Assembly (NCBI GenBank): GCA_029213065.1
Contig: JARGPH010000001.1
Location: 186,001 to 250,000, forward strand
Length of the DNA: 64,000 nucleotides
DNA from: Verrucomicrobiales bacterium
Lineage (GTDB): Bacteria > Verrucomicrobiota > Verrucomicrobiia > Verrucomicrobiales > DEV007
Direction: 5' to 3'
Shown here: positions 1 to 64,000 of the stretch, one piece after another
How positions within the stretch are numbered: position 1 is the stretch's first letter
Layout of the letters: every line of letters starts with the position of its first letter
Translations under genes and position numbers: made by a program
The notes under the pieces: generated by a model
Seen by the model: the letters and a program-made list of their open reading frames with translations, nothing else
Told to the model about the DNA's origin: nothing
Databases searched by the model: none

Positions 1-2
1 TG

Positions 3-2516
3 ATGAGTAGCGATACCACCACAAAAAACAAAATAACAATCGAGTTCGACGACCAGACACCGAGATGGTTCATGATCGCCTCCATCACCTGGGGCGTCGT
101 CGCGATGTTAGTGGGCGTGATTTGCGCCTTTCAGCTGAACTTCTGGCAGGTCAACGGTCATATTTTTGAAATGATGACGAGCTGGCTTCCTGAGAGATTT
201 CAGTTCAAATCCGACGGTATCGAATACCTCACCTTCGGGCGTCTCCGCCCCCTGCATACCAATGCAGCCATTTTCGCCTTCGTCGGCAACATGATGTTCT
301 GCGGTATATACTACTCCACGCAGCGTCTCTGTAACGCCCGCACCTTTTCGGATGTGCTTTCCAAAGTCCACTTCTGGGGTTGGCAGCTCATCATTGTCGG
401 CGCAGCTCTGACCCTCCCTGCAGGACTGACTCGCGGTAAAGAATACGCCGAGCTGATTTGGCCGCTCAACATCGCAGTAACCGTCATTTGGGTCATCTTC
501 GCCCTCAACTTCTTCCTGACACTTAAGGTCAGACGCGAGAAATCACTCTACGTGGCGCTCTGGTTCTATATCGCGACGATCGTGACCGTGGCGATGCTCT
601 ATATCGTGAACCACCTCCAGATTCCCACGAGCCTCGTTCATGCCTATCCGGTCTTCGGCGGCGTTCAGGATGCCCTCGTTCAGTGGTGGTATGGTCACAA
701 CGCGGTCGCCTTCTTCCTCACCACGCCCATCCTCGGGATCATGTATTACTATTTGCCGAAGGCGGCGAATCGTCCGGTTTATTCCTACCGGCTTTCGATT
801 GTTCACTTCTGGTCGCTTGTGTTTATTTACATCTGGGCGGGACCTCACCACCTGTTGCACACCGCCCTTCCCAAGTGGCTTCAGCTTCTCGGCGTGTTTT
901 TCAGTCTCATGCTCTGGGCTCCTTCCTGGGGTGGCATGATCAACGGTCTCCTTACCCTCCGCGGAGCGTGGGATAAGCTGCGAACCGATCCCGTCATCAA
1001 GTTCTTTGTCGCGGCGATCACCTTTTACGGAATGTCGACCTTCGAAGGCCCTCTTCTCTCGATTCGTTCGGTCAGCGCCCTCGCTCACTACACCGATTGG
1101 ATCGTCGGACACGTTCACAGCGGAACGCTCGGTTGGAACGGCTTCATGGCTGCAGGGATGTTCTACTGGCTCGCACCGAGATTGTGGGGTAAACCGCTCT
1201 ACTCAAAGACCCTTGCCAACTTCCACTTCTGGATCGGGCTGGTCGGCATTCTCCTCTACGTCGCCTCACTTTGGTTCGCCGGTGTTATTCAGGGCCTCAT
1301 GCTCAACGAAACCGACGCGACCGGAACCCGCCTCGTAAACGAGTTCGTTCAAACAGTGGACAAAATCCAATGGCTCATGCTCTTCCGCGCCATCGGGGGA
1401 ACGCTCTACCTCACAGGTTTCCTTCTTCTTGTCGTGAATATCTACAAGACCGCAAAATCGGGAAGCCCAGTCAACGAAACTCGCGAAGTGTTTGATGATC
1501 CGGACATGAAGAAGGATCAAATGACCTGGGGCGCTGCATTCAGAAACGACCCTGTCACCTACACCTTCTGGGGAATCTTCTTTGCGATCCTCTGGATCTT
1601 CCTTCCCCCGGGAGCGAGCCACATGGCTCTCGTCGTCACGCTCGTTTTCGCCTACCTCGCGGTGAAGCGATTCAGAGCCAATACCGCGACCTGGTCAAAA
1701 TGGTATGACGATGTCTCGGAGAACTACCTCCCCTTCACCGTTCTCGTCATTATTGCGGTGGCACTCGGTGGCGTCATTCAAATCATGCCTACGATCACGG
1801 TGAACCGCGCCGCCAATGTCGAAGACCGGTTGCAGACACTCTACACCCCGCTCGAATTGGCGGGACGGGATTTATACGTCAGTGAGGGTTGCTACAACTG
1901 CCACTCCCAGATGATCAGGATGCTCGTTCCCGACGTGCTCCGCTATGGAGAATACTCAAGACTCGGCGAGTCAATCTACGATCATCCCTTCCAGTGGGGG
2001 TCCAAACGAACCGGTCCTGATCTCGCCCGCGAAGGCGGCGTTCGCGGAAACGACTGGCACTATCTCCACATGCTCAATCCCCGTGCAATCAACGCGCAGT
2101 CGCGGATGCCGAACTACCCCTGGCTCTTCCAAAAAGAGATCGATTTCAAAGTCCTGCCCGGCAAAATTGCGGTGCAGCAGCGCATCGGTGTCCCCTACCC
2201 TATCATGACACCCGATGAGATCGAACAGGGAGCTCGTGAGCAGGCCCTTGCGATTGCGAAAACCCTCGTGGACGCACAGGTCAATATTCCTGTCGGAAAA
2301 GACGAAAAAGAACCGGCAACGGAGACAGAAGCCCGGGACCATCTTGCCTCGAAGCAGATTGTGTCACTGATCGCCTACCTCCAGAAGCTGGGAAGTTCCG
2401 AACCGGTCGAAGAAGTCGAGGCAGCCCCGACTAAACCCCAGGGCATCATGCCGGGAATCCCGGACGAACTCCGGGTGGTGAAACCTGAAGTCGCTCCCGA
2501 AACAGAAGAAAACTAA
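3..2516 (+). CDS. ccoNO: cbb3-type cytochrome c oxidase, fused subunits I and II (CcoN-CcoO)
   Basis: Catalytic core of a proton-pumping, high-oxygen-affinity cbb3 terminal oxidase in the inner membrane. The first ~490 residues are the multi-span haem-copper subunit. His85 (LHTNAAIF) fits a low-spin haem b ligand, His232 (WWYGHNAV) and His282-His283 fit CuB, and His370/His372 (VGHVHSG) fit haem ligands. The YSYRLSIVHFW stretch holds the tyrosine expected for the cbb3 family. After a further membrane segment comes a CcoO-like periplasmic domain with one haem c site, CYNCH at 630-634. CcoN and CcoO are separate in proteobacteria; here one 837-residue frame encodes both with no stop between them. 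The ATG overlaps a TGA at 1-3 (TGATG), so an upstream gene outside the window is probably translationally coupled. Confidence 0.95.
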   Translation: MSSDTTTKNKITIEFDDQTPRWFMIASITWGVVAMLVGVICAFQLNFWQVNGHIFEMMTSWLPERFQFKSDGIEYLTFGRLRPLHTNAAIFAFVGNMMFCGIYYSTQRLCNARTFSDVLSKVHFWGWQLIIVGAALTLPAGLTRGKEYAELIWPLNIAVTVIWVIFALNFFLTLKVRREKSLYVALWFYIATIVTVAMLYIVNHLQIPTSLVHAYPVFGGVQDALVQWWYGHNAVAFFLTTPILGIMYYYLPKAANRPVYSYRLSIVHFWSLVFIYIWAGPHHLLHTALPKWLQLLGVFFSLMLWAPSWGGMINGLLTLRGAWDKLRTDPVIKFFVAAITFYGMSTFEGPLLSIRSVSALAHYTDWIVGHVHSGTLGWNGFMAAGMFYWLAPRLWGKPLYSKTLANFHFWIGLVGILLYVASLWFAGVIQGLMLNETDATGTRLVNEFVQTVDKIQWLMLFRAIGGTLYLTGFLLLVVNIYKTAKSGSPVNETREVFDDPDMKKDQMTWGAAFRNDPVTYTFWGIFFAILWIFLPPGASHMALVVTLVFAYLAVKRFRANTATWSKWYDDVSENYLPFTVLVIIAVALGGVIQIMPTITVNRAANVEDRLQTLYTPLELAGRDLYVSEGCYNCHSQMIRMLVPDVLRYGEYSRLGESIYDHPFQWGSKRTGPDLAREGGVRGNDWHYLHMLNPRAINAQSRMPNYPWLFQKEIDFKVLPGKIAVQQRIGVPYPIMTPDEIEQGAREQALAIAKTLVDAQVNIPVGKDEKEPATETEARDHLASKQIVSLIAYLQKLGSSEPVEEVEAAPTKPQGIMPGIPDELRVVKPEVAPETEEN

Positions 2517-2528
2517 TCCCATCTTGAT

Positions 2529-2708
2529 ATGTTCAGACGCGTTATTCTCGAAAGCTGGCACGACTATGTGCCCTACGTTTGCTTCGCCCTCATCGGAGGA
2601 GCCTTCATCATGATTCTGATCCGGGTTTTTACGATGAGTAAAGACGATGTGGACCGCATCTCACATATCCCTCTGGAAGACAACACAGATAACCACACAG
2701 AACGATGA
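2529..2708 (+). CDS. ccoQ: small CcoQ-like cbb3 oxidase subunit
   Basis: A 59-residue protein starting MFRRVILESW and ending DNTDNHTER. It has one membrane segment (about residues 14-35) followed by a short charged tail. It lies 12 bases after ccoNO, and its TGA overlaps the ATG of ccoP (ATGA). Size, single span and position between CcoO and CcoP match CcoQ, a small subunit that helps assembly or stability of the complex. Sequence similarity to CcoQ is too weak to judge by eye, so the assignment rests mainly on position. Confidence 0.75.
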   Translation: MFRRVILESWHDYVPYVCFALIGGAFIMILIRVFTMSKDDVDRISHIPLEDNTDNHTER

Positions 2709-3271
2709 GCCAATCTGACGACTCCAAAAACAAAATTGTGATTCGAGAACATGTTTTCGACGGCATCGAAGAATATGATCAGAACCTGCCTAACTGGTGG
2801 CTTTTCACGTTCTACATCATGATCGTGTATTTCATCTTTGCGTGGGTGGCCTACTACCAGTCCCCTTTTCACATTCAAAACGACCATGAGCATCTCGACA
2901 GCCAACTGGCCGCGATCGAGGAGAAGAAGAACAAGGAACTGGAGAGCATGATGGCGACCTTGAACGACGACTCACTTCGGGAAATGAGTCTCGACGCCGC
3001 TCACGTTGCCGCGGGAAAAGCGATCTTCGATACCAAGTGCGTCGCCTGCCACGGAGCTGACCTATCAGCGACCATGAGTGGCCTCAAACTACCCGGGGTG
3101 CCACTCAACGACGCAGAGTGGCTCTACGGAGGCGAGCCGCTGAATATCATGGGAACGATTACCAATGGATCTCCTGACGTTACCAAAGGGATGATCGCGT
3201 GGAAATCCCAGCTCGGACCGGCCGAGATCGCCCAGGTGGTAGCCTACATCCTGAGCTACCACAAAACCTGA
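2705..3271 (+). CDS. ccoP: cbb3 oxidase subunit III, short single-haem CcoP
   Basis: Membrane-anchored cytochrome c that passes electrons to the oxidase core. The N-terminus has the usual CcoP layout: an acidic start, then IEEYDQNLPNWW leading into a membrane span at about 32-51. A linker and a class I cytochrome c domain follow, with CVACH at 112-116 and a probable methionine ligand in TKGMIAWKSQ. Typical proteobacterial CcoP is about 290-320 residues with two CxxCH motifs. This protein is 188 residues and has only one, so one cytochrome domain is absent. The start overlaps the ccoQ stop by ATGA, which supports translational coupling. Confidence 0.9.
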   Translation: MSQSDDSKNKIVIREHVFDGIEEYDQNLPNWWLFTFYIMIVYFIFAWVAYYQSPFHIQNDHEHLDSQLAAIEEKKNKELESMMATLNDDSLREMSLDAAHVAAGKAIFDTKCVACHGADLSATMSGLKLPGVPLNDAEWLYGGEPLNIMGTITNGSPDVTKGMIAWKSQLGPAEIAQVVAYILSYHKT

Positions 3272-3308
3272 TCTCCGTCAGAATCTGACGCCTCCCCTCC
3301 TCAACCTC

Positions 3309-4709
3309 ATGGCAACCCGGAAAGACCGCAATCTCGACACCCTCACTTCGGTGAACGAAGACGGGTCCCGCTACTTCCTTCACCCCTCAGACGCCAATGG
3401 GCCTTTCATGCTCTGGAGGCGGTTGTTCGGGGCCCTGCTGATTGCCATATACGTCCTTTTGCCATGGATCCCGATAGGTGGCTTTCCCGCGGTGTTTCTG
3501 GATCTCGCTGAACGCCGGTTTCATTTCTTTGGACTGACGTTCCTCTCCGAGGATCTCTGGATCGGTTTCTTTCTTCTCACCGGTCTGGGATTCACCCTGT
3601 TCTACGTCACGGCCCTGTTCGGGCGTCTCTGGTGTGGCTGGGCCTGCCCCTACACCGTCTTTCTCGAGCACCTCTACCGGAGAGTCGAGCGAATTATCGA
3701 TGGGGATGCCGCCAACCGGAGAAGGCTCGACGCAGCCCCCTGGACCAAAGAGAAAATCATTCGCCGTGTCGTTAAACATGGAGTCTATGTGCTTCTGTCG
3801 CTCGCGATCGCCCACGTCTTCATTTCCTACTTCGTTTCGATTCCGAAGCTCTATCAATACATTATTGACTCGCCATTGAAGAATTTCAAAACCTTCGGGG
3901 TGATGCTGTTTCTCACCGGATGTCTCTATTTTTCCTTCAGCTGGTTTCGTGAGCAATTCTGTATCATCCTCTGTCCTTACGGTCGGATCCAATCGGCCCT
4001 GACAGACGACGAAACCGTCGTAATCGGCTACGACGAAAAGCGTGGCGAGCCCCGCGGCAAAAGGTCCGATCCCACAAAAGGAGACTGCATTGGTTGCAAC
4101 AAATGTGTTCAAGTCTGCCCCACAGGAATTGATATCCGAAACGGACTTCAGCTTGAGTGCATCGGCTGCGCCGCCTGCATCGACGCGTGCAATGGCGTTA
4201 TGGAAAAGATCAAGCGTCCCCCCGGACTGATCCGCTACGATTCCTACAAGGGACTGAAGGGGGAAAAGACCCGTCTGTGGAGACCTCGCATCGCCCTCTA
4301 CACCAGCTTCATCGTTCTCGGGCTCACTGTTCTTACGCTGTTCCTTTCAGGGATACACAACGCCAAACTTGAACTGGTGAGGATGACCGGCAACCCCTAC
4401 TACGTTGACGATACGAACGTCAGGAATCAGTACCGCCTCCAATTTGTCACGAAGCAGAATAACCCCACCACGTTCGACCTCACTTTCGAAAACCTGCCCG
4501 AGGGAGCATTCCTCACCGGCGTGGAAAATTCCGTAGTTCTCACCCCGGGAGAGGAAACGACCAAGACGATCATGGTCCAGGTTCCCAGAGACGACTACAA
4601 AGGCGAATTTACGATCAAGGTCAAAGCGACAGTGACGCCGGGAGATTTCACCATCGAAGATTCGATCGAATTTCTCGGGCCAAGTGCCTACACCCTGCGA
4701 AAAGAGTAA
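3309..4709 (+). CDS. ccoG: cytochrome c oxidase accessory protein CcoG (FixG/RdxA)
   Basis: Polyferredoxin-like membrane protein needed for copper delivery and maturation of cbb3 oxidase. Several membrane spans fill the first ~230 residues, including a CGWAC motif (Cys109, Cys113) typical of the FixG/NapH group. Two 4Fe-4S clusters follow: C260-x2-C-x2-C-x3-CP and C284-x2-C-x2-C-x3-C. The last ~120 residues form an Ig-like periplasmic domain, as in FixG. The length of 466 residues is normal. It sits 37 bases after ccoP in the same operon. The order ccoNO-Q-P-G is the classical one. Confidence 0.95.
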   Translation: MATRKDRNLDTLTSVNEDGSRYFLHPSDANGPFMLWRRLFGALLIAIYVLLPWIPIGGFPAVFLDLAERRFHFFGLTFLSEDLWIGFFLLTGLGFTLFYVTALFGRLWCGWACPYTVFLEHLYRRVERIIDGDAANRRRLDAAPWTKEKIIRRVVKHGVYVLLSLAIAHVFISYFVSIPKLYQYIIDSPLKNFKTFGVMLFLTGCLYFSFSWFREQFCIILCPYGRIQSALTDDETVVIGYDEKRGEPRGKRSDPTKGDCIGCNKCVQVCPTGIDIRNGLQLECIGCAACIDACNGVMEKIKRPPGLIRYDSYKGLKGEKTRLWRPRIALYTSFIVLGLTVLTLFLSGIHNAKLELVRMTGNPYYVDDTNVRNQYRLQFVTKQNNPTTFDLTFENLPEGAFLTGVENSVVLTPGEETTKTIMVQVPRDDYKGEFTIKVKATVTPGDFTIEDSIEFLGPSAYTLRKE

Positions 4710-4718
4710 CGCCAAGAC

Positions 4719-4871
4719 ATGATTCACTTCTTCCAAAAACGCCCCTGGATCTGGGTCATCGTTGCTTTCATCATTCTCATGACAGGATGGGCATTTCTTC
4801 TGCGCCTTTCCATCACTCACCTGCCCGAGTCCATCCCGCCCAAATCCGCTGAGAAATCGGAACAACCATGA
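4719..4871 (+). CDS. 50-residue single-span membrane protein in the cbb3 operon
   Basis: A small frame starting MIHFFQKRPW with a hydrophobic span at about residues 10-30 and a short Pro/Ser/Lys-rich tail ending KSEQP. It begins 9 bases after the ccoG stop, and its own stop overlaps the ATG of the next gene (ATGA), so it is very probably translated. It occupies the place where ccoH normally lies, but CcoH is about three times longer and no CcoH domain is visible. It could be a reduced CcoH/CcoS-like assembly factor; this is inferred from position only. Confidence 0.65.
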   Translation: MIHFFQKRPWIWVIVAFIILMTGWAFLLRLSITHLPESIPPKSAEKSEQP

Positions 4872-5584
4872 CGATTGATTTCGAAACCATCACCCTGGGA
4901 AGCATTTTTATCGCCGGCCTCGCCACGAGCCTGCACTGCGCAGGGATGTGTGGACTACTCACCTGTGGACTGGGAATCGCAGGCCACGGTCCCGCCATTG
5001 CCTCTGTAGGGCTCTATCACTTCTTTCGACTGGTGGGATATTCTGTCGCCGGTGGTCTTGCCGGATTTATCGGAGGGCAACTGGGTTTCTCGTTTTCCAT
5101 CAACGGCGTCTCGTGGCTTCCAGCTCTGCTGATTCTTTTCCTCATCGCGATCGTCTTCGGATTGGACAAAAAAATGGGAGCGATCCCCGGCTTGAACAAA
5201 GTCACTACCGCGATCCGACTGAAAACGCTATCGCTACCGACACCGGCCCGCGCCTCCATCATCGGGCTGGCGACGCCACTGCTCCCCTGCGGACCACTTT
5301 ACGCGATCCTCGCAATCGCCCTCGCGAGCGGATCGGCGATCCGGGGAACTGAAATCATGCTCGCTTTCGGACTCGGCCCGATTCCGGCAATCGCCGCCGT
5401 CCAACTCGGCTCAGCCTGGGTGAACCGGAAACTGGGAGCCAAAGGATTTCTCTACGCAAAACGCGGTCTCGCTGCAGCTGCGGCGATCTCCCTGATATGG
5501 CATTTCTCCATGCTTCCCGGCGGGATTGCAGGGGATAAAATGGGAGACGGGTCCACCTGCCGGTGCGATCTCGAGATCGAATGA
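4868..5584 (+). CDS. TauE/SafE (DsbD_2-type) membrane protein of cbb3 biogenesis
   Basis: Polytopic membrane protein of 238 residues with the HCAGMCG motif at 23-29, characteristic of the SafE/UreH-like transmembrane family that often sits next to ccoI. Six or so hydrophobic segments are visible, and TPLLPCGPLY forms a second conserved Pro-Cys element near the middle. In other bacteria this family member is encoded in ccoGHIS clusters and is thought to take part in copper or thiol handling during oxidase assembly. The transported substrate is not known. It overlaps both neighbours by ATGA, so it is part of the cbb3 operon. Confidence 0.85.
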   Translation: MTIDFETITLGSIFIAGLATSLHCAGMCGLLTCGLGIAGHGPAIASVGLYHFFRLVGYSVAGGLAGFIGGQLGFSFSINGVSWLPALLILFLIAIVFGLDKKMGAIPGLNKVTTAIRLKTLSLPTPARASIIGLATPLLPCGPLYAILAIALASGSAIRGTEIMLAFGLGPIPAIAAVQLGSAWVNRKLGAKGFLYAKRGLAAAAAISLIWHFSMLPGGIAGDKMGDGSTCRCDLEIE

Positions 5585-8010
5585 AGAATTCCCTGAGCCA
5601 GTCTGCAAGCAAAGCCGGCCCCACGCAGGCCTCAGCGGAAAAGCGTGAGTGCACCCATTGCGGGAATCTTTTTCTCCCGCGATTCGAAGAGGAGAAATTC
5701 TGCTGCTCAGGCTGCCGGGTCGTTCACGATCTCATTCAGTCAGGCGGACTTGGATCATTCTACGACCTCCTCGGCCGGAAAGTGCTGCAGCCGGCCTCGG
5801 TGCAATCACTGGGCAGAGACGAGGAGGAGGAATTGCGTGAGGCGATTCAAGAGGCCGAATCGAAAGTCACCTCGAACGAAACCGCGGCAAGACTCGCTCT
5901 GCGAATCGGCAATCTTTCCTGCACCGCCTGCGTCTGGTTAATCGACCACCTCTTTCGTCAACACTCCGGAGCCCTCAAAATCAATTCGGACACGACCCGC
6001 TCTATCCTCACGATATGGTGGAATCCCGGCGAACTTGATGTCGTGAATTTCGTTCAGACATTGAACCAGTATGGCTACCCCGCGAGCCTCCTAACAGACG
6101 AAGAATTTGAGCTTCCGAAGGAGAGCCGTTCACTCCTCACCCGGCTTGGCGTCACTGCGGGTCTCGCGATGAATACGATGGCCTTCAGCCTGCCATCCTA
6201 CCTCGGGCTGGAAACGAGCGACCAACTCTCCCGCCTTTTCACTCTCGTCTCGTTCGCCTCAGCCTCTCTCGCCCTCGCTGTGGGAGGCTCCTACTTTTTC
6301 CAACGCGCCCTCCCGGCACTGCGCGCAAAAACACTTCACATGGACGTCCCTATTTCTCTGGGACTCATTGCCGCATTCCTCGGCTCACTGGCAGGCCTCA
6401 TCTTCGACCTCGAAGGGATGCTGTATTTTGACTTCGTCGCCACTTTCGCATTCCTCATGCTCGGAGGGAGATGGATGCACCTCCGCCTACTCGAAAGAAA
6501 CCGCCAGCAACTCTGGGCGAGAGAAAAGAACATCACCTCCGTGATTCGCATCACCAAGTCAGGCGAACGCGAACGCGTTTCAGTGGAGCGGATTAAAGAA
6601 GGCGACACACTGGAACTTGCTCACGAGGGAATGCTTCCCGTCGACGCCATTCTCGCCTCCGACTCCGGATCACTTCAGCTCGACTGGATTACGGGGGAAC
6701 CGGAACCCGCCACCTTTCACGAAGGAAGCCTCGTTCCCGCCGGAGCGAAAAACAGCAACAGCGAGCCGATTCGACTGATCGCAGAAGAGCCATTCGCAGG
6801 CACTTATCTCGCGACCCTTTTTGACAGAGCCTCACTCGACGCCGCCGACGACGGAAGCGCCGAACAGACTAACATTCTCAAATACTATCTCCTCACCGTC
6901 ATTGCCGTGGCCGTCGCAGGGTTTGGATTCTGGCTCTTTAAAGGAGCAGGAGGAGCAAAAGCTCTCCAGGTTTTGATCTCTGTCCTCATTGTCTCCTGCC
7001 CCTGCGCCCTCGGTCTCGCCCTGCCGCTGCTGAACGAAATCCTCCTTTCCAAGCTCAAGCAAAAAGGGATCTTCATTCGACGTCACTCGCTCTGGAGCCG
7101 GCTAAGCTCGATCCGGTTCCTCGACTTTGACAAGACCGGGACCCTGACAGAACCCATCAAACGCCTCATCAATCCGGAGGCAATTGACGACATCGAGAAG
7201 CAGGGCGAAGCCACCCTCAACGCTCTCGTTGCCCTGACAACCCGCAACACCCACCCCATTGGCCGCGCTCTCAACGACATTCTCCTGAGAAGATTCGGAG
7301 CGAAAAAAATTGATCCGGATGCAGTCGTCTCCGCCCTTCCCGGAAAAGGCGTTGAACTGATTGATGGCAACACGCAATGGAGACTGGGCCGCGAAGACTG
7401 GGCGACCGGCGATAAGACCTCTCAGGAACAGAAAGGCCACTGCGTTTTTTCAAAAAACGGTTCAGCAATTGCCCGTTTCGAACTGGGCGAGTCCATTCGG
7501 GACGGGGCCAAAGAGGAACTTCAGTCACTCGAGAACACCGGCTACCGCATCCGCATCCTCAGCGGAGATCCTGACACAACAAGAGTTAAATCGACCGCAT
7601 CTGATCTGGGTCTCGCCTCCGAACAGGTTTTCTCAAACCTCACACCGGAGGCGAAGGCCGAGCTCATCGCAGACAACGGATCACAAAACAGTCTCTTCAT
7701 CGGGGACGGAGGGAACGACAGCCTTGCCCTCGCTGCCGCTGCCGCAAGCGGCACGCCGGCAACGGGAATCAAAGCGATCGAAAGTCAGGCCGACTTTGTA
7801 TTCACCGGGAGAGGCTTCCACGCGATCGGTCTCCTCTTTGAAGCAGCGAAGCGCCGGCGAAAACTGATCCTCGCGATCTTTTTCACCGCGATCCTCTACA
7901 ATCTCATCGCCGTCGGAATTTGCCTCGCCGGACACATGAATCCCCTTCTCGCGGCCATTCTCATGCCGCTCAGCTCCATCGTGACAACCGCGATCGCCGC
8001 CCGCGTTTAA
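5581..8010 (+). CDS. ccoI: copper-translocating P1B-type ATPase CcoI (FixI)
   Basis: P-type ATPase that exports copper for insertion into cbb3 oxidase. Domains in order: an N-terminal cysteine-rich metal-binding module (C24-x2-C27, C41-C42-x2-C45) seen in FixI/CcoI proteins, an HMA domain with CTAC (Cys114, Cys117), membrane spans, a TGEP actuator motif, the CPC metal site at 473-475, the phosphorylation motif DKTGT at 517, an HP motif (NTHPIG) and GDGGND near the end. The ATG at 5581 overlaps the upstream TGA (ATGA) and is preferred over an in-frame GTG 18 bases earlier. It closes the operon. No ccoS-like frame was found after it. Confidence 0.95.
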   Translation: MKNSLSQSASKAGPTQASAEKRECTHCGNLFLPRFEEEKFCCSGCRVVHDLIQSGGLGSFYDLLGRKVLQPASVQSLGRDEEEELREAIQEAESKVTSNETAARLALRIGNLSCTACVWLIDHLFRQHSGALKINSDTTRSILTIWWNPGELDVVNFVQTLNQYGYPASLLTDEEFELPKESRSLLTRLGVTAGLAMNTMAFSLPSYLGLETSDQLSRLFTLVSFASASLALAVGGSYFFQRALPALRAKTLHMDVPISLGLIAAFLGSLAGLIFDLEGMLYFDFVATFAFLMLGGRWMHLRLLERNRQQLWAREKNITSVIRITKSGERERVSVERIKEGDTLELAHEGMLPVDAILASDSGSLQLDWITGEPEPATFHEGSLVPAGAKNSNSEPIRLIAEEPFAGTYLATLFDRASLDAADDGSAEQTNILKYYLLTVIAVAVAGFGFWLFKGAGGAKALQVLISVLIVSCPCALGLALPLLNEILLSKLKQKGIFIRRHSLWSRLSSIRFLDFDKTGTLTEPIKRLINPEAIDDIEKQGEATLNALVALTTRNTHPIGRALNDILLRRFGAKKIDPDAVVSALPGKGVELIDGNTQWRLGREDWATGDKTSQEQKGHCVFSKNGSAIARFELGESIRDGAKEELQSLENTGYRIRILSGDPDTTRVKSTASDLGLASEQVFSNLTPEAKAELIADNGSQNSLFIGDGGNDSLALAAAAASGTPATGIKAIESQADFVFTGRGFHAIGLLFEAAKRRRKLILAIFFTAILYNLIAVGICLAGHMNPLLAAILMPLSSIVTTAIAARV

Positions 8011-8051
8011 TTTTTCAGAAGCAGAGCGCGAACTCTGTGGCAAACTGAAGG

Positions 8052-9668
8052 ATGGGCTTAATCACAGGCAAAGATCTGCTTGAGGCAGGCTGGTCAGAAG
8101 GACCGGCGCTGAAGAACCTGCTCGAATCGGCGAAGGCACTCGAGTCAAAAGGGATCACCGACCCTGCCTACATTATCAAACTGCTCGAACGGGACTTCGC
8201 GAAAGAGGATCCAACTCTCCGCATGAGGGAGAAGGCCCTGCCCTTCTCCGAAGCGATCGAGGCGAACTCGAAGCTGGAGGAGAAGAACCTCGGGTCGGTC
8301 CGCAAGTTCATGGGCGAGCTGATGCGCTGCCCTGTCGTCGAGAGCGGAGCGATCATGCCGGATTCCTGTCCTGCCGGATTCGCAGAGGCGACCATCCCCG
8401 TAGGCGGTGCCATCGAAACACGCAACGCGATCCTGCCGGCCGCTCACAGCGCCGACATCTGCTGCTCGATGTATGCGTCCGTCTTCGAATGCAATGAAAG
8501 CACCAAAGGGATGATGGACGCACTCGTCGAATCGACCCGTTTCGGATACGGTGGCCGGAAGGACGAAGACCGTGTTGACCACCCCGTTCTCCACGAATCA
8601 GTCTGGTCGAATCGCTATCTCAAGGGACTCGAAGAGTATGCCGCGAAGCACATTGCCGATCAGGGTGACGGAAACCACTTTGCCTATCTCGGAAAAATCC
8701 GGGTGACACGTGACCTCGTCGACGCGTTGACAGAAGCTGGACACGACGCCACCGCCCGCGCCCTGCGAGACCGTGCCGGCAGCCGCATCGATGACGCGTC
8801 AGGCGTAGAGTTCTTCACCCTCGTGACCCATCACGGTTCGCGCGGCCTCGGTGCCCACCTCTACAAACGCGGACACAAAGCGGCGATCAAGGAAACCTCA
8901 CGCATCGCCAAAGGAATCCCCAAAGCAGCCGCCTGGCTCGACGTCACTACCGACGAAGGCTCCGATTACTGGGACGCCCTCCAGTACGTGAGCCGCTGGA
9001 CGAAGGCGAACCACACCTCCATTCACGAGCGCTTCCTCGCTCGCGCCGAAGGGGAGCTCGTCACCGGGTTCGGAAACGAACACAACTTCGTCTGGCGTAG
9101 AGAGAGCGACGACGGCTCGAGTGTCTTTGCCCACGGGAAAGGGGCGACGCCCGCATGGAGAGATGAAGCATCGATCCCCCTCCTCGGCCTTATCCCGCTG
9201 AACATGGCCGAACCCATTCTCCTCACACTGGGGAGCAATAATTCTGACTTCCTCAGTTTCGCCCCGCACGGTGCGGGACGAAATCAGTCACGCACCGCCA
9301 CCCTCAGGGAATTTCGAAAAGCCAACGGAGACAGCGACGAAGCGACCATCGCCAAAGCGATCGCCGACGCCACGAGGGGCCTCGATATTCGCTGGTATTA
9401 CGGAAAAGGAGACCTCACCGAAAGCCCGATCGGCTACAAGTCAGCCGCTCAGGTCAGGGCTCAGATCGAGCACTTCGAGCTCGCAAACATCATCGGCGAA
9501 GTAACCCCTCTGGGCTGCCTCATGGCAGGAGACTCGGGTCCGAAGCCATGGATGAAAAAGGACCTTCTCACTCCCAAACAAAAGCGCCAGATTGAACACC
9601 GCGCCGACCGGCGAAAACAAAAGCAGTCCTACCACCGGTGGGAAGGCAATGACGACGAAGACGTTTAG
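8052..9668 (+). CDS. RtcB-family RNA ligase, divergent long form
   Basis: Homologue of RtcB, which joins 2',3'-cyclic-phosphate and 5'-hydroxyl RNA ends using GTP and Mn2+. Recognisable active-site elements are ADICCSM (Asp135, with Cys138 aligning with the metal-binding cysteine), GDGNHF, THHGSRGLG (His260/261), AHGKGAT and APHGAGR with the histidine at 406 in the position that is guanylylated. Classical RtcB has GxDIGCG where this protein has ADICCS. At 538 residues it is also longer than the common ~400-480. No rtcA or archease gene is adjacent. The residues needed for catalysis look intact, so an active ligase is likely, though substrate and role (tRNA repair or stress) are unknown. Its stop overlaps the convergent gene by 4 bases. 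Confidence 0.85.
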   Translation: MGLITGKDLLEAGWSEGPALKNLLESAKALESKGITDPAYIIKLLERDFAKEDPTLRMREKALPFSEAIEANSKLEEKNLGSVRKFMGELMRCPVVESGAIMPDSCPAGFAEATIPVGGAIETRNAILPAAHSADICCSMYASVFECNESTKGMMDALVESTRFGYGGRKDEDRVDHPVLHESVWSNRYLKGLEEYAAKHIADQGDGNHFAYLGKIRVTRDLVDALTEAGHDATARALRDRAGSRIDDASGVEFFTLVTHHGSRGLGAHLYKRGHKAAIKETSRIAKGIPKAAAWLDVTTDEGSDYWDALQYVSRWTKANHTSIHERFLARAEGELVTGFGNEHNFVWRRESDDGSSVFAHGKGATPAWRDEASIPLLGLIPLNMAEPILLTLGSNNSDFLSFAPHGAGRNQSRTATLREFRKANGDSDEATIAKAIADATRGLDIRWYYGKGDLTESPIGYKSAAQVRAQIEHFELANIIGEVTPLGCLMAGDSGPKPWMKKDLLTPKQKRQIEHRADRRKQKQSYHRWEGNDDEDV

Positions 9669-10606
9669 AAAAAGATCGCCCGGCCCATCGCCTTCCAAAC
9701 TGTGCTGCGGGGAATTTTGACCTTCTCTGAGATGACGCGATCAAAACCCGCGTCGGCCATTTTTCCGGCGGTCTCCTTTGCGAGAAGCATCGGCAGTCTC
9801 GTGCAGAAGCGAGCCCTCGCATCGTTCACTTTTGTAAGATACGGATCGGCCTCTTCCAAAAAATCCTGACACGTTCCCAACCACTTGTCATAAACAGGTT
9901 CGATCTGCGTGGAAGCAGGTGCTGCCTCTCCGTTCCAGCCGGCGGCGATCAGTTCCTCCGCGGGCAGATAAAGCCGCCCGTTTGGAAGATCCTCGTGTAA
10001 GTCCCGGAGAATATTGATGAGCTGTAAGCCCTGCCCCAGTTTGCGCCCTTGCACTAACATAGCGGCAGCGTTTTCCGGTTCCGAAAAGCGTTTTCCCATC
10101 GTTGAAAACCCCACCTTGGTCCAGAACTCCCCGACGCATCCCGCGACCCAATAGGTGTAGCGATGCAAGTCGTCAGAATTCCGGCAAGGAGCAATTACGC
10201 CGTCCTCAAAAGATTGTATATCCCAGACCTGGCCGTGAACAATCGTCAAAACCACTTCACTAAGATGATCTTTCAGCGAGTCGTCAATCCTATCATACCA
10301 ACCAAACAGCGCTCCGGATTCAGCGAGCAGATGCTTTTCCCCCTCATGGGTCAGTGCTGACTGGAATGAGGACAAATCGAGTCCCCCCTGCAAATTTCCC
10401 CGTTGAATCCCCAGCCTGACTGATTCCAAAACGGCCAACCGTTCGGGGTCGGGAATCCCCGGCGCATCGGCGACCGTATCGGTGAAGCGCGCCAGCAAAT
10501 AGCCCAGAGAAACCGGCTCCCGCATCTCCTGCGGGAGAAACCGCATGCTGAGATAAAAGGACCGCGATACCGCTTTCAGCAAGGCATCGTGATCCGGGAG
10601 GCTCAT
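9665..10606 (-). CDS. squalene/phytoene synthase family protein
   Basis: Trans-isoprenyl diphosphate synthase that condenses two prenyl diphosphates head to head, the entry step to squalene/hopanoids or carotenoids. The two Mg2+-binding aspartate motifs are present: DTVAD at 43-47 and DLHED at 202-206, the latter in the context QLINILRDLHED. The early SFYLSMRFLP segment is also typical. The length of 313 residues is normal. No hopanoid or carotenoid partner gene (shc, crtI, hpnE) lies beside it, so product choice cannot be read from context. HpnC/HpnD-like and CrtB-like roles both remain possible. Confidence 0.85.
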   Translation of the reverse strand: MSLPDHDALLKAVSRSFYLSMRFLPQEMREPVSLGYLLARFTDTVADAPGIPDPERLAVLESVRLGIQRGNLQGGLDLSSFQSALTHEGEKHLLAESGALFGWYDRIDDSLKDHLSEVVLTIVHGQVWDIQSFEDGVIAPCRNSDDLHRYTYWVAGCVGEFWTKVGFSTMGKRFSEPENAAAMLVQGRKLGQGLQLINILRDLHEDLPNGRLYLPAEELIAAGWNGEAAPASTQIEPVYDKWLGTCQDFLEEADPYLTKVNDARARFCTRLPMLLAKETAGKMADAGFDRVISEKVKIPRSTVWKAMGRAIFF

Positions 10607-10621
10607 CTCAGGCGACTCGGC

Positions 10622-11668
10622 TTAGCGCAGTGTCTCCGCTGCTTTGAGAATAATCTCCTCGGTGGTTTCCCAGCTGATACAGGGATCAGTCACCGATTGT
10701 CCCCAGGTCATTTCTGAGTGGTCATCGAGAATTTTCTGATTCCCCTCGACGATATTACTCTCGAGCATCGCCCCCACAAGCTGGCGGTTTCCCGCAGCCC
10801 GCTGTGCCACAATCTCTTCAAAGACCGAAGGCATTTTCGTAAAATCCTTCGAGCAATTGGCATGACTTGCGTCGACGACCACGGCCTGTGAGACACCACC
10901 TTTCTCCAGGTTCTGAATCGCACTGGAAACCGACTCCGCATCGAAATTCGGTCCGTCATCACCACCGCGAAGCACGGTATGACAGTTCGCATTGCCTTTC
11001 GTGCTCACCATGGAGGCAACCCCTTCCGCGCTGATTCCGAAAAAAGTCTGAGGAGCAATCGCCGCTTTGAGCGCATTCACCACTGCTGACATCCCGCCGT
11101 AGGTGGTGTTTTTAAACCCAACCGGCATCGAGAGACCTGACGCCATCTGGCGGTGCGTCTGAGACTCCACCGTTCTTGCGCCGATGGCAGCCCAGCAAAT
11201 CAGATCGGCGATGTACTGAGGAGTGATCGGATCGAGAAATTCAGTCGAGGTCGGAATCCCGAGATCGAGGATATCGCCGAGGAGATTCCGGGCGATTCTC
11301 AATCCTTCGGCGAGATTTGCGGTTCCATCGAGATCGGGATCCATGATGAGCCCCTTCCAGCCGATCGAGGTCCGGGGCTTCTCAAAGTAGACCCGCATCA
11401 CGATTTCAAGGCGGTCCTTCACCTTCTCATTGAGCTCCACAAGCTTCTTCGCATACTCGATCCCCTGAGCTGGATCATGAATCGAACATGGCCCGACGAT
11501 AACGATAAAACGGTCCGATTCGCCATGGAGTATGGCTTCGATGCGTTCACGGGAACCCTGCACGACATCAGCCTGCTCAGCGCTACGAGGCATCTCGTGC
11601 ATCAACAGGGCCGGCGCCGGAAGCGGGACATTAAAAAGGACGTTCAGGTCAGTGATCTTATCACTCAT
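10622..11668 (-). CDS. aroG: 3-deoxy-7-phosphoheptulonate (DAHP) synthase, class I
   Basis: First enzyme of the shikimate pathway, joining phosphoenolpyruvate and erythrose 4-phosphate. The 348-residue sequence follows the E. coli AroF/G/H type throughout: IVGPCSIHDP (substrate loop), RVYFEKPRTSIGWKG, TEFLDPITPQY, GARTVESQTHR, VGFKNTTYGG and VVDASHANCSKD. The N-terminal extension that carries feedback regulation in this type is present, but which aromatic amino acid would inhibit it cannot be told by eye. It lies 15 bases downstream of the squalene/phytoene synthase start on the same strand, so it is transcribed first and may be co-transcribed with that gene. Confidence 0.93.
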   Translation of the reverse strand: MSDKITDLNVLFNVPLPAPALLMHEMPRSAEQADVVQGSRERIEAILHGESDRFIVIVGPCSIHDPAQGIEYAKKLVELNEKVKDRLEIVMRVYFEKPRTSIGWKGLIMDPDLDGTANLAEGLRIARNLLGDILDLGIPTSTEFLDPITPQYIADLICWAAIGARTVESQTHRQMASGLSMPVGFKNTTYGGMSAVVNALKAAIAPQTFFGISAEGVASMVSTKGNANCHTVLRGGDDGPNFDAESVSSAIQNLEKGGVSQAVVVDASHANCSKDFTKMPSVFEEIVAQRAAGNRQLVGAMLESNIVEGNQKILDDHSEMTWGQSVTDPCISWETTEEIILKAAETLR

Positions 11669-11788
11669 AGCCTCAACGAATCGCGGCGATGTACCCCAGT
11701 GTCAACGATGAGCCCCACTCATCCCTCTTTTTCTTTTTCTTAATCCCAATCTCAATCCCGGCAAATCCCGTGCACAAAACCACGAAAA

Positions 11789-12979
11789 TCAGATCAAAAT
11801 CACGGCAACAGAGGCCCCTTCATCCAGTTTCTCACCCGGATTGAGTCTTAAGAGGCAGTTCGCGCGGCTCAGCCCGAAGATCGCGTGCGATTGCTGGGTG
11901 CCGGATAACCGGAGCGTCCCATTCTCGACCCGACCGCGAAAATAGTGAGGCCTGTCCCCCGTATTCTCCACCGCCTCGCCCAGAACCACCGAAACAGTTC
12001 CGGTATCTCCGGAAGCGCCTTCCGACATGTCGCCTAACAACCGCCGAATCACCGGAGCGACGAAAACATGAAAAGTCACAAAGGCCGAGACAGGATTCCC
12101 GGGCAAACCGAAAACGAGAGTTCCGTCAGGATGGCGACCAAAAAGAAACGGCTTACCCGGTTTGACCTTCACCCGCCAGAACTCCGTCGTCACGCCCAGT
12201 TCTTCGAGCACTTCCTTGACGTAATCCTTCTCCCCAACCGAGACACCACCGGCAATCACGACGATGTCCGCCGTCGCCAGTGCCGCACCGAGGACCTCAT
12301 GCAATTCCTCCGGATCGTCGAAAGCATGGGAAGCTGCGGCAATTCCGCCAACACGAGTCACCGCCGCCTGGAGCATCGGGGAGTTGCTGTTGTAAATTTC
12401 ACCCGGTAACAGAGGAGCCCCCGGTTCAACCAATTCGTCGCCGGTGGTCACGATCTGAACGAGGGGCTTGCCGTGCACCGCCACTTCGGGAATCCCCTGC
12501 GACGCGAGAAGCGCGATTCTCGCCGGACTCATGACATCGCCCCGCTCCAGCAATTTTTGCCCGGCACACACGTCGCCACCTCTCCGGCGGATATTCTCTC
12601 CCTCAACCACCCCTTCGGCGACCGTGATCTGATTGCCTTCACGCCTCACATCCTCCTGCATGATCACCGCGTCAGCCCCCAGCGGCATTGGCGCTCCCGT
12701 AAAAATGCGAATCGCCTCTCCGGCCTGAAGAGTGAGATGACAATCCAACCCCGCGGCCTGAACCGCTTCATTCACCTGAAGAACATCACCGGTCTTGCAC
12801 TCCGCCGCACGAACCGCGTAGCCGTCCATGCTGGAATTATCAAATGGAGGTGAATCGACCGAGCCCGTAATTTCCTGAGCGAGAACCTGATCCAGCGTCA
12901 ACTCAAGAGGAATCCACGTGACCGCGCCCGGTGAGGCTGCGTCGAGAATTCGACGTTTGGCTTCCTGTTCTTCAAGCAT
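11789..12979 (-). CDS. moeA: molybdopterin molybdotransferase MoeA
   Basis: Inserts molybdate into adenylylated molybdopterin in the last step of molybdenum cofactor synthesis. Family motifs are clear: PPFDNSSMDGYAVR near residue 45, TGDELVEPG and GEIYNSNSPML in the MogA-like domain, AGGVSVGEKDYV, and GLPGNPVSAFVTF, followed by the C-terminal beta domain (YFRGRVENG). The length of 396 residues is typical. The gene stands alone between aroG and chrA, with no other moa/mob gene in the window. Confidence 0.94.
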   Translation of the reverse strand: MLEEQEAKRRILDAASPGAVTWIPLELTLDQVLAQEITGSVDSPPFDNSSMDGYAVRAAECKTGDVLQVNEAVQAAGLDCHLTLQAGEAIRIFTGAPMPLGADAVIMQEDVRREGNQITVAEGVVEGENIRRRGGDVCAGQKLLERGDVMSPARIALLASQGIPEVAVHGKPLVQIVTTGDELVEPGAPLLPGEIYNSNSPMLQAAVTRVGGIAAASHAFDDPEELHEVLGAALATADIVVIAGGVSVGEKDYVKEVLEELGVTTEFWRVKVKPGKPFLFGRHPDGTLVFGLPGNPVSAFVTFHVFVAPVIRRLLGDMSEGASGDTGTVSVVLGEAVENTGDRPHYFRGRVENGTLRLSGTQQSHAIFGLSRANCLLRLNPGEKLDEGASVAVILI

Positions 12980-13039
12980 GCGGAAAGATAAAACGCACTT
13001 CCCTGCTCATAGTCAATCACCGAATAATGATGCGATAGC

Positions 13040-14275
13040 TCAGAGAAAAACCCATCCTGCCAAACCCGCAAGAATCACGACGAGCCAGACCGGCACCTTT
13101 GCCACAAAGTAGAGCGCGGCAACGCCTGTCAGAAAAACAACATCGTTCGTCGAAGTGATCGATTTTGTCCAAACGGGCGAGTAGAGCGCCGAGCCGAGGA
13201 GCCCGACCACTGCCGCATTGGTTCCAATGAGAGCGGCACGAAGCGACGGCTTTTTCACCAGATCCCCCCAAAACGGGAGAACCCCGAGAACAAGCAACCA
13301 CGCGGGCAGAAAAATGCCGACGAGGCAAACAGCCCCCATGAGCCACGGCCCCGCGACGTTATCCATGATCGATCCGAGATATGCCGCGAAGGTAAAGAGC
13401 GGCCCCGGCACCGCCTGAGCAGCCCCGTAACCGGCGAGAAACGCTTCCCCCGTGAGCCAGCCGGGCGTCACGACCTCCTCGCTAAGAAGCGGCAAGACGA
13501 CATGACCGCCACCGAAGACGAGAGCACCACTGCGAAACATCGAATGAAAAGCCGCGAGAATGGAATTCTCACCGCCGGCGGGAACGAGGAACGGCAATCC
13601 AAAGAGGAGCCCAGAAAAGACGGTGAGGCAGGCAATCCCAAACCAGCGTGAACCGGAGACGGAGCCGACAGGGTGGTTCCCAACAGGGTCAGGTCGACCA
13701 CTTAACCCTGTCGGGTCAACGCTTTCGGCTGCGACCGACTTTCGAAAGAGGAAAAAGCCGACCAATCCGCCGAGCACGATCACGACAAGCTGCATCCATG
13801 CGACCGTGGAAAGCAGCATGACCGCACCGGCAAAGAGAGCGATGAACTGATGGGCGCGACCCGGGCAAAGGGATTTCCACATCGAGGCGACCGCGTTGGC
13901 AATCACCGCGACGACCGCAATTTGCAACCCGCGGAGCCAGCCGGCCGAGGCATCGAATCCTCCATCGGAAACCGCCATGACACCGATCCCGAAAAGAATC
14001 AGGGCAATCGCCGAGGGCAGGGTGAATCCAATCCACGCGGCGGCGGCACCCGCCAAGCCGCCCCGTCGCCACCCGATCGCAAGCCCGAGCTGACTGCTCG
14101 CCGGCCCCGGGAGAAATTGACAGAGCGCGAGAAGATCAGCGAAGTCAGATTCCCCGAGCCACTTTTTTGCCCCGACAAACCGGTCCCGGAAGAAGGCAAC
14201 ATGAGCGGTCGGCCCGCCGAACGAAGTCAACCCGAGAAGGGTAAACTCACGCAGTATTTCCAGAAAGTGTTTCAC
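13040..14275 (-). CDS. chrA: chromate transporter ChrA, two-domain form
   Basis: CHR-family membrane carrier that expels chromate. Two homologous halves are visible: the first with TSFGGPTAHVAFFRD and LALCQFLPGPASSQLG (residues ~17-67), the second with SGALVFGGGHVVLPLL and AQAVPGPLFTFAAYLG (~245-300). The start is GTG. The linker between the halves (about 186-204, with DPTGLSGRPDPVGNHPVG) is encoded by copies of a short DNA repeat that recurs elsewhere in the window, so that segment is probably a late insertion. The length of 411 residues is within the normal range. Confidence 0.9.
   Translation of the reverse strand: MKHFLEILREFTLLGLTSFGGPTAHVAFFRDRFVGAKKWLGESDFADLLALCQFLPGPASSQLGLAIGWRRGGLAGAAAAWIGFTLPSAIALILFGIGVMAVSDGGFDASAGWLRGLQIAVVAVIANAVASMWKSLCPGRAHQFIALFAGAVMLLSTVAWMQLVVIVLGGLVGFFLFRKSVAAESVDPTGLSGRPDPVGNHPVGSVSGSRWFGIACLTVFSGLLFGLPFLVPAGGENSILAAFHSMFRSGALVFGGGHVVLPLLSEEVVTPGWLTGEAFLAGYGAAQAVPGPLFTFAAYLGSIMDNVAGPWLMGAVCLVGIFLPAWLLVLGVLPFWGDLVKKPSLRAALIGTNAAVVGLLGSALYSPVWTKSITSTNDVVFLTGVAALYFVAKVPVWLVVILAGLAGWVFL
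13665..13720. repeat. CAACAGGGT-family repeats inside chrA
   Basis: Three close copies of a short motif: CCGACAGGGTGG, CAACAGGGTCAGGTCG (13681-13696) and, inverted, ACTTAACCCTGTCGGGTC. The 16 bases at 13681-13696 recur exactly, in reverse complement, at 57123-57138. The copies lie in frame and encode the ChrA interdomain linker. Confidence 0.75.
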
Positions 14276-14512
14276 AGCTCTCTCAGTTCATCTCTCTGCG
14301 CTCACTACTCAACCTGAAATTCTCACGTGTCAAAATCGTGACCAACGGAGGCAGTCGGGTAAGCCAGCTATGCCTAACAGATCCGTGTAAATCCATCTTC
14401 CATCCTTTTTAATCTGTGCAAAAAAATCAGTGCCTATGAATTTCAGCACAGATTTAGAACGGATCATTCGGATTGCCAAGAAGGGGCTCTTTGTTCCAAA
14501 AGCGCCCGGGGT

Positions 14513-15409
14513 CTATTCTTCACGCCAGAGCCAACGCAAAGAATCGGGAAAGATCGCGCCACCGTGATTCCCGTTGTGAGCGCCCTCACCGTAAACGAAT
14601 TGATAATCATAATCGGCGAACTTCAATGCCGCCGCCATTTGCTGATTCGCGAGCGGCCAGTTGCCGTGTTCATTATCGAGATCGTTCGATCCATCCTGCA
14701 GAAAGACCTTCAGCGGTCGTTTTTCCGATTTCCGGATCAGAGCGGGATAGACGTGACCGCCTTTAATATTCGTGAAGCTCCCGATATGACTGAGGACTTT
14801 ACGGAAGAGATCCGGCCGCTCCCAAGCAACCGTAAAGGCACAAATCCCACCGGAACTCATTCCGCATATCGCCCGCATCTCAGGATCATCGGTGAGTCGA
14901 TATTCCTTCCCGACTTCCGCAAGAATCTCCTTTTCCAAAAACTCCGCGTATTTCCCACTGAGAGTATCATATTCGACCGAGCGATTGCTCCCGACGCCTT
15001 CCGGTGCTTTCCATCCCTGCTCTTTTTCCAACACATTGGTGAACCAGCCAGGATTGATGAAAATTCCAATCGTCACCGGCATTTCACCACTCGCGATGAG
15101 ATTGTCAAAAACGACCGTAGAGCGCACCTGTCCTTTTTCACCAACGTAGGCGTGCCCATCCTGAAACACCATCACCGCAGCGGCTTCCTTCCCATCATAC
15201 TGCGCCGGAACGTAGACAAAATACTCGCGAATCGTCCCGGGATAGACCTCGCTTCGAATCTGATGCTTCGTGACCTTGCCTTTGGGCACACCGTCTTTGG
15301 GCATGGAATCCTCCCCGAAAGGATACTCCTTAGGCTTCGGCTTTTCCTCTTCAGCCATACCGGTGGACAGCGTAAATAGCGAAATAACAGCGGCGATTGC
15401 GATTCTCAT
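14513..15409 (-). CDS. secreted alpha/beta-hydrolase, enterochelin-esterase-like
   Basis: Esterase-D/enterochelin-esterase type serine hydrolase. The chosen ATG at 15409 begins a signal peptide (MRIAIAAVISLFTLSTGMAE); the frame stays open upstream, but that part lacks export character. The nucleophile lies in GMSSGG (Ser186), followed by FTVAWERPDLF. Conserved FLQDGSND and a late EGAHNGNHGG supply a plausible Asp/His pair. Family members act on siderophore esters, feruloyl-sugar esters or similar substrates outside the cytoplasm; the substrate here is unknown. The gene is single, between chrA and the divergent dsbD. Confidence 0.8.
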   Translation of the reverse strand: MRIAIAAVISLFTLSTGMAEEEKPKPKEYPFGEDSMPKDGVPKGKVTKHQIRSEVYPGTIREYFVYVPAQYDGKEAAAVMVFQDGHAYVGEKGQVRSTVVFDNLIASGEMPVTIGIFINPGWFTNVLEKEQGWKAPEGVGSNRSVEYDTLSGKYAEFLEKEILAEVGKEYRLTDDPEMRAICGMSSGGICAFTVAWERPDLFRKVLSHIGSFTNIKGGHVYPALIRKSEKRPLKVFLQDGSNDLDNEHGNWPLANQQMAAALKFADYDYQFVYGEGAHNGNHGGAIFPDSLRWLWREE

Positions 15410-15553
15410 AGTGAGAACATCTTCCCTTTTTCGAACGCCTTGGCAAGAAATACACTCTAACGTGTTCGAAACCGCTATTACGGGACTTTTTCCGTAAGGT
15501 TCCACCTCTATTTCCGTTTAAGATATCGCCATCATTCCAGCAGCTTTCTGTTC

Positions 15554-17755
15554 ATGACTCAAAATCCCTTTTCCCGCAGCACGTCTTTCCACAAGACCCT
15601 TTTCGAAGCGCTGGCCTTCGCCATCTTAATTCTCACAACAGCGATTCCTTCGGTTTCAGTGGCGCAGTCAAAATCCCTCACCGTTCGGGATAAAAACGTG
15701 GAAGCGCAGCTCGTTTCAAGCGTCAACTCGATCCAGCCCGGGGAACCGTTCACCGTGGCGCTTAAGCTGAAGATCGATCCGACCTGGCACACCTATTGGA
15801 AAAATCCCGGGGAAACTGGAAAGCCCACCGAGCTGAAACTGAACCTTCCCGAAGGATTCACCGCAGGCGAGCTTCAGTATCCGGTTCCGAAACGGTTCGT
15901 CGTCGATTTCGGCTACGACATCGTTGAAGCCGGGTTCGGCTACATCACCGAGGTGCTTCATCCTATCACGATCACACCACCCGCAGACCTCGCGGTCGGA
16001 ACACCCGTCGCCATCAGCGGCACCGCAGAATGGCTCATGTGCGACCCGAACACCTGCATCCCCGGAAAAGCGGCGCTCACGATCAATCTCAACGTATCAG
16101 AAACCGCCTCACCCTCCTCTGCCGCCGGCGAAGTGGAAGCCGCTGTCTCAAAAATCCCTGAACCAACGGACTGGAAAACCGAGATTGCACTCGAAGGTGA
16201 GGAAGTCATCGTCACGGTCGATACCGGAAACGCCGACCTTCCCGCAGTCGAGAAGATCCACCTCTACCCGAACGAGAATTTCATCTTTGATCAGCTCTCC
16301 GTGCCGGAAATCTCCAACGCTGACGGCAAACTGACGTTCACCTTTAAAAAGTATGAGAAGCTGGAAAGTGCTCCTGAGAACTTCAGCGGAATCGTCATCG
16401 CTGAGACGGATTCCGGGAAGCAGGGCTTCAACATTTCCACTTCAGCGGGCGGAGCGTCCGCGGCACCGACCACGCCCGCGACACCGGCGGCCACTGAGAC
16501 CACAGATACGACCCAACCAGCCACGCCGGAGGAACTGCCCTTCGGAGGCGGACTCTTCGGCTTTCTTCTCGCCGCTTTTCTCGGAGGAATCATCCTCAAC
16601 ATTATGCCCTGCGTCTTCCCTGTGATTTCACTGAAAGTGATGTCCTTTGTCGGTCAGTCAGGAGAGGATAGAAAAAAGGTCCTCGCTCACTCACTCACCT
16701 TCGCTCTCGGAATCCTCGTCTTTTTCTGGATCCTCACAATCATGCTGATCGTTCTCCGCTCAGCCGGAAGTGACGACATCGGCTGGGGGGTTCAGCTCCG
16801 CCAGCCCGGCTTCGTGATCGGCCTCATCTTTGTCATGGTCCTCGTCGCATTGAGCCTTTTCGGAGTCTTCGAACTCGGTGCCTCGATGACGACGGTCGGC
16901 GGCGACCTCGCGAACAAATCGGGCTACGCCGGCAGCTTCTGGAGCGGTGCCCTCGCGGTGCTCCTCGCCACCCCCTGCACCGCACCTCTCATGGCTCCTG
17001 CGATTGGATTCGCTCTCGTGCAACCGGCGGGAATCATGTTCCTCGTCTTCACCGCACTGGGTCTCGGTCTTGCCGCGCCTTATTTCATTTTTGCGATTTT
17101 CCCGAAACTTCTCGACGTGATTCCTCCTCCGGGCGCGTGGATGGATACCTTCAAGCAGTTCATGGGATTCCCGATGCTCGCGGTAGTGGTCTGGCTCTCC
17201 GGCGTCCTTTCCAAGCAGCTTAGCGTCGGGGGACTGCAGTGGGCCCTCGCCTCGGTTCTCATCGCCGCGATCGCCGCCTGGATCTTCGGCCGCTTCGCCG
17301 GTTTCAATCAACCCGCCTCGAAGCGGACCAAGGGAAAAATTGCCGCCGCCCTCGTATTTGCCCTGAGCCTCTACGTCGCCTACGACGCCTCACAAAAGCG
17401 TGCTCCCGCGAGCACGACCGACATTCGGGACGTCATCGCCGCTCATCGCGCCGAAGGCAAAGATGTCTTCGTCGATTTTACCGCCGAGTGGTGCCTCACC
17501 TGTAAAGTGAACGAGCGCGTCGCGATCAAAACGGACGAGGTCCAGAACGCCTTTGAGGAAAACAACATCGAGTTCGTGATCGGCGACTGGACTAACAAAG
17601 ACCCCAGCATCGCCGCCGTTCTCGAAGAACACGGCCGCGCCGGAGTGCCTCTCTACCTTCTCTATCCAGCCGACCAATCCAAACCGGCCGTAATGCTGAA
17701 AGAGGGAATCCTCACCCCGGGCGATATCCTCGAGGCGATTGAGAGCATCAAGTGA
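15554..17755 (+). CDS. dsbD: thiol:disulfide interchange protein DsbD
   Basis: Inner-membrane reductant conveyor that carries electrons from cytoplasmic thioredoxin to the periplasm. It has an N-terminal export signal and a DsbD-alpha domain with a cysteine pair (Cys163, Cys168 in LMCDPNTC). A Thr/Pro/Ala-rich linker follows at about 295-320. The eight-span core has Cys353 (NIMPCVFP) and Cys475 (ATPCTAP), spaced exactly 122 residues apart as in E. coli DsbD. The C-terminal thioredoxin domain has CLTC at 647-650. All three redox pairs are present. It probably supports cytochrome c maturation, which fits the several c-type cytochromes in this window. Confidence 0.93.
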   Translation: MTQNPFSRSTSFHKTLFEALAFAILILTTAIPSVSVAQSKSLTVRDKNVEAQLVSSVNSIQPGEPFTVALKLKIDPTWHTYWKNPGETGKPTELKLNLPEGFTAGELQYPVPKRFVVDFGYDIVEAGFGYITEVLHPITITPPADLAVGTPVAISGTAEWLMCDPNTCIPGKAALTINLNVSETASPSSAAGEVEAAVSKIPEPTDWKTEIALEGEEVIVTVDTGNADLPAVEKIHLYPNENFIFDQLSVPEISNADGKLTFTFKKYEKLESAPENFSGIVIAETDSGKQGFNISTSAGGASAAPTTPATPAATETTDTTQPATPEELPFGGGLFGFLLAAFLGGIILNIMPCVFPVISLKVMSFVGQSGEDRKKVLAHSLTFALGILVFFWILTIMLIVLRSAGSDDIGWGVQLRQPGFVIGLIFVMVLVALSLFGVFELGASMTTVGGDLANKSGYAGSFWSGALAVLLATPCTAPLMAPAIGFALVQPAGIMFLVFTALGLGLAAPYFIFAIFPKLLDVIPPPGAWMDTFKQFMGFPMLAVVVWLSGVLSKQLSVGGLQWALASVLIAAIAAWIFGRFAGFNQPASKRTKGKIAAALVFALSLYVAYDASQKRAPASTTDIRDVIAAHRAEGKDVFVDFTAEWCLTCKVNERVAIKTDEVQNAFEENNIEFVIGDWTNKDPSIAAVLEEHGRAGVPLYLLYPADQSKPAVMLKEGILTPGDILEAIESIK

Positions 17756-18532
17756 TCAGGGGGCCTTCGCAAGGTCCAGCATGACCTGCGGTTTGTCCGT
17801 AATAATGCCGTCGATGCCGGCGGCGATCCACTTCTGAGCTTCCTCAGGATTGTTCACCGTCCAGAGCGTCACGAGAAATCCGGCGCTCTGGAGTGCTTTG
17901 AGATTGCCCGCCGTGAAATCGGAGAAGGCCCAGCCCACCCAATCGGGAGCGAACCCTTTGATCTCCGTGAACCGCTCAGCGGTGAGTTCCTTACTCCCCA
18001 ACGCTCCCAGTTTCACATCGGGCAGTTCTTTCTGGAAGTCCCTGAGAAAGTTCCAGTTAAAACTCTGCACGATGATTTTGTCGGCACAGTCGAGTTCTTT
18101 AATCACCTTCGCATAAGCAGCGGCGGATCCGGTCTTATGCTCAATCAGCGGGATCATGTCGTGCTCGAAACACAGCTCAAGCGCTTCGCGGAAAAGAGGC
18201 ATTTTCTCTCCTTTGAATTTTCCACCGGTAAACCACGCCCCGACGTCGGTGTCCTTGATAGAATCCCACGTTTCCCCTTCCACGGTGTTTTTCCCACCGG
18301 TGAATCGCTCAAAGGTTTTATCGTGAAACAACACGAGAACACCGTCACTCGTTTCCCTGACATCAAACTCAACCACGGGTGCACCCTGCTTCGCCGCTTC
18401 CACAATCGAGCTGGTTGTGTTCTCCGGGCAGTCCGCACTCGCGCCCCGGTGCGCCATGATCACCGGCTTCCCTGCTTCCACTCCCTGTCCTGACATCATT
18501 AAAAGGATCGATCCTGTGAGACCTAACCACAT
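17756..18532 (-). CDS. glycerophosphodiester phosphodiesterase, exported
   Basis: Hydrolyses glycerophosphodiesters to glycerol 3-phosphate and an alcohol. The GDPD signature is present: MAHRGASADCPENT, then EFDVRETSDGVLVLFHD with the catalytic histidine and metal-binding acids. The C-terminal WTVNNPEEAQKW and GIDGIITDKP also fit. The ATG at 18532 gives a clean signal peptide (MWLGLTGSILLMMSG...) starting 13 bases after the upstream gene's stop. A longer reading from 18607 would overlap that gene by 62 bases and is less likely. Its stop codon abuts that of dsbD on the other strand. Confidence 0.85.
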   Translation of the reverse strand: MWLGLTGSILLMMSGQGVEAGKPVIMAHRGASADCPENTTSSIVEAAKQGAPVVEFDVRETSDGVLVLFHDKTFERFTGGKNTVEGETWDSIKDTDVGAWFTGGKFKGEKMPLFREALELCFEHDMIPLIEHKTGSAAAYAKVIKELDCADKIIVQSFNWNFLRDFQKELPDVKLGALGSKELTAERFTEIKGFAPDWVGWAFSDFTAGNLKALQSAGFLVTLWTVNNPEEAQKWIAAGIDGIITDKPQVMLDLAKAP

Positions 18533-18545
18533 TCGGGAATTCCGA

Positions 18546-19478
18546 CTAGGAGAGTTTGATAATCCGTTTGGCATTTTCTGAGAATATTTTTCTTTGAGCT
18601 TCATCATTTTTAAGGAGTCGTTTTACGTTGTTAATCTGGTCCAGCCCTGAACAGGCTTGAATCTTAGGGGTGGGATCGGCGCAATCCGTCCCCAGCATCA
18701 GCTTATCCTGATGCCTCTCGAGAAAGGCCGCGGCGTGCTCCTCATCACGATTCAGAGCATTGCGCCCCGATCCCGCAGAAAGATCACCATACATGTTAGG
18801 ATAATCGCTCAGGTATTTATCGGACAGTCCTCCCGGCGTGACCGGTCCGGTGGGATAGTTCGTCGCCTGATCGTGCTTCGCATCAATGTTCCCCCACCAG
18901 GCCTGAGCATGACCAATGAAATTCACCTTGGGAAATCGTTCGAGCATCTTATGAAACCGCTCGAATCCCATATTGTAGCGGTTGTGTTCAAAATGGAGCA
19001 GCACGGGAACCTCAAACTCCTGAGCGACTTCATAGACGCGGATCATCGGGGCGGAGTCGCACTGAAGATGAAATTTTGATTCCCCGATTCCAACGGCACC
19101 GTTTTTCAACCAGTGCTCGAGTCGCGGCACTGCGTCCGGTGCGTCGGGCACTTCATTGCAGAAAAAGGCGAACAACCCGGGATGCTTCATGGCAAGCCGC
19201 GCCGAAGCCTGCGTCCCGAAAACACGCGCGGCGAGACCGTTCGATTTCCCTTTATGAGTCGACGCCATTGCCAGTGCCGAAGCCGCCGGAAGCAATACCG
19301 TTTTGGAAACGCCCATCTTCTTCTGGTGGGCAATCAGTTCGTCGTCCCGCCTCCCGTGAAAATTAACGTGCTGATGAATATCGATGATCTCAAGCGGTTC
19401 GTCTTTCCCCACCGCTGCGGCAACGGTGCCGCTGGCAATCCCGATTCCCGCTATTTTTGTGAATTGTCTTCGATTCAT
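18546..19478 (-). CDS. Tat-exported amidohydrolase-family (TIM-barrel) protein
   Basis: Metal-dependent hydrolase of the amidohydrolase_2 type. The ATG at 19478 has a purine-rich GAAGAAGG just upstream and starts a twin-arginine signal (MNRRQFTKIAGIGIASG). The frame is open for 75 codons further upstream, but without export or domain character. Metal-site elements are IDIHQHV near residue 30, LLHFEHN, FIGHAQAWWG and LGTDCAD near the end. Related PVC proteins often sit beside secreted dehydrogenases, as here. The substrate is unknown. It is followed by the phosphodiesterase gene (13-base gap) and is probably co-transcribed with it. Confidence 0.8.
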   Translation of the reverse strand: MNRRQFTKIAGIGIASGTVAAAVGKDEPLEIIDIHQHVNFHGRRDDELIAHQKKMGVSKTVLLPAASALAMASTHKGKSNGLAARVFGTQASARLAMKHPGLFAFFCNEVPDAPDAVPRLEHWLKNGAVGIGESKFHLQCDSAPMIRVYEVAQEFEVPVLLHFEHNRYNMGFERFHKMLERFPKVNFIGHAQAWWGNIDAKHDQATNYPTGPVTPGGLSDKYLSDYPNMYGDLSAGSGRNALNRDEEHAAAFLERHQDKLMLGTDCADPTPKIQACSGLDQINNVKRLLKNDEAQRKIFSENAKRIIKLS

Positions 19479-19529
19479 GCCTTCTTCATCCTTTGAGGCG
19501 ATTATCTGACTTAACACGAATCCTGCGAG

Positions 19530-22217
19530 ATGAAAACGATCCGCCTTTGCGCCCTTTTTGTAAGCCTCAGCTCTCCCCTGTTTGGACAGGATGCGCTCGA
19601 ACTTTCCGCTGATGAGTTTCCGAGAGTGCCCGCGACGAAGCCTGCTGAAGTCCTGAAAACGTTCGAAGTTGAAGAGGGCTTCCAACTCGATCTCGTTGCC
19701 CATGAACCGGATGTGATGGATCCCATCGCAATGGCCTTCGACGAAAAAGGACGCGCCTACGTGCTCGAAATGCGCGGCTACTCGGAGAGAAGAGAGAGCG
19801 CCCTCGGCCGGGTCCGGTTACTCACCGATACGAACGGCGACGGGAAATTTGATCATTCCACGGTTTTCAAAGACGGTCTCAAATGGCCCACCGCGATCCT
19901 TTGCTACAAAGGCGGTGTCTTCGTCGGAGCGACCCCGGACGTTCACTATTTCAAGGATACCGATGGGGACGGCGTTGCCGACGAAGCAAAGCACCTCTTT
20001 ACCGGTTTCGGCGAAGGCCCGCCGCGACTGAACATGCAGGCTCTCTTCAACAGCTTCCGCTGGGGACCGGACAACCGGGTCTGGGGAGCCACCGCAGGAA
20101 ACGGAGGAATCGTGACACGGGTCGGCGACGATTCATTCGAACCTGTTCCCCTGCGCGGTGCCGACTTCTCTTTTGATCCCGAGAAACTCGACCTGCGTCC
20201 CGAGAACGGAACCGCCCAATACGGGATGAGTTTTGACTCCGAAGGCCGCCGCTTCATTTGCACGAACTCACGCCACATCATCTGGGTGGCCTACGAACGC
20301 CATCAGGTGAATCCGAATCCCTGGTATCGCCTTCCATCGCCACTCGTCGATATCCCCGACGATGGAGCAGCAGCCCCCGTCTACCGGACAAGTCCCGACG
20401 AACCCTGGCGCATTGTCAGGACCCGGTGGCGTGTCTCCGGCGTTGTCAAAGGCGTCGTTGAAGGTGGCGGGCGGGTCTCGGGCTATTTCACCTCAGCGAC
20501 CGGCGTTCACCTCTACTGGGGAGATGCCTTCGGTGAAGACTATCGCAACAACACCTTCATCGGCGACGTGGGCAGCAATCTGATCCACCGTAAACTCATC
20601 ACTTTTCCTAACGGACAGACCGAACCCGTCGCGACACGGGCAAACCCGGATTTGAAGAGCGAGTTCATTCGCAGTCGTGACAACTGGTTCCGCCCCACCA
20701 GCTTCGCGACCGGCCCCGACGGCTGCCTCTACATCACCGACATGTATCGTGAAACAATCGAGCATCCCTGGTCGCTCCCCGAACCGATCAAGAAACACGT
20801 CGACCTCAACAGCGGGTTTGACCGCGGGCGGATCTACCGCGCCGCGCCGATAGGAACAAAAGTTTCCCGCGCGCCCGACCTGAGTTTATTGTCCGACAAA
20901 GAATTGCAGGAACTGCTCACCCACACAAACGATTGGCATCAAACCACCGCACGCCGACTCCTTTACGAACGCGGAACTCCTGCGGCCCCGAAACCGGCGG
21001 TTGAACCTTTTCCTGCGATTCTCTCTTCGACTCATTTCCTGAAAGATTACACGGCAGCGGCTGACGGCGATGAATGGATACGCGCCGGTTTTCTAAACTC
21101 GATTCGAACGAAGGAAGACCTCACCGCCGCACTCCAAGCGGTCTCGGCGATTCGGCCGGGCGCTCTCCACATCGCACTCGCTGAGCTCGTCGGAAGCAGC
21201 GGAGATATGGACTTCGTCCGAATGCTCATGAATTCGACAGGAACGGCACCGGTTAACGATCGGTTGGTCAGCGAGCTTTCCGCGCTGAAGCAAGGACTGC
21301 AGGCCCATAAGTCCGGATGGAAAGACCTCCTCAAAGAATCCGCTTTTAAAAATCTGCTCAACCGAGCTGTCGCAATCCTGTCAAAACCAGATTCCTCTGA
21401 ATCGAAGAAGTCAGATGCCCTCTCGATTCTCTCTCTGTCAGGATCATCGAGTTTCGATTCTGATCTGAAGAGCCTTTTCGAGAGTGCTCAGTCCGCCGCA
21501 TTGCGAAACCAGCTTGCGACGACGATTCGCGACCTCGACTTTCTCGTCGATCACTTCACTGATCTCAGCGACGAAAGCCGGAACGGAATTACCGCCAAAC
21601 TCCTCGCCAACGAATCTACTTCGCTCGCGTTCCTTGAATCACTCAAGACAGAAAAAGTCACCGTAGCCGAAACGCCCGCACAGCTCATTGCCGGCCTGAG
21701 AGCCCACCAAAGCAAAAAGGTGCGCGAACTGGCTGCAACGACACTTCCTCCTGTGATTTCACGTGAGCAGGTCATTGCCGACTACAGCGGCGCCCTTGCC
21801 GGAAAAGGCGACCGCGCGAAAGGTCAACTTGCCTTCGAAAAGGCCTGCATGGTTTGCCACCGCTCGCACGAGGGAAAAGGGATCGTCCTCGGGCCGGCTA
21901 TCACGACCTTTTCCAATGCCGGTGCTGAATCTCTCCTCGGTAACATCCTCAATCCCAACAAGGAAGTCGCTCCGCAGTATCAGGCATTTACGTTTGAACT
22001 GAAGAGCGGCGAGGTCCTTATCGGGATCATTGAATCCGAATCGGCAGAGGAAGTGACCATGAAAATGGTCGGTGGAGTCAGTCGCACGTTTCCCCGAAAC
22101 CAGGTTGAGTCGATGAAAGGCCTCGGTCAGTCGCTCATGCCGGAAGGGCTCGAAGCGAGCTTGACGGTTGAGGAAATGAGGGATTTGCTAAGCTACCTTG
22201 CCGCTCCGGCGAAGTAG
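19530..22217 (+). CDS. PVC-type secreted dehydrogenase with haem-binding CxxCH domain
   Basis: An 895-residue protein of a family greatly expanded in Planctomycetes and Verrucomicrobia. It has a signal peptide, a six-bladed propeller/sorbosone-dehydrogenase-like domain (EGFQLDLVAHEP, DTNGDGKFD and DTDGDGVADE calcium-binding-like loops, TDMYRETIEHPW) over roughly residues 40-430, a helical repeat region, and a C-terminal cytochrome c domain with CMVCH at 773-777. The usual GxVLIGIIESE-like tail follows. It is thought to oxidise sugars or alcohols in the periplasm, but the substrate is unproven. It is transcribed divergently from the amidohydrolase across a 51-base gap. Confidence 0.88.
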   Translation: MKTIRLCALFVSLSSPLFGQDALELSADEFPRVPATKPAEVLKTFEVEEGFQLDLVAHEPDVMDPIAMAFDEKGRAYVLEMRGYSERRESALGRVRLLTDTNGDGKFDHSTVFKDGLKWPTAILCYKGGVFVGATPDVHYFKDTDGDGVADEAKHLFTGFGEGPPRLNMQALFNSFRWGPDNRVWGATAGNGGIVTRVGDDSFEPVPLRGADFSFDPEKLDLRPENGTAQYGMSFDSEGRRFICTNSRHIIWVAYERHQVNPNPWYRLPSPLVDIPDDGAAAPVYRTSPDEPWRIVRTRWRVSGVVKGVVEGGGRVSGYFTSATGVHLYWGDAFGEDYRNNTFIGDVGSNLIHRKLITFPNGQTEPVATRANPDLKSEFIRSRDNWFRPTSFATGPDGCLYITDMYRETIEHPWSLPEPIKKHVDLNSGFDRGRIYRAAPIGTKVSRAPDLSLLSDKELQELLTHTNDWHQTTARRLLYERGTPAAPKPAVEPFPAILSSTHFLKDYTAAADGDEWIRAGFLNSIRTKEDLTAALQAVSAIRPGALHIALAELVGSSGDMDFVRMLMNSTGTAPVNDRLVSELSALKQGLQAHKSGWKDLLKESAFKNLLNRAVAILSKPDSSESKKSDALSILSLSGSSSFDSDLKSLFESAQSAALRNQLATTIRDLDFLVDHFTDLSDESRNGITAKLLANESTSLAFLESLKTEKVTVAETPAQLIAGLRAHQSKKVRELAATTLPPVISREQVIADYSGALAGKGDRAKGQLAFEKACMVCHRSHEGKGIVLGPAITTFSNAGAESLLGNILNPNKEVAPQYQAFTFELKSGEVLIGIIESESAEEVTMKMVGGVSRTFPRNQVESMKGLGQSLMPEGLEASLTVEEMRDLLSYLAAPAK

Positions 22218-22224
22218 CCTGCAA

Positions 22225-23169
22225 ATGCTCGCCCTCTTTCAAATCTTTTTCGACGTCTGTCTTCCCATTCTCGTTCTCGCCGGTCTCGGCTGGGGACTGG
22301 ACCGGATCTTCGATCTGGATCTCAAGACGCTCGTCAAACTGAACATCTATCTGCTCGTTCCCTCATTCATTCTCGTGAGGCTTTCGACCTCGAATCTCGA
22401 AGGCGCGATCGGGTTTCGCATTGTCGCCTTCACGATTTGTATCATCATCGCGATGGGCCTGATCAGCTGGATCGTCTGTGCGATTCGCAAAACGCCCGCC
22501 TCGGAGCGCTACGCGATGCAGCTAAGCACGATGATCTACAACTCAGGCAACTGGGGCATTCCCTTGATGACCCTCGCCTTCACCGAACTCGGTTCGGTCG
22601 TTCAGGTTTTCGTCCTCGCAACGATGAATCTGACCAGTTTCTCGCTCGGGATCTTCCTCGCGAACGCGGGGAGCACGGAACGGAAAGGTTTCTTCAAACC
22701 GATCCTGAAACAGCCGTCCCCCTACGCAATTATTCTCGCGCTAACACTGCGCTATTTTGACAACCCGCTCGAGGACATTGTCTTCATCTGGACGCCCCTT
22801 TTCTACCTCTCCAATGCACTCGTCGCCTTCGCGCTGATCACACTCGGCGTCCAGCTTTCCAAGACAAAGCCGCCCTCGCCGCGAGGCAATCTATCAATCG
22901 CTCTCATCATCCGACTGCTCGGCGGCCCTGCGATCGCCGCGGGACTCTGCCTTGCTTTCGGGTTCAGCGGGGAAACGGCTGCAATCCTCATCGTCGGAGC
23001 CGCCTCCCCCACCGCGGTGAATACCGCCCTGCTCGCGCACGAGTTCAAAGCGGACAGCCGATTCGCAGCCGCATCAGTGCTCTATTCGACCCTGCTGGCC
23101 GCTATCGTTGTCACGCTGCTCCTCGCGGCGCTTCGGGCCGAATGGATTCCCTGGGCGATCCCTGCCTGA
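22225..23169 (+). CDS. AEC (auxin efflux carrier)-family transporter
   Basis: Ten-span membrane carrier of the bile/arsenite/riboflavin transporter-like superfamily. Features are DVCLPILVLAGLGW at the start, MIYNSGNWGIPL with the conserved Asn-Gly/Pro break in the middle, and GAASPTAVNTALLAHEF near the end. The ATG at 22225 lies 7 bases after the preceding gene and gives a normal N-terminus; in-frame codons further upstream overlap that gene and are not needed. The length is 314 residues. Family members export small organic acids; the substrate here is unknown. Confidence 0.85.
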   Translation: MLALFQIFFDVCLPILVLAGLGWGLDRIFDLDLKTLVKLNIYLLVPSFILVRLSTSNLEGAIGFRIVAFTICIIIAMGLISWIVCAIRKTPASERYAMQLSTMIYNSGNWGIPLMTLAFTELGSVVQVFVLATMNLTSFSLGIFLANAGSTERKGFFKPILKQPSPYAIILALTLRYFDNPLEDIVFIWTPLFYLSNALVAFALITLGVQLSKTKPPSPRGNLSIALIIRLLGGPAIAAGLCLAFGFSGETAAILIVGAASPTAVNTALLAHEFKADSRFAAASVLYSTLLAAIVVTLLLAALRAEWIPWAIPA

Positions 23170-23173
23170 GAAA

Positions 23174-23443
23174 TCACTTCTTCTTTTTCTTCTTAAAAAG
23201 GAGACGATACAAAACCAGCAGAATCACGACACCGGCGACGGAAACGCCGATGCTGGGAAGATTGAAACCGGACGCATCCGCAACACCGAGATCGAGGGCA
23301 CCTGCGACAAACTTCCCGACGACGGCACCGACTACGCCAATGATCGTCGTGATGAGACAACCTCCGGGATCGTCACCCGGAACGAGGAATTTCCCGAGTG
23401 CACCTGCAACAAAACCGACAGCGAGAGTGATTAACCATTCCAT
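23174..23443 (-). CDS. GlsB/YeaQ/YmgE-family stress-response membrane protein
   Basis: An 89-residue, three-span hydrophobic protein rich in glycine, ending in a run of lysines. The pattern FVAGALGKFLVPGDDPGGC followed by TTIIGVVGAVVGKFV is characteristic of the transglycosylase-associated protein family. These proteins are induced by stress in several bacteria, but their function is not established. It is convergent with the AEC gene (4 bases between stops) and lies 12 bases upstream of the ABC ATPase gene end, running in the same direction. Confidence 0.85.
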   Translation of the reverse strand: MEWLITLAVGFVAGALGKFLVPGDDPGGCLITTIIGVVGAVVGKFVAGALDLGVADASGFNLPSIGVSVAGVVILLVLYRLLFKKKKKK

Positions 23444-23455
23444 GGAAATATCATC

Positions 23456-24190
23456 TCACCATTTCATGACCTTGGCGAGAAAATCGCGTAGCTCTTTTGA
23501 CACAGGATTCCCGAAAACAGCACTGGATTCCCCCACTTCCAGACAACGTCCACCGGAAAGAAACAGGACCTTGTCGGAAGACCGTTTCGCGAAGCCCATT
23601 TCATGAGTTGAAAGAACAATCCGCTGTCCGGAGAGACGCAGCTCTTCAATCAAATCGAGCACCTCAGCCTTCATTTCCGGATCGAGTGCCGAGGTCGGTT
23701 CATCGAGAAACAAAAGGCCCGGACGATGCGCCACCGCTCTCGCCAAAGCAATGCGTTGCTGCTGCCCGCCCGAAAGCTGTCCCGGCGACTTCTCAAGATG
23801 CTCTTCCAATCCAAATCGCTCTGCGATTTCCCTCGCACGTGCCTCGGCATCATCCGCCGCCCACCCGTGCACCTTCACGAGCGGCAGGGAAATATTCTGA
23901 ATCGCTTTGAGATGAGGAAACAAATTGAACGACTGAAATAGAAATCCATTCCCCATCCTGAAGTGACGGAGCGCTTCCTCTTCGATGGGCAGGGACGCGC
24001 CATCGAGAACCACACTCCCCGAGTCCGGCGGCTCGAGCCCGCCCAGAAGTCGAAGCAAAGTTGATTTTCCGCCCCCCGAAGGCCCGATCAAGGCGACGAC
24101 TTGATCGTCATCACCGAATTTCGCCGTGACCGAATCAACCGCCTGCGTCGCCCCATAGCGCTTACACAAATCGTTAATCTCAATGCTCAT
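23456..24190 (-). CDS. polar amino-acid ABC importer, ATP-binding protein
   Basis: GlnQ-type ATPase of 244 residues. Walker A is GPSGGGKST (about 36-44), the Q-loop region is LFQSFNLFPHL, the signature is LSGGQQQR, Walker B is LLFLDEPTSALDPE, and the switch histidine is in LSTHEMGFA. The sequence closely follows GlnQ/HisP-type proteins that energise uptake of polar amino acids. It overlaps the permease gene by 11 bases, so the two are co-translated. No substrate-binding protein gene accompanies them. Confidence 0.92.
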   Translation of the reverse strand: MSIEINDLCKRYGATQAVDSVTAKFGDDDQVVALIGPSGGGKSTLLRLLGGLEPPDSGSVVLDGASLPIEEEALRHFRMGNGFLFQSFNLFPHLKAIQNISLPLVKVHGWAADDAEARAREIAERFGLEEHLEKSPGQLSGGQQQRIALARAVAHRPGLLFLDEPTSALDPEMKAEVLDLIEELRLSGQRIVLSTHEMGFAKRSSDKVLFLSGGRCLEVGESSAVFGNPVSKELRDFLAKVMKW

Positions 24191-24914
24191 AATGGAAACG
24201 CTTTTCGAGATAACGACTCAGCAGGGAAATGGGGAAAGTGAGAAGCAGGTAGCCGACAATCATCGGGATATAAGCCTCGAACGCCGCGTAGGTATTCGCA
24301 TTAACCTCGCGTGCCTGCATCGTGAATTCGTGAACACTGATGACGAAGAGCAACGAGGAATCTTTGATCAGGTTCGCGAACTGTCCCGCTGATGCCGGCA
24401 AAACCCGGCGCACCGCCTGGGGAATAATGATGTGTCGATAGGTCTGGCCCTCGGTAAGGCCGATCGCCCGGGCCGAGAGCCACTGCGAAGAGGAAACAGA
24501 CTCGACGCCTCCCCGGAAAATCTCCGCCAGATAGGCACCTGAAAAGCCTGACAGAATGACAACACCAACTCCGAAGCGACTGTCCCATCCAATCGAATCA
24601 GCAATCATATAGTAACCAATCAGAATCTGCGCGAGGAGCGGTGTCCCGCGAATAAACTCCACGTAGACACGGGACAAAAGTCGCGGCACGCGATATTCGG
24701 ACAACTGCCCCGCCGTGAGCACCGACGCGATGACGACGCTGAGGCACAGCGCCGCAACCGAGATCCCCAGAGTGGTGAGCCATCCGGAAAACAAATTCCC
24801 CCAATACGGCTGAATCAACTCCCACTGGTAGTCATGCGCCGCGACAACCCAGACAATAAAACAGAATGTGACGCCGAGAATGACGGAGACAGACAAACTG
24901 AGAAACTTTTTCAC
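24180..24914 (-). CDS. polar amino-acid ABC importer, permease
   Basis: HisM/GlnP-type membrane subunit with about five spans. GTPLLAQILIGYY and the EAA-type coupling loop (ARAIGLTEGQTYRHIIIPQA) are followed by FANLIKDSSLLFVISV, all typical of the His/Glu/Gln/Arg permease family. The start codon is GTG, followed by AAA AAG. Unlike fused permease-binding proteins of some Gram-positive bacteria, this 244-residue protein has no periplasmic binding domain, so the binding protein must be encoded elsewhere. Confidence 0.92.
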   Translation of the reverse strand: MKKFLSLSVSVILGVTFCFIVWVVAAHDYQWELIQPYWGNLFSGWLTTLGISVAALCLSVVIASVLTAGQLSEYRVPRLLSRVYVEFIRGTPLLAQILIGYYMIADSIGWDSRFGVGVVILSGFSGAYLAEIFRGGVESVSSSQWLSARAIGLTEGQTYRHIIIPQAVRRVLPASAGQFANLIKDSSLLFVISVHEFTMQAREVNANTYAAFEAYIPMIVGYLLLTFPISLLSRYLEKRFHYEH

Positions 24915-24926
24915 GGGCGATGAAGA

Positions 24927-26051
24927 TCAGGAAGTTTTCTCAGTGTAGCGGTGGGTCGGTTTCGGCATCCCCGGTCGGAAGTGCTCGAGGTGGGCGATCC
25001 GAAACGTGAGCCCGCGGTCAATCGCGATCACCTTTTCGAGGGCCGCATCCGCAGCGCGCTCAAGGGTCTCGGGGTCGACTTCGGCGCGAATGTTGAGCAA
25101 CAACTCGCCATCGTCAATTGGCTCGTAGTGCCGGTGCGACAACTCAGGAGTGGAGTCACCGCGCACCAGATTGATCGCCGCGAGTTCGTAGGGATCGCCA
25201 ATCGGATTTAAGGTCATCTTGAGATGAGCGACCTCGGCCCCTTCATTTTCAAAACTCTCACGGAGCTGATTGGCGAGCTCGACGAGAAGCTCATTGCCGT
25301 CAAATTCATCAACTCCCCCGTCGCACTTAATTTCAACAGTGGCATTCAACCACCCTAACAAAGCCTCACCTTCGCCGTATTTGTCGTAGTCGATTTCCAG
25401 GAAACGATTTGTATTCGAGACCGATCCCAAAACCGCCTCGAACCATTCTTCACACCCTTCCCCGCCCCGGGCGGAAAGCTCAAAAACCTTTGCATGAGGA
25501 AACTCTTTCTCAAGTGCCTCACGAAGCTCAACTCGCGCTTCGTCGGAAAGCAGATCGAGTTTGTTCATCACGATGTAGTCCGCCTCTTCGAGTTGCTTTC
25601 GATAAATGTAGGTCACATTCTCGGAAAACTTACGACCGTCATCCAACCCGAGAACCCGCGCCGCCCTGAGAGGATCAACGAGGACGCTGAAGGCGGTAAC
25701 ATCATAGTCATCGCCGTAAATTTTCTGGAGGGGAAGGCTCACCGTGGCAACGAGATCAGTGCAACTTCCCACCGGCTCAGCTAGAAGAATGTCAGGGCGG
25801 GTCTCCTCGGTCAGGGTCGTCGCCGCTTCGATCAATGAATTGAAACGGCAGCAAAAACAACCCCCTGAAATTTCCTGCACCGGAAAGCGGTTCGAACGTC
25901 CGATCGCCGAGTCGACAAGGCCCGCGCCCTGGTCGTTCGTGATCAAGCCGACCGTCTGATTTTTATCGGTCAGATACTGAGCAAAACGCTGAATCAAGGT
26001 CGTTTTCCCGGCACCGAGAAAGCCGCCGATCATTATATACTGCGAAGACAT
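24927..26051 (-). CDS. CobW/COG0523-family GTP-binding protein
   Basis: G3E GTPase of the CobW group, which supply metals (zinc, cobalt and others) to client proteins. Walker A GGFLGAGKTT lies at residues 9-18, the metal-binding GCFCC at Cys65/67/68, and the guanine-specificity motif NKLD later. A C-terminal CobW_C-like region follows. The ATG at 26051 gives the standard COG0523 start; the open frame extends 34 codons upstream without family similarity. The gene precedes the ABC importer by 12 bases in the same direction. Client and metal are unknown. Confidence 0.88.
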   Translation of the reverse strand: MSSQYIMIGGFLGAGKTTLIQRFAQYLTDKNQTVGLITNDQGAGLVDSAIGRSNRFPVQEISGGCFCCRFNSLIEAATTLTEETRPDILLAEPVGSCTDLVATVSLPLQKIYGDDYDVTAFSVLVDPLRAARVLGLDDGRKFSENVTYIYRKQLEEADYIVMNKLDLLSDEARVELREALEKEFPHAKVFELSARGGEGCEEWFEAVLGSVSNTNRFLEIDYDKYGEGEALLGWLNATVEIKCDGGVDEFDGNELLVELANQLRESFENEGAEVAHLKMTLNPIGDPYELAAINLVRGDSTPELSHRHYEPIDDGELLLNIRAEVDPETLERAADAALEKVIAIDRGLTFRIAHLEHFRPGMPKPTHRYTEKTS

Positions 26052-26405
26052 GCCTCGAATGTCAGAGGGAAACTGAGATCTGGCAAGGCCGGATAAAGCC
26101 TTTGAAAGCGGGGTGGTCTCGAAGCAGTGGGAATGCCATATTCCCATGAACACAGTCTCTCAATCCCTGTCTGTGCAGAGACTCTGCGGGAAACCCGCCG
26201 CTGGACAGGACGTCGTCGATTTCCGGTCGATAGAAAAAGATAAGGATAAAGTTAAAGAAAAGGGCTTCAGCAGTGTATGCGGAAGCCATCGCCGACAGCT
26301 GACAATGAATTCATCAGCCCGAGAGTTGAGTCGGAAAGACACTTTACCAGGAAGCCTCTGATCAGCGTCTATCAGCGACCATCAGCGGTTAGCTCCAAAG
26401 CCCAA
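26052..26405. other. 354-base gap without a supported gene
   Basis: Lies between the TPR gene end and the CobW start, both on the minus strand. Short open frames on either strand show no family resemblance and no ribosome-binding site. The only structured element seen is the three-unit decamer repeat at 26361-26390. The CobW promoter should lie in the part nearest 26052, but no clear hexamers stand out. Confidence 0.6.
26361..26390. repeat. three tandem ATCAGCG decamers
   Basis: ATCAGCGTCT, ATCAGCGACC and ATCAGCGGTT follow each other without gaps. Seven of every ten bases are identical, and the period is about one helical turn. They lie 3' of the TPR-protein gene. Confidence 0.6.
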
Positions 26406-28706
26406 CTACCGAATCCCAACGGTGAGACCGGCCGCTTCGGATTCCTTGAGGAAACCTTCGATGGATGAGTCACGCGGGATCCCCAGATGGAGAGCCCGGA
26501 AGTAATGCTTCTCCGCCGATTTGGCATCGGGCTGATCTCTCGTTGCATACAGAATCGCGAGATTAAAATGGGCATCACCGTATTCAGGATCGATCGAAAC
26601 CGCATTGGTGAAGGCGCGCTCAGCGCGATCAACCCAGCCCTTCTGCGTCGAGATCACTCCGACTGAATTGTGTGCTTTTGCGTTCTGAGGGTCATAGGTG
26701 AGCCCCTCCTCCAGCTTGGCGAGTGCGTCGTCGAGCTTGCCCTGAAGAAACAGAGCACGTCCGAGCAGGTAATTGGCGAGCCCTGACTTGCTCTCAATCG
26801 CAAGGGCCTTTTCGAGATAATACTCGGCCTCCGAGTAGTTCTTCATCGCGATCTTGAGGACACCCAGATTGCAAAGGCAACCGACGTTCTTCGGACGGTA
26901 GCGGAGGTAATCCAGAAATCCCGCTTCCGCTTCGCTGTAGCGCCCCTCTTTGAAATCGAGCCGCGCTGACTTGTCGATCTGGGAAAGCTCGACACTGAGT
27001 TTCTGTTTTTCGATGACCCCGTTCTCGCCCGGAATGGCAGGCGCATTTCCGGGCACGACCAGCGTCGCCGACATCGTCGCACCGCTGCCATCAGAATTCA
27101 CTTCACCGGCGTCAGCAAAAGTGGTGACGGCCTCGGCATCGTCCGTCGAAGCTGCGTCTACGATCTCTTGGAACTGAGGGGAACGGAAGAGCGCTTTCTC
27201 TTCATCGGTCAGTTGAGAACCGCGCACCATATCTTCCACCAAAGTCAGGAGCGTTTCAGAACGGACACCGGTTTTGGCGAGCTGCTTAAGAAGAAGCTCT
27301 TTCGCCTGCTTCATCTGTGCCTGACGCCGAAGCTGTTTCAGAACGACGGAGCGAAGCATCTCGTTCTCACGCTTTTCGATCGGGCTGGCGTTGGCGAGCG
27401 CATTCTTCTCCTCAGCCGTGAGGCCATCGGAAAGCAACTCCAGCTTCCGCTGCAATTCGTCGATGCTCTGCTGGTGCCTGAGATTTTCGGAAAGCAGTTT
27501 ATCACGCTCCAGTTTGATCTGGGTGATCTGGGACTTCAGCATCTTGATGTCCTCGTCCTTTTCGTTATTCAGCTCGGAAAGGCTCGAAGCGAGCTGCTCG
27601 GCCCGATCCAGTTTCGCGCTCAGTTCGCGGTTGCGATCCATGAGTTCTTTAAGTGCCTTGCCACCGTTACCGCCGCCCTGAACAACTTCGAGTAAATTAT
27701 CACGCTCGCGCTCCACCTCGGCAATACGGTCCCGCATTTTCTGCTCGCGAAGTTTCGATTTCTCGAGCTCGGCGACCAGCATCTCATTCCGGCTGTTCAC
27801 TTTCTCCAATTGCTTGATCGAATCGCGAACCATTCCCCGAAGCTCTTCCTCGTTGCCGCCACCGTTGGCCTCGGCCTGTGCGAGACGATCGGCGAGCTCC
27901 CGCTCATTCTGCCGCGCTTTCAAAAGATCGCTGTTTACCCGTTTCAACAGCTGATCTTTCATCTCCACTTCACGACGAAGTTTGGCATTTTCCTCGTTGA
28001 GGTAATCGATCAAATCGTCGTTCCTCGAAATGTCTTTGTAAAAAGAATCGGCGATCCCACCGACTGTTGTTGGCGGTCGGGAATCAACTCTCGGCAAACT
28101 CGGGGAACTTGGGCCCACCATAGTCGCCTGCCGTGGCAATGCCTGGCTCGCACCATCGGTCCACGAGGGCAATGACGTTTCCCGTCCCGTCTCGATCTCC
28201 ATGGAACGTGAGCGGGCACCTCCGGGATTCGTCGGTGGCGGTGCGATTCGAACACCGGGGACACCGGGAACGCCGGCTCCGGATTGAACTTGAGGCGTCC
28301 CCGCGTAATGCTGCGGTGCCTGCTGTTGCAACTGTGGTTGTGGCTGCGGCATTACCTGAGGCGCCGGCGCTTTGGGCTGACGCATCAGCCCCGTCAATTC
28401 ATCCCGCTTCTCGGCAATCAGATGCCGGCGCTCCGTAACAATCTCCTTGAGGTATTCCGGAAACTCTCTCGCGAGATGATCGTAAAGTTGTTTCGCCTCA
28501 CCCAGCTGATTATACCCCGAGAGATACTGCCCCTGCGCCTCCGACTCACGCGCCGCCTGAACGAGAAGAAATCCCCGATACCAGAGATCGGAAGGATCCA
28601 TTTCGCCCTGAGCCTTCCCTTCCGTGGGACCAAAAATGCACACGACTACGGCGAGGGCGACACCAAGAGCGCCCGGACTTTTAAAAAGGCCGTTAGAGAA
28701 AATCAT
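26406..28706 (-). CDS. exported coiled-coil and TPR-repeat protein
   Basis: A 766-residue protein with a likely N-terminal signal (ALGVALAVVVCIFGPTEGKAQG). A short helical N-domain is followed by a Pro/Gln-rich linker (MPQPQPQLQQQAPQ) and a long coiled coil from about 210 to 430 (EENAKLRREVEMKDQLL, repeated Leu/Glu heptads). A helical segment and a low-complexity linker come next, then at least four TPR units over the last ~170 residues (AEAGFLDYLRYRPKN, AEYYLEKALAIESKSG, LAKLEEGLTYDPQN, AERAFTNAVSIDPEY). It looks like a periplasmic or envelope scaffold. No enzyme domain is visible, and no function can be assigned from sequence. Confidence 0.8.
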   Translation of the reverse strand: MIFSNGLFKSPGALGVALAVVVCIFGPTEGKAQGEMDPSDLWYRGFLLVQAARESEAQGQYLSGYNQLGEAKQLYDHLAREFPEYLKEIVTERRHLIAEKRDELTGLMRQPKAPAPQVMPQPQPQLQQQAPQHYAGTPQVQSGAGVPGVPGVRIAPPPTNPGGARSRSMEIETGRETSLPSWTDGASQALPRQATMVGPSSPSLPRVDSRPPTTVGGIADSFYKDISRNDDLIDYLNEENAKLRREVEMKDQLLKRVNSDLLKARQNERELADRLAQAEANGGGNEEELRGMVRDSIKQLEKVNSRNEMLVAELEKSKLREQKMRDRIAEVERERDNLLEVVQGGGNGGKALKELMDRNRELSAKLDRAEQLASSLSELNNEKDEDIKMLKSQITQIKLERDKLLSENLRHQQSIDELQRKLELLSDGLTAEEKNALANASPIEKRENEMLRSVVLKQLRRQAQMKQAKELLLKQLAKTGVRSETLLTLVEDMVRGSQLTDEEKALFRSPQFQEIVDAASTDDAEAVTTFADAGEVNSDGSGATMSATLVVPGNAPAIPGENGVIEKQKLSVELSQIDKSARLDFKEGRYSEAEAGFLDYLRYRPKNVGCLCNLGVLKIAMKNYSEAEYYLEKALAIESKSGLANYLLGRALFLQGKLDDALAKLEEGLTYDPQNAKAHNSVGVISTQKGWVDRAERAFTNAVSIDPEYGDAHFNLAILYATRDQPDAKSAEKHYFRALHLGIPRDSSIEGFLKESEAAGLTVGIR

Positions 28707-28833
28707 GTAACTGTCTGAGAAAGCGGGGGGAACAATCCGCAGGGTTTCGCGCGCAGTTTCCTATAAAACAGGCCCTGAGCCAAGAAGAATTACGCACTTT
28801 TTGTTCTTAAAAATGAGAATTCCTAAACTGACT

Positions 28834-29502
28834 TTAATCATGATTTGAGCCCTTTTTGAGCTCCTTCTCTGCTTTCCGGAGATAAATCTGACGAAATAGT
28901 AACCAGATAACCGGCGGAAGTCCCGCGCTCACGAGGAGGGTGAACCATGGATTCTCATTTCCGGTCGCCCCGATCCAGGCGAATACAAACCCGAGAGGAA
29001 AGCTGCCCGCGCAGAGCGAAAGAAAGAAACGCCGGAACGGCATTCGCGAAATCCCCGCGAGACAGGCGATCACCTCGGGGAGCAACGGCATCCACCGTGA
29101 CAAGGCAACGAGCCAACCTCCCGTTTCCGCCCGGAAGATACGCTCACCCTGCGCGAGGCCCTCTTCGCCGGCGAGCCAGCCCGCTGCGCGACGCCCCATC
29201 TTCCAACACAGACCATAAGCAAGAAGGCCCGCGCCGATCGAACCGAGGGCGCTCAGCAGACCGCCCACGAACCACCCGTAGATCAATCCCAGCGCCGACA
29301 TCACCACCGTTCCGAGAATCGGGAGAAAGAGATCAATGATCAGCAACCCCACTCCCGCGGCCCAGGCCCACGACCCGGTGCTTCGCAACCAGGCAACCGT
29401 TGCCTCTACCGACATCTTCTCTTCGAGAATGTCACCCCAGATCAAAAAGGGAATCAGAACGAGAATCGCGAGAACCACGAACAGAATCAAGAGTCGTTTC
29501 AT
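28834..29502 (-). CDS. TVP38/TMEM64 (VTT domain) membrane protein
   Basis: Polytopic protein of 222 residues in the SNARE-associated/DedA-like VTT family. Features are GLIYGWFVGGLLSALGSIGAG, then LSRWMPLLPEVIACLAGISRMPFRRF, which carries the conserved Arg and Pro-Glu and the Gly-x-x-x-Met/Phe core. The ATG at 29502 is preferred over a GTG directly before it. Related proteins move lipids or couple to ion gradients; the specific role is unknown. Confidence 0.82.
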   Translation of the reverse strand: MKRLLILFVVLAILVLIPFLIWGDILEEKMSVEATVAWLRSTGSWAWAAGVGLLIIDLFLPILGTVVMSALGLIYGWFVGGLLSALGSIGAGLLAYGLCWKMGRRAAGWLAGEEGLAQGERIFRAETGGWLVALSRWMPLLPEVIACLAGISRMPFRRFFLSLCAGSFPLGFVFAWIGATGNENPWFTLLVSAGLPPVIWLLFRQIYLRKAEKELKKGSNHD

Positions 29503-29586
29503 CACTTCAAAAAATCAGCCACTCCTATTTGATGTCCCTGTCGCTCTTTCGTTGCCGCTGGACTCATTTTAGTGCTTAATTCAACT

Positions 29587-30048
29587 ATGAAACCGCGAGT
29601 GGAACCTGTCGATCTCAATCAATTGCCCGCCCTGGCCCATGAGGTCATCAAGGCAGCGAAGTTCCCCATGCTCGCGACCGTCGACGAGAGCGGCCATCCC
29701 CGCGTGCGCCCCGTTTCACCGGTCCGGGTCGATGAAAACTTCACTATCTACGTCGCCAATCTCGCGTCCTACCAAAAGACCGCTGAGATCGAGGCCAATC
29801 CCAAAGTTGAACTGGCCTACCTCGCGCCCGACCACGATCAATTGAGAGTTTCCGGCACCGCCGAGCGCGTCACAGACACCGAACTGATTGAAGAGATCTG
29901 GGAAGCCAATCCACTTTTGAAACTTTACCTCGGCAGCCCCGACAACCCTGAATTCATCCTCTACCGGGTCGTTCCCGGGCAGGTCCGGTTCATGCGGGAA
30001 TGGGCTCTCGCCTATCACGAGGTGCCTTTTGAAAGATCCGGAGAATAA
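29587..30048 (+). CDS. pyridoxamine 5'-phosphate oxidase-fold (split-barrel flavin) protein
   Basis: A 153-residue protein with the split beta-barrel pattern: FPMLATVDESGHPRVRPVSP, then TIYVANLASYQKTAEIEANPKVELAYL and a C-terminal VRFMREW segment. Members bind FMN or F420 and reduce or oxidise small molecules, or bind haem. The sequence is nearer the general-stress/PPOX group than true PdxH. The ATG at 29587 is preferred over an in-frame GTG 15 bases earlier. It stands alone, divergent from the VTT gene. Confidence 0.75.
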   Translation: MKPRVEPVDLNQLPALAHEVIKAAKFPMLATVDESGHPRVRPVSPVRVDENFTIYVANLASYQKTAEIEANPKVELAYLAPDHDQLRVSGTAERVTDTELIEEIWEANPLLKLYLGSPDNPEFILYRVVPGQVRFMREWALAYHEVPFERSGE

Positions 30049-30063
30049 AAGCGTTTACCAAAG

Positions 30064-30110
30064 AAGGACTTAACCCTGTTGGGTCGATCACGATACCCTG
30101 TTAGGTTCAC
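30064..30110. repeat. CAACAGGGT-family repeats upstream of the permease gene
   Basis: Two copies on the minus strand, read here as AAGGACTTAACCCTGTT followed by GGGTC, and GATACCCTGTTAGGTTC. The 17 bases at 30064-30080 recur exactly at 57099-57115. The ACCC/GGGT ends of each unit could pair as a small hairpin. Confidence 0.75.
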
Positions 30111-30163
30111 TTTCAAAACCGAACCGTCTCCCTGACTTTCACCCTTTCGTTTCACTCTCACAC

Positions 30164-31480
30164 ATGGATAAAAAAACCGCCAAAATCGGCCTCGTCACTG
30201 CCACCGCCATCGTCGTTGCGAACATGATCGGAACGGGGGTCTTCGGGAGTCTCGGCTACCAGCTCCTCGGGATTCCCTCGGGCTTTCCCATCATGGTTCT
30301 GTGGATCATCGGAGGGGTTGTCTCGCTCTGCGGTGCGGTTTGTTACGCTGAGATCGCTTCCATCTTTCCCAAATCCGGAGGCGAGTACCACCTTCTCTCG
30401 CGTACCTGGAAACCACTGATCGGATTCCTCGCCGGCTGGATCTCGGTCACAGTTGGCTTTGCCGCACCGATCGCGGCCAACGCGGCCCTGATGGGTAGCT
30501 ATCTCGGCCGCATTTTTGAGATCCCCCCGCTCGCTCCCGCCCTCATCGTCGTGGTTCTCGTTGCGATCATTCACCTCGGGAAAATCAAAAACATCGGCCG
30601 GTTCCAGTCCGTTTTCACCTATGCCAAAGTGGCCCTGATTCTCGTCCTCGGGATTATTTGTTTCACCAGCGTCGGCGCAGGGACCGTCTCATTCCTCCCT
30701 CAGGAAGGCGATCTCGGGCTCATCACCTCGAGCTCGTTTGCGATTTCCTTTGTCTACGTCCTTTACGCCTACACGGGTTGGAACGCGGCTGTCTACATGA
30801 TGGACGAAGTCGAGAAGCCGGAAAAGACCGTTCCCCTCGCCCTCCTCATCGGAACCGTCGTCGTTACCGCTCTCTACGTGATGTTGAACGCGTCATTTCT
30901 CTACTCCACTCCGGTGGATAAACTGGCAGGTGAAGCGGAGGTTGGCTTTGTCGCCGCTGAGCAGGTTCTCGGAGCCAAAGGCGGAATGGTCATGGGCATC
31001 CTCATCAGCTTCGGGCTTATCTCCACGATCAGTTCGATGACCTGGGCCGGTCCCCGCGTCGCGGCCGCAATGGGACGGGATCACCAGCGCTTCGGGCTTT
31101 TCGCGAAAACGAACTCCAACGGAATCCCCGCTCTCGCCATCGGATTGCAGAGCGTCATCGTCGTCGCCCTCGTTCTCTCCGCGAGCTTTGACCAGATCAT
31201 CCATTACGTGCAGGCGCTCCTGACGATTTCCTCGCTCATGGTCGTTGCCGGCGTGATCTATCTGCGAATCAAACACCCTGACTGGGACCGTCCGTATCGC
31301 GCCTGGGCCTACCCGCTTACGCCACTGATTTTTGCAGCCGTGAGCATCTACGTTCTCATTTTTCAAATCAAAGAAAAACCGGTCGAATTCCTCTTCGGAC
31401 TCGGGACCATGGCGATCGGTATCATCTTCTATTTCCTCTGCTCCCGTACGGGCTCTCTCGAATCTGAGACGAAAAGCTGA
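30164..31480 (+). CDS. APC-family amino-acid permease
   Basis: A 438-residue, twelve-span amino acid-polyamine-organocation carrier. The first helix has the substrate-binding VANMIGTGVFGSLG, followed by SLCGAVCYAEIASIFPKSGGEYH, the best-conserved APC stretch. The sixth helix region reads YAYTGWNAAVYMMDEVEKPEKTVP. The tail carries IYLRIKHPDWDRPYRAW, common in LAT/YfnA-like members. The substrate is probably a neutral or basic amino acid, but this cannot be fixed by eye. It is a single gene preceded by the short repeat block. Confidence 0.9.
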   Translation: MDKKTAKIGLVTATAIVVANMIGTGVFGSLGYQLLGIPSGFPIMVLWIIGGVVSLCGAVCYAEIASIFPKSGGEYHLLSRTWKPLIGFLAGWISVTVGFAAPIAANAALMGSYLGRIFEIPPLAPALIVVVLVAIIHLGKIKNIGRFQSVFTYAKVALILVLGIICFTSVGAGTVSFLPQEGDLGLITSSSFAISFVYVLYAYTGWNAAVYMMDEVEKPEKTVPLALLIGTVVVTALYVMLNASFLYSTPVDKLAGEAEVGFVAAEQVLGAKGGMVMGILISFGLISTISSMTWAGPRVAAAMGRDHQRFGLFAKTNSNGIPALAIGLQSVIVVALVLSASFDQIIHYVQALLTISSLMVVAGVIYLRIKHPDWDRPYRAWAYPLTPLIFAAVSIYVLIFQIKEKPVEFLFGLGTMAIGIIFYFLCSRTGSLESETKS

Positions 31481-31530
31481 GATTTTGGCGATAAAAAGTT
31501 CACTTTCTCGGGTTTATGGCGAAATAGCGC

Positions 31531-31559
31531 TTGCAGGAACTACTTAAGTTTTCTTAAAT
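31531..31559 (+). promoter_or_regulatory. possible sigma-70-type promoter for the PAS sensor gene
   Basis: TTGCAG (31531-31536), a 17-base spacer and TTAAAT (31554-31559). Transcription would begin about 30 bases before the TTG start at 31597. Hexamer match is moderate and not tested. Confidence 0.35.
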
Positions 31560-31596
31560 AAACTGTTCCTTCTCCGTTCCCGCCGTTCCCAGTTCC

Positions 31597-33855
31597 TTGC
31601 CTGATAAAATTCCATCATCTGACGGATCGCTATCCCCTGTCCAATCCACAGGCGGAAATGTTTTTGGCGTCCCCGCAGGGAATCCCGGTGCGAAGCCGGC
31701 TTCAGGTCCTTCGACCGGCCACCATCTTGCTCCGATCCCGGGCCAACCGACGAAACCCGGCATCCCGGACTGGAATCCGATTTTAGACGAACTTCCCTAC
31801 GGCCTCGCGGTTTTCAGTCCCGAGCAGCAGCTTCTCCACGAGAACAGCACCTTTCGCGATCTACTCGGATACGGAATTCAGGAAAAAGGTGGCATCGAGT
31901 CCTGGCTTCGGGCACTGTCCACCGACGCAGCGCACGCATCCAAATTGATTGAGACGTGGCGTGAATACTTATGGCGAAATCAACTCACCCAGGTCTTTTC
32001 CCTGAAGTCCTCCAATCAGAAAATAAGAGAGATCGAGTTCCGGTCTTCACTTCTTCCGGATGGCGGTATCACGCTTACGATTCAGGATGTAACGGAAAAG
32101 CATCGCACGCAGGAAAATCTGCATCAGGGAAAACTCAAGTTCCGTGCTCTTTTCTCTCATTCCGAAACCGGAATCGTCCTAGTTGACCGGACCGGTCGAA
32201 TCATCGAGGCGAATCCCGCTTTCCTCAAATTGTCAGGTCAGGCGCTTTCGCAGCTTCGACTGAACACCCTCGCCGGTCTTCTCCATCCCCGCGATGCTGA
32301 AGCGCTGGAGCAGGAGGAAGCGGCACTTTTTAAATCCATCGACTCGGGGAACGGTGCAGGGCAGGTCGTTTCCAGAGAGATCTGGCTCCGCGCAAAAGAG
32401 AACGAGGTAAAAACGAAGCTCACCTTCTGCCCCGTCGGTGAAGATGCTCCGTCGCGGTCCATGGGGATCTATCTCTTTGAAAAACCTTCGACCTCAAACG
32501 AGGTCAACGAGCAGCTCGCGACGAAGCTCCAGGCGCTCGCGGTGAAGGCACAGGCCTTGATTGCTTCGGTTCCCGACTTGATCATCCTGATCAACCCGGA
32601 CCTCTCCATTTCAGACTACGCTCCACCACCGAAGCCATGGGAGGAAATTTCCCCCGACAAATCGTGGCGGAACAAGCTCATCACAGAGGTCTGGCCGGCT
32701 CTGGGCAATCTCGTTGAAGAGTCCCTTCCCAAAGTGCTTAAGAATGGCGAGAACGTTTGTGCCGAGATCCGCGGTGAGGACGGCGATCTTTTCTCTTTCG
32801 AGGTGAATCTCGCCGCCTGCGGAAACAGCCAGACCATCGCAGTGATTCGCAATCAGTCGGAACTGCGCCGCCTGCGTGAGGGTTCCGGCTGGCTCGAGGA
32901 AGCGTTTGCGAAAGCCCGCGACGCCGTCCTCATCTGCGATGCGACGGGACGAATTCAGCACACCAACGTATCGGGGGCTGCGCTCGTGGGAGTCTCGTGT
33001 GAAGAGCTGGTCGGAAAACGACTTGGGAGCCTCTATCGCTCGGAATCCGATCAGGGAGCCGGTTTCCAACGGAAAATTGCAATCGGCCTCTCCCACTCGA
33101 ACACCTGGGAATGTGAGGAACCGATCGTGACTTCCGAGGGAGTTACCGTCAAATGCACGAGCGAATTTCAACTGATCCGAAACGGCACAAAAGAGACGCT
33201 CCTCATGGTGACGATTCGCACCGGAAGCTCCACCTCAACTGCGGCAGCGCCTGCTCAGCCAGCAGGACTCAGCGACCCCGCCCTTTCCCGGGAAACCACA
33301 CAGCATTCCTTTCGCAATCAGCTCCAGCTGGTCACCAGTCTCTTTAACCTTGAGCCGCAGGGAGTCGCCGCACGCGACGCCTTCATCAAATGGCAGATCC
33401 GGCTTCGCTCGATGGCTCAGGCGCTGCCCTACGGAGCGGGTGCCGATATCGCGGTGGTTCCCCTGATTCGCCACATCGCCGACGAGGTTTGCTCACTCAC
33501 CGGACAGGGCCCCGGACGCCGCGAAGTGATCGTCACCGGTCTGGAATCCATCTCGTTGCCGGCTCAAACCGCGACGCCCTTCAGCCTTCTCATGGGCGAG
33601 CTGGTTCGCTTGATCGTGTGCGAAGGCCAGCGTGGCCCCGGCCCCGAACTCTACCTCAATCTTCACGAGGCAGGCGACTCGTTCCGCCTCGTCGTACGAC
33701 CGGGAACGAATCGCCGCTTCGCCTTTATCGACCGCGAAAGCGAAATCGAAACGCTGGAGATTTTGACCGAGCAAATTCAGGGCCGCCTCGATGTTCCCGC
33801 AGACGCTGATCCGTCGGAACAATGGGAATTACTCGTTCCTCTTCAGCCGAATTAG
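31597..33855 (+). CDS. multi-PAS sensor with degenerate HisKA_2-type kinase domain
   Basis: A 752-residue soluble protein. It starts at a TTG: an in-frame stop lies at 31555-31557, and no ATG occurs in frame until about residue 289. A Pro/Gly-rich N-terminus is followed by several PAS-like domains (LPYGLAVFSPEQQLLHEN; SETGIVLVDRTGRIIEANPAFLKLSG; ARDAVLICDATGRIQHTNVSG). The dimerisation helix HSFRNQLQLVTSLF (His570) matches the HisKA_2 pattern H-x-x-x-N-x-L-Q. In the ATPase domain the expected ELxxNA reads ELVRLIV, and the DxGxG box reads VVRPGTNRR, so ATP binding is doubtful. It may sense and modulate the hybrid kinase encoded next. Confidence 0.7.
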   Translation: MPDKIPSSDGSLSPVQSTGGNVFGVPAGNPGAKPASGPSTGHHLAPIPGQPTKPGIPDWNPILDELPYGLAVFSPEQQLLHENSTFRDLLGYGIQEKGGIESWLRALSTDAAHASKLIETWREYLWRNQLTQVFSLKSSNQKIREIEFRSSLLPDGGITLTIQDVTEKHRTQENLHQGKLKFRALFSHSETGIVLVDRTGRIIEANPAFLKLSGQALSQLRLNTLAGLLHPRDAEALEQEEAALFKSIDSGNGAGQVVSREIWLRAKENEVKTKLTFCPVGEDAPSRSMGIYLFEKPSTSNEVNEQLATKLQALAVKAQALIASVPDLIILINPDLSISDYAPPPKPWEEISPDKSWRNKLITEVWPALGNLVEESLPKVLKNGENVCAEIRGEDGDLFSFEVNLAACGNSQTIAVIRNQSELRRLREGSGWLEEAFAKARDAVLICDATGRIQHTNVSGAALVGVSCEELVGKRLGSLYRSESDQGAGFQRKIAIGLSHSNTWECEEPIVTSEGVTVKCTSEFQLIRNGTKETLLMVTIRTGSSTSTAAAPAQPAGLSDPALSRETTQHSFRNQLQLVTSLFNLEPQGVAARDAFIKWQIRLRSMAQALPYGAGADIAVVPLIRHIADEVCSLTGQGPGRREVIVTGLESISLPAQTATPFSLLMGELVRLIVCEGQRGPGPELYLNLHEAGDSFRLVVRPGTNRRFAFIDRESEIETLEILTEQIQGRLDVPADADPSEQWELLVPLQPN

Positions 33856-33957
33856 GGAGCTGTCAGGCATAGAACGCCTCTAAGCGTCTATTCTTCGAAA
33901 ATCTTCCTGTCATTGGTGAAAGATTGACTCTACCGTTTTAGTTTTTATAAAGCCTCT

Positions 33958-36552
33958 ATGGATGATTTGCCTGCCAACCGATTGCGTTTACTCATCGTCG
34001 AAAACGATCGAGTGACAGCGCGTGATCTCGAGGCAACCCTGCGTCGCCGCGGCTTCATCGTCGAGGGAATCGCCTATTCAGCCGAGCAGGCCAAAGATCT
34101 CGTAAAAGAGAAAGCCCCTGACTTCGTGCTCCTCGATATCCAACTCGGTGAGGGCAACGAAGGAATCGAGCTCGCCAAGTCGATTCGCGAAGAATACGAC
34201 GTACCCGCTGTTTTCATCACCGGGTATTCCGAGGATGCCCTTTATGAAAAAGCACGCGTCGCACGGCCTGCTGCTTTTATCCGCAAACCTTTTACCGACG
34301 CGGAACTCTCCGCCTGCCTCGAAGCGGTCGTGGAACGCAGCCTCGCCGAGGAACGTCTCAAGCTGCGGCTCCCCGGACTGGAGGCGGTCTCAGACCATTT
34401 ACCACAGGCAGTCGTCGCCTCCGATGTCGCCGGAAATGTGGTTTATCTGAATCATTCCGCCGAAACCCTCACCGGCTGGACAAAGGCCGATGCCTTCAGT
34501 GCCGAGCTGACGAAAGTGCTACCGCTGGAGATTCGGGAAACTCCTGACAGCAACGATAACGACAACAAGGAGGAATCGGACCTCGGGGAAGAGCGTCTCA
34601 AGCCGCGCAAGGCCACCCTTACCACAAAGACGGGCGAGAGACGCGAAATCGAAGAGCGCTCCGCCCCGATTAAGACAGGCGATGGCGAAATGATAGGGCT
34701 CGTCACCGTCATTGCGCCCTCCGCAGTTCATTCCCTTGCCGCGACCGCCCCCGACGATCTGCCGGGAGACGGAGATTTCATCATGCCGGAGGATCCAAGA
34801 CCGCTTCCCCCGGCACGAAGCGAAGCGCTCAAAAAGATCGCCTCGATTGCGAACGATCCCCAGTTCAAACAACTCATCAGGCAGCGCAAACCGGAAGAGG
34901 AAGCCAAGACAACTCGCGAAGCATCGTCTCACCCGAGCCCTCCCCCGCTTCCCACGGAATCGAAGCAGGCTCCTGACGTCACTTCCGTTTTCTCGGCGTC
35001 GAGCTCTCCGCTCATTGATGAAGTCGGCGACCCCCTCATGGTCATCAGCGAGGACGGGGCTATCACTTACGCCAACTCGGAGGCCGCAGCCGAATTTGGA
35101 AAGGGCGAGCCCCTCGTGGGAACGCGCTTCTGGGAACACTTCGGTGAAGACGAAGACGAGCGATACGACGCGCATTTCAATAAACCTCTCGTGACGGGAC
35201 GTCGGCACCGCTTCGATTTTCACGACACGAGCCGTGGAAAATGGTTCGAAATCCGCGCCTACCGGACACGCGGCGGAGTCCTCACTCTTTTCACCGACAC
35301 CACCGCAACCCGCCTCGAAGCCGCCGAAGCGGTTCGCCAGCAACGCCTCGAAGGCCTCGGCCTTCTCGCACGGGGATTTGCACACGACTTTAACAATCAC
35401 CTCACAACCCTCACCGGAAACATCAGCCTTGCCCGCGAGCGCCGCCCCGACGACGGCGAACTGCAGGACATGTTGAAAGAGGCGCAAACCGCGGCAACGA
35501 GAGCGACCGGGCTCGTCCAGCAGCTCATGACCTTTGCGAGAGGCGGACGCCCCATCCGCGAGCGCACCAGAGTGACTGACCTGATCCGCCGCGTCCTCAC
35601 CGAACACCGGATTCAGCATCCCGAGATTCGTTACCAGTTTCAGGGTGCCGAGACCGACCTCGTCGCCAACGTCGATCCATCGCAGGTGACACGCCTCATC
35701 GAGAACCTCGTTTCCAACTCCGCCGCCTCGATGACCAACGGAGGTGTCCTCATCGTGCGTTGCTCCAAAGTGACACCCGAGGAAGTCATGGCGATACGTG
35801 GCTCCCACACCCCCGCCGACGAGGACCACCTCCTCATCGAAGTGATCGACACCGGCCACGGCATGAGCGATGCAGACCTCGAATGCGTCTTCGAGCCCTA
35901 CTTCACAACGAGGAAGGAAAACAACGCCACCGGAATCGGCCTGACTGTCTGCGAGTCGATCGCAAAAGCCCACAGCGGCTTTATCCACCTGCAGTCCAAG
36001 GAAGGCAAAGGCACCATCGCCACCTTTTGCGCCCCGCTCGGTCGCGGCCCCGACTCCATGGGCGACGATCCCGATGCGCCGATCGCCTACCCGAATTTTG
36101 ACATTCCCAATCTCACTTCGAAGCCGCTTGTTCCGAAAGGCGAAGAACCGATCCTCGTGGGAACCCGCATTCTCATTCTCGAAGACGACGCCCCGATCCG
36201 GAGACTCATGGCAGCGACCCTGCGACGGGCCGGTCACGAAGTCGTCGAGACCAAAGAAGGACGCGAGACAATCGAAGTCTACCGCGAATCGATGGAGAAC
36301 AATTCCAAGTTCCACCTTCTCATCTGCGACCTCACGATCGAGAACGGAATGGGAGGCGTCGAAACGATGCGCCAGCTTGTGCAAATGGATCCCGAGATTC
36401 TCGCGATCGTCTCGAGTGGATACTCAGACGCACCGGCGATGTCCAGCCCCGCCAGCTTCGGCTTCCGCGGAGTCCTGCCAAAGCCCTACGCGCCAAGCGA
36501 GCTGCGTGCTGCCGTTCATCGCATGCTTTCGGCGCATCACATCATCCCGTAG
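33958..36552 (+). CDS. hybrid sensor histidine kinase: REC-PAS-PAS-HisKA-HATPase-REC
   Basis: An 864-residue cytoplasmic signalling protein. The N-terminal receiver has its phosphoacceptor at Asp60 (FVLLDIQLGEGNEG) and Lys in FIRKPF. Two PAS domains follow (about 140-260 and 345-465) with a charged linker between them. The dimerisation helix has His476 in ARGFAHDFNNHLTTLTGN, the NtrB-like HDFNN form. The ATPase domain has its N-box in ENLVSNSAASM and the G-boxes VIDTGHGM and ATGIGLT. A C-terminal receiver carries Asp791 (LLICDLTIENGMGG). No DNA-binding output domain or membrane span is seen. It follows the degenerate sensor by 102 bases and probably works with it. Confidence 0.9.
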   Translation: MDDLPANRLRLLIVENDRVTARDLEATLRRRGFIVEGIAYSAEQAKDLVKEKAPDFVLLDIQLGEGNEGIELAKSIREEYDVPAVFITGYSEDALYEKARVARPAAFIRKPFTDAELSACLEAVVERSLAEERLKLRLPGLEAVSDHLPQAVVASDVAGNVVYLNHSAETLTGWTKADAFSAELTKVLPLEIRETPDSNDNDNKEESDLGEERLKPRKATLTTKTGERREIEERSAPIKTGDGEMIGLVTVIAPSAVHSLAATAPDDLPGDGDFIMPEDPRPLPPARSEALKKIASIANDPQFKQLIRQRKPEEEAKTTREASSHPSPPPLPTESKQAPDVTSVFSASSSPLIDEVGDPLMVISEDGAITYANSEAAAEFGKGEPLVGTRFWEHFGEDEDERYDAHFNKPLVTGRRHRFDFHDTSRGKWFEIRAYRTRGGVLTLFTDTTATRLEAAEAVRQQRLEGLGLLARGFAHDFNNHLTTLTGNISLARERRPDDGELQDMLKEAQTAATRATGLVQQLMTFARGGRPIRERTRVTDLIRRVLTEHRIQHPEIRYQFQGAETDLVANVDPSQVTRLIENLVSNSAASMTNGGVLIVRCSKVTPEEVMAIRGSHTPADEDHLLIEVIDTGHGMSDADLECVFEPYFTTRKENNATGIGLTVCESIAKAHSGFIHLQSKEGKGTIATFCAPLGRGPDSMGDDPDAPIAYPNFDIPNLTSKPLVPKGEEPILVGTRILILEDDAPIRRLMAATLRRAGHEVVETKEGRETIEVYRESMENNSKFHLLICDLTIENGMGGVETMRQLVQMDPEILAIVSSGYSDAPAMSSPASFGFRGVLPKPYAPSELRAAVHRMLSAHHIIP

Positions 36553-36558
36553 AGGTAG

Positions 36559-36579
36559 ATGCCTTTTGCCCAAAGGCAT
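36559..36579 (+). terminator. terminator-like hairpin after the hybrid kinase gene
   Basis: ATGCCTTT (36559-36566) pairs perfectly with AAAGGCAT (36572-36579) around a five-base loop, 7 bases after the stop codon. No U-tract follows, so classical intrinsic termination is uncertain; it may instead stabilise the transcript end. Confidence 0.4.
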
Positions 36580-36700
36580 TGCCGTTGACATTCGGATTCA
36601 AACCGGATTTCCCTGAATTAGCCACTCCAGTCATTCATATCTTGATCACGATTGCAGGGTTTGCAGTAGATTAGCCCGCCTCGTCTTCGGGGATCGCCGT

Positions 36701-36994
36701 TCAGGACCTTCGGGTGCCATAACGAGGGTCGCGATGATTGTGGCGAACGACGATAATTCGGATGTGTGAAGGATATACTTTGAAGAGAAAATGGTAGGGG
36801 AACCGCTTGAGGTTGCTCCGTCGCACCCCGCTCGGATCAAAGTGATGACGCTCTGGAAACTGTTGGGCGTACTCGATCGCCTCAATTAATTCCGCCCAGA
36901 ACTCATCTCCAAGATTTCGTGAAATTCCTTCGTAATAGTTCGTCGCTTCCCGTGCCTCGGATGGTACCCGTGGATGATATTCAATCTGCCTCAT
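36701..36994 (-). CDS. RelE/ParE-family toxin
   Basis: A 97-residue basic protein with the ParE/RelE fold pattern: YHPRVPSEAREATNYYEGISRNLGDEFWAELIEAIEYAQQFP (helices), then VRRSNLKRFPYHFLFKVYPSHIRIIVVRHNHRDPRYG (strands). The RFPYHFLF segment and terminal R-x-P-x-Y-W-like element are typical of the plasmid-stabilisation group. Such toxins cut ribosome-bound mRNA (RelE) or poison gyrase (ParE); which applies cannot be decided here. Its ATG overlaps the antitoxin stop (ATGA), the usual coupled arrangement. Confidence 0.85.
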   Translation of the reverse strand: MRQIEYHPRVPSEAREATNYYEGISRNLGDEFWAELIEAIEYAQQFPERHHFDPSGVRRSNLKRFPYHFLFKVYPSHIRIIVVRHNHRDPRYGTRRS

Positions 36995-37200
36995 CCTCGT
37001 CCAACCTCGGCAAGAAACTGCTCGTGGCTGATCGGGGCAACTTCACCAGAGTCCATTTCCTCAACGCGGCGCTGTACTTCTTCATCATCAGGTCCCGGTG
37101 GCGGACTTGAAAGCGAGGCGAGCAAATGGGTAATTAATCCAGCCTTGTCCTCTTGGGATAAGCTGTCGGATTGATTTTGAACATCTGAAAGCGTGACCAT
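36991..37200 (-). CDS. antitoxin (addiction-module type) of the RelE/ParE pair
   Basis: A 69-residue acidic protein upstream of and overlapping the toxin. The ATG at 37200 yields MVTLSDVQNQSDSLSQEDKA, a start resembling addiction-module antitoxins; the frame is open for 11 codons further upstream. A helical N-terminal half (LITHLLASL) is followed by a disordered acidic tail (PPPGPDDEEVQRRVEEMDSG) that would wrap the toxin. No clear DNA-binding motif is visible. Confidence 0.75.
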   Translation of the reverse strand: MVTLSDVQNQSDSLSQEDKAGLITHLLASLSSPPPGPDDEEVQRRVEEMDSGEVAPISHEQFLAEVGRG

Positions 37201-37280
37201 ACCTAACGCTATCGCAGGTTCACCAGTTTTCAATCTTTTCAGCGAGCGCGAGAGGCCACCCTAATCAGGGAGCGAGACCT

Positions 37281-37395
37281 CGCGGGGGCGAAGAGAGTCT
37301 CCGAACGTTTCTGCGCCCCCGCGAAGGGCGGCATTCCAGCCGCAGGGATTCCGGTGGTTTCACCACCGGCTACAGCTCTTTTGAACCTCCGGTTC
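37281..37395. repeat. cluster of three inverted-repeat hairpins
   Basis: CGCGGGGGCG (37281-37290) pairs with CGCCCCCGCG (37314-37323). CCGGTGG (37351-37357) pairs with CCACCGG (37363-37369) around TTTCA. GAACC (37383-37387) pairs with GGTTC (37391-37395). They fill the space between the RGG-protein gene and the toxin-antitoxin genes, all read on the minus strand. Confidence 0.7.
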
Positions 37396-37417
37396 AGCAC
37401 CGGGCAAAACAGGAGCG

Positions 37418-39646
37418 TTACTCGCTTTTTGGTTCGGTCTTCTCCGGAGCGTCCTCAACGGGAGCCTCCGTGGCTGTTGCATCAGAGACTACCTCATCAG
37501 CAACAACCTCTTCAGTCGCATCAGGAGAAACTTCAGCCACCTCAGGCTCTGCCGCTTTTTCCGCTTCGACTTCCGGAGCCTTTTCCTTCGCAGCAGGTTC
37601 GCTCGCTTCTTCAGCTGGCACTTCCGCTTCAACGACCTCTTCCGTCGCAGGAACTTCTTCCGCCTTGGCCGATTCAGTTACCTCAGCCTTCGGAGCCCCC
37701 TCTGCGGGTGCCTCGGCTTCAGTTTTCACTTCCGCTTCCGCTTTGGTTTCCGCCGTAGCGTCACCTTCCGTTTTTGCTTCGCTTTTCACCTCCGCTTTGG
37801 CGACCTTCTTCTTCGCTGCCTTTTTCGCAGACTTCTTCGAGGCGGGTTGATCCGGTCTTGGACCTTTTCCGATGTGAAGTTTGGTGTCGGCAAATTCGAG
37901 GACATACCCTTCCGAAGTGAGCCAGCGAAGATTGCTGAGAACCTTCTTCGCCCCGTCGGTCAAGGGCACTTCCTCTTTCGGCGCAGCCTTATCGGCCTTG
38001 GGATCAGGCTTCGTAAAATCTTCGACCAGTGAATCGAGCATATCGACCACTTTGCGGCCCGGATTAGCGATCACGTAGTCGACAATCTTCTGAACTTCAG
38101 GACTGAGCGGGACTCCTGCGCTGATCGCGCGGGGACGAACCGATGAAACATGAAGCGCTTTTTTGCCGCGCTTGAAGAATCGCATGCCATGCTTTTCAAA
38201 CTCACGGCAGAGCGACTGAATCATCGGCAACGGGAAACCGCGACGAAGTTTTTCACTCTCCTGTTTCACGTATCCGAGGAGACCGGCGGAAAGGTCTTTT
38301 CCTGAGATATTACCGGGGACGAGAACTTCGCTGACTTCAGCAATCACCTCAGCGGAGAAATGCTCACGGAAATGTTGCGCGAGCTCTTCCTGAGACTTGA
38401 GCACGAGCTCTTCCACCTCCGGTGCAGAAGCCGCTTCCTCAGCAGGCTCTTCGGCGACAGCCTCCTCTGAATCAGCTTCGTCGCCGGCATCATCTGCCGG
38501 TGCCTCCTCCGGAGCTTCTGCGGTTGCCTCTTCGACGACTTCTTCAGCCGTTTCAGTTGCTGCCGCTTCGGTAGCTTCAGCACCTTCGGTCGTTTCCGCT
38601 GCCGCAGCCTCATCAGCCGCGATTTCAGCTTCGGCGGATTCAGCGCCTTCGCTTTCCGGAGCGGAATCTTCAGCGGCTTCTTCTGCGACCACTTCCTCTA
38701 CGACCTCCTCCTCACCCTTGAGGCGATAGTGACGCGCCTTGCTGACCTGTTCTTTCCACTTCTCAATCGTCTCCTCATCACTCTCCATTCGAATGCGGGA
38801 TTTCAGTCGCTCGATCGGCATGTTGGAAAATCGCTCCTGATGAAGGCGTGCGATGTTCTTCTGGTATTCGTGGTGGCTGGACGGCCCGAGCAAAGTCCCG
38901 CTCATGCCACAGACAGCAATGGCATTGAAGTTGCCTTTGGGGGCTTCCACTTCCACTTCTTCCACCGTGTAGTATTCTTTGATCGCCGGGCTGTTGAGGA
39001 CATGCGCTACGGCCTCCTCTTTGGTCAGCCAAAGGGATTTATCAGCAAGGCACTGGAACAGTTTCGCTTTTCCTGCCTCTGCTTTGAAATGGATATCGTA
39101 ACGCTCGCGCTCCTGAACAATCATCTTCGCCAGGTCGGAAACGGGGAAGGAGCGAAAAGTCTGTTTGATGTGACGAACCAGTCCCTCCACAGCGGGCTGC
39201 GAGGGTTCAAGTGACGCTGAAATACCTGCCGGCAATGGCTCGGGGCGATTTCTCTCGTAATCACGACCACCTCTGCGGTCGCCGCCACGTCTCTCACCGC
39301 CACGACGATCTCCGCCACCACGGCGATCCCCGCCGCCGCCATAGCCACCTCGCTGACCTCCACCACGGCGGTCGCCGCCACCTCCGTAGCCGCCTCGCTG
39401 GCCACCGCCACCTCCGCCATAACCACCACGACGGTCGCCTCCGCCACCTCGTCGATCATCTCCGCCACGACGATTTCCACCGCCACCACCTCGGCGGTCG
39501 CCACGGCCCCGTGATTTATCGCCTCCGTCGTCGTCGCGACCGAAACGCTTAGCGCTCGTCTTCGACTCATCTTGGCTTTTTTCCTGCGCCCAATCGGGCA
39601 TCAGATCTCGAGCTGAAAACTCCAGGGGGTTATCTCCGTCACTCAT
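37418..39646 (-). CDS. RGG-box, acidic-linker and KEA-rich-tail protein of unknown function
   Basis: A 742-residue protein of strikingly modular composition. The ATG at 39646 starts MSDGDNPLEFSARDLMPDW. Residues ~40-135 form a Gly/Arg-rich RGG region (repeated DRRGG, GYGGGG). A globular helical domain (~150-300) includes TFRSFPVSDLAKMIVQER and AVCGMSGTLLGPSSHHEYQ. A very acidic Glu/Ala linker follows (~300-415). A second helical domain (~415-570) includes GKKALHVSSVRPRAISAG and a winged-helix-like SNLRWLTSEGYVLEFADTKLH. The last ~170 residues are Lys- then Glu/Ala/Val-rich repeats. RGG boxes commonly bind RNA, so a nucleic-acid role is likely but inferred. It lies 35 bases downstream of hemL. 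No known family is recognised. Confidence 0.75.
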   Translation of the reverse strand: MSDGDNPLEFSARDLMPDWAQEKSQDESKTSAKRFGRDDDGGDKSRGRGDRRGGGGGNRRGGDDRRGGGGDRRGGYGGGGGGQRGGYGGGGDRRGGGQRGGYGGGGDRRGGGDRRGGERRGGDRRGGRDYERNRPEPLPAGISASLEPSQPAVEGLVRHIKQTFRSFPVSDLAKMIVQERERYDIHFKAEAGKAKLFQCLADKSLWLTKEEAVAHVLNSPAIKEYYTVEEVEVEAPKGNFNAIAVCGMSGTLLGPSSHHEYQKNIARLHQERFSNMPIERLKSRIRMESDEETIEKWKEQVSKARHYRLKGEEEVVEEVVAEEAAEDSAPESEGAESAEAEIAADEAAAAETTEGAEATEAAATETAEEVVEEATAEAPEEAPADDAGDEADSEEAVAEEPAEEAASAPEVEELVLKSQEELAQHFREHFSAEVIAEVSEVLVPGNISGKDLSAGLLGYVKQESEKLRRGFPLPMIQSLCREFEKHGMRFFKRGKKALHVSSVRPRAISAGVPLSPEVQKIVDYVIANPGRKVVDMLDSLVEDFTKPDPKADKAAPKEEVPLTDGAKKVLSNLRWLTSEGYVLEFADTKLHIGKGPRPDQPASKKSAKKAAKKKVAKAEVKSEAKTEGDATAETKAEAEVKTEAEAPAEGAPKAEVTESAKAEEVPATEEVVEAEVPAEEASEPAAKEKAPEVEAEKAAEPEVAEVSPDATEEVVADEVVSDATATEAPVEDAPEKTEPKSE

Positions 39647-39681
39647 CGTATTTCTTGGTAGGCTGTCGTGAGAGGTGAACC

Positions 39682-40974
39682 TCACTTAAAAATTTTCTTC
39701 AGGGCGTTACAGGTAACTTCCGTGGTTTTCTCCATATCATCCGCTGCATGCGCCATCGAGATGAACCCGGCCTCATACTGTGATGGGGCAAAATAAACAC
39801 CGCCATCCAGACAAGCCCAGAAAAATCGCGAGAACGCATCAAAGTCGGACTTCTTCACATCGTCCACATTTGTGATTTTGTCCTCCGTAAAGAAAAGACA
39901 AAACATCGAGCCAATACGGTTGAATGTGAGATCGCGACCGATCTCTTTCAAGGTTCCCCTGACACCATCCTCGAATGACTGGCCGATTTCTTCGAGCCGA
40001 TCCCATCCGTTTTGGCGATCCATCTCTTTCAACTGGGCAATCCCCGCAGCCATTGCGAGAGGATTCCCTGAAAGCGTTCCCGCCTGATAGACCGGACCGT
40101 CCGGCGCGAGGCAATCCATGATCTCAGCTTTGCCGCCGAAAGCCCCGACCGGCAAACCGCCGCCGATCACTTTTCCCATCGCTGTCAGATCGGGTGTCAC
40201 CCCGGTGCGCTCCTGAACGCCGCCTTTCGCGACGCGGAAACCGGTCATGACTTCGTCAAAAATCAGAACAGTGCCGTGTTTCGCGGTGATATCGCGCAAA
40301 AACTGCAAATAGCCATCCTCAGGGAAAACCAGCCCGGCATTTGCGGGAACCGGTTCCACGATGATCGCGGCGATCTCGTCGCCCATTTTTTCAAAAACCT
40401 CTTCAACCGCTGCGCGTCGATTAAAGGGAAGTGTGACCGTCAACTCAGCCAGTGCCTTCGGGACCCCGGCGCTGTCGGGAGTTCCGAGAGTAAGGGCCCC
40501 GCTGCCGGCGGCGACGAGGAGCGAATCAACGTGACCGTGATAACATCCTTCAAATTTAATGATCTTGTCACGGCCGGTATAACCGCGGGCGAGACGAATC
40601 GCGCTCATGGTCGCTTCGGTCCCGCTGCTGACCATACGCACCTTCTCAACCGAAGGCACGTAGTCGCGAATCAGCCTCGCGATCTCAATTTCGTGGCGAT
40701 TTGGAATCCCGAAACTGACGCCTTCCTTTGCCGCCTGAGTCACCGCATCAATCACCACAGTGGGAGCGTGTCCGAGAATGGCCGGGCCCCAGGTGCCCAC
40801 GTAATCGACCATTTCATTGCCATCGACGTCCCAAATACGGCTGCCTCTGGCACGCTGAACGAAGAACGGCTCTCCACCAACGCTTTTAAAAGCACGCACA
40901 GGGGAATTCACTCCTCCGGGAATCACTTCTTTTGCTGCGCGGAAAAGCTTCGATGATAAATCACGTTTGACCAT
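39682..40974 (-). CDS. hemL: glutamate-1-semialdehyde 2,1-aminomutase
   Basis: PLP enzyme making 5-aminolevulinate in the C5 haem pathway. Highly typical throughout: PGGVNSPVRAFKSVGG at the start, GSRIWDVDGNEMVDYVGTWGPAILGHA, SSGTEATMSAIRLARG, KFEGCYHGHVDS, FDEVMTGFR and the cofactor lysine at 268 in MGKVIGGGLPVGAFGG. The length of 430 residues is normal. Haem demand fits the many haem proteins in the window. It is divergent from the LysR gene and precedes the RGG-protein gene on the same strand. Confidence 0.97.
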   Translation of the reverse strand: MVKRDLSSKLFRAAKEVIPGGVNSPVRAFKSVGGEPFFVQRARGSRIWDVDGNEMVDYVGTWGPAILGHAPTVVIDAVTQAAKEGVSFGIPNRHEIEIARLIRDYVPSVEKVRMVSSGTEATMSAIRLARGYTGRDKIIKFEGCYHGHVDSLLVAAGSGALTLGTPDSAGVPKALAELTVTLPFNRRAAVEEVFEKMGDEIAAIIVEPVPANAGLVFPEDGYLQFLRDITAKHGTVLIFDEVMTGFRVAKGGVQERTGVTPDLTAMGKVIGGGLPVGAFGGKAEIMDCLAPDGPVYQAGTLSGNPLAMAAGIAQLKEMDRQNGWDRLEEIGQSFEDGVRGTLKEIGRDLTFNRIGSMFCLFFTEDKITNVDDVKKSDFDAFSRFFWACLDGGVYFAPSQYEAGFISMAHAADDMEKTTEVTCNALKKIFK

Positions 40975-41111
40975 ATAGTTGCCAATGAATCCCTCCTCAT
41001 GAGCTTCGTCAACAAGCGCTTCGTGCCATCGGTGAGCGAATTGTTGTTTTTTCGATTTACGATACCTGCTCCTTCATCTTAGATGGCTCTCCTGTTTCCG
41101 ACTTGTCAGGG

Positions 41112-41118
41112 TAAGGAG
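41112..41118 (+). promoter_or_regulatory. strong Shine-Dalgarno site of the LysR gene
   Basis: TAAGGAG, two bases before the ATG at 41121. Spacing is short but the match is close. Most other genes here lack such a site, so it firmly fixes this start. Confidence 0.6.
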
Positions 41119-41120
41119 TT

Positions 41121-42026
41121 ATGAACGTTCACCATCTCGAACTGTTTTTCTACGTGGCCAAGCACGAAGGCATCACTGAGGCCGTGCGTAAAATGCCCTA
41201 TGGCATTCAGCAACCCGCCGTGAGCGGCCAAATTCTGCAATTGGAGAAGGACCTCGAGGTAAAACTGTTTCACCGCCGCCCCTTTGCTCTCACCCCCGCC
41301 GGAGAGGAGCTCTACGATTTCATCTACCCCTTTTTCTCACGGTTAGGGCAAATCGGAGAACGACTCAGAGGGGAGGAAAGCTGTCACCTCCGGCTGGCTG
41401 CCTCAGCCGCCGCGCTGACCCATCACCTCCCCGATGTGCTTCAGGACCTTCGTGAAAGCTTTCCCGACCTCCGCCTCACCCTGAAGGAATTGTCCAATCC
41501 TGACATTGAAGCAGCTCTGATTAAGCAGGAAGCCGACGTCGCCGTTGCCGTTCTCCACGGAAAAACGGGAGTCGGCCTCAAGACCATCAAGCTGGTCGAC
41601 CTGCCCCTCGTCATTGCCGCCCCTGTAACCTCTTCGGCCACGACCTTCCGCGAGATCTGTTCCGGTTCGAGCGGCGAACTGCTCCATCCCCTCATATCCT
41701 TACCGCGATGCGAGCCTGTCGCGCAGATTTTTCAGCAGGGCCTCGCCCGGAGAGAACTGAGGTGGCCGCCCTCGATGGAAGTGAACGAGCTGGGACTGAT
41801 CCTCAACTACGTTTCACGCGGCTTCGGATACGGTGTCGCCGTCGATATTCCCGGAGTGGACTGGCCGCAGGGTGTCAAAAGAATCAAGCTTCCCTCGGAC
41901 TTCCCCCCACTTACGATTGGCGTTCTCCATACCGGAGATTTGAAACCTCTCGCGGAAGCTTTTATTGCACTTGCGAAAACCCATGCGACAAAGTTGCGGA
42001 AGCTGGGTTCCAAAAAGAAAAACTGA
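41121..42026 (+). CDS. LysR-family transcriptional regulator
   Basis: A 301-residue regulator with the N-terminal LysR helix-turn-helix (LELFFYVAKHEGITEAVRKM, then QQPAVSGQILQLEKDLEVKLFHRR) and a periplasmic-binding-like effector domain from about residue 90. The recognition helix departs a little from the consensus S-Q-x-x-V-S form. It is divergent from hemL across a 146-base gap where its operator would be expected, so hemL could be a target; this is inference only. Its TGA is directly followed by the ATG of the HAD gene, so the two are co-translated. Confidence 0.88.
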   Translation: MNVHHLELFFYVAKHEGITEAVRKMPYGIQQPAVSGQILQLEKDLEVKLFHRRPFALTPAGEELYDFIYPFFSRLGQIGERLRGEESCHLRLAASAAALTHHLPDVLQDLRESFPDLRLTLKELSNPDIEAALIKQEADVAVAVLHGKTGVGLKTIKLVDLPLVIAAPVTSSATTFREICSGSSGELLHPLISLPRCEPVAQIFQQGLARRELRWPPSMEVNELGLILNYVSRGFGYGVAVDIPGVDWPQGVKRIKLPSDFPPLTIGVLHTGDLKPLAEAFIALAKTHATKLRKLGSKKKN

Positions 42027-42695
42027 ATGTCACTCAACGCTCTCATTTTTGACTTCGATGGATTGATTCTCGATACGGAGGTTCCCATTTACGAGGCCTG
42101 GGTATCGAATTATCGCGCCCATGGAAAGGAGCTATCCATCGAAAAGTATTCCGGCTGCGTCGGCAGTGACTTCAACGGCTTTGACCCGAAGGCGCATTTA
42201 GAGTCTTTGTTAGGAGAAAGCGTCGACTGGAACCGCTGGGACCCTCTGAGGGAACGCGAATCGCTGGAGCGAACCCGGGCGATGGAGCCGTTACCGGGCA
42301 TCATTGAGTTGCTCGAAGATGCCATGGAGCAGGGAATCCCCTGCGTCGTCGCCTCGAGCTCGCCCCGCAGCTGGGTCGAAGGGCATTTAAGCAGGCTCGA
42401 ACTGATGAGTTTTTTCTTCGCGACCCGTTGTGTCGACGATGTGAAAGCGCCGAAACCGGCCCCCGATCTCTTTCTTGCTGCCGCCGAAGTCCTGAACGAG
42501 CCCCCCGCTTCCTGCCTCGTTCTTGAGGATTCGCTGAACGGGCTCAATGCCGCAATCGCAGCAGGAGTGCCCTGTGTCTCCGTTCCAAACCGCATCACAA
42601 GCCACCTCGACTTCACCGGTGCCGCCGTGCAACTCAAATCATTGGAGGGCGTTAAGCTGGACAAACTGCGCGAAATTCACGAGGGAGTAAGTTAG
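42027..42695 (+). CDS. HAD-superfamily hydrolase, beta-phosphoglucomutase-like
   Basis: A 222-residue HAD phosphatase of subfamily IA. Motif I is DFDGLILDTE (the nucleophile is the first Asp), motif II is VVASSSP, motif III Lys is in DVKAPKPAPDLF, and motif IV is LEDSLNGLNAAIAAG. A helical cap lies between motifs I and II, as in phosphoglycolate phosphatase/PgmB-like enzymes. Substrate unknown. It starts immediately after the LysR stop codon. Confidence 0.88.
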   Translation: MSLNALIFDFDGLILDTEVPIYEAWVSNYRAHGKELSIEKYSGCVGSDFNGFDPKAHLESLLGESVDWNRWDPLRERESLERTRAMEPLPGIIELLEDAMEQGIPCVVASSSPRSWVEGHLSRLELMSFFFATRCVDDVKAPKPAPDLFLAAAEVLNEPPASCLVLEDSLNGLNAAIAAGVPCVSVPNRITSHLDFTGAAVQLKSLEGVKLDKLREIHEGVS

Positions 42696-42722
42696 CACCG
42701 TCTATTACCCCTCGCTCCGCCC

Positions 42723-42840
42723 GGAAGGAACGCTCCTTCCGCTACTCCCCGCGCTACCCGGTTCGCCCGTAGCGGATTGAAACTCCTTCCGCTTCGCAGC
42801 GCATCTGCCTGTGGCTCCGACCGGAAGGAAATCACCTTCC
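42723..42840. repeat. hairpin repeat array GGAAGG...CCTTCC
   Basis: GGAAGGA-ACGC-TCCTTCC at 42723-42740 is a perfect hairpin. GGAAGG-N6-CCTTCC lies at 42823-42840. Between them AGCGGA (42771) can pair with TCCGCT (about 42788-42793). Each is followed by CGCT(A/T)C. The array fills the gap between the convergent HAD and secretin genes and may also end both transcripts. Confidence 0.7.
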
Positions 42841-42885
42841 GCTACGCCTTACGATGCGCGACCGCCTGGGTCTGCCGGATTCAGC

Positions 42886-45435
42886 CTATCGAGCCGGCAA
42901 TGGCTGGCGAACCGGCTTTTTCTTTCCGAAAAGCTTCTGCCCCAATCGCTTGAGCGGCTGTTCTTCCACCTGAACCTCTTCGACCATCTCAGCCCGGTGC
43001 TGGATCGTTGGAAGACCCGGCTCAGGAAACACTTGAGCCGCTTCCTGCCCCACATCGGTTCTGACATCTTCGTCGTAGCTCGAGAACACTGCCTCCTGGT
43101 CATCATGAACCACGATCGGTTGAATGAAAATCATCAACTCGGAGCGGCTTTTGCTCTTGTTAGTCGATTTGGCGGCACTGCCGAAGACCGGGATATTTTT
43201 CAATATCGGAATACCGGCTTCATCAACGGTTTCTGTTTCCGAGATGAGACCACCGAGAATGATCGTCGAACGATTCGCCACCGTAACCGTGGTATTCAAC
43301 TCCTGCTTGCCGATGATAGGAATATCATTTCCCGCTACAAGCTGTGTTCCGACAATGCGGTCGTTGATCTGAACAATATCAAGAGTGACCTCATCGTTGT
43401 CATTGATCGTGGGAAGCACCTCCAATTTGAGCACGACCTGTTTGAACTCAATGCTGGTTGTCACGGTGGCGTTGTTCACCTGTCCTGAAGCATCGGTGAT
43501 ACTCTGCCCCGGCACGGGAATTTCCTGACCGGAGGTGATCTCCGCCCGCTTGCCGTTCTGCGTGTAAACAACAGGTCGTGAGAGCACTTTGAATCGCTCC
43601 GTCGACTCCAGCGCGGTGACAACGACATCGAGTGACTGCCCGATCTGCCCATACAAATTCAAACCACTCGTGGGCCCGAACGGGGTCGTCACCAGCATGT
43701 CAGCGAGATTGGCGACATTGCCTCCACTGCTGATATCATTCCTTCCATTGAGGAGCCCGCCTGAAAAGCCTCCCTGGGTGAGATCGCTGCCGCGGAACGG
43801 AACATATTTTTGAAGAAAATCGACGCCGAACTGGGTGTCGTCACCGAGGCGAAGCTCACCGATCACAGTAGCGAGATAGACCTGAAGCGGCTTGCGATCG
43901 AGACGATCAATCATATCAAGAACAACCCGCTCCGACTCCGCAGATCCCATGATGATTATGCTGTTCGACTGGCGGTCAGCGATGATGCGAGTTTTTCCCA
44001 CGAGAACCGAAATGGGGGCCGATTCATCCACGGGAAAGGCAATCTGATCCTGGCGCTCATCCCCGTCGGTTGTCGTTTGATTCTGTTGGGTCCGGTTCTG
44101 CGCATTTTGATTCGTATTGTTCGCACCGGTCAGCGTAGCGAGCTGCGACGAAGTCACCGGCGTCTGACGGGTCTGGATCTGGCGCCCGCCCGGAAGCTGC
44201 GTCTGCCCTGTCCCGGTGTCCTGGAGGATGTCGACGATGACCGGTAGAATATCGATCGCCTTGGCGTGCTGGAGCTTCCGCTCAATCGGATCTTTCACCG
44301 TGGAGGGCTGATCAAATTCATTAATCAGACCGAGGATGTAGGCCACATCACTCGGAGAGGCCACCACCATAATCCGGCTGAGCCTGTCGTCCGGAATCAA
44401 CTGAGCAGCCGGCTGATCCGACGTGCCAATCCCATTGGTCACCTGCGCGCGTGTATTTCCGTTCGCCCGGTTGTTATTTCCGTTATTAGCATTTCCCCCG
44501 TTATTACCATTGTTCCCGCCCCCGCGGTTTTCGCCGTTGTCATTTTGCTGACCGCTCACCGTGCCCCGGTTTTCGCTCTGGCGTTCCCGCTCCACCATTC
44601 TCGCGTCCATCGCAGCCTGGATGATCTGCGCGACCACATTCGGCTCTGCGAAATCGAGCTTCACAAACTCGGTAATAAGAGGCGCATCGTCGACAGGGTG
44701 ATCAATAATCGAGCGCAGACGAATCAACTGACGCACAATCGGTGACGTCTCGGTAATAAGCAGCCCGCGGGGATTTGTCACCGGGGTGATCCGCCCGAAT
44801 TCGTTCAGAATAATGTGATTCCCGAAAATAGTCGTCGCATCATCAGGGCTGATGTAATCGAGCTCCATGAAGAAACCGACCAGCGACTCGCCGTCCGGCA
44901 GCAATTCCGGATCGGTGTAAATCACGACCCCCTCACTGAAAGAAGCGCTGCTGGCTCCTTTGCGCTCCCCCCCGAGGAGCACTTTGACACTTTCTTCATT
45001 CGGCTCCACCACGAGAATGTAGCCATTGACCAGCAAGGCAGCCTCGATTAGACGAATCGCCTCCTCTCTTGAAACCTCCGACGGCGTCACCAAACTGACC
45101 TGAGGTCCCGAGAAAATTGTATTGTCTTTCACAATCGGCTTATCAATGAGCCGCTCGTAGATACTGAGAATGTCGTTTACCGGGTTCAACGGAAACTGAA
45201 GACTGACACGGTCGCCAATCGGGCCGCCGCCACCTCCTCCGGGACCTCCCGGTCCACCGGGCCCACGCCCTCCGGGTCCCCCGCCACCGGGCCGCTGCAG
45301 ATTCGATGGGGCCTGACGCGTCTCCGTTTGATCATCGTCCTGAGCGAACGAGAAAGAAGCAGTAATCAAAATAAGAGCCAGCCCTACACAAAGCGTGGCG
45401 ATGCGGCTGTTCAGCCGTTCGAAAGGGTAAATCAT
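42886..45435 (-). CDS. gspD: type II secretion-type secretin (GspD/PulD family)
   Basis: Outer-membrane ring protein of 849 residues. It has an N-terminal signal peptide (ATLCVGLALILITASFSFAQ). A Pro/Gly-rich linker (about 45-75) follows, then N-domains with KH-like folds (SREEAIRLIEAALLVNGY, then RLIRLRSIIDHPVDDAPL). One N-domain holds an Asn/Gly-rich insertion at about 300-330. The secretin domain is near 580-790: SGQEIPVPGQ, VVLKLEVLPTINDNDEVTLDI, TTVTVANRSTIILGGL and SELMIFIQPIVV. No other secretion gene is adjacent, so the rest of the apparatus lies elsewhere, or this serves a type IV pilus-like machine. Confidence 0.88.
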   Translation of the reverse strand: MIYPFERLNSRIATLCVGLALILITASFSFAQDDDQTETRQAPSNLQRPGGGGPGGRGPGGPGGPGGGGGGPIGDRVSLQFPLNPVNDILSIYERLIDKPIVKDNTIFSGPQVSLVTPSEVSREEAIRLIEAALLVNGYILVVEPNEESVKVLLGGERKGASSASFSEGVVIYTDPELLPDGESLVGFFMELDYISPDDATTIFGNHIILNEFGRITPVTNPRGLLITETSPIVRQLIRLRSIIDHPVDDAPLITEFVKLDFAEPNVVAQIIQAAMDARMVERERQSENRGTVSGQQNDNGENRGGGNNGNNGGNANNGNNNRANGNTRAQVTNGIGTSDQPAAQLIPDDRLSRIMVVASPSDVAYILGLINEFDQPSTVKDPIERKLQHAKAIDILPVIVDILQDTGTGQTQLPGGRQIQTRQTPVTSSQLATLTGANNTNQNAQNRTQQNQTTTDGDERQDQIAFPVDESAPISVLVGKTRIIADRQSNSIIIMGSAESERVVLDMIDRLDRKPLQVYLATVIGELRLGDDTQFGVDFLQKYVPFRGSDLTQGGFSGGLLNGRNDISSGGNVANLADMLVTTPFGPTSGLNLYGQIGQSLDVVVTALESTERFKVLSRPVVYTQNGKRAEITSGQEIPVPGQSITDASGQVNNATVTTSIEFKQVVLKLEVLPTINDNDEVTLDIVQINDRIVGTQLVAGNDIPIIGKQELNTTVTVANRSTIILGGLISETETVDEAGIPILKNIPVFGSAAKSTNKSKSRSELMIFIQPIVVHDDQEAVFSSYDEDVRTDVGQEAAQVFPEPGLPTIQHRAEMVEEVQVEEQPLKRLGQKLFGKKKPVRQPLPAR

Positions 45436-45491
45436 GTCCGTGTTTGTATTCCTGAGAGAGCTCGTGCAGCGCTTCAGGCTTTGTGAAACCC

Positions 45492-45518
45492 CGGAACTTT
45501 CCGGAAGTTCCTATTTTT
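45492..45518 (+). terminator. hairpin plus T-run opposite the secretin leader
   Basis: GGAACTT-TCCGG-AAGTTCC (45492-45510) followed by TATTTTTA reads as an intrinsic terminator on the plus strand, yet the adjoining genes run on the minus strand. It may stop antisense transcription, or act as a stem-loop in the secretin mRNA leader. Confidence 0.4.
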
Positions 45519-45631
45519 AGTCTCCTTAATGAATCTTTATCTCATTCGACCTTAGCACTCAACCAAGCATATGCGTTAGCCGCCAAATTCCCTTTCTGGC
45601 GATTTGAGTGGAATGGAAAATAACAGTTTCG

Positions 45632-46960
45632 CTACTGAACCTCACTGGAAGCCTCTCCGCTCGAGAAGGTCGTCGTGATCAGGTCCCCTTTTGAGAGCTC
45701 TTTCGCGTCTCGAATGACATTACCATCCTTATCGGTCGTAATCGAAAATCCACGCTCCAGAACCGCTTTAGGACTTAACGAATGCATCAGGTTCGAAAGA
45801 GACTGCAACTCACGCGCCTTCCCTTCCACCGCCCGCCCCGTCAGCTCGGACAAGCGATGTGATAGAGACTCCAGCTGATCGCGAAAAACAGCACATTGTC
45901 GCTCCGGATGAATCGCGTTAAAAGCCCGCGAAGCGCTCTGAAAATCCCGTCCGGCGGCGTCCATTGCCGCATTGGTGACCTGATCGATCCGCTCTCCGAG
46001 GAAATCGACCGACTGAATCCAGCTCTGGATGCGTCGACCCGGCTCGCGCGCCTGAAGCTCACGCTGATGGCTCAACACCTCACGCTTTCGGTACTCGATT
46101 TCGTTTTCGACAATGGAATCGAGGTTCGCAGACAACTGTCCGAGATGGCGCAGAATCCCGGCACCGTCCGGAGCAGCATTCTCCGCCGCGGCGCTGGGAG
46201 TCGGCTCGCGTCGATCCGCCACAAAATCCGCAATCGTAAAGTCAATCTCATGCCCGACCCCGGACATCACCGGAATCTCACAATTGGCGATAGCCCGCGC
46301 CACGACCTCTTCGTTGAAAGACCAGAGATCCTCGATGCTTCCGCCCCCGCGGGAAACAATCACGAGGTCCGGCCTGAGATCCCCTTCCAGTGAGTCAAAA
46401 TGCGCAACACCCGCCGCGACTTCCTCCGCCGCGCCTTCGCCCTGAACCCGGGCCGGATAAACGAGAATCTTGAGCCAGGGAGCCCGCCGCCCGAATACAT
46501 TGAGCATATCGCGAATCGCGGCGCCAGTCGGCGAAGTCACGATACCAATCCGCTGCGGAAACGACGGCAGAGGCTTTTTCCTCTCAGGGGCGAAGAGTCC
46601 CTCCTCTTCGAGCTTTCGCTTCAGGGCCTCAAACTTTGCCTGAAGATCACCGAAGCCTTTTGGCTGAACCGTTTGCGCGATGAGCTGATACTGCCCTCTT
46701 GCTTCGTAGACCGAAATATTCCCGAAAATTTTCACCTGCTGCCCGTTCGCCGGCTTTACTGGCGACTTCGAGGCCGCCCCGCGAAAGAGGACGCAGGAAA
46801 GCTGAGCGGAGGCATCCTTCAAGGTGAAATAGTGATGCCCCGAACCGGGCTCGCGATGGTTGCTCACCTCGCCTTCGATCCATACCCCGCTGAACCGCCC
46901 CTCGAGAAGGGCACGAATATCCGTCGTGATATCGGCGACGGTGTAAACCAACTCAGGCAT
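45632..46960 (-). CDS. xseA: exodeoxyribonuclease VII large subunit
   Basis: Catalytic subunit of the bidirectional single-strand exonuclease. An N-terminal OB-fold (FSGVWIEGEVSNHREPGSGHHYFTLKD) is followed by the conserved RIGIVTSPTGAAIRDML, LVIVSRGGGSIEDLWSFNEEVVARAI and PVMSGVGHEIDFTIADFVADRREPTPSAAAE. A coiled-coil tail ends the protein. The length of 442 residues is typical. The small subunit gene xseB was not found next to it. It lies 4 bases downstream of rpe and is co-transcribed with it. Confidence 0.95.
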   Translation of the reverse strand: MPELVYTVADITTDIRALLEGRFSGVWIEGEVSNHREPGSGHHYFTLKDASAQLSCVLFRGAASKSPVKPANGQQVKIFGNISVYEARGQYQLIAQTVQPKGFGDLQAKFEALKRKLEEEGLFAPERKKPLPSFPQRIGIVTSPTGAAIRDMLNVFGRRAPWLKILVYPARVQGEGAAEEVAAGVAHFDSLEGDLRPDLVIVSRGGGSIEDLWSFNEEVVARAIANCEIPVMSGVGHEIDFTIADFVADRREPTPSAAAENAAPDGAGILRHLGQLSANLDSIVENEIEYRKREVLSHQRELQAREPGRRIQSWIQSVDFLGERIDQVTNAAMDAAGRDFQSASRAFNAIHPERQCAVFRDQLESLSHRLSELTGRAVEGKARELQSLSNLMHSLSPKAVLERGFSITTDKDGNVIRDAKELSKGDLITTTFSSGEASSEVQ

Positions 46961-46964
46961 CCGC

Positions 46965-47627
46965 TTAACCTCTCATCTGAGTAACCGCAGCGGCCATATC
47001 CGGTGCTTTGTAGAGTGAGGTTCCCGCGACGAGGACGTTGGCACCATTGGCGGCAGCGATATCAGCGGTCGTGAGATCAATCCCCCCGTCCACTTCAATA
47101 TGATAGTCGAGCCCCTTCTCCTCGCGATAATCCCGGCCGGCAGCCACCTTCGGCATCGTTTCAGCTTCCATGAAGGACTGCCCGCCAAATCCGGGAACCA
47201 CGGTCATGACGAGGAGAAGGTCGATTTGATCCAGAAAAGGAATCACCTCCTCGAAAGGCGTCGCCGGATTCAGCGCCAGCCCGCATTTCAGGCCGGCTTC
47301 GCGAATTGCCCGCAAGGTCGACGCGACATCGTGATCCGCTTCCACGTGCACCGTAATGCGATCGGCGCCCGCTTTGATGAACATCGGCAGATACTTGTCC
47401 GGATGCGTGATCATGAGATGCACATCGAGAGTCAGTTCAGTGTGAGGTCTCACCGCAGAGACAAACTGCGGACCGAACGAAATATTTTCGACGAAGTGGC
47501 CGTCCATCACATCGAGGTGAATCCAGTCGGCTCCGGCCGCGTCAGCTTTACGGACTTCTTCAGCGACAATCCCCCAGTCAGAGGCTAATACAGAAGGCGC
47601 AATAAGTCGGGTGTTGCAGTCACTCAT
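46965..47627 (-). CDS. rpe: ribulose-phosphate 3-epimerase
   Basis: Interconverts ribulose 5-phosphate and xylulose 5-phosphate in the pentose phosphate pathway. Family signatures: APSVLASDWGIVAEEVRK at the start, DWIHLDVMDGHFVENISFGP with metal-binding His and Asp, LDVHLMITHPDKY, VMTVVPGFGGQSF and EVDGGIDLTTA. A length of 220 residues is normal. It heads the rpe-xseA pair and is divergent from tadA. Confidence 0.96.
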   Translation of the reverse strand: MSDCNTRLIAPSVLASDWGIVAEEVRKADAAGADWIHLDVMDGHFVENISFGPQFVSAVRPHTELTLDVHLMITHPDKYLPMFIKAGADRITVHVEADHDVASTLRAIREAGLKCGLALNPATPFEEVIPFLDQIDLLLVMTVVPGFGGQSFMEAETMPKVAAGRDYREEKGLDYHIEVDGGIDLTTADIAAANGANVLVAGTSLYKAPDMAAAVTQMRG

Positions 47628-47695
47628 TTACCGGCATTATCTTCACGCTTTCGCCCATCCGCAAAAACTTTGTCATTTAATCACCGAATCTCTCC

Positions 47696-48220
47696 ATGGT
47701 CAGCAGCGCACCCGACAGCGAAGACGAATTTTTCATCGATTTACTGAGTGATCCCTACCTCATGAGTCAGGCAATGAGACAGGCTCAAAAAGCCTACATG
47801 GCCGAAGAGGTCCCCATCGGCGCCATCATCGTCCGGGAAGGCACGATCATTGCACGGGCCCACAACCAGGTGGAGACGCTCAAGGACGCGACCGCTCATG
47901 CCGAAATGCTGGCACTGACTCAGGCTCAGGAAGCGATGGGAGACTGGCGACTCAATGAGTGCGACCTCTACGTCACCAAAGAACCCTGCCCCATGTGCGC
48001 GGGTGCGATCGTCCATTGCCGGATTCGACGGGTCATCTTCGGCTGCAGCGATGCCAAAGGCGGAGCCGCGGGAGGCTTCATCAATCTCCTTCAACAACCG
48101 ACCTTGAACCATTTCAGCGAGGTCACCCCCGGGGTCCTCGAAGAGGAATCAATCGGCCTCCTCAAATCCTTCTTCCATGAAGCGAGGGCAAAAAAGAAAT
48201 CTGGCCTCAACCCTGAATAG
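47696..48220 (+). CDS. tadA: tRNA-specific adenosine deaminase TadA
   Basis: Deaminates the wobble adenosine of tRNA-Arg(ACG) to inosine. Zinc and catalytic residues are visible: H68-A-E70 in TAHAEMLAL and PCPMC at 97-101. The context EEVPIGAIIV and GCSDAKGGAAGG is typical of TadA rather than of cytidine or guanine deaminases. The protein is 174 residues, slightly longer at the N-terminus than E. coli TadA. It is followed 30 bases later by the metallo-beta-lactamase gene. Confidence 0.92.
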   Translation: MVSSAPDSEDEFFIDLLSDPYLMSQAMRQAQKAYMAEEVPIGAIIVREGTIIARAHNQVETLKDATAHAEMLALTQAQEAMGDWRLNECDLYVTKEPCPMCAGAIVHCRIRRVIFGCSDAKGGAAGGFINLLQQPTLNHFSEVTPGVLEEESIGLLKSFFHEARAKKKSGLNPE

Positions 48221-48250
48221 GGATCAAAATCTGCTCTTATATTTTTGTTT

Positions 48251-49606
48251 ATGCGTTTTCAGAATCTGGCTCGATATCCCGACATTGGCTCCAATTCCTA
48301 CCTGATCGAGTTTGGCGAGACACGTGCCGTCCTCGATGCGGGGACCCACCCGAAACACACCGGACTGGATACACTCCCCCTCTTTGACCGCGTCGAACCG
48401 GGAAGTCTCGATGCTATTTTCGTGAGCCACCCTCACCTCGACCACATCGGGGGGCTGCCCGTTCTCATCAACCAACAGCCCCAGGCTGCGGTCATCATGA
48501 GCGAGGCAACGCGGGATTCAGGTGTCGCTCTCCTTCACAATTCGGTGAGTGTCATGACTTCACAGAAGCGGGAACTGATGGAGCCGAACTACCCACTTTA
48601 CTCCCATCGCCAGATCAACGAGCAGGAGCATTTGTGGCACACCCGATCCGTGGGCGAATCTTTCTCGTTTGGAGAAACCGACCGGGTCCGCACCGAATTC
48701 TTCCGCGCCGGGCATGTTCCCGGAGCCGTCGGGATTCGATTTGAGCACGAAGGCGAAACGACCTTTTACACCGGTGATGTGCATTTCGAAGATCAAACCC
48801 TGACGCGGGGAGCCAATTTCCCAACCGGGGAAATCGATACGCTTATCATCGAAACCACGAGGGGCGAATTCCCCCGTGATCCCGAATACTCGCGGGCAAA
48901 GGAAAAGCAAAAGCTTGGCGAAACGATCGAGCGAATCATCTCACAGGGAGGCTCCATCCTCATTCCTGTATTTGCCTTTGGCAAAACCCAGGAACTGCTT
49001 CTCATGCTGCATGAGCTGCGCGACGAAGGCGTCATTCCGCACGTCCCCGTTCACATCGGAGGACTCTCCACCAAGATGACGACGATCGCCGACCGCCACG
49101 CGGACATGGACGGACGGTTTCACCGCGATTACCAGATTCTGGAAGAATTTGAAGACCTTCAGATTCTCGCGCGCGGTCGATCCGAACCCGAGTTTCATCC
49201 CGGAACGATCTACGCCCTTTCCAGCGGCATGATGTCCGAGCACACCGTCTCCCATCGCTTCGCGCGACGCATTCTTTCATCACCCAAACACGCCCTTCTC
49301 TTTGTCGGCTACGCAGACAGTGAAACGCCGGGCGGCAGGATCCTCGCGGCGGGCCAGGGAGGTCGAATCCAGCTAAACCAGGACTCCCCCCACGAAACGC
49401 CGATCGAATGTGAAGTCCATCGTTTTGATTTCAGCGGCCATTCCCCGCGAAACCAACTCGCCGACTACGCGGTTAAATGTAATCCGAAAAAGGTCATTCT
49501 CGTGCACGGCGACTTCCCTGCGAAGACCTGGTTTCAGGAAGAGCTTGAACGACGATTACCCCATTCCGAAATCATCATTCCCCGCCCCGGAGAGTGGGTC
49601 GAGTGA
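48251..49606 (+). CDS. MBL-fold, beta-CASP-type RNA-processing-like hydrolase
   Basis: A 451-residue metallo-beta-lactamase protein. The zinc motif is SHPHLDHIGG (His60, His62, Asp64, His65), with further histidines in AGHVPGAVGI, TGDVHFEDQ and FSGHSPRNQL. The inserted region GGSILIPVFAFGKTQELLLML and the late HGDFPAKTWFQEELERR match the beta-CASP/CPSF-like RNA exonuclease group. The ATG at 48251 is preferred to a TTG 6 bases upstream. Its likely role is RNA or nucleic-acid cleavage; the exact substrate is unknown. Confidence 0.85.
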   Translation: MRFQNLARYPDIGSNSYLIEFGETRAVLDAGTHPKHTGLDTLPLFDRVEPGSLDAIFVSHPHLDHIGGLPVLINQQPQAAVIMSEATRDSGVALLHNSVSVMTSQKRELMEPNYPLYSHRQINEQEHLWHTRSVGESFSFGETDRVRTEFFRAGHVPGAVGIRFEHEGETTFYTGDVHFEDQTLTRGANFPTGEIDTLIIETTRGEFPRDPEYSRAKEKQKLGETIERIISQGGSILIPVFAFGKTQELLLMLHELRDEGVIPHVPVHIGGLSTKMTTIADRHADMDGRFHRDYQILEEFEDLQILARGRSEPEFHPGTIYALSSGMMSEHTVSHRFARRILSSPKHALLFVGYADSETPGGRILAAGQGGRIQLNQDSPHETPIECEVHRFDFSGHSPRNQLADYAVKCNPKKVILVHGDFPAKTWFQEELERRLPHSEIIIPRPGEWVE

Positions 49607-49647
49607 CCTCGTTCTCCGAGCATCCGGAGATCCCCGACGATCCGACC

Positions 49648-49661
49648 GGGCCCGCGGGCCC
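49648..49661. repeat. perfect GC palindrome with GGCTACAGC flank
   Basis: GGGCCCGCGGGCCC is its own reverse complement and is followed by CCGGCTACAGC-like sequence. The same CCGGCTACAGC follows the CCGGTGG hairpin near 37366. It sits in the 70-base gap between the convergent MBL and lpxD genes. Confidence 0.5.
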
Positions 49662-49676
49662 CGGCTACAGCGCTCA

Positions 49677-50705
49677 CTACTCACCCAGCTTCGCCTCGAG
49701 CGCCTTGACCCGTTTCATCAAGGCTCCGAGCTGCTTGATGCGCATACTCTCACGCCGATTCTCCTTCAGCGGTTTTGCCGGATAACCAAAATAGGTGCCC
49801 CCCGGCTCGGTGATGGATTGAATCACCCCGGTTCGCCCGCCACAGGTAGTCTGATCTGCAATTTCGAGATGCCCCGCGATGCCACACTGGGCCGCGAGGG
49901 TCACGTAGTTACCAATGCGGGTGCTCCCCGAAATTCCCGTCTGCGCCACGATGATGCAATGCTTCCCGATGATGCAGTTGTGGCCGATCTGAACCTGATT
50001 ATCGATTTTGGTGCCCTCACCGATCACCGTCTCGCCAAACCGCGCCCGGTCAATCGTCGTTGATGAACCAATTTCGACATCGCTTTCAACCCGGACGATT
50101 CCGAGCTGCTCAATCTTCTGATGCCGCCCTTCGACAAACTCAAAACCGAATCCATCTCCACCGATGACCACACCGGGATGAATGATGACACGATCCCCGA
50201 TGATACAACCTTCGCGAACCGTCACATTCGGTCCGATTTCGCAATCTTCACCGATCACGGCACCTTCAGCAATGACCGTCCCCGCACCAATGCGAGAGCC
50301 TTTACCGACACGAGCCTTTGCCGCGACGGTCGCATTGGGCTGGACAGACACCTCAGACCCGTCAAGAAGCGCCTCAGCGTGCACGAAGGCCGCCTCACTC
50401 ACTCCGGCAACAAACACGGGCGGCTTCACACCGTGCTCGCGTATAATGGCGTCAAAGGCCATAATTGGATTCTCAACCTGAATCAAAGCGACGCCCTCGG
50501 GGACAGTCTCCCCCGATGAAGGGACGAGGACAACGCCTGCCGAGGTAGCCTCGAGCTGCTCGCGATACTTCGCGTTCCCGAAGAAGCTCACCCCATCGTC
50601 AGCGACCTGATCCAGAGAGCCGAAGCTGCAAATTTCCTTTCCGGCGTCACCTCGCAGGAGCTCCCCTCCCACCAGCTTCGCAATATCACCAATCGTTGTT
50701 TTCAT
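49677..50705 (-). CDS. lpxD: UDP-3-O-acylglucosamine N-acyltransferase LpxD
   Basis: Third enzyme of lipid A synthesis, adding the N-linked acyl chain. The N-terminal uridine-binding domain (IAKLVGGELLRGDAGKEICSFGSLDQV, GVSFFGNAKY) is followed by left-handed beta-helix hexapeptide repeats (VGKGSRIGAGTVIAEGAVIGEDC), the catalytic histidine region in QIGHNCIIGKHC, and a C-terminal helix (LMKRVKALEAKL). A length of 342 residues is normal. Order bamA-ompH-lpxD is common among Gram-negative bacteria, but a strong terminator lies before lpxD here. Confidence 0.95.
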   Translation of the reverse strand: MKTTIGDIAKLVGGELLRGDAGKEICSFGSLDQVADDGVSFFGNAKYREQLEATSAGVVLVPSSGETVPEGVALIQVENPIMAFDAIIREHGVKPPVFVAGVSEAAFVHAEALLDGSEVSVQPNATVAAKARVGKGSRIGAGTVIAEGAVIGEDCEIGPNVTVREGCIIGDRVIIHPGVVIGGDGFGFEFVEGRHQKIEQLGIVRVESDVEIGSSTTIDRARFGETVIGEGTKIDNQVQIGHNCIIGKHCIIVAQTGISGSTRIGNYVTLAAQCGIAGHLEIADQTTCGGRTGVIQSITEPGGTYFGYPAKPLKENRRESMRIKQLGALMKRVKALEAKLGE

Positions 50706-50722
50706 GATTTAGTTCGATACAC

Positions 50723-50750
50723 AAAAAAAAGCGACGGCACTGACCGTCGC
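50723..50750 (-). terminator. intrinsic terminator after ompH
   Basis: Read on the minus strand: GCGACGG, a six-base loop, CCGTCGC (50750-50731), then eight T residues (50730-50723). A perfect seven-pair stem directly followed by a U-tract. It separates ompH from lpxD. Confidence 0.88.
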
Positions 50751-50787
50751 TCCTTCCATTCATTCAGGAGGATTCTCCCGGTGACGG

Positions 50788-51360
50788 TTACTGCCCCGCG
50801 TTCAAAGTGCCGACAACGTCAGCGGTGAGGTCAGTTACTTTTTCAGAAGTATAAAGAATTGCTTTGTTAGCCTTAGGCAAAAACGACTTATCAAAAATCA
50901 GGTCAAGTCCCTGGGACTCAACGATGGTGTTGACCGTTGTTTTGATCTCAGCGACAAGCGTCGCCTCCATCTCGGTTCTTGCAGTATTCACTTCGGAAGC
51001 GGCTTTACGCTGCGCATCAGCAATCTCTTTGGCCTTGGCCTGACGCTCCGCAGCGAGTGCCTGGAGTTTCTCCATAGCGCCCTTACGTTTTTCTTCAGCC
51101 AGAGACGTGTCACGGAACACCTTGTCGAGCTCAGCCATTTCGCTGGTCATCTTCTGATAAACCGCCTGACGCTCGTCAAGATTGGCGCGCTTCTCATCCG
51201 CGAGCTCATTGATCTTCTTCACTTCGATTTCAGTCTTGTAATACTGATTCAGTGCCTCCTGCATATCGACCACTGCGATTTTGATATCCTGAGCGGATGC
51301 AGTGACAGATGTGAGGGCGAGACCAATTGCACAGAAAAGAGTTGGCAGAGAAAGCTTCAT
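50788..51360 (-). CDS. OmpH/Skp-family periplasmic chaperone
   Basis: Holds unfolded outer-membrane proteins between Sec and BamA. The ATG at 51360 starts a signal peptide (MKLSLPTLFCAIGLALTSVTASAQ); the open frame continues 38 codons upstream without meaning. The mature part begins KIAVVDMQEALNQYYKTE, the Skp signature, then a long charged coiled-coil hairpin (KINELADEKRANLDERQA ... RQAKAKEIADAQRKAASE), and ends with a beta strand. It lies 121 bases downstream of bamA. Confidence 0.9.
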   Translation of the reverse strand: MKLSLPTLFCAIGLALTSVTASAQDIKIAVVDMQEALNQYYKTEIEVKKINELADEKRANLDERQAVYQKMTSEMAELDKVFRDTSLAEEKRKGAMEKLQALAAERQAKAKEIADAQRKAASEVNTARTEMEATLVAEIKTTVNTIVESQGLDLIFDKSFLPKANKAILYTSEKVTDLTADVVGTLNAGQ

Positions 51361-51481
51361 GTTTTTCGTAAGAATAATCAGGGAGATTAATTTGTTCAGA
51401 TTCGAGTGGCCATCAATGATGACCGTAAGAGAGACGGTAGAAGCCCCTGAATTATTAGAGGCTTTCTTAGGCAAACCTCAA

Positions 51482-53794
51482 TTAGAAGCTTGCACCCATA
51501 GTGAACTGGAAGCGTCCACCATCATCGCTGAATCCATCGCTCTGAAGAGGAAGCGCATAATCGAGACGAACCGGAGCGCTTCCGAGGATGAAGAGACGGA
51601 GACCAAGACCCCAGTCGGAGTGCATTCCTCCACCAACTGATCCGGTAGGACCATCAGTAACTTCACCGACATCGTAGAAGGCAGCACCGCGGATTTTCTC
51701 AACAATCGGATAGGAAACTTCAGCCGTCGCATTCCAGGACTGATTACCACCGAGAACCTCACCGCTGACAGGGTCACGAGGACCAACATCGCGGTAATCG
51801 AAACCACGCAGGCTGTTCGCTCCACCGAGCATGTGACGTGTGAAAACGTGGTCACCATTCGCTGAGTTCTGGAACTTACCACTCAGAGTAAAGATACCGT
51901 CGTGTGGAAGAGAGAAGTGCTGAGCACCGCTGATCGTTGCGATCGTGTCATCAACATCGCCGCCAAGCCCTGCGAACTCGAATCCACCGGAAACCTTGTG
52001 ACCTTTGCGTGGAAGGAAAACGTTATCACGAGTGTCGCGAACGACGCTCAAGCCAACCGAGCTCTTAACAAACTCACCGTCTTCGGCAAGGAAAGCAGGA
52101 GAAGCACCTGTTTCAGCTTCAACATCGATATTCTCGAAACGATACTCAACGACACCGTAGGTAAACTCGCCGAGTGATTTACGAAGAGAGATTGCAGCAC
52201 CGACTTCAGTCTGGTCATACTGATCACTGAGGAAGAGAAGGTCGCGGTAGTAGGCTTCACCGGTAAGGGCGAGACGATGACCAAGGAACCATGGCTCCGT
52301 GATCGAGATACTTGCATCTTTACGCTCGCTACCAGCACGAACACTGAGGCGAAAACGCTGTCCTGCACCGGTGAACTGCGGCCAGTCGAAGAGATCGAAG
52401 TTGGTCTGAGTGATTTCGAAGAAACCGGTAAGGCTGTCAATCGAGCTGAACCCGGCACCGAAGTTGATCGTTCCGGTAGGCTTCTCAACAACACGAACGA
52501 GAAGATCTTTTTCGTCGAGATAGCTCGTTGGAATCGGGGAAACTTCGACGTTCTCGAAGTAGTTCATGTTCTGGAGACGGCGCTCAGCAACACGTGTCTT
52601 TGTCGTGTCGTAAGCCTGACCGGGCTCAAGAGGAAGCTCGCGACGAATCACTTTATCCTGGGTCTTGTTGTTACCCTCGATGTGAATCTGTCCAATCTTA
52701 TACATCTGACCTTCCTCAACATCGAGAACGACGCGAACCGCTCCGGAACCGGCTTCTTCAAGACGTGGAGTAACACGAACATCCGCGTAACCGCGACTTC
52801 CGTATTCCTCACTGATCATCTCGATATCGTCCTTGAGCTTGTTACCGGCAAAAGTGTCACCGGCTTTCGTCTTGAGGTAAGGAAGGATATTTTCCTGCAT
52901 TGAGATAGCAGCTACACCGCTCACCGCGAGGCTGTCGACCATGTAGGTGTCGCCCTCGTCGATCGTCATAACAACGTCGACATACTTGGCGTCGGCGCGA
53001 AGCCTTGATACGTTAGTGACGCGAGCGTTGAGGTAACCGTTATCGCGATAGAAATCTTCGATCGCACGAACATCCTGGGCAAGCGTTTCAGGATCCGTTG
53101 AACCACCTTTGCCGAACATTGTCGTGATCGTCTTTTCCTTCTGAGTCATCTCATCTTTAAGACGAGCAGCGGTAAAAGCACTGTTGCCAACGAACTCGAC
53201 GTTGCGAAGCACGCCCTGTGTTCCCTCGTTAATAGTGAAGATCACATTGGAATACCCTTCCGCTGAAGGAGCGTCGATACGATAGGTTACCGTTGCCTCG
53301 GAGAATCCCTTTTTACGATAGAGCTCCTGCATTCCTGCACGAGCGGTCTGCAAAGCGCTCTCATCGATTGGCTTGTTAACCGTCAGCTCAACTTTCTTAG
53401 CGAGCTTTCCGTCATCGATCAGCGTGTTACCCACAAACTGCGAACCACCGTAAACTGCTCTTGTCTGAGCCACCACGATGAGGCGGACACCACCGCTCGA
53501 GTTTTCAGAGAGAATCCGGACGTTCTCAATGTCACCGCTTGAATAAAGATTTTTAACATCCTCGTCGACCTGCGCGAGAGAAAGCTTGTCGCCGACGCGT
53601 GTCGACATATTGGAAAGGATTCGCTCCGGAGCGACCGTCTGATTACCGACATACTGAACATCGATGTCAGTCACTGTTTTCCCCTCCTGAGCAACTGCTT
53701 CAGACTGAGTGCCCAGCAATAAGGCAACGCCTAAGGAGAGCCCCACTAAAGAGCGGCTAAGACGGGATAAGTGACTTTGGGTCAGGAATTTCAT
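51482..53794 (-). CDS. bamA: outer-membrane assembly factor BamA
   Basis: Omp85 protein that inserts beta-barrel proteins in the outer membrane. The ATG at 53794 gives a signal peptide ending SEAVAQ; 33 further codons open upstream are ignored. Five POTRA domains occupy about 35-430 (TDIDVQYVGNQTVAPERI, LRNVEFVGNSAFTA, YKIGQIHIEGNNKTQDKVI among them). The 16-strand barrel follows, with SLRGFDYRDVGPRDP as the VRGF/Y-like lid element and a terminal phenylalanine (FTMGASF). The length is 770 residues. Confidence 0.95.
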   Translation of the reverse strand: MKFLTQSHLSRLSRSLVGLSLGVALLLGTQSEAVAQEGKTVTDIDVQYVGNQTVAPERILSNMSTRVGDKLSLAQVDEDVKNLYSSGDIENVRILSENSSGGVRLIVVAQTRAVYGGSQFVGNTLIDDGKLAKKVELTVNKPIDESALQTARAGMQELYRKKGFSEATVTYRIDAPSAEGYSNVIFTINEGTQGVLRNVEFVGNSAFTAARLKDEMTQKEKTITTMFGKGGSTDPETLAQDVRAIEDFYRDNGYLNARVTNVSRLRADAKYVDVVMTIDEGDTYMVDSLAVSGVAAISMQENILPYLKTKAGDTFAGNKLKDDIEMISEEYGSRGYADVRVTPRLEEAGSGAVRVVLDVEEGQMYKIGQIHIEGNNKTQDKVIRRELPLEPGQAYDTTKTRVAERRLQNMNYFENVEVSPIPTSYLDEKDLLVRVVEKPTGTINFGAGFSSIDSLTGFFEITQTNFDLFDWPQFTGAGQRFRLSVRAGSERKDASISITEPWFLGHRLALTGEAYYRDLLFLSDQYDQTEVGAAISLRKSLGEFTYGVVEYRFENIDVEAETGASPAFLAEDGEFVKSSVGLSVVRDTRDNVFLPRKGHKVSGGFEFAGLGGDVDDTIATISGAQHFSLPHDGIFTLSGKFQNSANGDHVFTRHMLGGANSLRGFDYRDVGPRDPVSGEVLGGNQSWNATAEVSYPIVEKIRGAAFYDVGEVTDGPTGSVGGGMHSDWGLGLRLFILGSAPVRLDYALPLQSDGFSDDGGRFQFTMGASF

Positions 53795-54112
53795 TACAAG
53801 CTGTTGTGTTCCGGTGTCGGGAGGGTGTGCAGTGTTGGTGTTTTCTCCTCCTAACGAAACCCAATTAGATAAATCCAACTGACGTAAGGTCAAGCTGGAA
53901 TTCTGATCTATTCGGGATAAAAAAGATTCAAATCCACCGCACTAAAACGTCATTTCAGTACGACTTCAATCGAATATCGCACTTTGAAAGTTTACGCAAG
54001 TTAAACATATCGACATTTATAATAATTAGGATATCTTAAATATCCGTAGATACAAAAGATATTATCATTTGTCTGCCCCATTGATTTTCACCCTTATTTT
54101 TCTAAAAATACC
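53795..54112. other. 318-base AT-rich divergent intergenic region
   Basis: Separates bamA (minus) from ruvB (plus). It is markedly AT-rich for this genome, with TATAAT-like sequence near 54020 and a small inverted repeat GGATATCTTAAATATCC around 54029-54045. No gene is seen. Promoters for both sides are expected here. Confidence 0.6.
53866..53893 (-). promoter_or_regulatory. possible promoter of the bamA-ompH operon
   Basis: On the minus strand TTGACC (53893-53888), a 16-base spacer and TATCTA (53871-53866). An equally possible reading uses TCTAAT with an 18-base spacer. Leader length would be about 65 bases. Confidence 0.4.
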
Positions 54113-55141
54113 GTGTCTGATTCAATCGCCAACGATCCCACAGACCTCCCCACACAGGAGTTCGAGCAGAGCCTGCGCCCGCCCGACTTTGAGGAGTTTT
54201 GCGGCCAGGCCAAAGTAAAGGAACGACTTATGCTGATGGTGGAAGCGGCAAAAGGGCGGAATGATGCCCTCGACCACGTTCTTCTCTGCGGTCCTCCCGG
54301 CCTCGGCAAAACCACTCTTGCCCACATCCTCGCGCGCGGGTTCGGAAGCGAGATCCACATCACGAGCGGCCCCCAGATAGAAAAAGCGGGCGACCTCGCC
54401 GGTATTCTGACGAACGTTCAACACGGCGATTTCCTTTTCATCGACGAAATTCACCGTCTCCACCCCGCGATTGAGGAATACCTCTACCCCGCGATGGAGG
54501 ACTACAAACTCGATATCATGATCGACTCGGGTCCCAATGCGCGGTCAATTGCGCTCAGTTTGCCCAAATTCACCCTCATCGGTGCGACAACCAAAGCGGG
54601 AATGCTGACGCGCCCCCTCCTTTCGCGTTTCGGCATCACGAACCGCCTTGACTATTACTCCCCCGAGGAGCTCGTCATCATCATCAAACGCTCCGCTGCT
54701 TTATTAAAGGTGGCGATCGAAGACAGCGGCGCTCTCGAGATCGGCTCACGCAGCCGGGGAACCCCGCGAATCGCCAACGGACTCCTCCGGTGGGTTCGCG
54801 ACTACGCCCAGGTCAAAGCCGACAATAATATCACCGGCGATATTGCACGGGACGCGCTCGCGATGCTCGACATCGACGAAGACGGTCTCGACGAAATGGA
54901 CAAACGCATTCTCGAAGCGGTCGTCTTTAAGTACGGAGGCGGCCCCGTCGGCCTGAACTCCATCGCCGTCGCGGTGGGCGAAGATGAAGCGACCATCAAC
55001 GAAGTCTACGAACCCTTCCTTATTCTGAAAGGATTTCTCAAACGCACTCCCCGCGGTCGGTCCGCGATGCCCTCAGCCTATCGAAAGCTCGGCGTGAAAC
55101 CGCCCTCGGGATCCGACAGCGACCAACTGGAACTCCTCTAA
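54113..55141 (+). CDS. ruvB: Holliday junction branch-migration helicase RuvB
   Basis: AAA+ motor that drives branch migration with RuvA. Walker A is GPPGLGKTT at 60-68, Walker [11 protein letters not shown], sensor region [21 protein letters not shown], and the C-terminal winged helix has [25 protein letters not shown]. The start is GTG; no in-frame ATG precedes it. A length of 342 residues is standard. ruvA and ruvC are not adjacent. Confidence 0.96.
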
Positions 55142-55179
55142 CCCCTTTTCAACCCTCCTTATCTGAACCGCATATCATC

Positions 55180-56079
55180 ATGAGTGATTTCATTATCCAG
55201 ATTGAAAAGCTGATCAACGCCGTCGGCGACCCGGAATACCGATACCTCCTTCTCGAACCTCTCATTCTCTACGGAATTGTTTCCGGAGTGATTCTCATGA
55301 TCGTGAGCCTCGCGATTAAAGCCCACAAACTCCAGATCGCGGCACTCGTGACACTGGGGATCGCAGCGATTGCGCATTCCCCTTACCTCGAGGCCCGACA
55401 GGCCGCCCAGCCGAGAATCGAACAGGTTTATAAAATCAGCTCACCGGCCCGGGTCAAAGGTTTCAAGGAAAACTCGCAGTCCTGGGTCGAAAAGGCCTGG
55501 CAGTTCAAACTCCTCGTCCTCATCACCGTCCTCACCTTCCTCATCGGAGTGAATCGCAACAAATTTGGATTCTGGCTCGCAGTCTCCTCCGTCGTCCTCG
55601 GACTCATCGCTGCAAAAAACACACTTTGGCTCAACTATCAGGACGCCATCGCCTACCACCCCAATCTCCAGACCCACGAAGCCCCCGTCGACAAAAAGGT
55701 GGTTTCCGCCCCGCCCCCGAAGGTGAAGAAAGCCACCACCGCGTCTGCTCCGGCCCCGAAACCGCAACCGAAGCCGGAGATCAAAAGCATCGAACCGAGA
55801 CCTGTCACCAAGGCCGCGCCTCAAGAGCAGGCCACACGGATACCCGCCCCGCCCGCAGTGCAACCGCTCGCACCCGCGGCACTGACCCGAACCATGTCCA
55901 CCCCGACGCCACCGCGCCGGCAGATCCCGGGTCCGAACGGCTTCGACGCGTCGCGCATTCCCGCGCCTGACATGCCGGGGAACCGCACCGCACCGGCACC
56001 CCGCCCGCAGGCGAGATCGGTCCAACCTCTCCCCCGCTACGGCGGCTCCCTGCCGTCGCCTACGTTGCCGACAAATTGA
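55180..56079 (+). CDS. membrane protein with Pro-rich cytoplasmic or periplasmic tail, unknown
   Basis: A 299-residue protein. The first half has four hydrophobic segments (around residues 22-45, 48-68, 105-122 and 126-148), with a soluble loop holding an Ala/Arg/Gln-rich stretch between the second and third. The second half (from ~165) is a long disordered tail dominated by proline, alanine and lysine (APPPKVKK, PKPQPKPE, repeated). No enzyme motif was recognised. It lies 38 bases after ruvB and is probably co-transcribed with it. It ends by overlapping the convergent phosphatase gene by 20 bases. Confidence 0.75.
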   Translation: MSDFIIQIEKLINAVGDPEYRYLLLEPLILYGIVSGVILMIVSLAIKAHKLQIAALVTLGIAAIAHSPYLEARQAAQPRIEQVYKISSPARVKGFKENSQSWVEKAWQFKLLVLITVLTFLIGVNRNKFGFWLAVSSVVLGLIAAKNTLWLNYQDAIAYHPNLQTHEAPVDKKVVSAPPPKVKKATTASAPAPKPQPKPEIKSIEPRPVTKAAPQEQATRIPAPPAVQPLAPAALTRTMSTPTPPRRQIPGPNGFDASRIPAPDMPGNRTAPAPRPQARSVQPLPRYGGSLPSPTLPTN

Positions 56080-57154
56080 TCGTGTAGTGATCGACGACCT
56101 TGCCGTCGATGTCCCGCAACTCGAGAAGAACCTCTTTCGTCTTCCAGTTGATTTCAATGATCCCGAAATTCCGGCTCTGGAAATTCGTCGGGCTGACCCG
56201 GTGCCGATTCGGCTCCCCCTTCATTCCTCCGCCGGCCATGCTGAGCCCGCTTGAAGTCATTTCGTAAACCGGAAAGCCGGGGCTGTTCGGGTCTGAGGTT
56301 TTCAACTCCATGATCTCCCCCATGTGCCTGTCACCACTCACAAACAGGACAGGCCCCGTCCCGCAGGATTTCAACAGCTTCAGAAACCGGATCCGCTCGT
56401 TGGGAAAATTCTCCCACAATTCCCAGTGGTGATCCTGAGGGAGAAACTGATAGCTCGACATCACGATCCGGATATCTGCGGGAGCCTTCAGGACCGCCTC
56501 GAGCCACTCCCACTGAGCCGCGCCCAGCACCGTCGCCTCCGGAGAAGTGTTTTTCCCGTATGGACCGTGAGGCCCGCGCTCCGGAAGCTTCAGAGGGCGA
56601 CTCCGAAAGTAACGGGTATCCAGCTGGATGATCTGAAGGACCTCATCCTTCGGCCCTTTAAAATACCTGACATCGTAAATTCCGGGCCGCTTGCGGGAAT
56701 CCGCATCCGCCGGCGTATCAAAAAACCGGTGAAAGATTGCCTCCGAGCTGTCGCGCATCGGATACTCAGCCCCGCCGTCGTTGACGCCATAATCATGATC
56801 GTCCCACACCGCCAGGACCGGGCAGGTTTTCAAAAGCTGCTGATACCCCGGCTTTGCCGCCAGCTTGTCGTAGGCAGCCTGCATTTCCTCCATGTCCTCA
56901 GTGTCGGCGTAGACATTGTCTCCGAGGAAAAGAAACAAATCAGGGGCCTGATCGACGATCGGCTCCCAAATCGGCTGCTCCCTGTCTTCATTGGCACACG
57001 ATCCCAGAGCAATTTTCGAAACCGTTTTCACCTCCCCACCCGCCCCTCTCACGGGCAAAACAGAGAGGATTAAGAGCACCACTAAACAGGGTATAATCAA
57101 GGACTTAACCCTGTTAAACAGACGACCTGACCCTGTTGAATGAGACCTTTCCAT
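56060..57154 (-). CDS. PhoD-type alkaline phosphatase/phosphodiesterase family protein
   Basis: Metallophosphatase of 364 residues. Metal-site motifs: KIALGSCANE, LFLFLGDNVYAD, VWDDHDYGVND, then VLFVSGDRHMGEIMEL with the late His. These match the PhoD family, exported enzymes that release phosphate from mono- and diesters. The N-terminus is odd: before the hydrophobic signal core (LIIPCLVVLLILSVLPVRG) stands a short segment STGSGRLFNRVKS encoded by the CAACAGGGT repeat units, so the ATG at 57154 may be a start acquired with the repeats. TTG or GTG codons inside the signal core are alternatives. Confidence 0.82.
   Translation of the reverse strand: MERSHSTGSGRLFNRVKSLIIPCLVVLLILSVLPVRGAGGEVKTVSKIALGSCANEDREQPIWEPIVDQAPDLFLFLGDNVYADTEDMEEMQAAYDKLAAKPGYQQLLKTCPVLAVWDDHDYGVNDGGAEYPMRDSSEAIFHRFFDTPADADSRKRPGIYDVRYFKGPKDEVLQIIQLDTRYFRSRPLKLPERGPHGPYGKNTSPEATVLGAAQWEWLEAVLKAPADIRIVMSSYQFLPQDHHWELWENFPNERIRFLKLLKSCGTGPVLFVSGDRHMGEIMELKTSDPNSPGFPVYEMTSSGLSMAGGGMKGEPNRHRVSPTNFQSRNFGIIEINWKTKEVLLELRDIDGKVVDHYTINLSAT
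57083..57140. repeat. CAACAGGGT-family repeats at the start of the PhoD gene
   Basis: Three units: AAACAGGGTAT (57084-57094), AAGGACTTAACCCTGTT (57099-57115, identical to 30064-30080) and CGACCTGACCCTGTTG (57123-57138, the exact reverse complement of 13681-13696). They overlap codons 5-24 of the PhoD-type protein. Confidence 0.8.
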
Positions 57155-57235
57155 GATCCACCATCCTATACGGAGGGACGCGGATCGTCATAAATTGTTT
57201 TCGCATTCATCGGGTTTTTCTCTTATCTCAGAGCC

Positions 57236-60043
57236 ATGGTATCGGACTTTCCAGAAGATAACGCTCGAAAACAGGCAGCAGGGACGTTGGCGGCAATCAA
57301 GGCAGCCTCTGGCGAGAAGCGTACCAAGCTCACGATCTACCGTGAACTTCTCAAAACAGAACGGAAGTCAATCCGCACCGCCCACACCGAAGGAGCCTCC
57401 GGCTTTGAGATAGCAAGCCGACGGGCAGCCCTCATGGACGTGCTTCTCGAGGATATCTTCGAGCACTTCCTCACCGAGTCCGGAGCCGTCGAAGCCACCG
57501 GAGAGGAACACCCCGTCACGATCATGGCGAGTGGTGGCTATGGTCGCGGACACCTCAACCCCGGGAGCGATATTGACCTGCAATTTCTCGTTCCGGGTTC
57601 GACCCGCAGCCTCGACCCAACGGTGAAGGAACTCGTAAATCAGATTTCGCTGCTGCTTTTTGACCTCGGACTCGATGTCAGCTATCCGATCCGCTCAGTC
57701 AAAGAAGCCTGCCAGTTTGCGAACAAAGATCATCAAACGAAAACGACGCTACTCGACGCCCGCTTCATCGCAGGAGACAAAGAGCTTTTCGACACCTTTG
57801 AGGAGGCGTTCTTTGAATCCTGCATCCGCGGACACGAAAAGAGCTATCTCGCCGAGCGAAGCCGCGACATTCGCACGAGGCACAACAAATACGGCAATAC
57901 GATCCACCTTCAGGAGCCCAACGTGAAAGAGGGCTGTGGAGGGCTTCGGGATCATCACAATCTCATCTGGGTGCTCTGGGTCCTGCGCAAGTCGCGCGAC
58001 CTCTCCGCTCTCGTCAAAGAAGGCAACCTCACCGAAATCGCCTACAACGATATCGAGGAGGCGATCGAGTTTCTTCTCCGTGTCAGGAACGAACTGCACT
58101 ACAGCCAGAAAGGCAGTCCCAGCGATATTCTCACCCTCCGCCTTCAGGGAATCGTCGCTACGAAACTCAAATTCCCCGGCAAAAACATCCTGCGTCGAAG
58201 CGAAGCTTTCATGCGGGAATACTACCGCCTCACCCGAAGTCTCTATCATCACAGCACCTCGCTGATGCAGCGCTTCGAGCTGGAGGTTGTCAAAGATGAC
58301 ACCGCCCGCATCCCCATCCTCGGCTTTCTCGCCCGCAAGAGTCAGGGCGAAGAATCTTTCGACGGATTCCACACCAAAGCAGGTCTGATTTACCCGGATT
58401 CCGATGACGTTTTCAAAGAAGATCCCAAGCGGATGATGCGGATCTTCCTTCACGCGCAACGCCGATCACAGCGAACCAGCCCCGAACTGAGGTCGCTCAT
58501 CAAACTCAACTGGGGACTCGTCGACGCCAAGTTTCGCAACAACAAAGCGGTTCGGGAAATCTGGGAGGAAATCCTCCAGCACCGTGGTCAGGTCGCCTAC
58601 ACCCTCCGCCGGATGCACCGGAACGGAATCCTCGGGCGCTACCTGCCCGAGTTCGGCCAGCTCACCGACCTCGTCCAACACGAGTTTTTCCACCGTTACT
58701 CCGCGGACGAACACACCCTCCGCTGCATCGATGTGCTCGACAATCTCGTACACACCGAAGACCCGAAATTGCAGCGCTTTAAGAAAATTTTTCACGAACT
58801 CGAAGACCCCGTCGCCATCTACGTCGCGTTGATCATGCACGACACCGGACGGGCCGAGAACGTGCGCCACCACGAAGATGCCAGCGCGATTCTCGCCGCC
58901 AAAGTGTGCCAGCGCCTTCGCTACACCGGTGATCGACTCCGCTTGATCATGTTCCTCGTCGATCATCACCTCACCTTTTGGAAGACCTCCACGACCAAGG
59001 ACATCACCGATCTCGACACCATCACCGAGTTCGCCGATACGGTGAGAAATAAACGCTGGATGGAAGCCCTCTATCTATTCACCTACGTCGATTCAAACGG
59101 CACCAACGACGAAGCCTGGAACGACTGGAAAGCCTCTCTGATGAAACAGCTCTTCCGCCGGACGAGCCACTACCTCGAAGACAAAAAGAAATACCGTCAG
59201 GAATTCACCCGCCCCGTCACCGAGACGAGGGAAAAGGTCATCAAAAAGCTTCGCGGAGGCTACCTCGAGGAAGTCGATGCCCACTTTGCAGCGATGCCGA
59301 ACCGCTACCTTCGTCACCGCGGTTCCACCAGCATCGCCAGACATATCAGGCTCTTTAACCGCTTCTTCAAAACCCTGAGCAAGGACGGCATCGAAAGCCT
59401 CGTCCCCGTGATCGGATGGGAGGCCCGCCGGGATGAAGGTTACAGCCTCATCGAAGTGGCCGGCTGGAACCGTCGGCATCTCCTCGCCAAAATTGCGGGA
59501 GCATTCGCCGCGAGAAACCTCAACGTTCTCTCCGCCGACTTGTTCTCCCGATCCGACGATCTCGTTCTCAATATTTTCAGGGTCTGCACCCAGACCTACA
59601 ATCCCGTGACCTCTGAAAGAGAAGTCCAGCGCATCGAGAAGCTGATTCACACCGCATTCACTCAAGTTGAAGACGACAATGTGGAAGTCGAAGGGCTCAT
59701 CAAAAAGCAGGAAGCTCCGACCCTTCTTCAGGAAGAAGCCCCCAACTACAACATCCCGCAGCGGGTCTATATTTCGAACAAAGACCATGCCATCGCGACG
59801 GTAATGGAGATCCAGGCTGAAGACCGAATCGGTTTGCTCTACGATATTTTCACCACTCTCGGGGAACTCGATGCGAGCGTCATCAACGCCCGCATCAGCA
59901 CGCAGGCAGGTGCGGCGATTGACCGATTTTTCCTCGTCGATGAAACCTCCGAGGTCAAAATCACCGACACGAAGCGACTTGCCGAAATCGAATCGAAAAT
60001 TTCCGGCATCCTGGGTCAACAGGTCACCCCGGAAGAGGACTAA
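57236..60043 (+). CDS. glnD: PII uridylyltransferase/uridylyl-removing enzyme GlnD
   Basis: Nitrogen sensor that adds or removes UMP on PII proteins in response to glutamine. The N-terminal nucleotidyltransferase carries GGYGRGHLNPGSDIDL at 100-115. The GlnD-specific region follows (KEGCGGLRDHHNL), then an HD phosphohydrolase domain with His535-Asp536 (ALIMHDTGRAE) and HHEDAS. Two ACT domains end the protein (VAGWNRRHLLAKIAGAF from about 740, and IQAEDRIGLLYDIFTTL from about 860). The 935 residues cover the whole family length. PII and glutamine synthetase genes are not in the window. Confidence 0.95.
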   Translation: MVSDFPEDNARKQAAGTLAAIKAASGEKRTKLTIYRELLKTERKSIRTAHTEGASGFEIASRRAALMDVLLEDIFEHFLTESGAVEATGEEHPVTIMASGGYGRGHLNPGSDIDLQFLVPGSTRSLDPTVKELVNQISLLLFDLGLDVSYPIRSVKEACQFANKDHQTKTTLLDARFIAGDKELFDTFEEAFFESCIRGHEKSYLAERSRDIRTRHNKYGNTIHLQEPNVKEGCGGLRDHHNLIWVLWVLRKSRDLSALVKEGNLTEIAYNDIEEAIEFLLRVRNELHYSQKGSPSDILTLRLQGIVATKLKFPGKNILRRSEAFMREYYRLTRSLYHHSTSLMQRFELEVVKDDTARIPILGFLARKSQGEESFDGFHTKAGLIYPDSDDVFKEDPKRMMRIFLHAQRRSQRTSPELRSLIKLNWGLVDAKFRNNKAVREIWEEILQHRGQVAYTLRRMHRNGILGRYLPEFGQLTDLVQHEFFHRYSADEHTLRCIDVLDNLVHTEDPKLQRFKKIFHELEDPVAIYVALIMHDTGRAENVRHHEDASAILAAKVCQRLRYTGDRLRLIMFLVDHHLTFWKTSTTKDITDLDTITEFADTVRNKRWMEALYLFTYVDSNGTNDEAWNDWKASLMKQLFRRTSHYLEDKKKYRQEFTRPVTETREKVIKKLRGGYLEEVDAHFAAMPNRYLRHRGSTSIARHIRLFNRFFKTLSKDGIESLVPVIGWEARRDEGYSLIEVAGWNRRHLLAKIAGAFAARNLNVLSADLFSRSDDLVLNIFRVCTQTYNPVTSEREVQRIEKLIHTAFTQVEDDNVEVEGLIKKQEAPTLLQEEAPNYNIPQRVYISNKDHAIATVMEIQAEDRIGLLYDIFTTLGELDASVINARISTQAGAAIDRFFLVDETSEVKITDTKRLAEIESKISGILGQQVTPEED

Positions 60044-60136
60044 AAGCAGAACCAGTTCACAGCGTCCCCGGCAGAAAGCGGATTTGCACCGAGCAGACCG
60101 GTTCTGAATCGAGTCGCTGAAGGCCAATAACCGGGC

Positions 60137-60988
60137 CTATACCCGGGCCTTCACGATGAGCGCTTTGAGACGCTCCAGATCAGTCGCTGAACTCTTCGCA
60201 ACGAAGCCGCGTGCATGCGCGAAATGCACATCCGGCTCATCGTTGATTCTTGTGAAATCGAGCTTCTCGCAATCCTCATGCCGTGAGAGACCGTAACCCG
60301 CCCCACGCCGGTCAGGATAAATAAGACCGTGAACCTTTTCCCCCTGCGCATCAATGTAGCGGGCCAAACCGGAAGACGGATCGTCCGGCATCGGATCGGT
60401 GCGCGGCATGTAGAGTACCCGAAGCGCCTCGTCACCTTCGCCAACCTCAAAGAACTCAGCATACTGAGCCACGTAGTCGATCCGCTCACGCAGGGTTCGC
60501 AGGTACATCATGAGATCTTCTCCGACCATGTTCATGACCTCCCAGACCGGATCACCCTGGTGCAGTTCCCTTTTATGCGCGAAACGACGCAACATCGTAA
60601 TATCGATCGGAGAATTCAAGCGGTTGATAATCCCCCGCTCCACACCGAGCCACTGAGCCGTCTCAAAGGGCCCCCGCGTGTCGAACCACTCAGCCGGCTC
60701 GAGCCACTCGCAAAAACTCCGCGCGTCCTCGTAGAGCCCCAGATCCTTCAACACCAGTGAGAGCGCACAAATAGGCTCGTGATCACGGGGGAACTGATGG
60801 TGGTCAAAATTGGATCTCTCCGAAGCATGCTCGCCGCCCACATCGACAACCACGATCTCAGGATCGTCGAGATCAGACTGCTCCGGCTCACGACGCTGCA
60901 CATGAATATTGTAACGGGCGATCAAAAGGCAACAGGCCAGAAAATCGTCTTTATGCGCGCTTCCGGGGTGAGTCAGGATAAACTTCAT
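60137..60988 (-). CDS. MYG1-like DHH-family protein
   Basis: A 283-residue protein with THPGSAHKDDFLAC near the N-terminus (where MYG1 has THNGxFHxDE) and NFDHHQF (Asp62-His63-His64) shortly after EIVVVDVGGE. These fit the metal-binding core of MYG1/UPF0160 proteins, a DHH-phosphoesterase relative reported as an RNA exonuclease in eukaryotes. Bacterial function is unclear. The C-terminal RGAGYGLSRHEDCEKLDF and FVAKSS also fit. It is convergent with glnD across a 93-base gap. Confidence 0.75.
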   Translation of the reverse strand: MKFILTHPGSAHKDDFLACCLLIARYNIHVQRREPEQSDLDDPEIVVVDVGGEHASERSNFDHHQFPRDHEPICALSLVLKDLGLYEDARSFCEWLEPAEWFDTRGPFETAQWLGVERGIINRLNSPIDITMLRRFAHKRELHQGDPVWEVMNMVGEDLMMYLRTLRERIDYVAQYAEFFEVGEGDEALRVLYMPRTDPMPDDPSSGLARYIDAQGEKVHGLIYPDRRGAGYGLSRHEDCEKLDFTRINDEPDVHFAHARGFVAKSSATDLERLKALIVKARV

Positions 60989-61225
60989 ATGGGCTTGGGG
61001 AGAGAAAAGCCCTCGCTGCGAAATCTTAATCCGCTCGAAAACCTCCTCCGCTCGACATACGCGTGAAAATGACCGCCTGCAATTTATGAGAAAGGATTTT
61101 TCGCTTTCAGAGAGGTCGCATTGCTCAGGGTGACCATAGTATGGGGTGCCGCTCTTCCGCAGCGGAGTCTTTGAAGCGCCTCCCCGGGATAGACGCGCCC
61201 CCTTGAAACCACAAAGCGCAGACTA

Positions 61226-62104
61226 TCAATCACACACGACGACCGTATCCTGCAACGAGCCGAAGGCTTGAACATCCCCGGCACGGGGTTTCCCCCTCGG
61301 AACCTTTCGTCGAATGATCGCATTCGCAATGGCGTTAGCACGATCATCAATCTCCAGAGAAACTTGCCTGGATTCAAAAGCAGAGCGGATCGCGGCAAGC
61401 CTTTCAGATGCCTCCCAGGCATTCTTACGAGCGGTATAAAAGGCAAACAGGAAAACTCTGTCTATCGAATTACCCAGCAATACACAGGGAAATCTCAGCC
61501 ACGGCTGGTGATGCCTTACCAGCTTCTTTCGAATAACCGGAATAGCAAAAGTAATTGCATTGCCAATCTTCTCATAGTCGCGATGCCCCCACTCAGGATG
61601 AAAAGACTGATGGCTACGGAGCAAAGCAAAAGGCAAGTCGTGGTTCAGATGGGCATTGATCCCCAAAAGCAAATCCTCCATAAAAGTGTGCTTACCAGCA
61701 CCGGATATTTGAAACGAAGTGATCCATGAGCCGGGCACATGGTCATGATCACCACACTCAAAGTGGAACAGGGCAAGTCGATAGAACTCAGCGAACTCAA
61801 TAATATAACGCCTCGTCAGCTCTCCATTGACAAAGTAATTCCCGTTGATCCACTGATTGAGAAGACGAGTTATCTCAAGGTAGGCGGAAGCAAACACGGC
61901 GCGACGGTCATCCGATTCCCGGAAAACGCTCTCCAGATGAGCAAGCCCTTTCACGACTTCGTCCACAGTCGTGAACCGTCGCAGCCCAAATACTTCCTGG
62001 GAATCGAGACTCGCTACCGGGGTCGACGCCCCCCTCTTCCCTGCTGAAGGCGCTAACGATGGCAGAGTCGAGAGATTCTTATTCATAAAGATCTCAAACT
62101 TCAT
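61226..62104 (-). CDS. DUF5995-like protein
   Basis: A 292-residue, mostly helical soluble protein. The stretch MEDLLLGINAHLNHDLPFAL is the recognisable signature of the DUF5995 family. Other histidine-rich pieces (FHFECGDHDHVPGSWI, RHHQPWLRF) hint at a metal site, but no function is known for the family. No signal peptide is evident, though the first residues (MKFEIFMNKNL) allow a second ATG at residue 7. The stretch from this gene's end to the MYG1 start (60989-61225) holds no supported gene. Confidence 0.65.
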   Translation of the reverse strand: MKFEIFMNKNLSTLPSLAPSAGKRGASTPVASLDSQEVFGLRRFTTVDEVVKGLAHLESVFRESDDRRAVFASAYLEITRLLNQWINGNYFVNGELTRRYIIEFAEFYRLALFHFECGDHDHVPGSWITSFQISGAGKHTFMEDLLLGINAHLNHDLPFALLRSHQSFHPEWGHRDYEKIGNAITFAIPVIRKKLVRHHQPWLRFPCVLLGNSIDRVFLFAFYTARKNAWEASERLAAIRSAFESRQVSLEIDDRANAIANAIIRRKVPRGKPRAGDVQAFGSLQDTVVVCD

Positions 62105-62498
62105 ATAACCGAACGCCAGGCAAGCTGAGACAAGTCTGAAAGTAGCAAAATCAGAGAATCAGGTCAAACCCGGGGAATCCAACCCGCCCGAAACAGGGAC
62201 AGGTTAATTATCGCAGAGAGGAGCCGAAAGAGGGACAGGTTAATTATCGCGCGGGTTAATTATCGCGCGAAACAGTGACACGCGAGCACGAAAGCACGCG
62301 CGAAACAGGGACAGGTTAATTATCGGGTTAATTATCGAAAGGACAAAGCCAGATACTGCTCATTTTCTTCGATTAGCCCAAAGCGATGCTTCACCACGGA
62401 AATAGAACCGTTTTCCGCGGTATTCGTTGAAAGGATCGGTGTCCTGTCTCCTCAAGAACGCAGACGCACTCACCTTTGGCACTGACCGCGGCCTCGCT
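62105..62498. other. 394-base noncoding region holding a REP-like repeat array
   Basis: No supported gene. The part from 62192 to 62340 is an array of RAYT-type repeats (see that entry). The rest (62341-62498) is plain sequence up to the end of the transposase remnant, with no further structure seen. Confidence 0.6.
62192..62340. repeat. array of ACAGGGACAGGTTAATTAT repeats beside the RAYT transposase
   Basis: Three long copies of (AC)AGGGACAGGTTAATTATCG begin near 62192, 62230 and 62304. Two shorter GGGTTAATTATCG copies lie at 62252 and 62325. Stretches of CGCG and CGAAAC(A/G)GG separate them. A single copy in the opposite orientation lies at 63629-63650 on the far side of the transposase, so the element is bounded by inverted repeats. 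Confidence 0.8.
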
Positions 62499-63582
62499 CT
62501 ATGGGCCGCTGGAGCGCTTGAAAAGCGACCCTCCCGGTGGGGAGGACTCTGATGCGATCACTTCACGCTGTAAATCCCGTATCACGCACAACCCATTCCA
62601 ATCGGCGTCACGCATCTCCCTTGCTCCACTTTCACGCCTCTTTCCAAACAACGCTCGATTTCGCTCGAAGACCTGATTTACAAAACGCTCACTCCCCAGA
62701 ACCGCTCCGTCCGTCATATAGCGCACACGATGGCGAATCGCCTCAACCACTGGCATTTTGCCTTTGCGAGCTTCCTCTTTCTCGACCTCGCCCTGAGAAA
62801 AAGCTTTCTTCCGATTGACCTGCCCCTCTTCAGAAATTTCACGCGTTCGCCCTTCATGATACAGCCAGAGTCGATAGGTGGCCGCGGTCTCCGGCCATTT
62901 CTCCTCAAAATCAGTTCCACTGACATGATCTGAAGTCGTTAGAATTCGCCCCAGTCCACGCCGCGCCCAATGGTTACCTCCAACTGCTGAGGCATAGCCA
63001 CACCAGCGGTATTCCTCCACTTTGGAAACCATATTTGCCCGAATCGGATTGAGATCAATATACGCCGCCATCGTCATCAACGCCTTGGAATCCCCCTCCA
63101 CTAAAACGCTCTTAAAACGATCTTCCCAAAGAGTTCCTTTGCGCCCCTGCCGTCTATTGTGCCACTGGCTGTAGCGCTGCTTCAGATCCTTCATGAATCC
63201 TGACAAATCCCCCATGCGGCGGCGATAACGATTTAAAATCTTCTCCTCCCGCGTGGCATCACCGGAATCACGAGCGCGCTTCAATTCCTCTCGAACCGTT
63301 CGCACGATGGTCGCATCATAGAGAAAGCCGAGACGCTTGAGTATCGTCTCTGCATCAAGTGATTGAGCGGCTTCACGATCAGGCTCTTCGATCAACAGGT
63401 GAAAGTGATTAGTCATCACGCAATACGTGACAATGCGCATCCCGTGAAAAGCCTCCAGCTTTCGCATCAAAGATGACAAAATGCTCTTTCTCCTCGTCAT
63501 GGAAAACATATCGACGATCCACGACGCGAGAGAGGCAGTGATAGTAACTTTTACCCTCTCCCCGGATGCGTGATTGCCTCAT
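62499..63582 (-). pseudogene. REP-associated tyrosine (Y1/IS200-type) transposase, frameshifted
   Basis: RAYT-family single-strand transposase. The N-terminus starts at an ATG at 63582 (MRQSRIRGEGKSYYHCLSRV ... EEKEHF) in one frame. The rest, SSLMRKLEAFHGMRIVTYCVM onward, is in another frame and runs to 62499. The shift falls near 63470-63490, at CATTTTGTCATC; one base lost or two gained would join the frames. The HuH pair is NHFHLL, and the candidate catalytic tyrosine is in AAYIDLNPIRANMV. A C-terminal extension typical of RAYTs of this type follows. It is probably inactive unless frameshifting is programmed. Flanking inverted REP-like repeats confirm the family. Confidence 0.85.
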
Positions 63583-63628
63583 GTAAAAATCATGCCGCAA
63601 TAAAACACTGTTCGCAAGAACATTGTTC

Positions 63629-63650
63629 AATAATTAACCTGTCCCTGTTG
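63629..63650 (-). repeat. inverted right-end copy of the RAYT repeat
   Basis: Reverse complement of the left-side repeats (ACAGGGACAGGTTAATTAT followed by TG instead of CG). It lies about 50 bases upstream of the transposase start and marks the right boundary of the element. Confidence 0.8.
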
Positions 63651-63846
63651 ATTTTGCCGCAGCTTTTGCCTGCCTCTCAAGTTTACCGATTTCAGCGTAT
63701 GAGGATCGAACGAGATCCATTCCGGACTGATCGGTGGCAGCGTCCGCCCATACTGAGATCTTCACTTCGCCGGTAAATGTCCGAAATCGTCCGATCAAAT
63801 TGCCCTCAAACATTGGGTCGGGTTTCAATTTCGGAAGTCGTGCCAT
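63634..63846 (-). CDS. small unknown ORF ending in the RAYT repeat
   Basis: A 70-codon frame starting MARLPKLKPDPMFEGNLIG and ending AKAAAKSTGTG. The last codons and the TAA stop are supplied by the RAYT repeat (AACAGGGACAGGTTAA), so the original 3' end may have been replaced by the insertion. The mid-part (GEVKISVWADAATDQSG) is not recognised. No ribosome-binding site is seen. It may be a real small gene, a truncated one, or chance. Confidence 0.35.
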   Translation of the reverse strand: MARLPKLKPDPMFEGNLIGRFRTFTGEVKISVWADAATDQSGMDLVRSSYAEIGKLERQAKAAAKSTGTG

Positions 63847-63851
63847 TTTGA

Positions 63852-63976
63852 GCCGAACGCCCGAAGATAGGCAGCCTCACCTGGGAGCGCCACTTCGAAT
63901 CTGGATTGAAGGTTGAGTGTCCATGAAGATTTCGACTCGCGGCGTGGTGAGGCTTGCCTACTCTGCCTTGTTCGGC
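63852..63976. repeat. imperfect ~30-base inverted repeat at the right edge
   Basis: GCCGAAC-N9-TAGGCAGCCTCACC at 63852-63881 matches the reverse complement of GGTGAGGCTTGCCTA-N9-GTTCGGC at 63946-63976, with one base inserted in the core. The two arms are about 65 bases apart. No gene is seen in 63847-64000. Confidence 0.6.
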
Positions 63977-64000
63977 GCTTCGTCTAATCTGTGACTCGCA

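Follow-up and report, generated by a model that had tools for sequence, protein, structure and literature searches.

A 64,000-nucleotide stretch of DNA from a Verrucomicrobiales bacterium (GCA_029213065.1, contig JARGPH010000001.1, positions 186,001 to 250,000 of the forward strand; hereafter, the window) carries two neighboring genes that, judged by sequence, form a real, conserved, and selected pseudokinase-kinase pair. The first, P1 (31597-33855, + strand), encodes a PAS-rich pseudo-histidine-kinase, and the second, P2 (33958-36552, + strand), a double-receiver hybrid histidine kinase. Our best explanation, to which we give about an even chance, is that P1 is a PAS-sensing pseudokinase that regulates P2 through the N-terminal receiver of P2 (REC1), much as in the DivL-DivK-CckA system, but with the counterpart of DivK built into the kinase. 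The case is built from the domain make-up of the two proteins, the residues missing from the ATP site of P1, purifying selection, the persistence of the gene pair, and independent changes in P1 and REC1 beside an unchanged P2 core. As the pair stays together while P1 repeatedly loses catalytic parts, the comparison suggests that P1 survives as a regulator of P2 and not as an enzyme.

Both open reading frames lie where the initial annotation had placed them. P1 has 752 amino acids and a TTG start in the mechanical listing of frames, the stop codon being included in its coordinates. Its PAS domains give Pfam matches above cut-off. PAS1 (aa 63-173; 31783-32115, +) is matched by PAS_7, and PAS2 (aa 181-296; 32137-32484, +) by PAS, PAS_8, and sensory_box, with a core match at aa 181-242 and the outer limit set by inspection. 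A probable PAS3 (aa 305-420; 32509-32856, +) was delimited by inspection, without a Pfam boundary. For PAS4 (aa 430-545; 32884-33231, +), the matches are PAS_4, best at aa 439-494, and PAS_9 at aa 442-530; its outer limits were likewise drawn by inspection.

The transmitter-like region follows. Family comparison and profile alignment place HisKA_2-like DHp helices at aa 560-612 (33274-33432, +), and His570 (codon 33304-33306, +, by residue position check) lies in the H-box within QHSFRNQLQ, where HisKA_2 kinases carry their phosphoacceptor His. The "good HisKA_2 helix" first reported here holds up in family comparison, in which HisKA_2 is matched by 24 of 29 P1 transmitters and HWE_HK by 12 of 29 (one-by-one scan, E<=0.1), but not by single-sequence score, as the window's own match to HisKA_2 (PF07568; aa 569-608, E 0.057) reaches 14.0 bits against a cut-off of 22.3 and is sub-threshold. 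When a profile of the 29 P1 transmitters was aligned with seven intact HisKA_2 kinases by hhalign, the probability was 98.3% (E 1.6e-14, 174 columns) and the alignment covered most of the DHp and CA region, a likeness that exceeds chance. A HisKA_2/HWE histidine kinase is the probable ancestor of P1, and P1 itself is best classed, from its residues, as a descendant of the HisKA_2 kinases and not as a functional member.

The remainder of P1 is a degenerate ATPase-like domain (aa 613-752; 33433-33852, +, by alignment). Its N-box position reads GELVRLIVCE, with Leu for Asn, and its DxGxG position reads VVRPGTNRR, neither of which is the ATP site of a HisKA_2 kinase. These losses, noticed in the initial annotation for the window alone, recur in the genus: in an alignment with intact HisKA_2 kinases, all 30 P1 transmitters examined from the window's genus lack the N-box Asn and the G1 Asp, and in the same set the G2 Gly is replaced or missing. 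Since relatives share the degeneracy, assembly error was ruled out as its source. Such a domain would make self-phosphorylation of P1 impossible. An active kinase that binds ATP in some unusual way could appeal to the Glu of the N-box region, which is invariant in 29 P1s; with the canonical residues replaced in all 30 of these transmitters, and no Pfam match of P1 to HATPase_c at E<=1, we find this reading barely credible.

Structure prediction should be read with care here. AlphaFold modeling of the P1 transmitter from a two-sequence input returned a mean pLDDT of 45, which is low confidence, and the statement about the ATP site rests on sequence. A Foldseek search with this model gave 657 matches at E<=10 and 4 at E<=0.001, with TM-scores below 0.46 in the best 50, and with values such as these the matches count as agreement only. 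Among the best 50 of the 657, 49 are histidine kinases or kinase-like phosphotransferases and one is a pyruvate dehydrogenase kinase. The LOV-HK structure 5epv and EL346 (4r3a) are two of the first four matches of the low-confidence model, and the ChpT-type structures 4qpk, 4qpj, and 4fpp rank below 5epv. When solved structures were searched by profile, the three matches had E values of 0.49 or worse.

P2 has 864 amino acids (stop codon included in its coordinates) and the order receiver-PAS-PAS-HisKA-HATPase-receiver, with two Response_reg domains, PAS stretches, HisKA, and HATPase_c all above cut-off. REC1 (aa 10-124; 33985-34329, +; Response_reg match) contains Asp60 (codon 34135-34137, +, by residue position check). 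PAS matches define PASa (aa 140-253; 34375-34716, +) and PASb (aa 352-452; 35011-35313, +). By Pfam match and alignment, HisKA (aa 460-530; 35335-35547, +) carries His476 (codon 35383-35385), HATPase_c (aa 570-695; 35665-36042, +) carries Asn587 and Asp631-x-Gly633, and the C-terminal receiver REC2 (aa 737-858; 36166-36531, +) carries Asp791 (codon 36328-36330). The His, N-box Asn, DxGxG, and receiver Asp and Lys that define a hybrid histidine kinase are all present, and Asp60, His476, and Asp791 sit at their expected positions. The domain scan found no output domain in P2, and the picture first drawn of receivers at both ends, with Asp60 and Asp791 as their acceptor residues, is borne out. 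Neither protein has a match to Hpt (PF01627) at E<=1.

In the NCBIfam search, REC1 matched PhyR-family and PRK13435 models, which we take to point to the kind of receiver served by HisKA_2/HWE kinases; as part of our best explanation, REC1 is likely to be of that type. The same search also gave EspA/EspC of Myxococcus. In the closest relative, P2 (L001:7365-9960) is split into two overlapping frames, probably through a frameshift in the assembly or the gene. The gene after P2 in the window (37418-39685, - strand) has a 755-aa product that includes low-complexity stretches, some rich in Arg/Gly and others in Glu/Ala.

The initial annotation had tied its reading to co-occurrence of the two genes in other genomes, and such co-occurrence is what we find. 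In the window and at 61 fetched loci, the two genes share a strand, with P2 coming after P1; the gaps at those 61 loci are -181 to 150 bases (mechanical starts). At L056 and L057, the two genes stay together though none of six other tested window genes is nearby. Within the window's genus, P2 was found in 30 of 33 genomes and a P1 transmitter in 30 of 33; G024 (93% complete) and G002 (75%) have neither, and the other two absences (P1 in G003, P2 in G025) fall where a contig ends. Across the family, a P2-like gene was found in 67 of 74 genomes (E<=1e-60), many of these matches spanning the kinase half only, with REC1 too diverged for joining. Adjacency is not absolute: in G134, P1 and P2 are on separate contigs, each flanked by other genes, and four loci (L102, L105, L106, L108) have a P1-like gene and no P2 on the locus. 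No paper on the pair was found by title or abstract start in the open-access literature.

Some notes on recognition apply to these counts. The P1 profile made from the 29-sequence alignment A1 matched 46 of 386 genomes of the order; more decayed forms were missed by it and reached through P2. L140 and L144, which have no P1-profile match, were taken as P1 by position and by alignment with L139, L142, and L143. Among the outlying forms, the P1-like genes L105:6016-8196 and L108:4510-6678, from another family of the order, keep the His, have lost the ATP site, and adjoin a gene that resembles DNA primase by eye. The start of P1 looks receiver-like at L103, L104, L107, L110, and L139, by a weak Pfam match at L139 (E 0.0045) and by eye at the others.

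Between the window and L001, its closest relative (81% identical), YN00 gives dN 0.055 and dS 0.995 for the CA-like part, and dN 0.048 with a high or saturated dS for the DHp-like part. By these rates, the dead ATPase-like domain is under purifying selection, and decay confined to the window's genome is ruled out by the same comparison. Over the 29 P1 relatives, nine columns are invariant, including the first-helix residues Arg573, Gln575, Gln577, and Thr580; His570 is conserved at >=90% across alignment A1. In most of the window's genus, both His570 and Asn574 (the +4 position) are kept and constrained. Mean pairwise identity over 24 genus pairs is 57% for the DHp-like part of P1 and 43% for the CA-like part, with 56, 42, 48, and 27% for PAS1 to PAS4; the corresponding values in P2 are 82% for HisKA, 76% for HATPase, 81% for REC2, and 58% for REC1.

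One could propose that P1 is drifting toward a pseudogene and that operon inertia alone keeps the pair together, given that parts have been lost independently in several lineages, that the g16 form has no transmitter, and that L140 and L144 are hardly recognizable. Against this stand the dN/dS of the dead domain, which is well under 1, the invariant columns, and synteny across the whole family. Moreover, no internal stops were found within the P1 matches of one search, the order-wide A1 profile search giving two matches with one stop each. We therefore consider drift very unlikely; by sequence, P1 is alive as a gene.

The wider set of relatives shows how unevenly catalytic residues have been lost. 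Scoring the ATP site as lost when the N-box Asn or the G1 Asp is changed, the 70 aligned P1 transmitters divide into 7 that retain the His as well as the ATP site, 39 with the His but no ATP site, 10 with the ATP site but no His, and 14 with neither. In g23, g24, and part of g18, a site scored as lost is only mildly altered, the N-box being kept and the G1 Asp changed; g3 and L128 have a His one residue ahead of the expected site. His570 is thus kept in 46 of 70 and lost in 24, two genomes of the window's own genus (G023, G029) being among the latter; it is replaced at L056 and L057 and in several other genera. Of the seven complete P1s, two (L117 and L136) belong to the window's family and the other five to a different family of the order; among these five, L109, L111, and the distant L099 adjoin a P2-like gene. 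The complete state is probably ancestral, a reading that, for an unrooted tree, is taken from the outgroup. At the other extreme, three g16 genomes have in the place of P1 a gene whose only domains are PAS, and in L140 and L144 Pfam recognizes a transmitter barely or not at all.

P2 tells a different story. Its His476, Asn587, Asp631, Gly633, Asp791, and Lys842 are unchanged in all 70 rows with data (75 rows in total), and position 819 is Ser or Thr in 69 of 70. REC1 varies: Asp60 is kept in 52 of 69 rows and lost in 17. In g16, Pfam finds one receiver in P2, the C-terminal one, and the Asp, Thr, and Lys of REC1 are lost; in G058, where P1 was not found and a transposase-like ORF lies upstream, REC1 is recognized and keeps its Asp, with Thr and Lys lost. 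On a tree of the P2 core, several deep forks of which are weakly supported, the minimum number of changes is 5 for the His, 4 for the ATP site, and 6 for the REC1 Asp. L099 (branch length 10) was left out of this tree, L114, L122, and L146 have no P1 state, and the three g16 rows were scored as without both P1 functions. For comparison, PMC12632262 puts HisKA domains without the phosphoacceptor His at 0.9% and receivers without Asp at 2.0%. Here, 24 of 70 transmitters lack the His and 17 of 69 REC1s the Asp; HisKA_2 falls outside that sample, and the rows compared here are related to one another.

These losses bear directly on whether P1 handles phosphoryl groups. As a kinase-derived histidine phosphotransferase like ChpT or Spo0B, P1 would relay from His476 through Asp791 to His570 and on to a further receiver, either an outside regulator or Asp60 as feedback, with its PAS domains gating the relay. 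The absent ATP site and the constrained His570 and Asn574 in most of the genus are what such a protein would show; in the window's genome, HPTransfase is not matched at all and Hpt just twice, within open frames of 1246 and 1062 aa, Hpt is likewise without a match in 41 of the 74 family genomes, and the low-confidence P1 model does match 4qpk, 4qpj, and 4fpp, though below 5epv. In the 24 P1s without His570, a relay through P1 would be impossible, yet Asp791 is kept in 70 of 70. We regard this reading as possible but unlikely. P1 was also rejected as a member of the known phosphotransferase families: HPTransfase is matched by none of the 29 P1 transmitters (Pfam, E<=0.1), and where 7 of the 74 family genomes do match it in part, the matches lie away from the P1 places.

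The search for an output gave candidates only. The true output may, as first proposed, be encoded elsewhere: neither protein has an output domain, and what was found for the output itself is limited to candidate orphan regulators. In the small genome G059, 8 response-regulator loci were inspected of 14 receiver matches, and six adjoin a HisKA-bearing kinase. The regulators with no kinase within about 1.5 kb are an NtrC-type regulator, present in 61 of 74 family genomes, and an HTH_17-receiver protein, present in 63 of 74. Since G024, a genome without P1 and P2, carries both as well, we treat them as leads only. The HTH_17-receiver regulator of 189 aa (L172:1306-1872 in G059) is strikingly conserved, being 88% identical across genera to its counterpart in the window's genome (G000:C67:12824-13375), and the NtrC-type copy in the window's genome (G000:C1:96365-97696) has one in-frame TGA in the match.

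How closely are P1 and REC1 linked? None of the 13 rows that have a P1 ATP site has lost the REC1 Asp, versus 17 of the 53 rows without one; these are few independent events, and by independent pairs (5 supported) the association is not significant. Strict joint loss of the P1 His and the REC1 Asp was ruled out by exceptions in both directions. Seven rows have lost the REC1 Asp and keep the P1 His, six of them with the +4 Asn; the REC1 Asp is kept in seven rows with both P1 functions scored as lost. In 16 rows, the P1 His is lost and Asp60 is kept (three of these, in g3, have lost the Thr and Lys of REC1), which argues against simple P1-to-REC1 phosphotransfer there.

The same rows speak to a role for P1 as a phosphatase or phosphoryl sink for P2, docking on REC1 or REC2 and removing phosphoryl groups with Asn574 and His570. 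L056 and L057 have lost the His and the +4 Asn together, and the REC1 Asp as well. According to PMC12632262, the His is not essential for phosphatase activity in HisKA and HisKA_3 and contributes in HisKA, HisKA_2 not being covered. However, the +4 Asn is changed in 7 of 10 rows that keep the ATP site and have lost the His, L048 has Asp at +4 with its His kept, and Asp60 is gone from the seven His-bearing rows just described. Phosphatase activity is absent from DivL, the closest case that has been studied (PMC4211667), and on balance we judge this role improbable.

Evolutionary covariation offers a further view. After removal of the HisKA and HATPase signal, distances in the DHp-like and CA-like parts of P1 covary with REC1 (partial r 0.57 and 0.58, p 0.0005, 24 pairs) and not significantly with REC2 (0.02 and 0.14, 24 pairs), to which slow change of REC2 may contribute. 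This set holds 24 of the 29 P1 rows, with L032, L033, L041, L048, and L061 left out. PASa and PASb of P2 give values equal to those of REC1, and PAS2 of P1 gives weaker ones. The covariation thus appears to point to the input half of P2, not to REC1 alone.

Between the two options first offered for the pair, an allosteric or a phosphotransfer module, our comparison favors an allosteric role for P1, because several lineages have each shed its catalytic parts by a different route and yet retain the pair. That the His is lost in 24 of 70 with P2 residues untouched favors docking as the shared function. Its retention in the other 46 counts against a pure docking role, which does not need a His, and the constraint on His570 and Asn574 within the genus favors some phosphoryl chemistry in addition.

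In the regulatory mechanism we prefer, P1 would be a transmitter-based PAS sensor that lost its ATP site long ago and was kept as a docking and regulatory module. P2 would be the live enzyme, autophosphorylating on His476 and then passing the phosphoryl group to Asp791, and from there to an output. The two-helix DHp-like domain of P1 would dock on REC1, the kind of receiver that the HisKA_2 kinase originally served. Docking would be tuned by signals at the PAS domains of P1, and perhaps by the state of Asp60, and would shift P2 between kinase and phosphatase, so that regulation runs from P1 to P2. As His570 and Asn574 are kept in the window's species, the mechanism there may include an exchange of phosphoryl groups between His570 and Asp60 that is fed by P2.

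A broader proposal can be made more tentatively, as we hold it somewhat less probable than its opposite: by family-wide parallel conversion, the input module formed by P1 and REC1 may have changed from phosphotransfer to an allosteric switch in which phosphorylation is optional, through losses that differ between lineages (ATP site, His, receiver Asp), with the catalytic residues of the hybrid kinase kept. If so, lineages that have lost all three would switch by binding alone. One gene pair holds intact, half-dead, fully dead, and transmitter-less P1s beside a catalytically unchanged kinase, and natural P1 variants, if swapped, make the role of a transmitter fold without catalysis directly testable.

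Known systems share parts of this arrangement. The HisKA_2/HWE kinases (LOV-HK, EL346) are the best kinase class for P1 by sequence and profile, and P1 differs from them in having lost the ATP site. Spo0B combines a kinase-derived DHp and a retained His with a degenerate CA domain. ChpT, of the HPTransfase family (PF10090), is similar, its CA domain being called functionally degenerated in PMC9981736, and P1 resembles both in these respects. Unlike them, P1 gives no PF10090 match, carries PAS sensors, and has relatives that lost the His. Osp and FixT, as described in PMC9430884, are single-domain receivers that inhibit kinases, with no phosphorylation of the receiver observed, and so give a precedent for REC1 forms without Asp; Osp and FixT are, however, separate proteins without a pseudokinase partner. 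P2 shares PAS-HisKA-HATPase-REC with the CckA hybrid kinases and aligns with the best NCBIfam CckA model over these domains, but it has an extra N-terminal receiver and its 218.4 bits fall far below the curated cut-off of 1000.

DivL is the pseudo-histidine-kinase studied in most detail in the literature covered, and the DivL-DivK-CckA system of Caulobacter is built like P1-P2: a PAS-bearing pseudokinase that retains the transmitter fold is joined, by way of a receiver, to a hybrid kinase of the CckA type. In P1-P2, the pseudokinase would bind this receiver. DivL has neither kinase nor phosphatase activity and binds DivK~P (PMC4211667), and in Rhodobacterales the loss of DivK goes with a degenerate and then a short DivL without the histidine kinase region (PMC9430884). 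There are differences as well. DivL lost its His (Tyr550), whereas His570 is present in the window, and most P1s lost the ATP site and kept the His; the DHp of P1 is HisKA_2/HWE-like, unlike that of DivL. Finally, DivK is a separate protein, whereas in P2 the receiver is the N-terminus of the kinase itself.

Follow-up and report, generated by a model that had tools for sequence, protein, structure and literature searches.

Several described proteins resemble parts of the protein analyzed here. Members of the Ros/MucR family carry bacterial C2H2-type fingers in which the second ligand is sometimes Asp or which hold no zinc, and these fingers still bind DNA (PMC9779718). MecI/BlaI, MarR, AspA, and the N-terminal domain of RNase R have a winged-helix fold, and eukaryotic RGG-box proteins, with TSR3 as an analogue in build, combine an Arg/Gly-rich disordered arm and an acidic segment on one chain. 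RGG repeats mediate non-specific RNA interactions (PMC4275035). The gene at positions 37418-39646 of the window (the whole 64,000-nucleotide stretch of Verrucomicrobiales DNA that was analyzed) encodes a protein with elements of all these systems. It shares with Ros/MucR what is most likely a C2H2-derived finger in a bacterial protein, and along its family the second Cys is replaced by Asp or the zinc site is lost, as in Ros/MucR. Unlike Ros/MucR, which is a small alpha-proteobacterial regulator with a βββαα domain, this family has its ββα unit embedded in a domain of ~180 aa that is followed by a winged helix, and it carries an Arg-rich arm. The likeness to MecI/BlaI, MarR, AspA, and RNase R concerns the fold of residues 509-600 alone (Z up to 8.0), i.e., one segment only, at ~6-22% identity. 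In contrast to the eukaryotic RGG-box proteins and TSR3, with which no homologous globular domain was detected, the RGG triplets of the family are not conserved. To Hfq, ProQ, and CsrA there is a likeness in proposed role only, and no sequence relation was detected. We suggest that the family combines known elements in a new way and is a candidate for the handling of RNA or of the nucleoid in a phylum that has received little study.

The gene lies on the minus strand (ATG at 39646, stop codon at 37418-37420), encodes 742 aa, and has orthologues in 31 of the 37 nearest genomes. A sequence-only reading had described an ORF at 37418-39646 with RGG repeats, an acidic linker, two globular parts, and a tail, and both the coordinates and this list of parts agree with our analysis. 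The globular parts had been placed at residues 150-300 and 415-570; both are present but wider, extending over residues 134-313 (domain A; 38708-39247, minus strand) and 411-~600 (domain B). In a comparison with L070, the nearest relative, dN is 0.05-0.07 and dS 0.75-1.2 for domains A and B, and dN is ~0.3 for the linker and tail. Based on the low dN relative to dS in domains A and B, the substitution pattern supports a genuine gene under constraint whose low-complexity parts evolve fast: the two domains are under purifying selection, and the linker and tail drift.

The reading had also considered this build rare in bacteria, which does not hold for the conserved build within Verrucomicrobiota. 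Using a search with the domain A alignment, we detected domain A in 135 of the 142 genomes of the order, including 122 of the 124 near-complete ones. Across the phylum, domain A is present in 177 and domain B in 172 of 288 genomes, each nearly always in one copy, and in nearly all carriers the two domains are on one protein in constant order. Among those compared, a single genome (G243) has domain B alone, and there the match lies at the beginning of a contig. The named loci nearly all carry a Verrucomicrobiota label (Prosthecobacter, Haloferula, Roseibacillus, Chthoniobacter, and Akkermansia-labelled assemblies among them), and the domain A family is missing from several complete genomes of the window's class, genomes of 0.9 Mb among them. 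Because the branching of the domain A tree broadly follows taxonomy, the history of the family appears consistent with vertical descent. We found no paper on the family within a limited library. Apparent gene splits in four relatives (G001, G010, G021, and L096) lie within the low-complexity linker or at contig ends; in L096 and in L016, L037, and L071, the gene appears as two overlapping frames split inside the acidic linker. In L016, an ambiguous base is present at the split and therefore this split is a probable assembly error; the splits in relatives are probably assembly breaks or errors.

A conserved element of the flexible parts is a linear motif close to the N terminus (residues 8-20; 39587-39625, minus strand), which reads LEFSARDLMPDWA in the window and LDLDFIPTWAR or ADFQFGPAWAR in relatives (L001-L189). 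The strict pattern [FLMIV]x?PxW[AVGIL] was counted in 139 of 146 homologues against an expectation of 1.5 from shuffles, and the remaining 7 carry clear variants, e.g., FNFGTQW. At the DNA level, a pattern of the local form has a single match in the 5.9-Mb genome. Judged from its conservation pattern, this [FLM]xPxW[AV] peptide preceding the arm looks like a docking motif for a partner, and it could serve to fish out that partner.

The motif is followed by the Arg/Gly-rich arm (residues 33-133; 39248-39550, minus strand), which has a net charge of +13. Of its 101 residues, 26 are Arg and 48 are Gly. Its 11 RGG triplets give the window protein an RGG box in the sense of clustered RGG/RG in a low-complexity segment. 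Shuffling segment 33-133 gave 5.8 +/- 1.7 RGG (p = 0.004), and whole-protein shuffles gave 0.5 expected; based on this comparison, the oddity of the arm is mainly one of composition, to which residue order adds a little. Searched on its own against its own genome, the arm sequence matches only the 37418-39646 gene. In homologues, the Arg content of the arm is at least 15% in 97% of 147 sequences and the net charge is positive in all 147, but only 33% of homologues have three or more RGG triplets. The linker between the two domains (residues 314-410; 38417-38707, minus strand) is an acidic Ala/Glu segment with 38 D/E, 32 Ala, and no K/R; it is lineage-specific, and in homologues a median of 12 aa separates domain A from domain B. 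The disordered C-terminal tail (37421-37846, minus strand) consists of a short Lys-rich patch and then an acidic Ala/Glu-rich stretch. It had been described as basic, which applies to its first ~25 residues, which are Lys-rich, but residues 613-742 are acidic overall with a net charge of -26. As general traits of the family, the RGG triplet, the acidic linker, and the KEA tail did not hold up, all three being lineage-specific. By homologue comparison, the conserved build is motif, basic arm, domain A, and domain B, with RGG repeats and acidic linker as local elaborations.

Domain A, which is conserved phylum-wide based on alignments, gave an AlphaFold2 model with a mean pLDDT of 90.1. Searches of the model against the Foldseek PDB and viral libraries gave no match at E<0.001 in either, no structural Z exceeded 3.1, the top PDB rows were weak, scattered zinc fingers, and comparison of domain A with the PDB by sequence gave nothing credible. 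Judged from the predicted structure, domain A is thus without a recognized overall fold. It contains a ββα unit (38987-39064, minus strand) with strands at 64-66 and 71-73 and a helix at 76-85 of the domain A model. At this place, the window reads LFQCLADKSLWLTKEEAVAHVLNSP, and relatives from other families have a canonical C2H2 finger, e.g., FYQCSLCKAVYLDTDHLQSHLLQDH. A canonical C-x2-C-x(10-14)-H-x(3-5)-H is present at the aligned place in 14 of 41 phylum-wide sequences; among 19 sampled relatives from outside the window's class, 14 have an intact C2H2 finger, and these 14 all fall within one supported clade of the domain A tree. Several of the finger-bearing relatives are matched by Pfam C2H2 profiles, below the cut-off (best E 7e-4). 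Across the window's class, Asp mostly takes the place of the second Cys, and the window's own lineage also lacks the last His; the window protein itself has C199, D202, and H215 and no fourth ligand, so that the full C-x2-C-x12-H-x3-5-H set is absent. Structurally, the unit matches the single finger 2els weakly (VIA-align Z 2.5, 1.8 Å, 30 aa). We conclude that the ββα unit in the window is most likely a decayed C2H2 finger, though not C2H2 by its ligands, and the family would offer a traced case in which a zinc finger decays and the fold stays.

The most conserved residues of domain A lie elsewhere, in the CGxSG..LGPPxHH.Y...H block (C246, P255, H259, and H269). The top-conserved stretch in the alignment, GNF..(A/V)VCGxSG..LGPPxHHxYQ, maps to 38828-38935 on the minus strand. 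C246, H259, and H269 are invariant in the 67-sequence set, and a few of the more distant members are without the Cys or the His. Going by this conservation, the block could conceivably form a metal or catalytic site.

The domain B model has a mean pLDDT of 86.9. Its first half (residues 411-508; 38123-38416, minus strand) is helical with a β-hairpin (FKRGKK.L.V..RP), and F83, K84, and P97 of domain B are invariant in 66 sequences; no fold was matched to this half, but winged helices fill the match list. The second half (residues 509-600; 37847-38122, minus strand) is a winged helix based on structural and profile matches, with helices at 108-119, 125-132, and 156-171 and strands at 174-176 and 181-184 of the domain B model. 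In VIA-align comparisons, residues 509-600 matched MecI (1okr; Z 8.0, 71 aa, 3.2 Å) and MarR (3bpv; Z 7.9, 64 aa, 2.3 Å), and the profile of domain B matched the AspA winged helix (E 0.001). The structural list for domain B also contains RNase R (8cdv) and RPA32C, and ESCRT-II is the top Foldseek row. For a predicted model, a Z of about 8 is evidence for the fold, which is a common one, and not for a function. The earlier description of two unrecognized domains therefore stands with respect to family models, of which there are none, but not with respect to structure, since a winged helix makes up the second half of domain B and domain A holds a degenerate C2H2 finger.

Searches with Pfam and NCBIfam on the whole protein gave chance-level matches only, in agreement with the sequence-only reading, which could name no family; Pfam searches with domains A and B and with all alignment members likewise gave only matches at chance level. 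A PHROGs search gave nothing credible, Pfam scans with the protein and with its relatives list no Ros/MucR family, and the window protein gives no Pfam match to the Hfq (PF17209) or ProQ (PF04352) profiles. A match of the globular parts to an enzyme family, which had been named as evidence against an RNA-binding protein, was found in none of the searches run. We also considered an internal duplication, an idea that came from a cross-match between the starts of domains A and B in Akkermansia-like sequences, and rejected it based on a profile-profile probability of only 0.7% for the start of A against the start of B.

The combination of a basic arm, a finger-derived unit, and a winged helix suggests nucleic-acid binding. 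This direction had been proposed before and gains from the positive Arg-rich arm being conserved in homologues. We give about an even chance to the view that this single-copy protein of Verrucomicrobiota binds nucleic acids and acts, most likely on RNA, as a chaperone or scaffold. In such a protein, the N-terminal motif would dock the protein on its partner; the long Arg-rich arm, judged by its composition, would bind the nucleic-acid backbone without sequence preference and raise the local concentration; ordered binding surfaces would come from two predicted folds, domain A, which includes the C2H2-derived ββα unit, and the domain B winged helix; and acidic linkers and tails, where present, could tune or compete with the basic arm. 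We prefer RNA over DNA because of the arm and the lack of Hfq and ProQ: neither scores in any of the 288 phylum genomes, with the E. coli control scoring, and CsrA is present in only 26 of 288 genomes, none of them in the window's order and most in one family (f9). With Hfq and ProQ absent and CsrA scarce, these families do not visibly cover an RNA-chaperone role. The absence of Hfq and ProQ is circumstantial, as genomes without the family lack both too, and the unconserved RGG triplet, the finger that is degenerate in the window's class, and the absence of an operon partner count against the RNA reading. The more specific proposal of a phylum-specific global RNA chaperone or RNP-body scaffold, docked by its N-terminal peptide and built on domain A as a new domain that derives in part from a C2H2 finger, seems to us rather unlikely. 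If it is true, such a protein does in Verrucomicrobiota the job that falls to Hfq, ProQ, or the tail of RNase E in other bacteria. This unnamed family, which has no Pfam model, is a concrete candidate for regulatory-RNA handling in bacteria that lack Hfq and ProQ.

It also counts against the RNA reading that DNA is a ligand of winged helices and of C2H2 fingers no less frequently than RNA is. A less likely alternative is a chromosome organizer or transcription protein in which the winged helix and the C2H2-derived unit contact DNA that is coated by the Arg-rich arm, a role comparable to that of Ros/MucR or other nucleoid-associated proteins. Domain B has its best structural matches in MecI and MarR, whose winged helices bind DNA, and AspA is a centromere-binding protein; moreover, the change of Cys to Asp in domain A parallels the Ros/MucR fingers with Asp or no zinc (PMC9779718). 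However, the winged-helix fold is also found in RNA-binding proteins, of which RNase R (8cdv) is among the listed matches, Arg/Gly-rich arms are more familiar from RNA-binding proteins, and for domain A as a whole the searches run gave no match to a DNA-binding structure. That the N-terminal motif and the charged arms instead bind the ribosome or RNA polymerase, with contacts to rRNA, as in a ribosome or translation factor, is distinctly unlikely. Several complete genomes of the same class do without the family, which argues against a universal core factor, and ribosomal genes are not linked to the homologues, although a single copy in 122 of 124 near-complete genomes of the order is the usual pattern for core factors of translation or transcription, and TSR3, a eukaryotic protein of rRNA maturation, combines an RGG stretch at its N terminus with an acidic region at its C terminus (PMC4275035). 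It is very improbable that the globular parts do not bind nucleic acids at all and that the winged helix and the ββα unit are protein-protein modules with arms that serve as solubility or spacer segments: a neutral spacer would need no charge, and the arm is net positive in every one of the 147 homologues. This alternative draws on winged helices that act in protein interaction, such as ESCRT-II in the top Foldseek row and RPA32C, and on the fast divergence of the linker and tail.

The gene had been placed just after hemL. A hemL-like gene (39682-40974, minus strand), outside the feature, is indeed the upstream neighbor on the same strand, at a distance of 35 nt, but among 86 homologous loci it is the immediate neighbor in only 7. 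The view that this adjacency is uninformative is borne out, as the neighborhood gives no functional hint and no partner recurs widely. Synteny is confined to close relatives, with folP in 15 and hemL in 8 of the 86 loci, and no operon partner linking the family to RNA metabolism is conserved among these loci. Rfam gave no match in 36000-42000, and a scan for promoters and terminators gave no more sites than in shuffles. Nearby on the minus strand, a 97-aa ORF (36701-36994) resembles by eye a RelE/ParE-type toxin and has no Pfam match at E<0.001. On the plus strand, 31597-36552 encodes two adjoining multi-PAS sensors, the second of which, a hybrid histidine kinase, has two receiver domains; both are syntenic with the 37418-39646 gene in close relatives only. 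On the other side, 42886-45435 (minus strand) encodes a secretin (PF00263, PF03958) that has an N-terminal segment rich in Gly and Pro as well as Asn-rich inserts.
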